Shown in pieces: positions 1-33,469 of a DNA stretch of 33,469 bases. Position 1 is the stretch's first letter. Each line of letters starts with the position of its first letter. The stretch spans positions 1 through 33,469 of the forward strand of contig JAIEDJ010000304.1 of NCBI GenBank assembly GCA_029068025.1, written 5' to 3'. This DNA comes from Oscillospiraceae bacterium (GTDB lineage: Bacteria; Bacillota; Clostridia; Oscillospirales; Ruminococcaceae). The notes below the pieces were generated by a model that did not search any database, was not told where the DNA came from, and saw only the letters and a list, made by a program, of their open reading frames with translations. The translations under genes were made by a program, and so were the position numbers.

Positions 1-1
1 C

Positions 2-424
2 CTAAAACGAATCGTATATAAGCGTAGTCCCGCCGACGACGATCCTCTGTTCCTCGCTGATCTTGCTGCGCCGAAGGATCGCCTTGATCCTCAGCAGCAT
101 TTCGGTCTCGTCGACGGGCTTGGTCATATAGTCGTCCGAGCCCAGCATAAACGACTTCCGCAGATCCTCCGCCGAGTCTCTGGCAGTGATGATCAGCACG
201 GGAACGTTTATCCCGCTCTCGCGCATAGCCTTCAGACAGCCGTAGCCGTCCAGCTTGGGCATCATCACATCCAAAATCACCAGATCTATATGCTGCCGCT
301 CCAGAACCGCCAGTACCTCTTCGCCGTCAGCCGCGACAAACGGACGATACCCGTTTTTTTCGAGAGTATACTCATACAGCCGGCGAATATTCGGCTGATC
401 GTCGGCGACCAAAATATTAAACAT
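2..424 (-). CDS. Response regulator receiver protein, cut short at the edge
   Basis: This is a phosphoacceptor receiver domain of a two-component system. Visible residues are the acidic pair D8/D9, the phosphorylated aspartate D52 in LDVMMPKLDG, T80 and K102 in the TKP motif. After the receiver (about residue 120) come a basic linker (RRSK) and VVGGTTLIYDSF, which resembles the first strand of an OmpR-type winged-helix output domain. A TAG at 2-4 then ends the frame, so the protein is 140 aa where about 230 is usual. It begins 5 bases after the ahcY stop on the same strand, so the two are probably co-transcribed. I cannot tell a true single-domain regulator from a frameshifted OmpR-type gene, because the window ends here. 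Receiver identity is certain; the state of the output domain is not. Confidence 0.85.
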   Translation of the reverse strand: MFNILVADDQPNIRRLYEYTLEKNGYRPFVAADGEEVLAVLERQHIDLVILDVMMPKLDGYGCLKAMRESGINVPVLIITARDSAEDLRKSFMLGSDDYMTKPVDETEMLLRIKAILRRSKISEEQRIVVGGTTLIYDSF

Positions 425-429
425 AGTTA

Positions 430-1686
430 TCAGTACGCTTCCCAGCTGTTAAGATACTTTTCCTGATCGGGGTTGAGCTTGTCTATACGGATCCCCCACG
501 CGTTCAGCTTGCGCTCGGCTACCTTTCTGTCGATAGTCTTGGGAACGTTGACGGTCATACGCTCGCCGCCCTTGAGGTTGTCCGAGTTCTTCGCGATGTA
601 CTCTGCCGACAGCGCCTGAATAGCAAAGCTCATATCCATGATCTCCGCGGGATGTCCGTCTCCCGCCGCCAGATTTACAAGTCTGCCCTCGGCAATAACG
701 AACACGGTCTTTCCGTTGCTCAGCTTGTAGCCCATGATGTTGTTGCGCGCCGTGTAGCTTTCAACGGCGATCTCGCGGAGCTTAGCCATGTTGACCTCAA
801 CGTCGAAATGCCCCGCGTTGCAGCAGATAGCGCCGTCCTTCATGTTCATAAACGCGTTTTCGCCGATAACATCCGCGCAGCCCGTCACAGTAACGAAGAA
901 ATCTCCGACCGCCGCTGCCTCGTTCATCGGCATTACCTTAAATCCGTCCATGACCGCTTCCATAGCCTTGATAGGATCTATCTCGGTAACGATGACCTCC
1001 GCTCCCAGACCCTTCGCGCGCATGGCAACGCCCTTGCCGCACCAGCCGTAGCCCGCGACAACAACGTTCTTTCCCGCGACGATAAGATTCGTCGTGCGGT
1101 TGATGCCGTCCCAGACAGACTGACCGGTTCCGTAGCGGTTATCAAACAAATGCTTGCAGTCCGCGTCATTTACCAGCACCATCGGGAACTTCAGCGCCTT
1201 TGCTCTGTCCATCGCCAGCAGACGGATAATTCCCGTTGTCGTCTCCTCGCAGCCGCCGAGAACGTTCGGGATAAGATCCGTGCGCTCGTTATGGATCAGG
1301 TTCACCAGATCGCCGCCGTCGTCAATGATGATATTCGGGCCGCAGTCGATGACCTTTGAAATATGGCGGTGGTATTCCTCATCGGTGGAGTTGTACCACG
1401 CGAACACGTTCAGTCCGTCGTGAACGAGCGCCGCCGCAACGTCGTCCTGAGTCGACAGCGGATTGCTGCCTGTAACGTACATCTCCGCGCCGCCCGCTGC
1501 CAGCACCTTGCACAGATACGCTGTCTTTGCCTCAAGATGTACCGACAGTGCCACCTTCAATCCCTTGAACGGCTTTTCGGCCGCAAATTCCTTCTCGATA
1601 CCATTCAGCAGCGGCATATTGCGCTTTACCCATTCGATCTTGCGCGCTCCGCTCTCCCACAGCTTTTCATCACGAATCTCACTCAT
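430..1686 (-). CDS. ahcY: S-adenosylhomocysteine hydrolase (adenosylhomocysteinase)
   Basis: This cytosolic enzyme reversibly splits S-adenosylhomocysteine into adenosine and homocysteine, using tightly bound NAD, and so relieves inhibition of methyltransferases. Family signatures are clear: SVHLEAKTAYL (49-59), TGSNPLSTQDDVAAAL (72-87), IDDGGDL (121-127), EETTTG (147-152), the catalytic lysine and aspartate in K178/FDN (181-183), the NAD site GYGWCGKG (212-219), and a C-terminal EKYLNSWEAY tail that closes the cofactor pocket. At 418 aa it is the shorter form common in archaea and anaerobic bacteria. The start is ATG at 1686 with AGGAGG upstream. The receiver gene follows after 5 bases. The SOD-like gene ends 63 bases upstream, with no obvious terminator between them. 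Confidence 0.97.
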   Translation of the reverse strand: MSEIRDEKLWESGARKIEWVKRNMPLLNGIEKEFAAEKPFKGLKVALSVHLEAKTAYLCKVLAAGGAEMYVTGSNPLSTQDDVAAALVHDGLNVFAWYNSTDEEYHRHISKVIDCGPNIIIDDGGDLVNLIHNERTDLIPNVLGGCEETTTGIIRLLAMDRAKALKFPMVLVNDADCKHLFDNRYGTGQSVWDGINRTTNLIVAGKNVVVAGYGWCGKGVAMRAKGLGAEVIVTEIDPIKAMEAVMDGFKVMPMNEAAAVGDFFVTVTGCADVIGENAFMNMKDGAICCNAGHFDVEVNMAKLREIAVESYTARNNIMGYKLSNGKTVFVIAEGRLVNLAAGDGHPAEIMDMSFAIQALSAEYIAKNSDNLKGGERMTVNVPKTIDRKVAERKLNAWGIRIDKLNPDQEKYLNSWEAY

Positions 1687-1749
1687 AGTTTTTGTCCTCC
1701 TGAATTTTTGATCCCGCTCAAACGAGATATTATCTGAAATTAATTTAAC

Positions 1750-2142
1750 TCACAGCACACGCTGAAACAATCCGCAGGCAACAGTGATCTCATCGCCGTT
1801 TGACTTAAGGTGCAGTACGATCGGTCTGCCGGCGATCTGCGTATGATCCGCTCGGTCAAGATAGATCTGAGCGGACGCGTTTCCTGTTCCGTCCGAAAAA
1901 ACGTCCGGCAGCAAAAGGATCTTCTCGCCCTTGTTCTCGCATAGCAGGCCCTCGTGAACATGAAACGCGAAGTCGCTGTTTATCGGCATATTTTCAAAAT
2001 CGCCCTGCAAATAGAGCCCGTCGGGCAGCGCGTAAGCATACACCTTTCCCCTGATATCGGGGTATTCCTCTCCGCCGCGAAGCTCAGCCTCCAGCACCGG
2101 TCTGTCCTGTTCAATAAAAGCGTAATCTGTTACATTTTCCAT
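1750..2142 (-). CDS. Cu/Zn superoxide dismutase-like protein lacking the zinc loop
   Basis: This 130-residue protein follows the plan of the small superoxide dismutase family proteins of clostridia. It has an early YPDIRGKVYAY strand, the copper-ligand motif FAFHVHEG, a late FSDGTGNASAQIYL strand, the IAGRPIVLH histidine and a terminal VACG that matches the IACG of SODs. The segment that normally lies between the FHVHE motif and the next strand carries the bridging and zinc histidines (HYNP...H...H..D type). Here it is replaced by a short stretch without histidine. Three of the four copper-ligand positions therefore remain and the zinc site is gone. I use ATG 2142 because GAGAGGTG precedes it; the longer frame would start with TTG at 2178 and has no such site. 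No signal peptide is seen. Activity as a dismutase is doubtful. Confidence 0.7.
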   Translation of the reverse strand: MENVTDYAFIEQDRPVLEAELRGGEEYPDIRGKVYAYALPDGLYLQGDFENMPINSDFAFHVHEGLLCENKGEKILLLPDVFSDGTGNASAQIYLDRADHTQIAGRPIVLHLKSNGDEITVACGLFQRVL

Positions 2143-2143
2143 A

Positions 2144-2176
2144 GAATATACACCTCTCTTCAAGAGAAGTATATTC
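2144..2176 (-). promoter_or_regulatory. Hairpin hiding the ribosome site of the SOD-like gene
   Basis: On the minus strand GAATATAC and GTATATTC pair over 8 bp. The interior continues with CTCT/AGAG pairing around a GAA loop. The 3' arm contains the Shine-Dalgarno GAGAGGTG, and the start codon follows immediately. This resembles an A/U-rich translational switch or RNA thermometer. The structure is seen in the sequence; any switching is inference. Confidence 0.5.
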
Positions 2177-2270
2177 AAATACCGCGCGTCCGATTACTAT
2201 CAGTCTGTCGATAACCCATTATTTGCATAAGTTCCCGGCATCCGATGGCTTCCCGACAGCCCGAAAATAA

Positions 2271-3107
2271 TCACTTTCGTATAAACAGCACCCCGAGCGT
2301 GTCCTCGCCGCAGTGACACGCCACCGTGCAGCCCGCGTCGGTCGCCGCGATCTCCGAGAAGCTCTTGTACTTCGCGATCTCGGCGGCGGCGTGATCGGTG
2401 TTCTCCTTGGATGTGGTATGCGTGATAAAGATCAGATCCTCGTCCACATCCACGCCTGTCAGTCTGTCCTTCACATAATCATTGATGGTCTTTTCGATAC
2501 TGCCGCGGTACTTCTTGATAACCTTCATCTTGCCGTCAATAACAGCGATACACGGCTTAAGCTTCAAAAGATTCGCTCCCAGCGCCGCGATGGACGAGCA
2601 GCGCCCGCCCTTGTGGAGATACTCCACATTAGCAACGAAGAATGTCGCGTCCACCTTGGGAATGATCTCCCCGAGAGCGGTGACGATCTCATCGGCGGAC
2701 AGTCCCTTTGCCGCCAGCTTAGCCGCCGAAACGGCGACCAGACCCTCGCCCGTGGAAAGATTCCTCGAATCCACCACCCTGACGTTCGGGAAGTCCTCCG
2801 CCGCGATCACCGCGTTCTGATACGTGCTGGAGAAATCCGAGCTGATCGTGATCAGCACAAGCTCATCGCACTCCTTGAGCTGCTCGGTGAAAAACCTTGT
2901 GAAATCGTCGATATTTACCGCCGCCGTTGAGCACAGCTTTCCGGTAGACCGATAATGCTCGAACACGTCCTTCTGTGTGATCTCAACGCCGTCCTTGAGC
3001 GTTTCGCCGCCCTTGTTCACATACAGCGGAACAACACTGATATCATACCTCTTCTTCAATTCCTCGGACAGATCGCAAACGCTGTCCGCACATATCTTGA
3101 CTTTCAT
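2271..3107 (-). CDS. DegV family fatty-acid-binding protein
   Basis: DegV/FakB-type proteins bind a fatty acid and, in Firmicutes with FakA, present it for phosphorylation. This 278-residue protein has the typical start MKVKICADSVCDLS, the early VPLYV strand, the CSTAAVNIDDF segment, the SSDFSSTYQNA loop that holds the fatty-acid carboxylate in the family, and the VDSRNLSTGEGL motif. ATG 3107 is chosen over the upstream in-frame codon at 3155 because AAGGAGG lies just before it. That ribosome site abuts the end of the repeat element at 3128-3232. The gene lies downstream of the 3323-3952 gene on the same strand, separated by 215 bases of repeats. No fakA is in view, so the partner kinase must be elsewhere. 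Confidence 0.93.
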   Translation of the reverse strand: MKVKICADSVCDLSEELKKRYDISVVPLYVNKGGETLKDGVEITQKDVFEHYRSTGKLCSTAAVNIDDFTRFFTEQLKECDELVLITISSDFSSTYQNAVIAAEDFPNVRVVDSRNLSTGEGLVAVSAAKLAAKGLSADEIVTALGEIIPKVDATFFVANVEYLHKGGRCSSIAALGANLLKLKPCIAVIDGKMKVIKKYRGSIEKTINDYVKDRLTGVDVDEDLIFITHTTSKENTDHAAAEIAKYKSFSEIAATDAGCTVACHCGEDTLGVLFIRK

Positions 3108-3127
3108 TTTATCCTCCTTATCTAAAA

Positions 3128-3232
3128 GAATTTCAAATTTCTCACTTGACTGCACGCTCCGCGCCTTTGGCGCTCCGCTTAGCAGCCAAGTGAGAACCGG
3201 TCGAAATTAAAATTTCGACCTATTTGAAATTC
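3128..3232 (-). repeat. Leader element copy A with terminal inverted repeats
   Basis: Ends are GAATTTCAAA (3128-3137) and TTTGAAATTC (3223-3232). Inside are two hairpins: TCTCACTTG (3140-3148) with CAAGTGAGA (3187-3195), and a perfect 10-bp stem GGTCGAAATT/AATTTCGACC (3199-3220) with a 2-base loop. Read on the minus strand, the element runs directly into the AAGGAGG of degV. The same ends recur at 19514, 20051 and 22057. Confidence 0.8.
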
Positions 3233-3247
3233 ACTGGGTTATCGTTC

Positions 3248-3326
3248 GTTGCTCTTGGCATAAGATCCTTTGCTGCGTATTTTAAGCGTTGATCTTGGCT
3301 TAATGCGCGCAATACTTGTTCGTCAC
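3248..3326 (-). repeat. Two direct repeats (40 and 39 bp) beside element A
   Basis: Units start GTTGCTCTTGGC (3248) and GTTGATCTTGGC (3288); the second ends CGTCAC at 3326. Only about the first 12 bases and the last few are shared. The second unit covers the stop codon of the gene at 3323-3952. Confidence 0.65.
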
Positions 3327-3952
3327 GCCTGTGCCGAGAGCGATTCCAGCAGGCGCTCCAGTTCTTCTTCAAGCGAGCTGTAAAACAGCGTGAACAGTAT
3401 ATCGCAGCTCCCCAGCAAAAAAAGATTCCTGTTGCTGATAGACGCGAGTGCGGGAACATATCCGTAAACATAACCCTTGAACCACTCCGCGTCATAGGCG
3501 GGCACACCTCTGCCCATCTTCACCATGCGGCGCACTTCCTCAAAATCGTCCGCGATGACGTTTTCGTAGTTTCCCGCGCCCTTCGCGACCACCATGTCGT
3601 ATATCGCCTTGATCTGCTTGTCGTTCAGCGTGCCGCCGCGTGTTTTCACGCTCTTAAGCTCCGGCAGCCGCACCGCGAACGAATACACCATAAGCGACAG
3701 CACACGCTCATATTCGGGAGAATTCATCTCCTTGCAGCGTTCCTTGTCCAGCTTGATACCCGTGTTGAACAGGCTGGTGGTGTCGGTAATGTTTTTGAGA
3801 GAGATCTTGAAAATGTCCTTTACGTTTATGTTGTAGAAATCCTTATCTGCGATCATGTAGATATATTTTACTGCGTTAAACAAGGAAACTCCTGCCTTTA
3901 CTACGGTATCCGAGATCATTGTAAAGGCGGTTCGTTCGCTGATAAACTCCAT
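3323..3952 (-). CDS. Unknown helical protein
   Basis: I do not recognise this 209-residue protein. It is rich in predicted helices, with a hydrophobic patch near residues 10-35 (TMISDTVVKAGVSLFNAV) and another near the C terminus (NLFLLGSCDILFTLFYSS), followed by an acidic amphipathic tail (SLEEELERLLESL). Neither hydrophobic stretch is long or uniform enough to call a membrane helix with confidence, and there is no signal peptide. ATG 3952 is preferred over ATG 3967 because GGAGG lies 8 bases before it, while the first ATG has no ribosome site. It has its own strong promoter (3993-4021), divergent from that of nadE, and its stop codon lies inside the direct-repeat array that leads to degV. 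Confidence 0.7.
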   Translation of the reverse strand: MEFISERTAFTMISDTVVKAGVSLFNAVKYIYMIADKDFYNINVKDIFKISLKNITDTTSLFNTGIKLDKERCKEMNSPEYERVLSLMVYSFAVRLPELKSVKTRGGTLNDKQIKAIYDMVVAKGAGNYENVIADDFEEVRRMVKMGRGVPAYDAEWFKGYVYGYVPALASISNRNLFLLGSCDILFTLFYSSLEEELERLLESLSAQA

Positions 3953-3992
3953 AGCTGTGTCCTCCATAAAGATGTAAAAAAGCCCTTACTTT

Positions 3993-4021
3993 ATTATACA
4001 ATTTTTTTCCGTAATTTGCAA
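3993..4021 (-). promoter_or_regulatory. SigmaA promoter for the 3323-3952 gene
   Basis: On the minus strand: -35 TTGCAA (4016-4021), exactly 17 bases, -10 TATAAT (3993-3998). The start codon is about 40 bases downstream. Confidence 0.75.
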
Positions 4022-4121
4022 GAACATTTTGAAAATAATCGGACAAATATGCCAAAACCGCAAATATATTTGTGGATCTCCTTATTTTTACAGAAAAAAA
4101 CGATCTTTTTTCAATTTATAC

Positions 4122-4150
4122 TTGAATTTTAAGGGAAAAAAGTTTATAAT
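4122..4150 (+). promoter_or_regulatory. SigmaA promoter for nadE
   Basis: -35 TTGAAT (4122-4127), 17 bases, -10 TATAAT (4145-4150). It is divergent from the promoter at 3993-4021. The start codon is 39 bases past the -10. Confidence 0.75.
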
Positions 4151-4188
4151 AAAAGATGAATACTATTATATCAGTCAGGAGAAAGAAT

Positions 4189-6108
4189 ATGCTGGACGGA
4201 TTTATAAAAGCCGCCGCCGCAACGCCTAAGATCCGCGTTGCCGACTGCGCTTACAATACAAAAGCGATAATCGAGCTTATCAAAGAGGCACACCAAAAGC
4301 GCGTAAAGCTGCTGGTGTTCCCCGAGCTGTGCATAACAGGCTATTCCTGCGGCGACCTGTTCTATCAGCCTGCGCTGCTGAGCGCAGCTTTAAGCTCTCT
4401 GAACGAGATCTCCGCCGCTTGTGTCGGTATGGATATGCTTATCGCGGTCGGCTGCCCGCTTGTGTTCCGCGGCGAATTGTATAATTGCGCGGTAATTATA
4501 CAGAACGGCGAGATACTCGGGGTTATCCCGAAGAAGTTCCTGCCGAATTACAACGAATTTTATGAAGCGCGGCAATTTACATCTGCTCCCGATAATGAAA
4601 ACAACAATATAACGCTTTTGGGCAGATCCGTGCCGTTCGGAACCGACCTTCTGTTCGAGTGCGAAAATATGCCAGACCTTGTATTTGCGGCGGAGATCTG
4701 CGAGGATCTCTGGGCGCCCGATCCGCCGTCAACACAGCTGGCGCTCGGCGGCGCGACGGTCATCGCGAACCTCTCCGCGTCCAATGAGACCATCGGCAAG
4801 GACGACTACCGCAGAACGCTTGTCACCGGACAGTCCGCGCGGTTGATATGCGGATATATATTCGCGAGCGCCGGCGACGGAGAATCCACCCAGGATCTGG
4901 TATTCGGAGGACACAGGATCATCGCCGAAAACGGCACAGCTATCGCGGAGAGTGAGCTTTACACGACGGGGCTTACTGTCACCGAGATAGACGTTCAGAA
5001 GCTGACGACGGAGCGCCGCAGAAACACCTCGTTCCGCAGCGGCTCCGAACGTCCTGAAATGCGGCGTATTTCCTTTAATATGAACATAGAGACGACCGAG
5101 CTTACAAGATCTATCGAAGCAATGCCGTTCGTTCCGCAGGACAGCACCAAAAAGAACGAGCGCTGCTCCAAGATACTGAAAATGCAGGCGCACGCGCTTG
5201 CTCAGCGCGTAACGCACACACACTGCAAGACGCTTGTCGTCGGGATCTCAGGCGGACTGGATTCCTGCCTTGCGTTGCTTGTCGCCGCCGAGGCAATGAA
5301 GCTGCTTGACCGTCCCGCGAGCGACATTATTACGATAACCATGCCCTGCTTCGGAACAACGAAGCGCACCCGCTCCAACGCCGAGATACTCTGCGGATGT
5401 CTTGGAACGACACTGCGCGTGATCGACATCTCCGACAGCGTAAAGCAGCATTTTGCGGACATCTCCCACAGCGAAAGCGATCATAACGTGACCTACGAGA
5501 ACGCCCAGGCGCGCGAACGCACGCAGGTCCTGATGGACGTTGCGAATGAAGAAAACGGCTTGGTGGTCGGCACGGGCGATCTCTCGGAGCTTGCTCTCGG
5601 CTGGGCGACCTACAACGGCGATCATATGAGTATGTACGGTGTAAACGCGTCCGTTCCGAAAACGCTTGTCCGCCATATTGTGCAGTACTTCTCCGAAACC
5701 ACTGACAACGCCGAGCTGAGCTGCGTGCTCACAGATATTCTCGATACGCCAGTCAGCCCGGAGCTTCTGCCCGCCAAGGACGGCGAGATATCGCAGATCA
5801 CCGAGGATCTGGTAGGGCCCTATGAGCTCCACGACTTCTTCCTGTACAACGGGATCCGATGGGGATATCCGCCGCGCAAGGTCTACAGACTGGCGCAGTA
5901 CGCTTTCGGCGACAGCTATAGCTCCGACGTGATCCTCAAGTGGCTCAGGACCTTCTACAGACGTTTTTTTGCGCAGCAGTTCAAGCGGAGCTGCCTGCCC
6001 GACGGAGTCAAGGTCGGCTCGGTATCGCTTTCACCGCGCGGCGACCTGAGAATGCCGAGCGACGCGTCCGCCGCCGTTTGGCTGGACGAGCTTGAAAAAT
6101 TAACTTAA
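4189..6108 (+). CDS. nadE: Glutamine-dependent NAD(+) synthetase
   Basis: This enzyme makes NAD from deamido-NAD, ATP and glutamine, the last step of NAD synthesis. It is a two-domain protein. The N-terminal nitrilase-type glutaminase has catalytic E46 (FPELCITGY), a lysine in GVIPKKFLPNY (about 115) and C171 (AEICEDLW). The C-terminal synthetase has the ATP P-loop SGGLDS at 354-359, and the later GTGDLSELALGW segment is typical. At 639 aa it is the usual length for the long form. ATG 4189 is used because CAGGAGA precedes it; the in-frame ATG at 4156 has no site and would add 11 unrelated residues. A good promoter stands just upstream, so it is the first gene of its unit; no terminator is visible after it. 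Confidence 0.97.
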   Translation: MLDGFIKAAAATPKIRVADCAYNTKAIIELIKEAHQKRVKLLVFPELCITGYSCGDLFYQPALLSAALSSLNEISAACVGMDMLIAVGCPLVFRGELYNCAVIIQNGEILGVIPKKFLPNYNEFYEARQFTSAPDNENNNITLLGRSVPFGTDLLFECENMPDLVFAAEICEDLWAPDPPSTQLALGGATVIANLSASNETIGKDDYRRTLVTGQSARLICGYIFASAGDGESTQDLVFGGHRIIAENGTAIAESELYTTGLTVTEIDVQKLTTERRRNTSFRSGSERPEMRRISFNMNIETTELTRSIEAMPFVPQDSTKKNERCSKILKMQAHALAQRVTHTHCKTLVVGISGGLDSCLALLVAAEAMKLLDRPASDIITITMPCFGTTKRTRSNAEILCGCLGTTLRVIDISDSVKQHFADISHSESDHNVTYENAQARERTQVLMDVANEENGLVVGTGDLSELALGWATYNGDHMSMYGVNASVPKTLVRHIVQYFSETTDNAELSCVLTDILDTPVSPELLPAKDGEISQITEDLVGPYELHDFFLYNGIRWGYPPRKVYRLAQYAFGDSYSSDVILKWLRTFYRRFFAQQFKRSCLPDGVKVGSVSLSPRGDLRMPSDASAAVWLDELEKLT

Positions 6109-6176
6109 AACTAACGGCACGTTGGCGATTTGTTAAAAAATTAATGACCGTATCATTATAATTGACGGGAGCTATT

Positions 6177-6839
6177 ATGTTAGAAAAAATCGAAAAAAAG
6201 CTGTTAGATTTTAAAACGGCAGGCAGCACAGCCGAGGACTTTTTTGCTGCCCGCCGTGCCAGAACAGCTAAATTCCGAAGGGTGATCCGCGCGTGCTTCT
6301 ATCTGCATTGTATCGCGGCGCTTGCCTGCATAGTGCTGTCCATTGCGTTCAGCGCGGGTTTCGATATAGTTAAGATCTCCGTCTGCGCATTGACCTCGGT
6401 GATCTTCGCGTTCTTTGCCGTCGGAGATCTTGAGCACGTGAAAGCGATCTCCTGCGTGATAGACTTTGCGTTTGCGGCAGGGGCGTTTGTCACAGCGGCG
6501 CTCGGCACACACAGTACGCTGTATATTATCTGCGGTATCATAATGTGCGTGCTGGGGCTGTCAATGATCCTTTCGGCAGCTGCAGCTGCCTGCAAGCGTT
6601 TTCTTGAAAACGCCTCGCCGTTTATGATACGGCGTGAGAACAGCACACAGCCTGCGGATGAATATGATGATATTCCTGACCTTCCCGAGGAATACAGGAT
6701 CAATCTCCTGATGGCGCAGGCTCAGGAACAGCAGCTGATCCCTTCACCACCTCCGCCTCCACCGATAAGCAAGATGCGGGAGCTGGCAGATCAGGTATGT
6801 GAAATAATCTGCGGCGGATCGGACAAAAGCGAATCATAA
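6177..6839 (+). CDS. Unknown four-helix membrane protein with polyproline tail
   Basis: Not recognised. The 220 residues comprise a charged cytosolic N terminus (1-38), four likely membrane helices (about 40-60, 64-82, 91-110 and 114-137), and a cytosolic tail. The tail is acidic (DEYDDIPDLPEEY), then Gln-rich, then carries a run of six prolines (191-196) and ends in a short amphipathic helix. The polyproline stretch suggests a protein-protein contact. The start is ATG 6177 with GGGAG 6 bases upstream; the reading frame extends back to a TTG at 6162 without a ribosome site. It lies 68 bases after nadE on the same strand. Confidence 0.7.
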   Translation: MLEKIEKKLLDFKTAGSTAEDFFAARRARTAKFRRVIRACFYLHCIAALACIVLSIAFSAGFDIVKISVCALTSVIFAFFAVGDLEHVKAISCVIDFAFAAGAFVTAALGTHSTLYIICGIIMCVLGLSMILSAAAAACKRFLENASPFMIRRENSTQPADEYDDIPDLPEEYRINLLMAQAQEQQLIPSPPPPPPISKMRELADQVCEIICGGSDKSES

Positions 6840-7024
6840 CTATCTGATTTTTTATGATCAAAAACATGGCGAAAAAACGAGCGTTTAAGCCGTAAACCGC
6901 GCTTGAAATTCTCTGAATAAAAAGAATTGCATTTCTTTGTGATTTTGGCTCTATCAAACAATTCATACGATATTAATAATCAAGTCTTTCATGATTTTTC
7001 AACGCCGAAACGGAGGTGTGAAAA
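6840..7024. other. Non-coding gap of 185 bases
   Basis: This A/T-rich spacer lies between the four-helix protein and the Gx transporter gene. I see no convincing terminator, promoter pair or repeat in it, apart from the ribosome site CGGAGGTG at its right end. Confidence 0.5.
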
Positions 7025-7579
7025 CTGTCTGCAAAAAAGCTCTCCTTTTCGGCGATTTTTATATGCTTTGCAGCGGCGCTTTCCGCCCTTGAAACAATGC
7101 TTCCGCCGATATGTCCGATACCCGGCGTGCGTGTCGGTCTCGGAAACATTGTCACGATGTTTTTGCTGTACATAGGCGGCAGCTGGAGGGCGTTTGACGC
7201 GCTGTTCGTTATAATACTGCGGTGTGTGCTGGCGGCGCTGATCGTCGGTTCTCCGATGAGCGCCATATACGGACTTGCGGGCGGCATAGCCTCATGGCTC
7301 GCCATGCTCTGCCTTTGCCGTATCTTCCCAAAAGACAGCGAAACAAAGCGCTTTGACGAACGTTTTCTTCCGTTTACGGCGGTAGGCGGCGCGGTATTTC
7401 ACATAGCGGGGCAGATGGCTTGCGCAGTGCTGCTCTACGGCACAAAATACGTCCTAGCCTATACTCCGATACTGTTGGCGAGCGCCATTATCGGCGGACT
7501 GTTTACGGGGTTTCTCACCATGCTGATACTTCGCAAATTTCCCGAGAAGCTGCTGAACAGTATACGAAATGTAAAATAG
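7025..7579 (+). CDS. Gx/ECF-type transporter (heptaprenyl diphosphate synthase component I-like), CTG start
   Basis: This polytopic membrane protein matches the Gx transporter family: ETMLPPICPIPGVRVGLGNIVTM near the N terminus in place of the usual LPP..VPGVKLGLANIV, then SAIYGLAGGIASWLAMLC, with about five membrane helices in 184 residues. The substrate is unknown; family relatives are S-component-like. The first ATG (7097) falls inside the conserved motif and would remove the first membrane helix. Upstream in frame, the only codon with a ribosome site is CTG 7025, with CGGAGG ending 8 bases before it, and the residues it adds (SAKKLSFSAIFICFAAALSA) form the expected helix. A TGA sits just above (7019-7021), so the start cannot lie further upstream. 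A frameshift is the alternative. Confidence 0.82.
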   Translation: MSAKKLSFSAIFICFAAALSALETMLPPICPIPGVRVGLGNIVTMFLLYIGGSWRAFDALFVIILRCVLAALIVGSPMSAIYGLAGGIASWLAMLCLCRIFPKDSETKRFDERFLPFTAVGGAVFHIAGQMACAVLLYGTKYVLAYTPILLASAIIGGLFTGFLTMLILRKFPEKLLNSIRNVK

Positions 7580-7610
7580 CCCACAAATATAACGCAAAGG
7601 AGCAAAGACC

Positions 7611-10187
7611 GTGAAATTATTATTGATAGACGGCAACAGCATAATGAACCGCGCGTTCTACGGGATCCGTATGCTCACCAATAAAAGCGGATTCCCGACA
7701 AACGCGCTGACAGGATTTTTAAACATATATGTCAAGCTCCTGAATGAGGATAAGCCCGACAGGATAGCTGCCGCGTTTGATCTCAAAGCGCCGACCTTCC
7801 GTCATAAGCTGTACTGTCAGTACAAGGCAGGCCGTCACGCCATGCCCGATGAGCTTGTAAGGCAAATGCCCGTGATCAAAGATATTCTGCGCGGTCTCGG
7901 CATTTCCATCGTCGAGACAGAGGGTTACGAGGCTGATGACATAATCGGAACCCTTTCCGCCGCTGCTGCCGCACAAAACGCGGAATGTGTTATAATGACA
8001 GGCGACCGCGACAGCTTCCAGCTTGTCAACGAACACGTTACGGTACGGCTTGCCTCCAACAAGGACGACATTTATTACACACCAGAGAAAATAAACGAGG
8101 TATACGGCGTTACGCCGCGCGAAATGCTTGAGGTCAAGGCGCTTCAGGGCGACAGCTCCGACAATATCCCGGGAGTTGCAGGCATCGGAGAAAAGACCGC
8201 GCTTTCGCTTATACAGCGCTATCACACCATTCAATATATCTATGAACATCTTGAGGAGCTTGACGTGACAAAGAGCGTCCGCGCCAAGCTGGAAGCCGGA
8301 AAGGGCAGCGCAGAACTGTCGCGCACGCTTGGCGAGATCTGTCTGTCCGTGCCGATCTCAACGGCTCTTGACGACTACAAGCCCGGCAGCGGAAACAGAT
8401 CCGAGGTCGTCGGGATACTGCGTGAGCTGCAAATGAACGGCGCGATAAAAAAGCTCGGCCTTGAGGGAATAGCGCCGCAGTTCCCACTTAACTGTTCCTC
8501 TCTGACTGCTGCTTCCGCAAATTCGTCCACGGACGCACAGACAGCCGTCAGCACCGAAGAAAACGCGGAAAATATAACGTCCGTCGGCTCCGTAATTGTA
8601 AAAGACGAAGTTCCGTATGACGAATCCGCCATAGATATTATTAGTATTAACGATGAAATTTGCGCTTTTCGGGGCTGCAAGAAAATTGAAGATGATCTCA
8701 AATCAATACTTGAAAGCGACTCCCATAAACATACAGACAACGCCAAGGCACTTTATACCTATTGTATAGAACGCGGAATAGAGCTACGCAATGTTACGTT
8801 TGACACAACGCTTGCCGCTTATCTTCTTGATGTCAACGCGAAGTCCTACGAGATAGACCGGCTTTTTGATGAATATCATATAGCGTATGAACCCGACCGT
8901 CCTAATTCCCGGATCCTCGCTCAGACCCTGCTCAACAAGACGCTGTACGCGCAGATCTGTGATCAGGGAATGTTGAAGGTTCTGCGTGAGATCGAAATAC
9001 CGCTGGCGGAGGTTCTTGCTTCCATGGAGCACGAGGGCGTGCTGCTCGACACAGCCGCGCTTAACGCGTTCGGCGAGGATCTGTTGCCTAAGATCTCCGA
9101 GATAACAGAAAACGTTTACAGGCTTGCGGGACACGAGTTCAACATCGGCAGTCCGAAGCAGCTTTCCGCCGTGCTTTTCTCCGAGCTGGGACTTCCTGCC
9201 GGAAAGAAAAAGAGCACAGGCTACTCCACCGACTCCGAAACGCTCGAAGCCATTGCCGACAAGCACCCTATAATCGCGCCGATACTTGAGTACAGAAGGC
9301 TCACCAAGCTCTACAACACCTATGTCAAGGGGCTTCAAGGCGCGGTTTCCGCGGACGGGCGAATGTACACGACCTTTAAGCAGACCGAGACTCGCACAGG
9401 TCGTATCAGCTCCGCGGAACCTAATATTCAGAATATCCCCGTCCGCACGGAGATCGGACGGAACTTCCGCAAGTTCTTTATTGCCGCACCCGGGAAGGTG
9501 CTCTGCGACGCGGACTACAGCCAGATAGAGCTGCGTGTTCTCGCTTCGCTCGCCAAGGACGAGGTGATGATACGGACGTTCCTTGACAACCGCGATATTC
9601 ACGCGGAGACCGCCGAAAGTGTGTTCCGCAAGACCGAGGGTCAGGATCCGCACGATCTGCGCCGCAAGGCGAAAGCGGTAAACTTCGGCATTGTCTACGG
9701 CATCGGACCGTTCTCGCTGGCGAAGGACATCGGTTCGACGCTCTCCGACGCAAAGCAATATATCGAGGACTACCTTCGCCATTTCTCGGGCGTTGACAAG
9801 TATATGAACGCCATTACCAAATCAGCCGAAGCGGACGGATACGCCGTGACATATTTCGGACGGCGGCGCTTCATTCCGGAGATCTTATCCACGAATAAAA
9901 CCGTCAAGGCTCTCGGAACGCGTATCGCCCGGAACACGCCGATACAGGGCACCGCCGCCGACATCATCAAGCTGGCGATGGTAAAGGTGTACCAAAGATT
10001 GAAGCGCGAGCTTCCCGAAGCGAAGCTGATACTCCAGGTTCACGATGAGCTGATAGTTGAAGTTCCGGAAGCGTCTTCACAGAAAGCTCTGGAGATACTC
10101 AAGGAGGAAATGCAGAACGCCGCGAAGCTGGACGTTCCCCTGCTTGTGGACGCCAAGACCGGAAAGAATTGGTTTGAAACACATTAA
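7611..10187 (+). CDS. polA: DNA polymerase I
   Basis: This repair and Okazaki-fragment polymerase has a 5'-3' exonuclease. The exonuclease domain comes first (about 1-270; LLIDGNSIMNRAF, GYEADDIIGTL, GDSSDNIPGVAGIGEKTA). A remnant 3'-5' exonuclease domain follows: FDTTLAAYLL retains one aspartate of motif II, but the DxE of motif I is not found, so proofreading is probably lost, as in Bacillus PolI. The polymerase domain has motif A DADYSQIELR (about 633), motif B RRKAKAVNFGIVYG (about 684) and motif C QVHDE (about 809). The length, 858 aa, is normal. The start is GTG 7611 with AAAGGAG upstream. It lies 31 bases after the Gx transporter and 26 before the DUF1015 gene. Confidence 0.97.
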   Translation: MKLLLIDGNSIMNRAFYGIRMLTNKSGFPTNALTGFLNIYVKLLNEDKPDRIAAAFDLKAPTFRHKLYCQYKAGRHAMPDELVRQMPVIKDILRGLGISIVETEGYEADDIIGTLSAAAAAQNAECVIMTGDRDSFQLVNEHVTVRLASNKDDIYYTPEKINEVYGVTPREMLEVKALQGDSSDNIPGVAGIGEKTALSLIQRYHTIQYIYEHLEELDVTKSVRAKLEAGKGSAELSRTLGEICLSVPISTALDDYKPGSGNRSEVVGILRELQMNGAIKKLGLEGIAPQFPLNCSSLTAASANSSTDAQTAVSTEENAENITSVGSVIVKDEVPYDESAIDIISINDEICAFRGCKKIEDDLKSILESDSHKHTDNAKALYTYCIERGIELRNVTFDTTLAAYLLDVNAKSYEIDRLFDEYHIAYEPDRPNSRILAQTLLNKTLYAQICDQGMLKVLREIEIPLAEVLASMEHEGVLLDTAALNAFGEDLLPKISEITENVYRLAGHEFNIGSPKQLSAVLFSELGLPAGKKKSTGYSTDSETLEAIADKHPIIAPILEYRRLTKLYNTYVKGLQGAVSADGRMYTTFKQTETRTGRISSAEPNIQNIPVRTEIGRNFRKFFIAAPGKVLCDADYSQIELRVLASLAKDEVMIRTFLDNRDIHAETAESVFRKTEGQDPHDLRRKAKAVNFGIVYGIGPFSLAKDIGSTLSDAKQYIEDYLRHFSGVDKYMNAITKSAEADGYAVTYFGRRRFIPEILSTNKTVKALGTRIARNTPIQGTAADIIKLAMVKVYQRLKRELPEAKLILQVHDELIVEVPEASSQKALEILKEEMQNAAKLDVPLLVDAKTGKNWFETH

Positions 10188-10213
10188 ATTAAATATTGAA
10201 AGGATAGTATATT

Positions 10214-11464
10214 ATGGTTGCTTTTTCTGCCGCCGATATTCTATTACCCAAGCTCGAAAGCGAGGACATGCAAAAATGGTCGGTCGTCGCGTGTGATCAG
10301 TACACAGGCGAACCCGACTATTGGGCAAAGACCGCCGAGATCGTCGGTGATTCGCCCTCTACATTGAAGCTCACGCTGCCCGAGATCTTTCTGGAAAGCG
10401 ATGACTGTGACCGCCGCATAGCGCAGATCAACGACACCATGCGCGCGTATCTCGACAATCACCTTTTCGGGGAATATAAAAACTGCTTTATACTCACCAA
10501 GCGCACACAGGCGGACGGCAGCCTGAGAGCGGGTCTTGTCGGAGTAATAGACCTTGAGCAGTACGATTACACTAAGGGCAGCAAATCGCAGGTTCGCGCC
10601 ACGGAAGCGACCGTCGCCTCCCGTATCCCGCCGCGCGTTAAAATACGCATGAACGCGCCGTTGGAGCTGCCGCATATCATGATACTTATCGACGATCCCA
10701 AATGTACGGTGATCGAGCCGCTTCTGAACAAAAAATTACGCTCGGTATATGATTTTGAGCTTATGCAGAACGGCGGTCATCTGTCGGGAGAGATCGTTGA
10801 CGGAGAAGCCGCGGACGGTGTTGTCAGCGCACTTGAAAAGCTGCGGAAAAAAGAGCTTGACGCTCTCCATCAGCTCGGTCTTGAAAAGCAGGAGCCGCTG
10901 CTGTTCGCTATGGGCGACGGCAATCACTCGCTCGCGACCGCCAAGGAGTGTTACGAGCAGCTTAAGAAATCCGGCTCGCCCGACGCGGAGCTTGCGCGGT
11001 ACGCGTTGGCGGAGGTCGTTAATCTCCACAGCCCCGCGCTGGAATTTGAAGCTATACACAGAGTAATAACTGAGGTAAACGCGGAAGATATTCTGAACAA
11101 AATGACAACCGCGCTGAAGCTCTCCGAGAGCGGGGAACAGCGGTTCACGTTAATTTTAAACGGCAAACCGCACGAGTACGGTATCGGCGCGCCGACCTCC
11201 AACCTGACTGTAGGATCGGTACAGTCATTCCTTGACAAATATCTCGCCGAAAATCCCGGAAAGATCGACTATATTCACGGCGATGACGTTGTGAAGGCGC
11301 TCTGCAGGGACGATAACACAGTAGGAATACTGCTGCCGTCCATGAAGAAATCCGAGCTGTTCCCGACCGTGATCAAAGACGGAGCATTGCCGCGAAAGAC
11401 GTTCTCAATGGGTCACGCCCACGACAAGCGGTTCTACTGCGAGGCAAGAATGATCAGAAAATAA
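10214..11464 (+). CDS. DUF1015 family protein
   Basis: This 416-residue soluble protein has the DUF1015 plan: WSVVACDQYTGEPDYW near the start, GLVGVIDLEQYDY, ILIDDP, a central FAMGDGNHSLATAK motif, and a C-terminal FSMGHAHDKRFYCEARMI. The biochemical role of the family is not settled; in other clostridia the gene often lies near serine-biosynthesis genes. Here it follows polA by 26 bases and precedes an EamA gene by 24, so the three are probably one unit. The start is ATG 10214 with AAAGGA upstream. The conserved GDGNH motif suggests a catalytic or metal-binding site, but that is inference. Confidence 0.9.
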   Translation: MVAFSAADILLPKLESEDMQKWSVVACDQYTGEPDYWAKTAEIVGDSPSTLKLTLPEIFLESDDCDRRIAQINDTMRAYLDNHLFGEYKNCFILTKRTQADGSLRAGLVGVIDLEQYDYTKGSKSQVRATEATVASRIPPRVKIRMNAPLELPHIMILIDDPKCTVIEPLLNKKLRSVYDFELMQNGGHLSGEIVDGEAADGVVSALEKLRKKELDALHQLGLEKQEPLLFAMGDGNHSLATAKECYEQLKKSGSPDAELARYALAEVVNLHSPALEFEAIHRVITEVNAEDILNKMTTALKLSESGEQRFTLILNGKPHEYGIGAPTSNLTVGSVQSFLDKYLAENPGKIDYIHGDDVVKALCRDDNTVGILLPSMKKSELFPTVIKDGALPRKTFSMGHAHDKRFYCEARMIRK

Positions 11465-11488
11465 CCGTTTTTATTAGGGGGCACGATT

Positions 11489-11902
11489 ATGTGGTTCGTG
11501 TTTGCTCTGCTGTCTGCGGTTTTCGCGGCGGCAACGTCGATCCTAGCAAAAGTCGGGATCGAGGGCGTGAACTCCAACCTCGCGACTGCCATCCGCACGA
11601 TAGTTGTGCTTGCGGCGGCATGGGGAATGGTATTCATCACAGGCGCTCAAAGCGGGATCACGGAGATACCGCGCAAAAGCTGGATCTTTCTGATACTGTC
11701 GGGTCTGGCAACGGGAGCGTCGTGGCTGTGTTACTACCGCGCGCTCCAGCTCGGAGAAGCTTCCAAGGTCGCTCCGATAGACAAGCTGAGCGTTGTTATA
11801 ACGGTAATTTTAGCGGTGATCTTCCTGCACGAGCAGCTGACTGTAAAATCGGTGATCGGCTGCGCGCTTATCGCGGCGGGAACGCTTGTAATGGTATTAT
11901 AA
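11489..11902 (+). CDS. Half-size EamA family transporter
   Basis: This membrane protein of 137 residues carries a single EamA (DMT superfamily) unit with about five helices, including SWLCYYRALQLGEASKVAPIDKLSVVITV, the usual EamA signature, and a final helix IGCALIAAGTLVMVL. Full-length EamA exporters have two such units in about 300 residues. Here the gene stops cleanly with TAA after one, so a homodimer is expected, as in small multidrug resistance proteins. The start is ATG 11489 with AGGGGG 8 bases upstream. Substrate unknown. It is the last gene of the polA group before a repeat-filled gap. Confidence 0.88.
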   Translation: MWFVFALLSAVFAAATSILAKVGIEGVNSNLATAIRTIVVLAAAWGMVFITGAQSGITEIPRKSWIFLILSGLATGASWLCYYRALQLGEASKVAPIDKLSVVITVILAVIFLHEQLTVKSVIGCALIAAGTLVMVL

Positions 11903-11907
11903 CCAAG

Positions 11908-12006
11908 CAGTTTTCGCAGCGCGACCGAGCGAAGCATAAAAACGTTAAAGCGGAGCACACGCATTATCCGCTGCGCGGAAAACGCTGAGTGAGGCGAGAA
12001 AACTGC
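11908..12006 (+). repeat. GC-rich inverted-repeat element before the 12028 gene
   Basis: Ends GCAGTTTTCGC (11908-11918) and GCGAGAAAACTGC (11994-12006) are inverted repeats. The interior holds GCTTCGCTC/TGCTCCGCTT-like words similar to those inside the other leader elements. It fills the gap from the EamA stop to the ribosome site of the next gene. Confidence 0.5.
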
Positions 12007-12027
12007 AAATTAAAATAGGTGATACAT

Positions 12028-12360
12028 ATGAAGTATTTTATTAGTAACGGCGAACGACACGGAACGGTCTATCACGAGTTCGTACAAGGCGAGTGGGACG
12101 AAGAAGCGATGATCTTCTGGAGCGACGATTCGCTTTATCTCCATGACAATGTTATGTTCGAGCTTCACAAGCTTTTCAAGGCGGCTAATGTCGAATTCGA
12201 CCGCTTCGATGAGACTGTGATCACGCTCGACGACTGGAACGCTCTTGTAAAACGCGCCGGCGAGCTCGGCGGCGAAATTCTTGAATTAATTGAAGAACTG
12301 AAACCGTGGGCAGAGGAAAATTTCCGAAATAACAAGATTTTTACGATTCTCGGAATATAG
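12028..12360 (+). CDS. Unknown protein, single copy of a repeated 110-residue domain
   Basis: Not recognised. This 110-residue, acidic, soluble protein has the pattern FISNGERHGTVYHEFVQGEW, then SDDSLYLHDN, then VITLDDWNALVKRAGELGGEIL, and ends PWAEENFRNNKIFTILGI. The next gene contains two further copies of this domain, with strongest agreement in YxEFVQGxW, DSLYL and the C-terminal PWAE motif. The start is ATG 12028 with AGGTG upstream; an in-frame GTG at 12019 lacks a site. The downstream gene starts 8 bases after the stop codon. Tandem copies of small acidic proteins recall immunity-type paralogue arrays, but no toxin gene is present, so no function is claimed. Confidence 0.75.
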   Translation: MKYFISNGERHGTVYHEFVQGEWDEEAMIFWSDDSLYLHDNVMFELHKLFKAANVEFDRFDETVITLDDWNALVKRAGELGGEILELIEELKPWAEENFRNNKIFTILGI

Positions 12361-12368
12361 GTGATCGA

Positions 12369-13037
12369 ATGAAATTCTTTGAAACCGGAATTAAAGGCAG
12401 CTGTTACATCGAATTTGTTCAAGGAAAGTGGACCGGAGAACATTGGAATGTTGATTCGCTGTATCTGCACGATGATGATTTCTTTGGACTTGAGGCATAC
12501 ACAAATCCGTTTACAGAGGTGATCCCGAACTTTGCACATTGGGGTGTGACAGAGGTCACTTTTGATGATTGGAAGCGCATTGTCGAGGTCTCTCGGAAAC
12601 TCGACAATGAAACCAAGAAAATTATCAAAGAGCTGCGTCCATGGGCTGAGAAGAATTTCCGCAGCAATGATGTTTTCACGATCATCGGGATCATGGAAGG
12701 TCGGAAATTTTTCAGAACCGGGATCAAAGGCGGCTGTTACAACGAGTTTGTTCAGGGCAAATGGACGGACGGTGATCGGGAGCATTGGAGCGCCGATTCG
12801 CTGTATCTTTATGATGAGGTGTTTGAATTCCTTGATCTTTACACAAATTTGTTTGCAAAAGTGATCCCCAATTATGCGCATTTTGGCGTGACCGAGGTCA
12901 CCTGTGATGATTGGAAGCGGCTGGTTGAGATCTCACGCGAACAGGGCGGCGAAATTGAAATGCTTATCGAAGAATTGCGTCCATGGGCAGAGGAAAATTT
13001 CCGTAAAAACAAAATTTTTACGATCCTTGGAATTTAG
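12369..13037 (+). CDS. Unknown protein, two fused copies of the same domain
   Basis: The 222 residues are two copies (about 1-108 and 112-222) of the domain encoded by the preceding gene. Both carry FFxTGIKGxCYxEFVQGKW, DSLYL, VIPNxAHxGVTEVTxDDWKR and PWAExNFRxNxxFTIxGI. The first copy ends FTIIGI, and where the upstream gene has a stop codon this one runs on through MEGRKFF into the second copy. It therefore looks like a fusion of two tandem genes after the intervening stop was lost. The second copy ends FTILGI exactly like the 12028 gene. The start is ATG 12369, with the ribosome site GGTGA just after the previous stop. A PAS gene follows 9 bases after its stop. Confidence 0.75.
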   Translation: MKFFETGIKGSCYIEFVQGKWTGEHWNVDSLYLHDDDFFGLEAYTNPFTEVIPNFAHWGVTEVTFDDWKRIVEVSRKLDNETKKIIKELRPWAEKNFRSNDVFTIIGIMEGRKFFRTGIKGGCYNEFVQGKWTDGDREHWSADSLYLYDEVFEFLDLYTNLFAKVIPNYAHFGVTEVTCDDWKRLVEISREQGGEIEMLIEELRPWAEENFRKNKIFTILGI

Positions 13038-13046
13038 GAGGAAGCT

Positions 13047-13415
13047 ATGGAACTTTCATCATATTTTAAAAGCGTAATTGATCAGGATCACGCGTCGGTC
13101 GTGATCTGCGACCTCGATCACAAGATCATCTACATGAACCCCGCCGCCGTGAAGAAGTATCAGAAGCGCGGTCCCCTGCTCGGAAGCAGTCTGCTCGACT
13201 GTCACAACGAGCGATCCAACGAACTGATAAAGCAAGTTGTCGCATGGTTCGCGGAGGACATATCGCACAACAAGATCTACACCTTCCACAACGACAAGGA
13301 GAACCGCGACGTATACATGATAGCGCTGCGCGGCGAGGACGGAGAGCTTATCGGCTACTACGAAAAGCATGAATACCGCGACCGCGAAACGGCGAAAATG
13401 TACGACTTCACATAA
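13047..13415 (+). CDS. Stand-alone PAS domain protein
   Basis: This 122-residue protein consists of a single PAS fold: SVVICDLDHKIIYMNPAAVKKY, then LLGSSLLDCHNERSNELIKQVV, then VYMIALRGEDGELIGYYEKHEYR. The DCHxxxS helix resembles the PAS domains attached to DUF438 proteins, some of which bind haem, so a sensory cofactor is possible but not shown. There is no output domain, so it must act through a partner. ATG 13047 has AGGAGG that overlaps the stop region of the preceding gene, which points to co-translation. A strong terminator (13422-13444) closes the unit. Confidence 0.88.
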   Translation: MELSSYFKSVIDQDHASVVICDLDHKIIYMNPAAVKKYQKRGPLLGSSLLDCHNERSNELIKQVVAWFAEDISHNKIYTFHNDKENRDVYMIALRGEDGELIGYYEKHEYRDRETAKMYDFT

Positions 13416-13421
13416 AATAAA

Positions 13422-13444
13422 GCCGCCCAAACCGGGCGGCTTTT
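13422..13444. terminator. Bidirectional intrinsic terminator
   Basis: The stem GCCGCCC (13422-13428) / GGGCGGC (13434-13440) is followed by TTTT on the plus strand and by TTTATTTTA on the minus strand. It lies between the convergent PAS gene and flavin reductase gene. Confidence 0.9.
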
Positions 13445-13452
13445 CCTGCTTA

Positions 13453-14148
13453 TTAATGCCAGCTTGCCGATGTGATCGTGCTGTAGCCCTGCTCCGAGAG
13501 CATGGGCTTGGAAATGCGCCTTATCGTTTCTTCGGACAAGCACTTGTTCTCCGCGAACTCCGCGCCCGCCCTTGTGATATCCTTAAGATACCCGTCGCGC
13601 TGACGCTTTGCCATTTCCGATACGAAGATCTCTCCTTCGGGGCAAAGTATTGCGGTGTGTCTGCCGCCGCTTATCATCTCCAGCTGCTTTAACAGCGCGG
13701 GAAATACCGGCTCCGCCTCAACATAGCCGCAGGAGCTTATCACAACAAAACGCTTTTTCAGCATAGACTCATCACGCAGCTTGTGGAAGCACACATCGCT
13801 GTCCGAAACGCGATCCCCCATGTACGGCATCATAAACGGCAGACAGCGGTCTGTTACCGTTTTCATAGTGCCGGGCATTCCGAAAAAAAACAGAGGAAAG
13901 CTCTCTATCACGATATCAGCATCGGAGATCTTCCCGTAAATCGCCTGCATATCGTCTTGGATAACGCATTTCCCGTTTGTTTTCTTCCAACAGGAATAAC
14001 ACCCCGCACATGGCTTTATATTCAGCTTTGCAAGATGAACAAGCTCGATCTGAGTATCCGAAGGGAAGCCCTCAAGAAACGCCTTTGTTACATTGAGCGT
14101 GTTGGAGCGCTCCGCCTTGGGACTGCCGTTCAGAACCAATATCTTCAT
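13453..14148 (-). CDS. NADPH-dependent FMN reductase / flavodoxin-fold oxidoreductase
   Basis: This 231-residue flavoprotein has the FMN-phosphate loop KILVLNGSPKAERSNT at its N terminus, the CAGCYSCW cysteine motif typical of the clostridial iron-sulfur flavoprotein-like and NAD(P)H oxidoreductase branch, and FPLFFFGMPGTMKTVTDR at the flavin ring-binding loop. The substrate is unknown. ATG 14148 is preferred over the in-frame codon at 14163 because GGGGGAG precedes it. It is the last gene before the bidirectional terminator on this strand. Only an inverted-repeat element (14162-14232) separates it from the sfp-like gene, so it may be co-transcribed with the acyl-chain operon and could tailor its product. 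That link is inference. Confidence 0.88.
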   Translation of the reverse strand: MKILVLNGSPKAERSNTLNVTKAFLEGFPSDTQIELVHLAKLNIKPCAGCYSCWKKTNGKCVIQDDMQAIYGKISDADIVIESFPLFFFGMPGTMKTVTDRCLPFMMPYMGDRVSDSDVCFHKLRDESMLKKRFVVISSCGYVEAEPVFPALLKQLEMISGGRHTAILCPEGEIFVSEMAKRQRDGYLKDITRAGAEFAENKCLSEETIRRISKPMLSEQGYSTITSASWH

Positions 14149-14161
14149 TCGTTCTCCCCCC

Positions 14162-14232
14162 ATACTAATTCACGATCTGCGTATAGACATCTTTGCGGAA
14201 ATCCCGTCTATACTACGATTGTAAATTAGTAT
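14162..14232. repeat. Imperfect 27-bp inverted repeat filling an intergenic gap
   Basis: The left arm begins ATACTAATTCAC (14162) and ends GTATAGAC (14188). The right arm runs from GTCTATAC (14206) to GTAAATTAGTAT (14232). The loop is 17 bases. One end overlaps the sfp stop codon and the other abuts the GGGGGAG of the flavin reductase gene. The ATACTAAT tips recall the ends of the repeats at 31786-31972. Confidence 0.65.
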
Positions 14233-14885
14233 CATACTGTTTCGCCAACCTCGCCGTCAGGCATTTCATCTTCGATCGGCGGAAGAGTGTTTATGCTGTA
14301 GAAATAGCGTTTCCCGCACGCGTGTATTACGCCCTCGCGGAAATATTCGCCGTCAAGCTCTGCGGATTTCAGATTGTCGAAAATATCCGAGCCGACGCGC
14401 TTTACATAAGCTTCGCGGCGCGTCCACGCGGTAAAAAATTCGGCTGATCTGTCGTGAGAGCTTTCAAAATCTGATAGCTCGGGAACATTCATAAACGTCT
14501 TCGCAAGCGTTGACATCTTTTCCTCGGAATAATCACGCGCGTGCTGAACGTCGCAGCCCACCGCCGCGCCTTCGCCTATAGCAAGAACGCACAAAGCGCA
14601 GCCGCCGCTGTGCGATACGCTGAAATCCAGCGTTGGATCGTCAATATACGGACGACCGTGCGAATCAAGAAGGATCGCCGTTTCAAGGCGGTCGATCCCG
14701 TTTTTCTGGAGCAGGCTGTCCAGCAGCAGAAAGCCGCTTGCGGAATCGCAGAACGCGCTGCCGCGCCGCTTGAGTATATCCTCAAAGTAATCCACGCATC
14801 TCGGATCGTAACAGATCCGCAGCTCCTCTATCCGGGTGCGAAGCCCGCCGCCCGTAACAATAGAGGCTGTGAAATCAATTCTCAT
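14232..14885 (-). CDS. 4'-phosphopantetheinyl transferase (Sfp-like)
   Basis: It transfers phosphopantetheine from CoA to the serine of carrier proteins. In 217 residues it has FSVSHSGG (88-95), the magnesium motif VGCDVQ (109-114, D112) and FTAWTRREAYVK (W154, E158, K162), matching the WxxKEAxxK signature with Arg for the first Lys. ATG 14885 lies inside the end of fabZ (overlap of 11 bases) and has AAGGGTG upstream, so the two are translationally coupled. Its place at the end of the ACP-containing operon suggests that it serves the ACP at 18506-18751. Confidence 0.92.
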   Translation of the reverse strand: MRIDFTASIVTGGGLRTRIEELRICYDPRCVDYFEDILKRRGSAFCDSASGFLLLDSLLQKNGIDRLETAILLDSHGRPYIDDPTLDFSVSHSGGCALCVLAIGEGAAVGCDVQHARDYSEEKMSTLAKTFMNVPELSDFESSHDRSAEFFTAWTRREAYVKRVGSDIFDNLKSAELDGEYFREGVIHACGKRYFYSINTLPPIEDEMPDGEVGETV

Positions 14886-15327
14886 AAACCGCACCCTTAT
14901 CCATCGAGGTGAACAGCATACTGCCCTTAGCCTTAACAACGCCGTCCACGGAGATCACCGCCGAAAATTCGTATGCCCCACCGCCGCTCATAGTGCACTT
15001 TACCTCGATATTCAGCGTATCGCCGGGGATCACGGGCTTTAAGAACTTGAATTCCTTCACCTTCAGCAAAACGTACAGCTTGCCTTCCTCGTCCGCCGCG
15101 TTATCGGGAGCGATCACAAGGCTGCACAGCTGCGCCGCCGACTCGATCAGCAGCACGCCCGGCATTATCGGCGCTTCGGGGAAGTGACCGACAAAGTACG
15201 GCTCATTGACCGAAACGTTTTTTATCCCCACGGCGCGTACGTTTGGTTCAAGCTCCGTTACTCGCTCGATCATCTGAAACGGCGGGCGCTGCTTTATGCG
15301 CTTGTTGATCTCAAGAAGATTCATCAT
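14875..15327 (-). CDS. 3-hydroxyacyl-ACP dehydratase, FabZ-like
   Basis: It removes water from 3-hydroxyacyl-ACP to give trans-2-enoyl-ACP. The 150 residues form one hot-dog fold with GHFPEAPIMPGVLLIESAAQ, which supplies catalytic H48 and E62, after the usual RPPFQMIERV lead-in. The C-terminal part (EFKFLKPVIPGDTLNIEV) is normal for the family. Its ATG overlaps the fabG stop as ATGA, and the sfp-like start lies inside its own 3' end, so three consecutive genes are coupled. It is probably devoted to the operon rather than to housekeeping fatty acid synthesis, because no fabI, fabK, fabD or acc gene accompanies it. Confidence 0.92.
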   Translation of the reverse strand: MMNLLEINKRIKQRPPFQMIERVTELEPNVRAVGIKNVSVNEPYFVGHFPEAPIMPGVLLIESAAQLCSLVIAPDNAADEEGKLYVLLKVKEFKFLKPVIPGDTLNIEVKCTMSGGGAYEFSAVISVDGVVKAKGSMLFTSMDKGAVYEN

Positions 15328-16070
15328 AAGCTGAGCCCTCCGTCCGCGATGATCACCTGTCCCGTAACGTAGTCAAACGCTTCGGAGCAGAGCATAGCAA
15401 CAATGTCCGCGACACCCCTAGCTGAGCCGAATTTTCCCATGGGGATAGCCTTTATGTATTCGGCCTTTTTCTCCTCGGGGATAGCGTCCATCATCTCAGT
15501 CTCGATAAACCCGGGAGCCACTGCGTTTACGGTGATCCCGCGCGGAGCAAGCTCCTTGGCGAGCGTCGCGGTCATGGAATTTACCGCGCCCTTTGTGGCA
15601 GAGTACACGCCCTGACCCTCGACCGCAAGCACCGAGCTTACCGAGCTTACATTGATTATCTTGCCGTGCTTCTTGCTCATCATCTTGAGCGCCGCCTGCT
15701 GCGCGCAGTGAAAATATCCCTTTATGTTGATATCAAGACTGCGGCTGAGCGAATCCTCGTTGATCATCAGCAGATACGCGTCGTCAACCACGCCCGCGTT
15801 GTTGATCAGCACATCAAGCTGCCCGAACTCCTTCTGTACATCACGAAACATCTGCTGAACCGCCTTAAGATCCGCCGTATCCGCTTTGAAAGCAGCCGCG
15901 CGGCGTCCGAGCGCCTCGATCTCGGCAACGACCTCGGCAGCCTTCGCTTCATTTGAATTATAGTTCACCGCAACATCATAGCCGCACTCCGCAAGCCGCA
16001 CCGCGCATGCTCTTCCGATACCGCGCGAAGCCCCTGTAACAAGCGCAACTTTTGTCTGAATTTCACCCAT
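15324..16070 (-). CDS. 3-oxoacyl-ACP reductase, FabG-like
   Basis: This short-chain dehydrogenase reduces 3-oxoacyl-ACP with NADPH. The cofactor loop TGASRGIG (12-19), NNAG (90-93), N114, the catalytic serine in NVSSVSS (142-143) and YSATK (Y156, K160) are all present. The last residues (VTGQVIIADGGLSL) are typical. The length, 248 aa, is normal. ATG 16070 has AGGAG 5 bases upstream. A 210-base gap with two hairpins separates it from the ketosynthase gene upstream; the stop overlaps the start of fabZ (ATGA). Confidence 0.94.
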   Translation of the reverse strand: MGEIQTKVALVTGASRGIGRACAVRLAECGYDVAVNYNSNEAKAAEVVAEIEALGRRAAAFKADTADLKAVQQMFRDVQKEFGQLDVLINNAGVVDDAYLLMINEDSLSRSLDINIKGYFHCAQQAALKMMSKKHGKIINVSSVSSVLAVEGQGVYSATKGAVNSMTATLAKELAPRGITVNAVAPGFIETEMMDAIPEEKKAEYIKAIPMGKFGSARGVADIVAMLCSEAFDYVTGQVIIADGGLSL

Positions 16071-16103
16071 AAGATCTCCTGTAAAACATCCATGATTTCA
16101 ACG

Positions 16104-16157
16104 GAAATACGGCGCTTTATTCCGGCTGTTTTTCAGCCGTGTTTTTCGCCGTATTTT
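16104..16157 (-). other. Nested stem-loop upstream of fabG
   Basis: The outer arms GAAATACGGCG (16104-16114) and CGCCGTATTTC (16147-16157) enclose an inner GGCTG/CAGCC hairpin with a T5 loop. It lies in the KS-fabG gap and may be a processing or stabilising structure. Confidence 0.55.
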
Positions 16158-16234
16158 CATCGAATAATATAACAAATAATTCTTTTGTTTAAGCCAAAAT
16201 ACTGACTTTGTGCAAGCTGTTTTATTCGCGTGTT

Positions 16235-16269
16235 ATCAAGCCTGTTTCCACGCGGATTTCAGGCTTGAT
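16235..16269. other. Ten-bp stem after the ketosynthase gene
   Basis: ATCAAGCCTG (16235-16244) pairs with CAGGCTTGAT (16260-16269). On the minus strand it follows the ketosynthase stop at a distance of 11 bases but lacks a clear T run, so it is more likely a 3'-end or processing hairpin than a full terminator. Confidence 0.5.
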
Positions 16270-16280
16270 TTTCAACGTTT

Positions 16281-18503
16281 TTACTCGGCTTTTTTCAGCA
16301 CTACAGCGGAGTACTGTCCGCCTACGCCGAACGAAGCCGCGAGAACATACTTATACTTGCCCTCGGCGATCAGTTTTGCGGCAGCTGCCGCCTGCTCCGT
16401 GCTTGCCGCGGCACGAGATTCTCCGATCTCACTCTTGACATCGACAACGGGAATATCGCCGAACAGCTCATTGTACGCGTTCTTTTCAAGCTCGTCAACC
16501 GCGGGAACGCCGTTTGCGAAGCCGCATACCGCTTCAATATCCTTTGCCGAGATACCCGCCGCCCTGCACGCTTCCTCACAGACCGCTTTCAGCGCGCTCT
16601 CCGAACCGGTGATCTTGCCGAAATCAACGCTCTTGTGCGTGCACGCCCAGCCCGCAAGCTCAGCGTACTTTTTCGCGCCGCGTGCGGAAGCACTGTGCTC
16701 GTTCTCGAGTATCAGTGAAACCGAACCCTCGCCAAGCCCGTCCTTCAGCAGACCGAGCGTATTATAAAGATATCCCGTGATATCCGTATTTTCATCCGTG
16801 CCCGAGGCTACCATGATCTTCTCGTCGCCGTTTCTGAGAACATCGGCGGCGTAGCAAAGGCTCTGCAAGCCCGCCTGAACGCTGTTCGCGTTGGTAACGT
16901 TGTAGCCTTTGATGCCCGCGAATATACTGAAATATCCGCCCGCCGCATTGTAGACGGTATTCGGGAACGAGAACGCCGAGCCGCTTGCCGTGCCGTTCTC
17001 GATAACGTTCTTTTGGAATCCGACGATCTCAGTCAGAGGTCCGTCCGCCGTTCCGATAATAATACCGATATCGGCGGCGTTGTTGTCGGATACCGTGATA
17101 CCCGCGTCAGCAAGCGCTCTCATGCCGCTGATAAGCTGGAGCTGAGAGAACCTATCCAACTTGCGGTAGAACGCCATCTTTATTCCGTGCTCCTTATAAT
17201 CGTCCGAGGAGATCTCACAGCGCGGCTTTCCGAGCAGCTCACCAATACCCGTCACAAATATCCTGTCGGAATTCGTGCGGTCGGGGATCTCGCGCGGCTC
17301 CTTAGCAAACACGATAGACGCGTTGTTTCCGCCGAACGCAAATGAGTTGGAGGCCGCGAAATTTACCTTTTTCTCGCGCTTGGTGTTCGGAACAAAATCG
17401 AAATCGCCCGCCTTTTCTTTGAGCGTTTCGAGGTTTTCCTCCGTATATCCGATAGTCGGGGGAATAACGTCCTCACATACCGCCTTGACCGTCAGAACCG
17501 CTTCAATAGAGCCTGCCGCGCCCAGACAGTGTCCTGTCATGGACTTGGTGGAGCTTACCGAAAGATGATCGTTCCCGTCGAAAATCGTGTGCAGTGACAA
17601 AAACTCCGCTTCGTCATTCTTCGCGGTGCCGGTGCCGTGCGCGTTGATATAGTCGATATCCGACGGCTCCAGACCCGAATTCGCGACAGCGCGGCTGATA
17701 GCCAGCATCTGTCCCTTGCCCTCGGGATCGGGAGCGGTAATGTGATGAGCGTCGGAGGAAACGCCGCTGCCCAACACCTCACAGTAGATCTTCGCGCCGC
17801 GAGCCTTAGCGTGCTCGTAGCTCTCGATTATCAGCACGCCCGCTCCCTCGCCGAGCGTAATGCCGCCCGAACGGTTGAACGGTGAGCAGCCGTCCGCGTC
17901 AAGCGCGTGAAGCGCGTGGAATCCCGCGAACGCAAGCGAAGTGAAGCTGTCGGAACCTCCCGCGACAAACGCATCCGCCTTGCCCGCGCGGATAAGATCC
18001 GCGGCGTATGCCAGGCTGATGGTTCCCGCGGCACAGGCATTCACCACGTTTGCGGTAACGCCGTTCAGTCCGAAGTGCTTTGCCACATTGTTTGCAATGG
18101 CCGCAGCGGGCATTTTCAGCACGTCCTCCGCAACAGCAGCGCCGTTCTTTTCGGCTGTATAGTACACGTCAATGGAAGCCGCACCGCCGACACAGTTGCC
18201 GACGATAACGCCTATTTTATCGGAATTGCTGTCGTTGACGGTGTACCCCGCATCGTTCAGCGCTTCTCCCGCGGCCTTTATGCACAGCAAGGAAGAACGG
18301 TCAAAGTTCTCATCGGACAGCTCCTTTGAGGGAATGTCCACCTCCGCGCCGACGTTCGCGTAGCAGTTATCGGTGTTTACGGAATTCACCTTGCGGATCC
18401 CCGAAACGCCGTTTACAGCGGCATTCCAGCACTCGTTAACGTTTCCGCCGAGAGCGCAGACCAGTCCCAGACCCGTAACGACAACTCGTCTGTTATTTCC
18501 CAC
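16281..18503 (-). CDS. Ketosynthase fused to chain-length-factor-like dead ketosynthase
   Basis: The 740 residues hold two thiolase-fold halves. The first (about 1-405) is an active FabF-type condensing enzyme with Cys157 (NACAAGT), His289 (AHGTGT) and His325 (MTGHCLGAAG). The second (about 413-740) keeps the fold and the order of motifs (VTNANSVQAG, CYAADVLRNGDE, ASFGVGGQYSAVVL), but Cys is replaced by Asn (540), the HGTGT region reads FANGVPA, and the second His position reads EIGES. This is the arrangement of a KS-alpha/chain-length-factor pair of type II polyketide synthases, here in one chain. GTG 18503 is used because GGTGA lies 6 bases before it; GTG 18509 overlaps the ACP stop but is too close to the site. 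Ordinary FabF is about 410 aa. Confidence 0.88.
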   Translation of the reverse strand: MGNNRRVVVTGLGLVCALGGNVNECWNAAVNGVSGIRKVNSVNTDNCYANVGAEVDIPSKELSDENFDRSSLLCIKAAGEALNDAGYTVNDSNSDKIGVIVGNCVGGAASIDVYYTAEKNGAAVAEDVLKMPAAAIANNVAKHFGLNGVTANVVNACAAGTISLAYAADLIRAGKADAFVAGGSDSFTSLAFAGFHALHALDADGCSPFNRSGGITLGEGAGVLIIESYEHAKARGAKIYCEVLGSGVSSDAHHITAPDPEGKGQMLAISRAVANSGLEPSDIDYINAHGTGTAKNDEAEFLSLHTIFDGNDHLSVSSTKSMTGHCLGAAGSIEAVLTVKAVCEDVIPPTIGYTEENLETLKEKAGDFDFVPNTKREKKVNFAASNSFAFGGNNASIVFAKEPREIPDRTNSDRIFVTGIGELLGKPRCEISSDDYKEHGIKMAFYRKLDRFSQLQLISGMRALADAGITVSDNNAADIGIIIGTADGPLTEIVGFQKNVIENGTASGSAFSFPNTVYNAAGGYFSIFAGIKGYNVTNANSVQAGLQSLCYAADVLRNGDEKIMVASGTDENTDITGYLYNTLGLLKDGLGEGSVSLILENEHSASARGAKKYAELAGWACTHKSVDFGKITGSESALKAVCEEACRAAGISAKDIEAVCGFANGVPAVDELEKNAYNELFGDIPVVDVKSEIGESRAAASTEQAAAAAKLIAEGKYKYVLAASFGVGGQYSAVVLKKAE

Positions 18504-18505
18504 TA

Positions 18506-18751
18506 TCACTCACCCCGGTGCTCTTCAACATACTTCGCGAGAGTTTCGATAGACTTGAAGTTCTCTCTCGCCGCGCCTGTCATCTGTACTCCGAACAGGC
18601 TGTCGATACCCGCGATGATCTCGATGGAGTCGATGGAATCCAGACCGATATCGTCGCCGAACAGCTCGGAATCGAACTCCAGCTCGTCCTCGGGAATACG
18701 CAGATTCTCAACCAGCATTGCCTTGATCTTCTCACAAATTTCGGTATTCAT
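18506..18751 (-). CDS. Acyl carrier protein
   Basis: It carries the growing chain on phosphopantetheine attached to Ser39 in GLDSIDSIE. The 81 residues have the usual acidic three-helix pattern (ICEKIKAMLVENL, IDSIEIIAGIDSLFGV, SIETLAKYVEEH). The start is ATG 18751 with AAGGAG upstream. The stop codon meets the ketosynthase start region, so ACP and synthase are coupled. DSID in place of the common DSLD is typical of ACPs in polyene and dedicated pathways, but is not diagnostic. Confidence 0.95.
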   Translation of the reverse strand: MNTEICEKIKAMLVENLRIPEDELEFDSELFGDDIGLDSIDSIEIIAGIDSLFGVQMTGAARENFKSIETLAKYVEEHRGE

Positions 18752-18796
18752 AGCTTTATTCTCCTTGATGTTGATAATATATTACGGCAAGAGCCG

Positions 18797-19489
18797 TCAC
18801 TTACTGTTAAATCCCGCTGTTTCCTCGGGAAGATACGTCCCGCAGTCGCCGAAACGTCTTAAAAGACTGCCGTACAGCTGCCATACCTCGCCGCGCGACT
18901 TCTCTATAAGCTGACGCGCGTATTTGCTGTGGCGCATATCCTCGGGGCAGCGACTCTCGATAGGCTCTCCTATCAGGATCTTCTGCCTCATCCCGAACAC
19001 GGAGGAATATGTACCGTACACCGCGCACGGCACTATCGGAACGCCCGTTTTCGCGGAGATCAGCGCCGCGCCGGGCTTGAATTCTCCGAGCCTTCCGTCC
19101 CGCGACAGCCCCCCCTCGGGGAATATCATCAGACTGCCGCCGTTCTTCACTATCCTTTCGGATATCTCAAACCATTCGCCGTCAGGCTCGTCCAGGCTTA
19201 TCGGAACAGTCCTGCACCACGCGATAAACTTGCCCGTCCGCTTCTTCTCATACCATGACCGCTTCACCAGCACCCACGGCTTATAGCGCCACAAGACAGC
19301 TCCGCAGAACGCGCCGTCAAAATGGTGCGTATGATTCGCCACATAAACGCAGGGCAGACCCTTCAGACGCTTTTTCAGCGTTTTATTCGCGTATATGATC
19401 TTCGGACGGAACAGAAAATATACCGTCCAGGTTATCAGCATTTGCCAGAACCTGCCCCACAGGCTCTGCTTACCGGGAGATCCGGCCAA
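18797..19489 (-). CDS. PlsC-like lysophospholipid/acyl acyltransferase
   Basis: This membrane-associated acyltransferase moves an acyl group to a hydroxyl acceptor. It has the HX4D motif in NHTHHFD (52-58), KRSWYEKKRTGKFIAW (motif II region) and FPEGGLSRDG (123-132; FPEG motif III), and an N-terminal hydrophobic segment (about 16-27). It is the first gene of the acyl-chain operon, after a leader of about 240 bases. The start is TTG 19489 with AAAGGGGCGGG upstream; the next candidate is ATG 19441, which has a weaker site. It could load the finished chain onto a glycerolipid or sugar. Given the operon context I infer the operon's ACP-bound product as donor, not housekeeping acyl-ACP. Confidence 0.88.
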   Translation of the reverse strand: MAGSPGKQSLWGRFWQMLITWTVYFLFRPKIIYANKTLKKRLKGLPCVYVANHTHHFDGAFCGAVLWRYKPWVLVKRSWYEKKRTGKFIAWCRTVPISLDEPDGEWFEISERIVKNGGSLMIFPEGGLSRDGRLGEFKPGAALISAKTGVPIVPCAVYGTYSSVFGMRQKILIGEPIESRCPEDMRHSKYARQLIEKSRGEVWQLYGSLLRRFGDCGTYLPEETAGFNSK

Positions 19490-19513
19490 TTCAACCCGCC
19501 CCTTTATTTAAAA

Positions 19514-19613
19514 GAATTTCAAAATACACGTCACCACGGCACGCTGCGCTTAGCCGTGCTGACGGTACCGGTCAAAATTTTTCTTGAGAAAAATTTTGAC
19601 CTTTTTGAAATTC
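19514..19613 (-). repeat. Leader element copy B
   Basis: Ends GAATTTCAAA (19514-19523) and TTTGAAATTC (19604-19613). Hairpins are GTCACCACGGC (19530-19540) with GCCGTGCTGAC (19553-19563), and a perfect 15-bp stem (19570-19584 with 19587-19601) that begins GGTCAAAATTTTTCT. Read on the minus strand it leads straight to the ribosome site of the acyltransferase gene. Confidence 0.8.
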
Positions 19614-19628
19614 CTGCGTATTTTAAAT

Positions 19629-19700
19629 GTTGATCTTGCCACAGTTTCTTTGTCGCAAATTTAAAGTGTTGTTCTTAGCTATAATGCTTTTGCCGCGTGA
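19629..19700 (-). repeat. 39-bp direct repeats beside element B
   Basis: The first unit starts GTTGATCTTGCC (19629) and is exactly 39 bases; the second starts GTTGTTCTTAGC (19668) and fades out by 19700. Matches outside the first 12 bases are few. Confidence 0.6.
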
Positions 19701-19738
19701 AAAAAGCCTCAACGGCAATGTTACCGCCAACATTAAAT

Positions 19739-19767
19739 ATTATAGTACAAACGGCGGTTTTTTTCAA
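19739..19767 (-). promoter_or_regulatory. SigmaA promoter of the acyl-chain operon
   Basis: On the minus strand: -35 TTGAAA (19762-19767), 17 bases, -10 TATAAT (19739-19744). Transcription should begin near 19732, which gives a leader of about 240 bases containing the 39-bp repeats and element B. Confidence 0.75.
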
Positions 19768-19803
19768 TGGACAAATAAGCTACACTTTGTCCCTTATTGT
19801 CCA
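19768..19803. promoter_or_regulatory. Candidate operator next to the acyl-chain operon promoter
   Basis: TGGACAAATAAG (19768-19779) and CTTATTGTCCA (19793-19803) are inverted repeats with one bulged base. They directly abut the -35 hexamer. No regulator is assigned. Confidence 0.4.
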
Positions 19804-19955
19804 TCTTGACGCTTTTTGTGGTTCTTTTATGCTTTTTTCTCCGATTTTAACAATTTTTTAAATGAATAAGGTCTATGTTCGTTATTTTGCATAAAGTTTG
19901 TTAATTTTTATTAATATTATTGATACCGGCTATAGATTCACACGCAAAGATCATT

Positions 19956-20033
19956 GTGACAAAAACGGCGCAAAGCTCCCAAGCCAAGATCAACGTGTCA
20001 AAAGTGTCACAAAGCACTAAAGCCAAGATCAAC
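19956..20033 (+). repeat. Two 39-bp direct repeats left of element D
   Basis: Units 19956-19994 and 19995-20033 each begin GTGnC and end GCCAAGATCAAC. They are the best-preserved pair of the family in this window. A partial third unit with AAGATCATT lies just to the left. Confidence 0.75.
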
Positions 20034-20050
20034 AGTCTAAACGCGCAGGA

Positions 20051-20154
20051 GAAATTTCAAAAAGCAGTCCAGAACGGAGAAGCGGAACGAAGTGAAGCGG
20101 AGCCGAGCGGGGCTGGCTAGGGCAGAGCAAAGCTCTGCCCGCTTTTGAAATTTC
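20051..20154 (+). repeat. Leader element copy D, orientation opposite to A-C
   Basis: Ends GAAATTTCAAAA (20051-20062) and TTTTGAAATTTC (20143-20154), followed by TTTTAGATAA as in copy A. It contains the stem GGGCAGAGC/GCTCTGCCC (20120-20140, AAA loop). Unlike copies A-C it does not precede a recognisable gene; it lies between the 3' end of the BofC-like gene and the acyl-chain operon promoter. Confidence 0.75.
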
Positions 20155-20165
20155 TTTTAGATAAA

Positions 20166-20251
20166 CAGCCCTTTGTCAACATTATAAAACCAGCTTAGAT
20201 CGACGTGACAAAACCGTTACAAGCCCAGATCAACGTGAAAAACGGCAAAAC
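20166..20251 (+). repeat. Direct repeats right of element D
   Basis: Units 20166-20204 (39 bases, ending AGATCGAC) and 20205-20234 (30 bases, ending AGATCAAC) and a partial unit to 20251 keep the same orientation as those on the left. Element D thus sits within an array. Confidence 0.65.
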
Positions 20252-20252
20252 T

Positions 20253-20534
20253 TTACTCCAGCTCCAGATCCTGAACAAGGCGCGAGACCTCCGCACGGCT
20301 GATCAGTCGGATTCCTTTTCTGATAAGCTCCGCGTCGGACGGATACAGCGAGCTTATCGGCGTTTTGTAGACTGCCAGAGGCTCGTCCGTACCCTCTTCC
20401 ATCAAAGCGATCTTACCGTTATATTCCTTCAGCACAAAGCATACCGCGTCGGCGGACGCGTCCGCGAGCCTTATAGTCTGTGCCGTCAGAAGCAGCGCAG
20501 CCGCCAGCGCTATGTGTTTTCCGAATTTTTTCAT
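20253..20534 (-). CDS. Small secreted protein, BofC C-terminal-like
   Basis: The 93 residues begin with a signal peptide or membrane anchor (KKFGKHIALAAALLLTAQTIRL). The rest (FVLKEYNGKIALMEEGTDEPLAVY, then SLYPSDAELIRKGIRLISRAEVSRLVQDLE) matches the C-terminal domain seen in BofC and related small sporulation proteins of Firmicutes. BofC restrains SigK processing in Bacillus; whether this protein does so is unknown. ATG 20534 has GGAGG 8 bases upstream, and that site lies in a hairpin (20544-20583). It follows ylbJ on the same strand after 71 bases, which supports a sporulation role. Confidence 0.72.
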   Translation of the reverse strand: MKKFGKHIALAAALLLTAQTIRLADASADAVCFVLKEYNGKIALMEEGTDEPLAVYKTPISSLYPSDAELIRKGIRLISRAEVSRLVQDLELE

Positions 20535-20543
20535 TGATGATCC

Positions 20544-20583
20544 CTCCTTGAAAAATGTAATAATATTGTTATTGGTCAAGGAG
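20544..20583 (-). promoter_or_regulatory. Hairpin hiding the ribosome site of the BofC-like gene
   Basis: On the minus strand CTCCTTGA (20583-20576) can pair perfectly with TCAAGGAG (20551-20544), 8 bp around a 24-base A/T-rich loop. The 3' arm is the Shine-Dalgarno itself. Both arms lie between the ylbJ stop and the start codon. Confidence 0.55.
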
Positions 20584-20605
20584 AAATTATTCCGGATATG
20601 TCGAA

Positions 20606-21637
20606 TTATGTTTTGCTCTTCCGCGTTCCCGCCAACAGGATCGCGCACATTATCAGCACGCACAGTGACAGCACCGCATTCTTCGAGAACGGCTCCGAAA
20701 CGGCGTTAGGAGCCATTACCGGGATCTCTGCCGCCGCGAATTCCCGTGAAAACGGCATTGCGATCAGCGCCGAAAGCGCCGCGCCCCCCGCCCTCGAAAC
20801 AAAGAATCTTCCAAGCGGGATCCCCTTTGCAAGCGACTTTATCTGCAAATGCACACATACTCCCCCGAAGCTCAGCAGCGCGGCGCACAGCGGCATTGCG
20901 TACCGTGTCGGAAGCACGCCATTTATGCGTGTGACCTCCATCATCGCGGGGAATATCTCGGCGCTGCCGAACAGCTTTTCAAACAGCATAAACACGCCGA
21001 CTTGTCTTAGTATCGCGGTTATAGCCGAAAACCCGACTATCATCACGCATACTGTGAACATCACCCTCGCGCTGCCCGTAACGGACGACAGGAACGCATC
21101 CGCGGACAGATCGAACCGCTCGTCCGAACTTGTGAGCTTAATTTCCCCGCCCGCGCGAACCGCCGCCGCGACCAGCAGCGACGAGAAAAAGCATGCCGCA
21201 AACAGCACAAGTCCCGCGCCGATGCTTTGAAACACGCACATTCCCGCGATCCCCACCACGAACGACGGCCCGCTCCCAAAACAGCAGCATAACATTCTCC
21301 CGGCGTCCTTTGCGGAAAGTCTGCCCTCAGCAACAAGCTCCGACAGGAGACGCGCGCCCACGGGATATCCGCCGATATTCGCGAGAACGAACACCGCACA
21401 CAACTCCTCGTCCATTCTCAGGAGCTTGGACATGGGAAAAGTCAGCGGACGCAGCGCAACGCGGTATAAGCCGCTTTTCTGCAAGTATATCGACAGTGCC
21501 GTAAACGCGAAAAGCGACGGAACTATCACATTAAGGCAATCCATGACCGCCCCGCCGACCGCCTCGGAAACCACCTTCGGCTCCGCTATCAGAAACACAG
21601 CGAATACCGCCAATACAATTGAGATCAAATACTTCAT
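20606..21637 (-). CDS. YlbJ-type sporulation integral membrane protein
   Basis: This 343-residue polytopic protein of the nucleoside-recognition Gate superfamily has GYPVGARLLSELVAEGRLSAKDAGRML and FGSGPSFVVGIAG (the paired Gate motif of YlbJ), about eight membrane helices, and a second VTRINGVLP region. In Bacillus and Clostridioides YlbJ is made under SigE and is needed for normal spores. ATG 21637 is used; the frame extends to GTG 21652. The ribosome site is weak (GGTG), and the upstream TIGR04086-like gene ends only 18 bases before, which suggests coupling. Confidence 0.85.
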   Translation of the reverse strand: MKYLISIVLAVFAVFLIAEPKVVSEAVGGAVMDCLNVIVPSLFAFTALSIYLQKSGLYRVALRPLTFPMSKLLRMDEELCAVFVLANIGGYPVGARLLSELVAEGRLSAKDAGRMLCCCFGSGPSFVVGIAGMCVFQSIGAGLVLFAACFFSSLLVAAAVRAGGEIKLTSSDERFDLSADAFLSSVTGSARVMFTVCVMIVGFSAITAILRQVGVFMLFEKLFGSAEIFPAMMEVTRINGVLPTRYAMPLCAALLSFGGVCVHLQIKSLAKGIPLGRFFVSRAGGAALSALIAMPFSREFAAAEIPVMAPNAVSEPFSKNAVLSLCVLIMCAILLAGTRKSKT

Positions 21638-21655
21638 AATCACATACACCACATT

Positions 21656-22036
21656 TCAGCTGTCGGTCGAATTAACTCCCGCCACTCCGCCTGCCGTCCC
21701 GAAGAATACGCACAGCAGGGGTTTTATCAGCATCATTATGCTTCCTAATTGCCCGAAGATCACCGACAAAATCAGCGGAACCGCCGAGAACATCAGCCCG
21801 CAGAGTGCGCCCGTGCGCATCCCGTCCCGATGACGCAGCATTCCGGCGATCCTGCCGCACACAAAGCTCCCGAGCGACAGCGCGATCACAGAAGCCGCAC
21901 CCGCCGACCTTCCCGCTGAGTCCGAAAACGACAGCACCACGGCGGAAGCAATACTTATCAACAGCGTTGTCGCGCACCCTACCGCCATTCCGGCAAGGTA
22001 CGGCACATATCGTGAATTGATCTTCTTTTTCCGCAT
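21656..22036 (-). CDS. TIGR04086-like (YrzE-type) four-helix membrane protein
   Basis: The 126 residues include four hydrophobic helices with glycine-rich packing (VGCATTLLISIASAVVL, AASVIALSLGSFVCGRIAG, GALCGLMFSAVPLILSVIF, LLCVFFGTAGGVAGV) and a basic N terminus (MRKKKINSRY). The G-x-x-R-x-A-x-x... GMRTGALCG stretch is typical of the TIGR04086 family, whose function is unknown. ATG 22036 has AAGGAG 5 bases upstream. That site touches the end of leader element C. A consensus promoter lies about 315 bases upstream. Confidence 0.78.
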   Translation of the reverse strand: MRKKKINSRYVPYLAGMAVGCATTLLISIASAVVLSFSDSAGRSAGAASVIALSLGSFVCGRIAGMLRHRDGMRTGALCGLMFSAVPLILSVIFGQLGSIMMLIKPLLCVFFGTAGGVAGVNSTDS

Positions 22037-22056
22037 ATTAGCTCCTTATCTGAAAA

Positions 22057-22197
22057 GAATTTCAAAATTCTCAATTGACCGCATTATGCTTCGCAAAACG
22101 CTCACGCTCCTCTCCGCTTGCGCTCCGTTACGCTTAGCCGTCAAGTACGAACCGGTCGAAAAAAATTTTTTTAATTTTTTCGACCTTTTTGAAATTC
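22057..22197 (-). repeat. Leader element copy C
   Basis: Ends GAATTTCAAA (22057-22066) and TTTGAAATTC (22188-22197). The A/T-rich stem GGTCGAAAAAA... with ...TTTTTTCGACC lies at 22154-22185. A GCTCCGCTTGCGCTCC-like middle makes this the longest copy (141 bases). On the minus strand it leads into the AAGGAG of the gene at 21656-22036. Confidence 0.8.
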
Positions 22198-22212
22198 CTG
22201 CATCCTTATCGT

Positions 22213-22260
22213 GTTGATCTTGGCAAAGAAATCGCATTTATAGCATTGATCTGACCGGTT
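22213..22260 (-). repeat. Direct-repeat units beside element C
   Basis: The unit GTTGATCTTGGC (22213-22244, 32 bases) is followed by a partial unit ATTGATCTGACC (22245). This is a weaker version of the arrays beside A, B and D. Confidence 0.5.
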
Positions 22261-22350
22261 AGACTAAATGAATCTGACCCTATTTGCACAGATGCGCAAA
22301 CAATCGCCGGGCACTGAACTAACCTTTGGATCTGCCTGTCGGCAATGTTC

Positions 22351-22379
22351 ATTATATTACAGAGAGCCGAACTTGTCAA
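22351..22379 (-). promoter_or_regulatory. Consensus SigmaA promoter for the YlbJ operon
   Basis: On the minus strand: -35 TTGACA (22374-22379), 17 bases, -10 TATAAT (22351-22356), a perfect match to consensus. The predicted leader to ATG 22036 is about 310 bases and contains the repeats and element C. The rest of the gap up to 22618 holds no gene I can support. Confidence 0.8.
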
Positions 22380-22506
22380 GCATTTTACATCAACATAATA
22401 CCAAACAGTACAAATTAAGCGCTCCCCACACGGCACACTTAATTATATGCTGCAGCATCTGTTCGGAGAACAAGCCTTTGGAAAATCTCCCGCATATATG
22501 AAAAAA

Positions 22507-22560
22507 CTGTAAAAAGCTCATTCCGGGCAGGTATTAATACACACATGTTCATTTTTACAG
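22507..22560. other. Inverted CTGTAAAAA repeat upstream of the nifJ promoter
   Basis: CTGTAAAAA (22507-22515) and TTTTTACAG (22552-22560) are perfect inverted repeats 36 bases apart, ending about 60 bases before the -35. They may be an operator. Evidence is pattern only. Confidence 0.3.
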
Positions 22561-22618
22561 CTTGATAACGACACTTGTCATATTTCACTAAATTTTTTAA
22601 AAAAATTTGAGAATTCTA

Positions 22619-22647
22619 TTGCAAATTCCAAAAAATTGTGATACAAT
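22619..22647 (+). promoter_or_regulatory. SigmaA promoter for pyruvate:ferredoxin oxidoreductase
   Basis: -35 TTGCAA (22619-22624), 17 bases, -10 TACAAT (22642-22647). The leader of about 110 bases contains a GGGAC/GTCCC pair (22699-22703 with 22727-22731) before the AGGAGG ribosome site. Confidence 0.75.
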
Positions 22648-22763
22648 ATAAGGTGTAATATTCAAGGCTTGTATACTACAGGCTCTTGATGTATGATCGG
22701 GACGAGGAATATTCAGCTGTTCTGTTGTCCCTGAAATTTTGATTCACACAGGAGGAAAAACCA

Positions 22764-25700
22764 ATGGCAAGAGAAAAGCTTACGATGGACGGTAACAACG
22801 CCGCGGGTCATGTGTCCTATGCGTTCACCGATCTGGCAGCCATTTACCCCATCACCCCGTCTTCCGTTATGGCGGAAGTCACCGATTCCTGGGCTACCGC
22901 AGGAAGAAAGAATATCTTCGGCGAGCAGGTTAAAGTCGTAGAGATGCAGTCCGAGGCAGGCGCTGCGGGCGCTGTTCACGGCTCGCTCTCCGCAGGTGCG
23001 CTCACCACGACCTACACCGCTTCCCAGGGCTTGCTTCTGATGATCCCCAATATGTATAAGATAGCGGGCGAGCTGCTCCCGAACGTTATCCATGTATCCG
23101 CTCGTGCGCTGGCTTCTCACGCGCTGTCGATCTTCGGCGACCACAGCGACGTTTACGCTTGCCGCCAGACCGGTTACGCTATGCTCTGCTCCACCAACCC
23201 TCAGGAGGTTATGGATCTGGGCGCTGTAGCTCACCTTTCCACCATTAAGGGCAGAGTTCCTTTCCTGCACTTCTTCGACGGCTTCAGAACCTCTCACGAG
23301 ATCCAGAAGATCGAGGTCTGGGACTACGACACTCTCGCAAAGATGGTTGACTGGGATTCCATTCAGGCATTCCGCGACAGAGCGCTCAACCCCGAGCACC
23401 CCGTTCTTCACGGTACTGCTCAGAACCCGGATATCTTCTTCCAGGCACGTGAGGCTTGCAACAAGTACTACAATGAGATCCCGAACGTTGTTACCGAGTA
23501 CATGAACAAGGTAAATGCGGAGATCGGCACCGATTACAAGCTGTTCAACTACTACGGCGCTCCCGACGCGGAAGAAGTAATCGTAGCAATGGGCTCCGTT
23601 TGCGACACTATCGAAGAGACTATCGACTTCATGCTCAAGCAGGGTCGCAAGGTTGGTCTCGTTAAGGTTCGTCTGTACAGACCGTTTGTTTCTTCCGCTC
23701 TGGTTGACGCTATCCCGTCTACCGTTAAGAAGATCAGCGTTCTTGACAGAACCAAGGAGCCGGGTTCTCTCGGCGAGCCGCTGTACCTCGATGTAGTAGC
23801 AGCTCTCAAGAAGGAGAACAAGTTCCAAGATGTTCCTGTATTCACCGGTCGTTACGGTCTCGGTTCCAAGGACTGCAACCCGGCACAGATCATCGCAGTT
23901 TACAACAACAAGGACAAGGCAGTATTCACTCTCGGTATCGAGGATGACGTTACCAAGTTGTCTCTCCCGATCGTTGAGAACCCGAACACTACTCCCGAAG
24001 GCACTACCTGCTGCAAGTTCTGGGGTCTCGGTTCCGACGGTACCGTTGGTGCGAACAAGAACTCCATCAAGATCATCGGCGACCACACCGATATGTACGC
24101 TCAGGCTTACTTCGCATACGACTCCAAGAAGTCCGGCGGCGTAACTATCTCTCATCTGAGATTCGGTAAGTCCCCGATCAAGTCAACATACTTCGTAAAC
24201 AAGGCAAACTTCGTTGCCTGCCACAACCCGTCTTACATCGATAAGTACGATATGGTTGAGGACGTTATCCCGGGCGGCTCGTTCCTGCTGAACTGCCAGT
24301 GGACAGTAGACGAGCTTGACGAAAAGCTCCCTGCTCCCGTAAAGGCATACATCGCAAAGAACAACATCAACTTCTATATTATTAACGCTATCAAGGTAGC
24401 TAAGGAGATCGGTCTGGGCAACAAGACCAACACCGTTCTTCAGTCGGCATTCTTCTCGATCGCTAACATCATTCCCGCGAATGACGCTATCGAGTATATG
24501 AAGAAGGCTGCTTACAAGTCGTTCGCTAAGAAGGGCGACGATATCGTAAACATGAACTACGCCGCTATCGAAAAGGGCGCAGGCGAGGTCATCAAGGTTG
24601 ACGTTCCCGCTTCTTGGGCTAACTGCACCGGTGAGCTTTCTCATCCGAAGTTCGAGCAGGGCGAGGGCGACAGCAAGTTCCTCATCGACTTCGTAAACAA
24701 CATTCAGGTTCCCGTAAACGCACAGCGCGGCGACAAGCTCCCTGTATCTACTTTCGTAGACATCGCAGACGGCACATTCCCGCAGGGCTCCGCTGCATTC
24801 GAGAAGCGCGGTATCGCGGTTGATGTTCCCGAGTGGATCCCCGAGAACTGCATCCAGTGTAATCAGTGCGCATTCGTTTGCCCGCACGCTGTTATCCGTC
24901 CGTTCGCTATGAACGACGCTGAGGCTTCCGCTGCACCCGCAGCTACCAAGTCCAAGGCTATGACAGGCGTTGACGGCTTGAAGTACACCATGGCGATCTC
25001 CACTCTTGACTGCACAGGCTGCGGCGTTTGCGCAAACATCTGCCCGGCAGGCGCAAAGGACAAGAGCAAGAGCGCTCTCGTTATGAAGCCCATCGATTCT
25101 CAGATGGATCAGCAGGAAGTATTCAATTATGCTGTTAAGAAGGTTTCCGAGAAGGACGAGGTTCGCGCTAAGTTCGCTGAGAACACTGTAAAGGGTTCGC
25201 AGTTCAACCAGCCGTTGCTCGAATTCTCCGGCGCATGCGCAGGCTGTGGCGAAACTCCGTATGCTAAGCTGATCACTCAGCTCTTCGGCGACAGAATGTA
25301 TATCGCAAACGCAACAGGCTGCTCCTCTATCTGGGCAGGTTCCGAGCCCTCCACTCCGTACACCACCAACAAGGCAGGTCACGGACCCGCTTGGGCTAAC
25401 TCCCTCTTCGAGGACAACGCGGAGTTCGGTCTCGGTATGTTCCTCGCTCAGGATACTCTCCGTACCAGAGCACAAGGCAAGCTCAAGGAGATCGCCGCTA
25501 TGGACGGTCACGAGAAGGCTAAGGGTCTCATCGACGAGTACTTCAAGACCGTAAACGACGGCAAGGCAAACGCTGTTGCTACCAAGAACCTTGTTGAGGC
25601 GTTCGAGAACTGCCAGTGCGCTAACGAGCCCGCAGTCAAGGAAGTATTGAAGCTCAAGAACTACCTCTCCAAGAAGAGCCAGTGGATCTTCGGCGGCGAC

Positions 25701-26342
25701 GGCTGGGCTTACGATATCGGCTACGGCGGACTTGATCACGTTATCGCTTCCGGCAAGAACGTAAACATCTTCGTATTCGATACCGAGGTTTATTCCAACA
25801 CCGGCGGTCAGGCTTCCAAGGCTACCAACGTAGGCGCGGTTGCTCAGTTCGCGGCAGGCGGTAAGGACGTTAAGAAGAAGGATCTCGCAGGCATCGCAAT
25901 GAGCTACGGCTATGTATACGTCGCTCAGATCAGCATGGGCGCAGACAAGGCACAGTGCCTGAAGGCTATTGCCGAGGCTGAGGCTTATGACGGTCCTTCC
26001 CTGATCATCGCATACGCTCCGTGTATCAACCACGGTATCAAGGGCGGTCTGACCATCGCTCAGCAGGTTGAGAAGGAAGCTGTAGAGGCGGGTTACTGGC
26101 ACCTGTTCCGCTTCAATCCCGCTCTCGCTGACGAAGGCAAGTCTCCGTTCTCGCTCGACAGCAAGGCTCCGACCGGCGACTACAAGGCATTCATGATGAG
26201 AGAGGTTCGTTACAACTCGCTCATGCGTGCTAACAAGGAAAGAGCTGAGGTTCTGTTCGACAAGGCAGTTGCAAACGCAAAGGCTAAGTACGATCACCTT
26301 GTTGAAATGCAGAATATGTACAAGGCAGAGTTCGAGAAGTAA
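22764..26342 (+). CDS. nifJ: Pyruvate:ferredoxin (flavodoxin) oxidoreductase
   Basis: This cytosolic homodimer oxidises pyruvate with CoA to acetyl-CoA and CO2 and reduces ferredoxin; it is the central fermentative step in clostridia. All domains lie in one 1192-residue chain: the pyruvate-binding N-terminal domain (AAGHVSYAFTDLAAIYPITPSS), the transketolase-type domain II, a two-cluster ferredoxin domain (C696-x2-C-x2-C-x3-C and C750-x2-C-x2-C-x3-C), a third cluster site CAGCGE (825-830), and the thiamine-diphosphate site GDGWAYDIG (about 978) with NTGGQAS. ATG 22764 has AGGAGG 8 bases upstream. Codon use is far more restricted than in its neighbours (almost only AAG, AAC, GTT/GTA), the mark of very high expression. 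A terminator follows. Confidence 0.98.
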   Translation: MAREKLTMDGNNAAGHVSYAFTDLAAIYPITPSSVMAEVTDSWATAGRKNIFGEQVKVVEMQSEAGAAGAVHGSLSAGALTTTYTASQGLLLMIPNMYKIAGELLPNVIHVSARALASHALSIFGDHSDVYACRQTGYAMLCSTNPQEVMDLGAVAHLSTIKGRVPFLHFFDGFRTSHEIQKIEVWDYDTLAKMVDWDSIQAFRDRALNPEHPVLHGTAQNPDIFFQAREACNKYYNEIPNVVTEYMNKVNAEIGTDYKLFNYYGAPDAEEVIVAMGSVCDTIEETIDFMLKQGRKVGLVKVRLYRPFVSSALVDAIPSTVKKISVLDRTKEPGSLGEPLYLDVVAALKKENKFQDVPVFTGRYGLGSKDCNPAQIIAVYNNKDKAVFTLGIEDDVTKLSLPIVENPNTTPEGTTCCKFWGLGSDGTVGANKNSIKIIGDHTDMYAQAYFAYDSKKSGGVTISHLRFGKSPIKSTYFVNKANFVACHNPSYIDKYDMVEDVIPGGSFLLNCQWTVDELDEKLPAPVKAYIAKNNINFYIINAIKVAKEIGLGNKTNTVLQSAFFSIANIIPANDAIEYMKKAAYKSFAKKGDDIVNMNYAAIEKGAGEVIKVDVPASWANCTGELSHPKFEQGEGDSKFLIDFVNNIQVPVNAQRGDKLPVSTFVDIADGTFPQGSAAFEKRGIAVDVPEWIPENCIQCNQCAFVCPHAVIRPFAMNDAEASAAPAATKSKAMTGVDGLKYTMAISTLDCTGCGVCANICPAGAKDKSKSALVMKPIDSQMDQQEVFNYAVKKVSEKDEVRAKFAENTVKGSQFNQPLLEFSGACAGCGETPYAKLITQLFGDRMYIANATGCSSIWAGSEPSTPYTTNKAGHGPAWANSLFEDNAEFGLGMFLAQDTLRTRAQGKLKEIAAMDGHEKAKGLIDEYFKTVNDGKANAVATKNLVEAFENCQCANEPAVKEVLKLKNYLSKKSQWIFGGDGWAYDIGYGGLDHVIASGKNVNIFVFDTEVYSNTGGQASKATNVGAVAQFAAGGKDVKKKDLAGIAMSYGYVYVAQISMGADKAQCLKAIAEAEAYDGPSLIIAYAPCINHGIKGGLTIAQQVEKEAVEAGYWHLFRFNPALADEGKSPFSLDSKAPTGDYKAFMMREVRYNSLMRANKERAEVLFDKAVANAKAKYDHLVEMQNMYKAEFEK

Positions 26343-26372
26343 TTTCCGGATAATACCTTAACCGAATAACCC

Positions 26373-26405
26373 AATCCCCCGACAGCAATGCCGGGGGATT
26401 TTCTT
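26373..26405 (+). terminator. Intrinsic terminator after nifJ
   Basis: AATCCCCCGACA (26373-26384) pairs with TGCCGGGGGATT (26389-26400), one mismatch, followed by TTCTTG; the stem's own TT plus this gives the U-rich tail. Confidence 0.85.
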
Positions 26406-26463
26406 GTTTCGCATCCCGCCCCCGCTCCTTACCAAACGGCATTTCTCCGGGAAAAATTACAAA

Positions 26464-26509
26464 ATTGTAATGGAATTGTAATGCAATAGTAATTTTTATG
26501 TGTTATGAT
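26464..26509 (+). promoter_or_regulatory. Three 11-bp direct repeats and -10 box before the ABC operon
   Basis: ATTGTAATGGA (26464), ATTGTAATGCA (26475) and ATAGTAATTTT (26486) lie exactly 11 bases apart, followed by the -10 TATGAT (26504-26509). There is no good -35 at the right distance. This is the usual layout of a promoter activated by an OmpR-type regulator, and such a regulator gene lies at 30623-31303. Confidence 0.6.
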
Positions 26510-26591
26510 ATAAAAAACAAAAGGAAAGAGAACCGCCGAAACGCGCGGTAAATACACATGATCGTACAAGCCGGTCAAGGAGGACAGATCA

Positions 26592-27311
26592 ATGGAACTT
26601 TTAAAAATCGAAAATTTATGCAAGACTTACGGCAAGGGAGAAAACGAGGTAAGGGCGCTGGATGACATTTCGTTTATCGTGCCCAAAGGGCAAATGGCGG
26701 CAATAATAGGTCCGTCCGGCTCGGGAAAATCAACGCTTCTGCACATTCTGGGCGGAGTTGACCGCCCCACTTCGGGAAAGGTGTTTCTCGACGGACAGGA
26801 CGTTTACAAGCAGAACAATCACAATCTCGCCGTATTCCGCCGCCGTCAGGTAGGACTTATCTATCAGTTTTACAACCTCATACCCGTGCTCAACGCGGAG
26901 GAAAATATCACGCTGCCCATGATAATGGACGGCAGAACTCCGAAGCTCGAGCAGCTCTATGATATGCTGAAAATGCTGGATCTCGTCGAGCGGCGGCATC
27001 ATCTTCCGTCTCAGCTTTCGGGAGGACAGCAGCAGCGCGTCTCGATAGGGAGGGCGCTTTTCAACTCGCCCGGCGTGATCTTAGCGGACGAACCTACTGG
27101 AAATCTCGACAGCAAAAACAGCGCCGAGATAATCGCGCTGCTGAGAAAATCGAACCGTGAGATGGATCAGACCATGCTGATAATCACCCATGATGAAAAC
27201 ATTGCCCTTCAATGCGACAGGATCATCACGCTGAGCGACGGAAAGATCGTCAGCGACAAGCTGACAGGGCAGTCCGGAATGCTTGACGATAGGAGGCAGG
27301 ACGATGTTTGA
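26592..27311 (+). CDS. ABC transporter ATP-binding protein (MacB/BceA-like)
   Basis: This cytosolic ATPase of a type VII-like ABC system has Walker A GPSGSGKS (40-47), the Q-loop at Q92, signature LSGGQQQR (142-149), Walker B VILADEPTG (E167) and switch H200. The length of 239 aa matches LolD/MacB/BceA enzymes. ATG 26592 follows AAGGAGG. The stop codon overlaps the start of the permease gene by 8 bases. With the kinase-regulator pair beyond the terminator it forms a typical Firmicute antimicrobial-peptide or cell-envelope-stress module. Confidence 0.95.
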   Translation: MELLKIENLCKTYGKGENEVRALDDISFIVPKGQMAAIIGPSGSGKSTLLHILGGVDRPTSGKVFLDGQDVYKQNNHNLAVFRRRQVGLIYQFYNLIPVLNAEENITLPMIMDGRTPKLEQLYDMLKMLDLVERRHHLPSQLSGGQQQRVSIGRALFNSPGVILADEPTGNLDSKNSAEIIALLRKSNREMDQTMLIITHDENIALQCDRIITLSDGKIVSDKLTGQSGMLDDRRQDDV

Positions 27312-29544
27312 GAGAATGCTCGCGAAAAAATACATCCTCGCGCAGAAGCGCCACTCCGCGCTTACCGTATGCAGCATAGTGATCGCCATCGCGCTGATCG
27401 TAATGCTGTTTACCATGTTTTCCACAGTAATGGGGATCATGCGCAATATCGCTTATTCCGAAGGGGATTATCATATCATGGTAGTCGGAATTGAACACGG
27501 GGCAAATAATATAGATAAAGAGCTATGCGATACTATCACGGAAGCATTGAGTGAATACGGTACATGTACGCCGGAAGAAACGTTCATTGACGGAAAGGTT
27601 TATTACAATATAAAACTGATGCTGAACAAAAGCATAGACAGCGCAAACCTGTTTATGAACCGTATTGCCGCAAAAACGAATGTCAAGGACTTCTATTTCT
27701 ACACAAACGATATGCTTATTTTCTGCGATCTGAAGGATGCCAAAGCGGGAATGAATATGTCGATGATCATTGCGTTGTTCTATGTGGTCGTGCTGGTTCT
27801 TATAATCATGCTGAGACTGATCATAGACACAGCCTTTGAGATCTCGTCAAAGGAGCGCGAGCGGCAGTTCGGCGTTCTCCAGTCTATCGGCGCTACCCCG
27901 AAACAGATCGTCCGAATAATGACCCATGAGGGACTTATGCTGTCCGCAGTTGGGATACCGCTCGGAACAGCTGTCGGCATAGGTCTCGGATATCTGGTAT
28001 ACCGCGCGGTGCTCGGCACGGGACTTATGGATCTGTACCTCACCCCGTCAAGGGCGGCTGAGCTCGTACACTTCTCCGTCAGTCCGTGGCTTACGTTACT
28101 GGGCATTGTCACGGGATTGGTCTGGGTGCTGCTTTCCGCTTACGGAACGGGAATGAGAGTTATAAAAATGAGCCCTGTTCAGGCGATCAGCCAACGCGCG
28201 GGCACAGTAAGGAAGGTACACCGCGCGTCTCTGTTCGGAAAGCTGTTCGGCTGGACGGGAAAGCTGGCTTCACGCAATAATATGCGCCAGCCGAAGCGCT
28301 TCATCGCTACCGTGGTATCGCTCACGCTGTCGATAGCGATCTTCTCGGCAGTCACCGTGGTGGTAAACGACCTGAGCGGCGCTATTGACGATCACTACGC
28401 CGAGAGAGCCGGTCTGCCAGATATCACTGTTTATGCTCCTTACTACGATAACGATCCGCTAGCCGCCTGCAAAGAGTTCAGGAAGATCGAAGAAAGCGGT
28501 CTGTTCAGCGAAATTCATTTTAATTTATCGTTTTACGGGGGTATGAAAAACACCGATCCTATGAGTGACAAAACTTTCAATGGCAGTATCGATCTTGTTT
28601 TTTACAACAGAGATGATTATGACCTGAGATTCAACGGTCACCCGACGATATCCTATGATGAGCTTACCGCAAGCGGCGGATACATTATCAGCAAGGATGC
28701 CGCGGATATTCTCGGCTCCGAAAAAAGCGTCACAGTCAGCTTCAGTGAAAGAACGCCTATACTTTACAGCGAAGAAGAATACAACGCCCTCACGCCCAAG
28801 GAACAGGAAAAATTCAATGGCAAACAGATAATAAACGGCGTAACAAGCTATACGTATTACCCGGAATATACTGTTGATTTTGACATTTACGGCACAACAG
28901 ACGAAAGCTACCTGCACCTGACGGGAACCGTAGATCAATACGAAAACGGCGCTTATCTGCTGCTTGAAAGATCCAGGACGACAGGACTTGACGATATATA
29001 CTGCCTCATTGCCGAGGATGCCGACTACTACGAGGTCATAAACTTTCTGGAGCGGAACGATATGACTTATAACGACAGCACCGCGGAAAACCGCCGTATT
29101 CACGCGCTGCTGACCTCCGCGAATATCGTAGCCGCGTTCCTGAGTGTATTGATCGCGCTTATCGCTGTAGTCAATATGGTGAATATCCTCGCAACCGGGA
29201 TCCTGAACCGCCGCGCGGAGCTTGCGGCTCTGCAGTGCGTGGGAATGACCGAAAAGGAGCTTCGCAAAATGACCGTGATCGAGTGCCTGCAATACGCGCT
29301 GACATCGGGTATCGCGGCGGTAGCGGTATGCGAGCTTATGATGCTGCTCACGGAAAAAATGCTGCATATCGTGCTCGGGGAGGAAATGCAGCGGCTGGAG
29401 GTGTTCATCAACTATGCCCAGCCGCTCCCGATAATCGCGGCAGCCGCGCTCTGCGCGTTTGCGGTCGCGCTCGCGGCTTCGTTCACCGCCCAGCGGACAA
29501 TGAAAAAAACCTCGCTCGTGGAGCAGATACGCTCGGTAGAATAA
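27304..29544 (+). CDS. ABC transporter permease with two FtsX domains
   Basis: This 746-residue membrane protein has helix 1 at about 21-43, an extracellular segment, then three helices carrying the first FtsX domain (ERERQFGVLQSIGATPKQI after the helix near residue 160). Another helix (SLTLSIAIFSAVTVVV) and a larger extracellular domain of about 230 residues follow, and then the second FtsX domain (NRRAELAALQCVGMTEKEL) with the last three helices. Such permeases couple ATP hydrolysis to mechanical movement rather than classical transport. ATG 27304 with AGGAGG is used; the frame extends back to TTG 27283. BceB proteins have ten helices and one very large loop, so this is related but probably not a true BceB. 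Confidence 0.92.
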   Translation: MFERMLAKKYILAQKRHSALTVCSIVIAIALIVMLFTMFSTVMGIMRNIAYSEGDYHIMVVGIEHGANNIDKELCDTITEALSEYGTCTPEETFIDGKVYYNIKLMLNKSIDSANLFMNRIAAKTNVKDFYFYTNDMLIFCDLKDAKAGMNMSMIIALFYVVVLVLIIMLRLIIDTAFEISSKERERQFGVLQSIGATPKQIVRIMTHEGLMLSAVGIPLGTAVGIGLGYLVYRAVLGTGLMDLYLTPSRAAELVHFSVSPWLTLLGIVTGLVWVLLSAYGTGMRVIKMSPVQAISQRAGTVRKVHRASLFGKLFGWTGKLASRNNMRQPKRFIATVVSLTLSIAIFSAVTVVVNDLSGAIDDHYAERAGLPDITVYAPYYDNDPLAACKEFRKIEESGLFSEIHFNLSFYGGMKNTDPMSDKTFNGSIDLVFYNRDDYDLRFNGHPTISYDELTASGGYIISKDAADILGSEKSVTVSFSERTPILYSEEEYNALTPKEQEKFNGKQIINGVTSYTYYPEYTVDFDIYGTTDESYLHLTGTVDQYENGAYLLLERSRTTGLDDIYCLIAEDADYYEVINFLERNDMTYNDSTAENRRIHALLTSANIVAAFLSVLIALIAVVNMVNILATGILNRRAELAALQCVGMTEKELRKMTVIECLQYALTSGIAAVAVCELMMLLTEKMLHIVLGEEMQRLEVFINYAQPLPIIAAAALCAFAVALAASFTAQRTMKKTSLVEQIRSVE

Positions 29545-29547
29545 AAG

Positions 29548-29578
29548 AAACGCGCCCGGCTCTTTTCCGGGCGCGTTT
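29548..29578. terminator. Bidirectional terminator between ABC permease and kinase
   Basis: This is a perfect 12-bp stem AAACGCGCCCGG (29548-29559) / CCGGGCGCGTTT (29567-29578) with a 7-base loop. It is T-rich on the plus-strand side and is A/T-flanked on the other. Confidence 0.9.
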
Positions 29579-29618
29579 TACATACAAAAACTAACTACTA
29601 ACAACAATTCTCTAACAA

Positions 29619-30626
29619 CTATCTGTATATTCTTATTTCAAATTCCGCGCCGAGCGGCGGAGCGTTTCGCACTTGAAGGCTGCCGTTATGCAGCGCGATA
29701 ATTTTTCGGGCGAACGCAAGCCCTATCCCATAGCCGTTTTTGTTGAACTCGGAGCCGCGGTAAAATCTCTCGAAAACGTGCGGAAGCTCCTGCTCCGAAA
29801 TTCCGCTTCCGCTGTCGGTAACGGTGATCCCCGTGTAGATCGCGTTTTCGGCGGCGGATATCCTGATAGTTCCGCCTTCTGGGGTGTGCTCCATACAGTT
29901 TTTCAAAACATTAACGACCGCCTCGGTGCAGTACTGTCTGTCGCCGCTGAAAACCGGGCTGCCCTCGATCTCGGTGCGCACTGTGATATTTTTCAGTTCG
30001 ATTGAGATCGAAAGCGGCTCGAGAGCGTCCTTGATAAGTTCTTTGACGGAAATTTCCTCCGTTCTGAACTCGACCGCACCCGCTTCAAGCCGGGAAAGAT
30101 TCAGCATAGTTTCAAGCATCCACTGCATTCTCGACAGCAGCCTGTAAAGCTCACGGGTATGCTCCGCGCGTTCGCGGGCAGGCAGCCCGGGATCCCGCAG
30201 CAGGCCAAGAACAAGCAGCATTGCCGTAAGAGGTGTGCGCAGCTGGTGAGACATATCCTCCAGCGCTTCCTTCATAAACTGCTTGTCCATGTGCAGCGCG
30301 GAATTCTGCTCGCGCAGGCGCACTGTCATCTTGCGTATCTCATCGGACAGTATGCTGAGCTCGCCCTCGCTGTATTCGCTGAGATCCACCATATCCGATC
30401 CGCGAAGTATATCATCTATGTTATTGCAGAGCTTCATGATCTTTTCATTGCGCTTTGACAGCGGCACAAATTGTATGAGCAGAATAACAGCCGCCGCGGC
30501 GAGCAGCACGAACGCCGCGGGAACGCTGAAAAAAAGACAGCCACCAAAGCCTATTGCAGCAGCCCCCAGCTGGCAGAAAAACGAAGCACGTATCTCGGGA
30601 CTGCGCATTATATTCATAACATTCAT
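29619..30626 (-). CDS. Sensor histidine kinase
   Basis: The 335 residues have two closely spaced membrane helices (about 15-34 and 36-56) with almost no extracellular loop, a HAMP-like linker, the phosphoacceptor H127 in EDMSHQLRTPLTA, an N-box (NVLKNCMEH), a G1 box (DSGSGIS), an F-box (FERFYRG) and a G2 box (GYGIGLAFA). The near-absent sensor loop is the mark of intramembrane-sensing kinases, which often sense through a neighbouring ABC transporter. ATG 30626 overlaps the regulator stop as ATGA. The ABC operon lies convergently beyond a shared terminator. Confidence 0.94.
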   Translation of the reverse strand: MNVMNIMRSPEIRASFFCQLGAAAIGFGGCLFFSVPAAFVLLAAAAVILLIQFVPLSKRNEKIMKLCNNIDDILRGSDMVDLSEYSEGELSILSDEIRKMTVRLREQNSALHMDKQFMKEALEDMSHQLRTPLTAMLLVLGLLRDPGLPARERAEHTRELYRLLSRMQWMLETMLNLSRLEAGAVEFRTEEISVKELIKDALEPLSISIELKNITVRTEIEGSPVFSGDRQYCTEAVVNVLKNCMEHTPEGGTIRISAAENAIYTGITVTDSGSGISEQELPHVFERFYRGSEFNKNGYGIGLAFARKIIALHNGSLQVRNAPPLGAEFEIRIYR

Positions 30627-31303
30627 TCGTCCACCGCCTTATAACCCAACCCACGCACGGTTTTAAGTATGCGCGGATCCGTCGGATCGTCCTCTATCTT
30701 GTCGCGGATACGCTTGATGTAAACGTTGAGCGTGTTGTCCTCTACAAACTCTCCCGAGATGGTCCACAGCTCGTCCGCGATCCTGTCACGCGAAAGCAGT
30801 ATCCCCTTATTGGTGAAGAACAGCAGCAGAAGCCGGTATTCCAGCGCGGACATCGAAAGCTCCGCACCGTCTTTTGTGACGATCCCCTTTACGGGATCGA
30901 TACAGATGTTTCCGCATCGGAGCGCAGCCGGCATTGAAGCTCCGTGCTTTCGCATGGCGTTTTTGATACGCGCCACAAGCTCGCGCGGACGAAACGGCTT
31001 GCTGATATAATCGTCCGCTCCGGCTTCAAAGCCCGCGACGGTGCAGGCTTCATCGGCGGACGCGGTAAGAAATATCACAGGAACATCGCTCTTTTCCCTT
31101 ATCCTTGAGCAGATCGAAAAACCGTTCCCGTCATCCAGAGACAGATCGAGCAGAACGCAGCCGAATTCCCCGTTACCGAACGCCGCAATTCCGTCGGTCT
31201 TGCCGAAAGCGTGCGTAACGGAAAAATCCTCGGTCTTGAGATACTTCACCAGATTTTCGGCAAGCGCTCTGTCGTCCTCCACAAGCAAAATATTAGCTGA
31301 CAT
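30623..31303 (-). CDS. OmpR-family response regulator
   Basis: This 226-residue DNA-binding regulator has a receiver with D10/D11, D53 (LLDLSLDDG), T in FLTASADEA and K in YISKPF, then a winged-helix output domain (SALEYRLLLLFFTNKGILLSRDRI, NTLNVYIKRIRDKI, VRGLGYKAVD). ATG 31303 has GGAGG 5 bases upstream; the ORF reaches back to 31342 without a site. It is first in the operon with the kinase and has a strong promoter (31347-31375). The probable target is the direct-repeat site at 26464-26496 before the ABC genes. Confidence 0.95.
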   Translation of the reverse strand: MSANILLVEDDRALAENLVKYLKTEDFSVTHAFGKTDGIAAFGNGEFGCVLLDLSLDDGNGFSICSRIREKSDVPVIFLTASADEACTVAGFEAGADDYISKPFRPRELVARIKNAMRKHGASMPAALRCGNICIDPVKGIVTKDGAELSMSALEYRLLLLFFTNKGILLSRDRIADELWTISGEFVEDNTLNVYIKRIRDKIEDDPTDPRILKTVRGLGYKAVDE

Positions 31304-31346
31304 GATATCCTCCGTTAAAGGCAGTGTTTTGAAGATCTTCAATTAT

Positions 31347-31375
31347 ATTATACTATGAATGGCGGATTTTTTCAA
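31347..31375 (-). promoter_or_regulatory. SigmaA promoter for the kinase-regulator operon
   Basis: On the minus strand: -35 TTGAAA (31370-31375), 17 bases, -10 TATAAT (31347-31352). The hexamers and part of the spacer (CCGCC) match the acyl-chain operon promoter at 19739-19767. Confidence 0.75.
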
Positions 31376-31444
31376 GTGATCTGAAGAAAGATACGCCGAT
31401 TAAACGCGTAAAAGCCGCCGTATCGAAAAAAATTTTTCTGGAGC

Positions 31445-31486
31445 TGTGACCAAACGCGTTTTTTCCGCGACAATATAAGCAGAGAA
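31445..31486 (+). promoter_or_regulatory. ECF-type promoter 1
   Basis: TGTGACC (31445-31451) is followed by a -10 block ending AATATAAGCAGAGAA; the block starts 23 bases from the first T. It precedes only a decayed reading frame. Confidence 0.55.
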
Positions 31487-31693
31487 GCAAAGCGTTCACT
31501 GATCATTTTGACCTCGAGTATGAGTATATCGGGCTTAATGACGGCACACAAGCGAAGCTACACCGCTCGGTATCCGGAGATTATATATATCGCCGAGTTT
31601 GAGCACGGCGGCGCGTATTATGCGTTCAAGACGGGCGTTGACCGAAGCGGCGTGTTCCGGATACCGGCAGATCTCGGAATTCTTGACGCATAA
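31480..31693 (+). pseudogene. Decayed gene fragment
   Basis: One frame gives DLEYEYIGLNDGTQAKLHRSVSG then stops. Shifting frame at the TATATATA tract (about 31583-31590) continues with IAEFEHGGAYYAFKTGVD and FRIPADLGILDA to a TAA at 31691-31693. The joined product has a plausible composition. There is no start codon with a ribosome site, so I read it as a frameshifted remnant downstream of an intact ECF promoter. It could also be chance. No family recognised. Confidence 0.35.
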
Positions 31694-31729
31694 AATTTCC
31701 ACGGATCTTGATTTTTTGAGTGAAAAATA

Positions 31730-31771
31730 TGTGACCACTCCCATCTCGTCGGTGTCTATATAAACAGAGAA
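31730..31771 (+). promoter_or_regulatory. ECF-type promoter 2, for the sigma factor gene
   Basis: TGTGACC (31730-31736) and a -10 block TGTCTATATAAACAGAGAA starting at 31753, 23 bases from the first T, exactly as in copies 1 and 3. Transcription should start just before the tandem repeats at 31786. Confidence 0.65.
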
Positions 31772-31785
31772 CCAAAAACGCGTTT

Positions 31786-31878
31786 GATACTTATCCCGCT
31801 TAGAGTTTCCTATAAAAAGATAGGAAACTGTGCGGAAAGAGCCGCAATTATTTCAATAATCTAAAGCGGAATTAGTAT
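31786..31878 (+). repeat. Cloverleaf-like repeat, copy 1
   Basis: The 93 bases fold on paper without gaps. An outer stem begins ATACTTATCCCGCTTAG (to 31803) and closes with CTAAAGCGGAATTAGTAT (31861-31878). Arm 1 is AGTTTCCTAT/ATAGGAAACT (31804-31829), arm 2 TGCGG/CCGCA (31831-31846) and arm 3 ATTATT/AATAAT (31847-31860). A single unpaired base (31830) lies between arms 1 and 2. Confidence 0.8.
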
Positions 31879-31972
31879 GATACTTATACCGCTTAGAGTT
31901 TCCTTATAAAAAGATAGGAAACTGTGCGGAAAGAGCCGCAATTATTTCAATAATCTAAAGCGGGATTAGTAT
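31879..31972 (+). repeat. Cloverleaf-like repeat, copy 2
   Basis: A direct tandem copy of 31786-31878 with one inserted T in arm 1 and single-base changes in the outer stem (CCC to ACC on the 5' side, GAA to GGA on the 3' side). The same four stems form. It ends about 18 bases before the sigma gene's ribosome site. Confidence 0.8.
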
Positions 31973-32004
31973 AATCTCTCAATAAAAGCAAGGAGGTTTG
32001 TCCT

Positions 32005-32640
32005 ATGAACGACACCAAAGCAGCCGAACTGCGGTTTGACCGCCGCGAACGCAGCACAACATCAGAGCCGATCAAGGAGAAAACCGTTATGGACGACAAG
32101 GAAATAGTCGAGCTGCTGTACAACCGCGACGAGCGCGGCATAAAAGCCGCCCAGGATAAATTCTCAAAGCTCGTGAAAAACGTCTGCCGCGGCATACTCC
32201 GCTCGCCCGAGGAAGCCGAGCAGTGCGCGAACGACACCCTGCTCAGGCTCTGGGAAGCTATTCCGCCCGACCGTCCCGAGAACCTCACGGGCTACATCTG
32301 CAAGATCGCGCGGCGGCTGACTTTGAATCAACTGCGCTACAACACCGCGAAAATGCGAAATTCCGATCTGCTCACCGAGCTTGACGAGTGTATACCTTCC
32401 GACTGTTCGGTGGAAAAGCAGGCGGAGCTGTCCGAGCTTACCGAGGTGCTGAACGTGTGGCTGCGCAGTCTGCCCGAGAAGCAGCAGACGCTGTTCACCC
32501 TGCGTTACTTCTACGCATACGGCGTTAAGGAAGCCGCAAAAGCCTGCGGCATGAGCAAGACCGCCGCGACTACCGCGCTTATGCGCCTCAGAGACTCACT
32601 TAAGCAATATCTGACCGAGAGGGGAGTTTATTATGACTAA
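32005..32640 (+). CDS. ECF-type RNA polymerase sigma factor
   Basis: This alternative sigma factor (211 aa) has region 2 at about 50-112 (VKNVCRGILRSPEEAEQCANDTLLRLW, YICKIARRLTLNQLR) and region 4 at about 148-205 (LRSLPEKQQTLFTLRYFY, VKEAAKACGMSKTAATTALMRLRDSL). Two starts are credible: ATG 32005 with AAGGAGG, used here, and ATG 32089 with AAGGAG, which begins MDDKEIVELL and better matches the usual ECF start. The gene overlaps the next by 8 bases. Three promoters of one unusual pattern surround it, so it probably controls itself. Confidence 0.93.
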   Translation: MNDTKAAELRFDRRERSTTSEPIKEKTVMDDKEIVELLYNRDERGIKAAQDKFSKLVKNVCRGILRSPEEAEQCANDTLLRLWEAIPPDRPENLTGYICKIARRLTLNQLRYNTAKMRNSDLLTELDECIPSDCSVEKQAELSELTEVLNVWLRSLPEKQQTLFTLRYFYAYGVKEAAKACGMSKTAATTALMRLRDSLKQYLTERGVYYD

Positions 32641-33379
32641 ACATATCCAATTATTCAAAGCAATAGGCAATATTGACGACGATATAGCGGCGAACGCTAT
32701 CGAAGCCGCTCAGCACAAGCGTAAGCCGCTGAAGCTGATAATAATCGGAACGATAGTGGCAGCGGCGGTTATCGTAATGGGCTGCGCCACAGTCATAAGG
32801 AGCAGTCTCATGTTTGACGACAAGCCGGTTCTGGAATTCAACTATTATCCGCTGACACAAGCGCATATTCCCACTGTCGATGAACTTAAAGAGCTCGGCA
32901 CTGTAACAGACGGAAAGTACTACTCGGGCAGCTATACGCTGACCGCCCTTCCTTCGGAGCTGTTCGCGTGTTTCAATGTTGCTCCGCTTATGAACGCCGA
33001 ATTTTTCAGCGAGGAGAGGTCGGAATTGACCGTCAAACCTTACTCTACACAAACGATATTGCAATACACGCTTACGGACAAAAACTCCAACAAGCCGATC
33101 AATTTCGAGATACAGTTCCACAGCGAGGGCGAAGATTCTTTCAGCATGGGCTACCAGCTATTGGGCGATGGAAAAGCGACAGATATGTTCAGCCACTATG
33201 AATTTATCACCCTCTCGGACGGCTCTCAGGCGCTTGCAGCGGACAGATATCTGCATGGATATGAATATTACACTGCCGAAGCGGTGCTTTGCTATAACGG
33301 TATCGGCTACCGGATAAATGCCCGGAACGTTGACATCAATGAAATGAAGCAGATACTCGCAAACCTCGGAGCAATGTAA
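32633..33379 (+). CDS. Membrane-anchored anti-sigma-like protein
   Basis: The 248 residues have a short cytosolic N terminus (LFKAIGNIDDDIAANAIEAA), one membrane helix (about 34-55) and an extracellular domain of about 190 residues rich in beta structure, with no recognised family beyond this. The N-terminal IGNIDDDI motif resembles that of Firmicute proteins encoded beside ECF sigma factors. Position after the sigma gene with an 8-base overlap, ATG 32633 with GGGGAG, and the topology all suggest an anti-sigma that senses the outer face of the membrane. The sigma-binding segment is shorter than a zinc ASD domain, so the mechanism is not the classical one. A strong terminator follows. Confidence 0.72.
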   Translation: MTKHIQLFKAIGNIDDDIAANAIEAAQHKRKPLKLIIIGTIVAAAVIVMGCATVIRSSLMFDDKPVLEFNYYPLTQAHIPTVDELKELGTVTDGKYYSGSYTLTALPSELFACFNVAPLMNAEFFSEERSELTVKPYSTQTILQYTLTDKNSNKPINFEIQFHSEGEDSFSMGYQLLGDGKATDMFSHYEFITLSDGSQALAADRYLHGYEYYTAEAVLCYNGIGYRINARNVDINEMKQILANLGAM

Positions 33380-33385
33380 AAGAAG

Positions 33386-33416
33386 TTCCCCGACTGAAAA
33401 AGTCGGGGAATTTTTT
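33386..33416 (+). terminator. Intrinsic terminator after the anti-sigma gene
   Basis: This is a perfect 10-bp stem TTCCCCGACT/AGTCGGGGAA with a GAAAA loop, followed by six T. Confidence 0.93.
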
Positions 33417-33423
33417 GCTGTTA

Positions 33424-33465
33424 TGTGACAAAAGCCGCCCAACTCGTGACTATATTAACAGAACA
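33424..33465 (+). promoter_or_regulatory. ECF-type promoter 3, for a gene beyond the window
   Basis: TGTGACA (33424-33430) and a -10 block TGACTATATTAACAGAACA starting at 33447, again 23 bases from the first T. The regulated gene lies past the right edge. Confidence 0.6.
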
Positions 33466-33469
33466 TCGA

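Follow-up and report, generated by a model that had tools for sequence, protein, structure and literature searches.

What becomes of a copper-zinc superoxide dismutase (SOD) that has lost the loops around its active site? The question is raised by a gene in a 33,469-nucleotide stretch of DNA from an Oscillospiraceae bacterium (the window). The gene encodes a single-domain protein of 130 amino acids (Table 1), which has no match in Pfam or NCBIfam, including Sod_Cu (PF00080), and no significant match among the sequences in PDB. The original prediction described an SOD-like protein without a zinc site, and the alignments, the predicted fold, and the family of orthologues all bear this out.

The AlphaFold model is an eight-stranded barrel (pLDDT 89.1). 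Because this model is confident and the nearest structures in PDB are of human SOD1 (top Foldseek matches, E ~1e-6), the predicted fold is that of the Cu/Zn-SOD beta-barrel. Among the matches listed, the highest query TM-score was for domain II of the copper chaperone CCS (TMq 0.78, rmsd 2.0 Å). A profile built from the orthologues matches Cu/Zn SODs (best E 2e-5), and 23 of the 27 orthologues of similar length match PF00080 in Pfam with E values of 1 or less (best 2.2e-5).

TABLE 1 Features at the SOD-like locus in the window
Feature	Position	Strand	Basis or conservation
ahcY, S-adenosylhomocysteine hydrolase, conserved neighbor	430..1686	-	TIGR00936, 592 bits; synteny
Loop-stripped SOD-family protein, 130 aa	1750..2142	-	ATG at 2142; ORF 1753-2142, stop 1750-1752
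Cys123, equivalent of SOD1 disulfide C146	1774..1776	-	27/27 short forms
Residues 112-122, comprising a shortened electrostatic loop (loop VII) and the first part of strand 8	1777..1809	-	Alignments
His111, equivalent of SOD1 Cu ligand H120	1810..1812	-	26/27 short forms
Lys74, at the beginning of strand 5; clade B, a sister clade, has His here	1921..1923	-	Alignments
What is left of the zinc loop (loop IV), ENKGE (5 residues; ~27-30 in full forms)	1924..1938	-	Alignments
Cys68, equivalent of SOD1 disulfide C57	1939..1941	-	26/27 short forms
His63, equivalent of SOD1 Cu ligand H48	1954..1956	-	27/27 short forms
His61, equivalent of SOD1 Cu ligand H46	1960..1962	-	27/27 short forms
Shine-Dalgarno-like GAGAGGTG, just 5' of the SOD-like gene	2151..2158	-	Sequence
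TATACT, -10-like hexamer	2168-2173	-	Sequence
DegV-family protein, upstream neighbor in many members	2271..3107	-	PF02645; synteny
Conserved 214-aa protein, locus landmark	3323..3967	-	No Pfam or NCBIfam family; synteny

The protein keeps three of the four copper ligands, as had been predicted from its FHVHE and late HL histidines and its terminal CG: it contains FAFHVHEG (H61 and H63), VLHLK (H111), and ACG (C123). The other disulfide cysteine, C68, lies five residues past H63, so both cysteines of a putative disulfide are present. The loop with the bridging and zinc histidines is indeed gone. We looked between C68 and LPD for anything like the stretch GGHLS...C..HPYHAGDLPP, which carries these residues, and found nothing similar, as ENKGE is all that separates C68 from K74. 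The alignments identified none of the zinc ligands (H71, H80, and D83 in SOD1). They also did not place a fourth copper histidine elsewhere in the protein: K74 is not one, and the sole other histidine, H100, is not conserved. The losses extend beyond those in the original prediction, since the electrostatic loop (loop VII) is shortened and the position of the catalytic arginine is lost.

The ORF is unlikely to be a product of chance, and its architecture is not due to a frameshift or a pseudogene: no frameshift restores the loop, and we found 27 orthologues with the same architecture in intact frames and with low dN/dS. These short forms (125-135 amino acids, 39-63% identical to the window protein) occur in 27 of the 43 genomes of the genus that we surveyed. 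Ten other genomes contain a full-loop orthologue (157-163 amino acids, given the start codons that we chose) with every copper and zinc ligand; one, G336, contains a ligand-less form; and five have no clear member at the locus. The close relatives are metagenome-assembled genomes labeled as uncultured Clostridia or Oscillospiraceae.

Genes of both forms occupy the same place in the chromosome. At the 18 loci from the genus that we compared, a gene of either form is flanked by ahcY and by the gene for a 214-amino-acid protein, often with degV, although two of these loci are on short contigs so that the landmarks are only partly visible. Further copies from a scan of contigs have the same landmarks. 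The short form adjoins ahcY at every locus that we checked, and no such adjacency was seen near the SOD genes that we fetched from outside the genus. Thus, synteny with the full-ligand form rules out a separate paralogue. The original prediction had listed an inactive paralogue as an option, which is not right as to descent, since synteny makes the window protein orthologous to an SOD-family protein that has its full set of ligands in sister species. Canonical SOD paralogues do exist in G299, G313, G328, and G336, and those that we placed in a tree group with the outgroup.

The 214-amino-acid protein is 53-92% identical in relatives and is near the locus in nearly all of them. In clade B, a sister clade of short forms described below, the SOD-like gene (L065-L068) points the other way with respect to ahcY and to the gene for the 214-amino-acid protein, without any change of position. 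Full-loop orthologues at this locus (L045, L051-L057, and L059) have an extra pair of cysteines within the zinc loop (for instance, GGHLSLCPEGTWCGRHPYHAGD), which is possibly a second disulfide or a metal site. The orthologue at the same locus in G336 (L044, G336:C3:44180-44527) is strongly diverged and lacks FHxH, which is now YSVSDGG, as well as both disulfide cysteines; G336 also encodes a separate canonical Cu/Zn SOD (L049). Upstream of the gene, elements like the Shine-Dalgarno-like and -10-like sequences of Table 1 precede most of the orthologues. In both the full and the short forms, the TATAAT-like hexamer is about 20-30 bases 5' of the start codon, which suggests that the gene is transcribed from a promoter of its own and that the leader is very short.

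Because the outgroup SODs have the zinc loop and the short proteins are monophyletic, the short form is derived, most simply with a single origin. When the loop columns were left out, the tree united all 27 short proteins in one clade (support of 100/99) and the outgroup in another; with the loop columns and the diverged G336 protein included, the support for the short group is 97/92. The zinc loop is present in the outgroup SODs that we read, which come from the same family, order, and class. We did not find the short form outside of the genus among the matches that we examined from 394 order-level and 391 class-level genomes and among the matches listed from a scan of contigs, which include part of the weak matches. 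One candidate from this search, L189 in G926, looked short but was rejected because it retains HYNP...HPRHRGD. Another SOD-family protein, L018 from a different genus (G100:C103:9225-9431), has HIFEG, without H48, and VAIDYN, without H120, and its ACG is replaced by IAAG; this is apparently a separate loss of ligands with the zinc loop kept. A search of plasmids gave a single match, at 27% identity, to an annotated SOD-family protein, and a search of PHROGs gave none.

The short form is under purifying selection: pairwise dN/dS (NG86) is 0.03-0.23 for short forms versus 0.13-0.33 for full forms. To judge by which columns are retained, what is being preserved is something that relies on the conserved cysteines and histidines. 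Among positions that are fixed in the full forms, H46, H48, C57, and C146 are kept in 17 of 17 short forms and H120 in 16 of 17, while H71, the zinc aspartate (D83), the QPxGNSG segment, and R143 are lost. In particular, the equivalent of Arg143 is absent from all 17 of the short forms compared, the bridging position of the window protein holds lysine or a gap, and loop VII is about 8 residues shorter than in the full forms. The short forms have gained an aspartate after LP and a C-terminal arginine. Ranked by relative entropy across 127 columns, C123, C68, H61, H63, and H111 are 1st, 2nd, 3rd, 4th, and 6th; this measure favors rare residues, but all five are also invariant or nearly so. In four members, the only three histidines in the whole protein are those at the copper ligands. 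There are two exceptions within the short clade: the equivalent of His120 is asparagine in L025, and the equivalent of Cys57 is tyrosine in L038.

The short forms differ at position 74. In clade B, which comprises the short forms of nine genomes (L004, L005, L034, and L037-L042), the short loop reads C/Y..AG[GE]H[LF][LF][ED][FL]PD, with small variations, so that H74 is followed by E77 or D77. The other short forms have lysine at this position (17 of 18) or, in the remaining one, valine. MAFFT and 52 of 60 pairwise alignments (six members against the full forms of the genus) pair the clade B histidine with the bridging histidine (H63 of SOD1); when aligned by HMMER to SodC of E. coli, position 74 pairs with the zinc ligand H80 and the next acid pairs with D83 (GHLGDLP). 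The window protein has lysine at 74 whether this position corresponds to H63 or to H80, so its count of three copper ligands stands. If H74 is the bridging histidine, then clade B could have a four-histidine copper site. The original prediction had stated that copper-only SODs keep all four copper ligands, which agrees with a review of these proteins (PMC13017621). This 2026 review places open-site copper-only SODs only in fungi, oomycetes, and animals. We give roughly one chance in four to a reading in which the loss of loops IV and VII made a cytosolic Cu(I)-binding barrel, and in which a side branch, clade B, with its fourth histidine and acidic residue in the short loop, works as an open-site copper-only SOD in the bacterial cytosol.

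What might the window protein do? Because a form without the loops has been maintained across one genus, it has probably taken on a role different from that of a superoxide dismutase, perhaps as a small copper-binding protein. In our preferred reading, to which we give about an even chance, a barrel of the SOD family lost its two active-site loops a single time, at a constant place in the chromosome beside ahcY within one Clostridia (Oscillospiraceae-labeled) genus, and became a buffer or carrier of Cu(I) in the cytosol rather than a fast SOD. The computation shows the architecture, and the role is inferred from it. Of the options in the original prediction, a metal carrier and a new variant are the ones that we favor. 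The protein would be cytosolic, as a hydropathy check found no hydrophobic N-terminal segment that could be a signal peptide, and fast dismutation of superoxide would be lost. In reduced SOD, Cu(I) is trigonal planar and the bond from copper to His63 is broken (PMC3439438). We favor the binding of Cu(I) without SOD activity because the three other ligands remain, while copper-only SODs retain the bridging histidine. One Cu(I) might thus be held in an open trigonal His3 site, and the protein might buffer or carry copper in an anaerobic cytosol. The host handles copper, since its genome has a gene for a CsoR-family repressor next to one for a CopA-like ATPase that contains heavy-metal-associated domains; across the genus, no correlation was evident between the presence of CsoR and that of the short form. 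A more speculative idea is that the neighboring AhcY benefits: copper binds tightly to AhcY from other organisms and inhibits the enzyme (PMC8044520), and the link here is one of adjacency within one genus.

The conserved histidines could instead be structural. The strongest competitor to a Cu(I) carrier, with a probability only a little above one in four, is a metal-free pseudoenzyme, whose barrel is a scaffold for binding proteins, as in domain II of CCS or in viral SOD-like proteins that are inactive; its histidines would stabilize the fold. The top query TM-score for CCS domain II fits with this, and an inactive SOD-like protein from a poxvirus is among the best viral matches. The short forms have also acquired conserved residues at positions other than those of the classical ligands (D80 in 26 of 27 and R128 in 24 of 27), and the loss of FHxH at the same locus in G336, of the His120 equivalent in L025, and of C57 in L038 implies that copper binding is dispensable in some species. 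However, after the loops were lost, both cysteines and all three histidines still rank within the top six conserved positions, which seems to be more than a scaffold needs. We are more skeptical, at perhaps one chance in ten, that the window protein still dismutates superoxide, at an open copper site with three histidines, as a reduced relative of the copper-only SODs. Fungal copper-only SODs, which lack loop VII and zinc, do work at rates near the diffusion limit (PMC13017621), and most genomes of the genus have no other superoxide enzyme (an Fe/Mn SOD in 0 of 43 and a superoxide reductase domain in 2 of 43). But copper-only SODs keep the bridging histidine and E110/D113, where the window protein has K74 and L77, and it has no equivalent of Arg143; the sister clade with H74 and E77 or D77 is a better fit.

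A trigonal His3 site might also bind another metal in vivo, for instance Zn(II) or Fe(II). Zinc can fill the copper site of Cu/Zn SODs, at least in vitro, and copper is poorly available in the bacterial cytosol (PMC13017621), but no metal-specific regulator or transporter adjoins the SOD-like gene, and we rate this as slightly less probable than continued dismutase activity. Finally, a decaying gene without a function, or an artefact of assembly, could account for the lost loops, for the loss of single ligands in some species, and for the strong divergence of the G336 copy. This is very improbable given the low dN/dS, the conserved Shine-Dalgarno and -10-like elements, and the intact frames in 27 separate assemblies.

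The window protein resembles several known systems, each in part. It shares with the Cu/Zn SODs of PF00080 the eight-stranded barrel, the FHVH motif, the equivalent of H120, both disulfide cysteines, and, through full-ligand members, syntenic orthology, but it lacks the bridging histidine, the zinc ligands, and Arg143, its loop VII is shortened, and the PF00080 model misses it. Like the fungal copper-only SODs (such as SOD5 of C. albicans) and the CSRP domains of animals, it has no zinc site, an abbreviated electrostatic loop, a predicted open site, and the disulfide cysteines. However, the fungal proteins have four copper histidines and E110/D113, versus three histidines and no such acidic pair here, and both they and the CSRP domains are extracellular, whereas the hydropathy check found no secretion signal in the window protein. 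CCS domain II is also an SOD barrel without a full copper site, and the closest fold in PDB by query TM-score among the matches listed, but it keeps the zinc ligands and is part of a multidomain chaperone, in which an Atx1-like domain that binds copper is fused to the N-terminal side of the SOD domain; the window protein has no Atx1-like domain. YojM of Bacillus subtilis and the inactive poxvirus proteins are SOD folds with a disrupted copper site. YojM, from the Firmicutes, is reported to be unable to bind copper (PMC10432803), whereas the window protein keeps three copper histidines. The part of the literature that we covered describes no bacterial form that lost both loops and kept the three Cu(I) histidines, which is weak evidence that there is none.

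Another comparison is to human SOD1 itself, from which loops IV and VII were deleted in laboratories to study the barrel. One such engineered protein (PDB 4bd4) is an SOD barrel stripped of these two loops, as the short form is, and is among the matches listed for the clade B model; it is man-made and apo, while the short form is a natural counterpart under selection. The genus offers a natural series at one locus: a full-loop Cu/Zn form, a short form with a fourth histidine, a short form with three, and a ligand-less form. With this series, the effects of losing zinc, the bridging histidine, the electrostatic loop, and copper can be tested in small soluble proteins. The series also bears on the role of SOD-family proteins in the cytosol of presumed anaerobes, as most genomes in this genus show no other superoxide enzyme.
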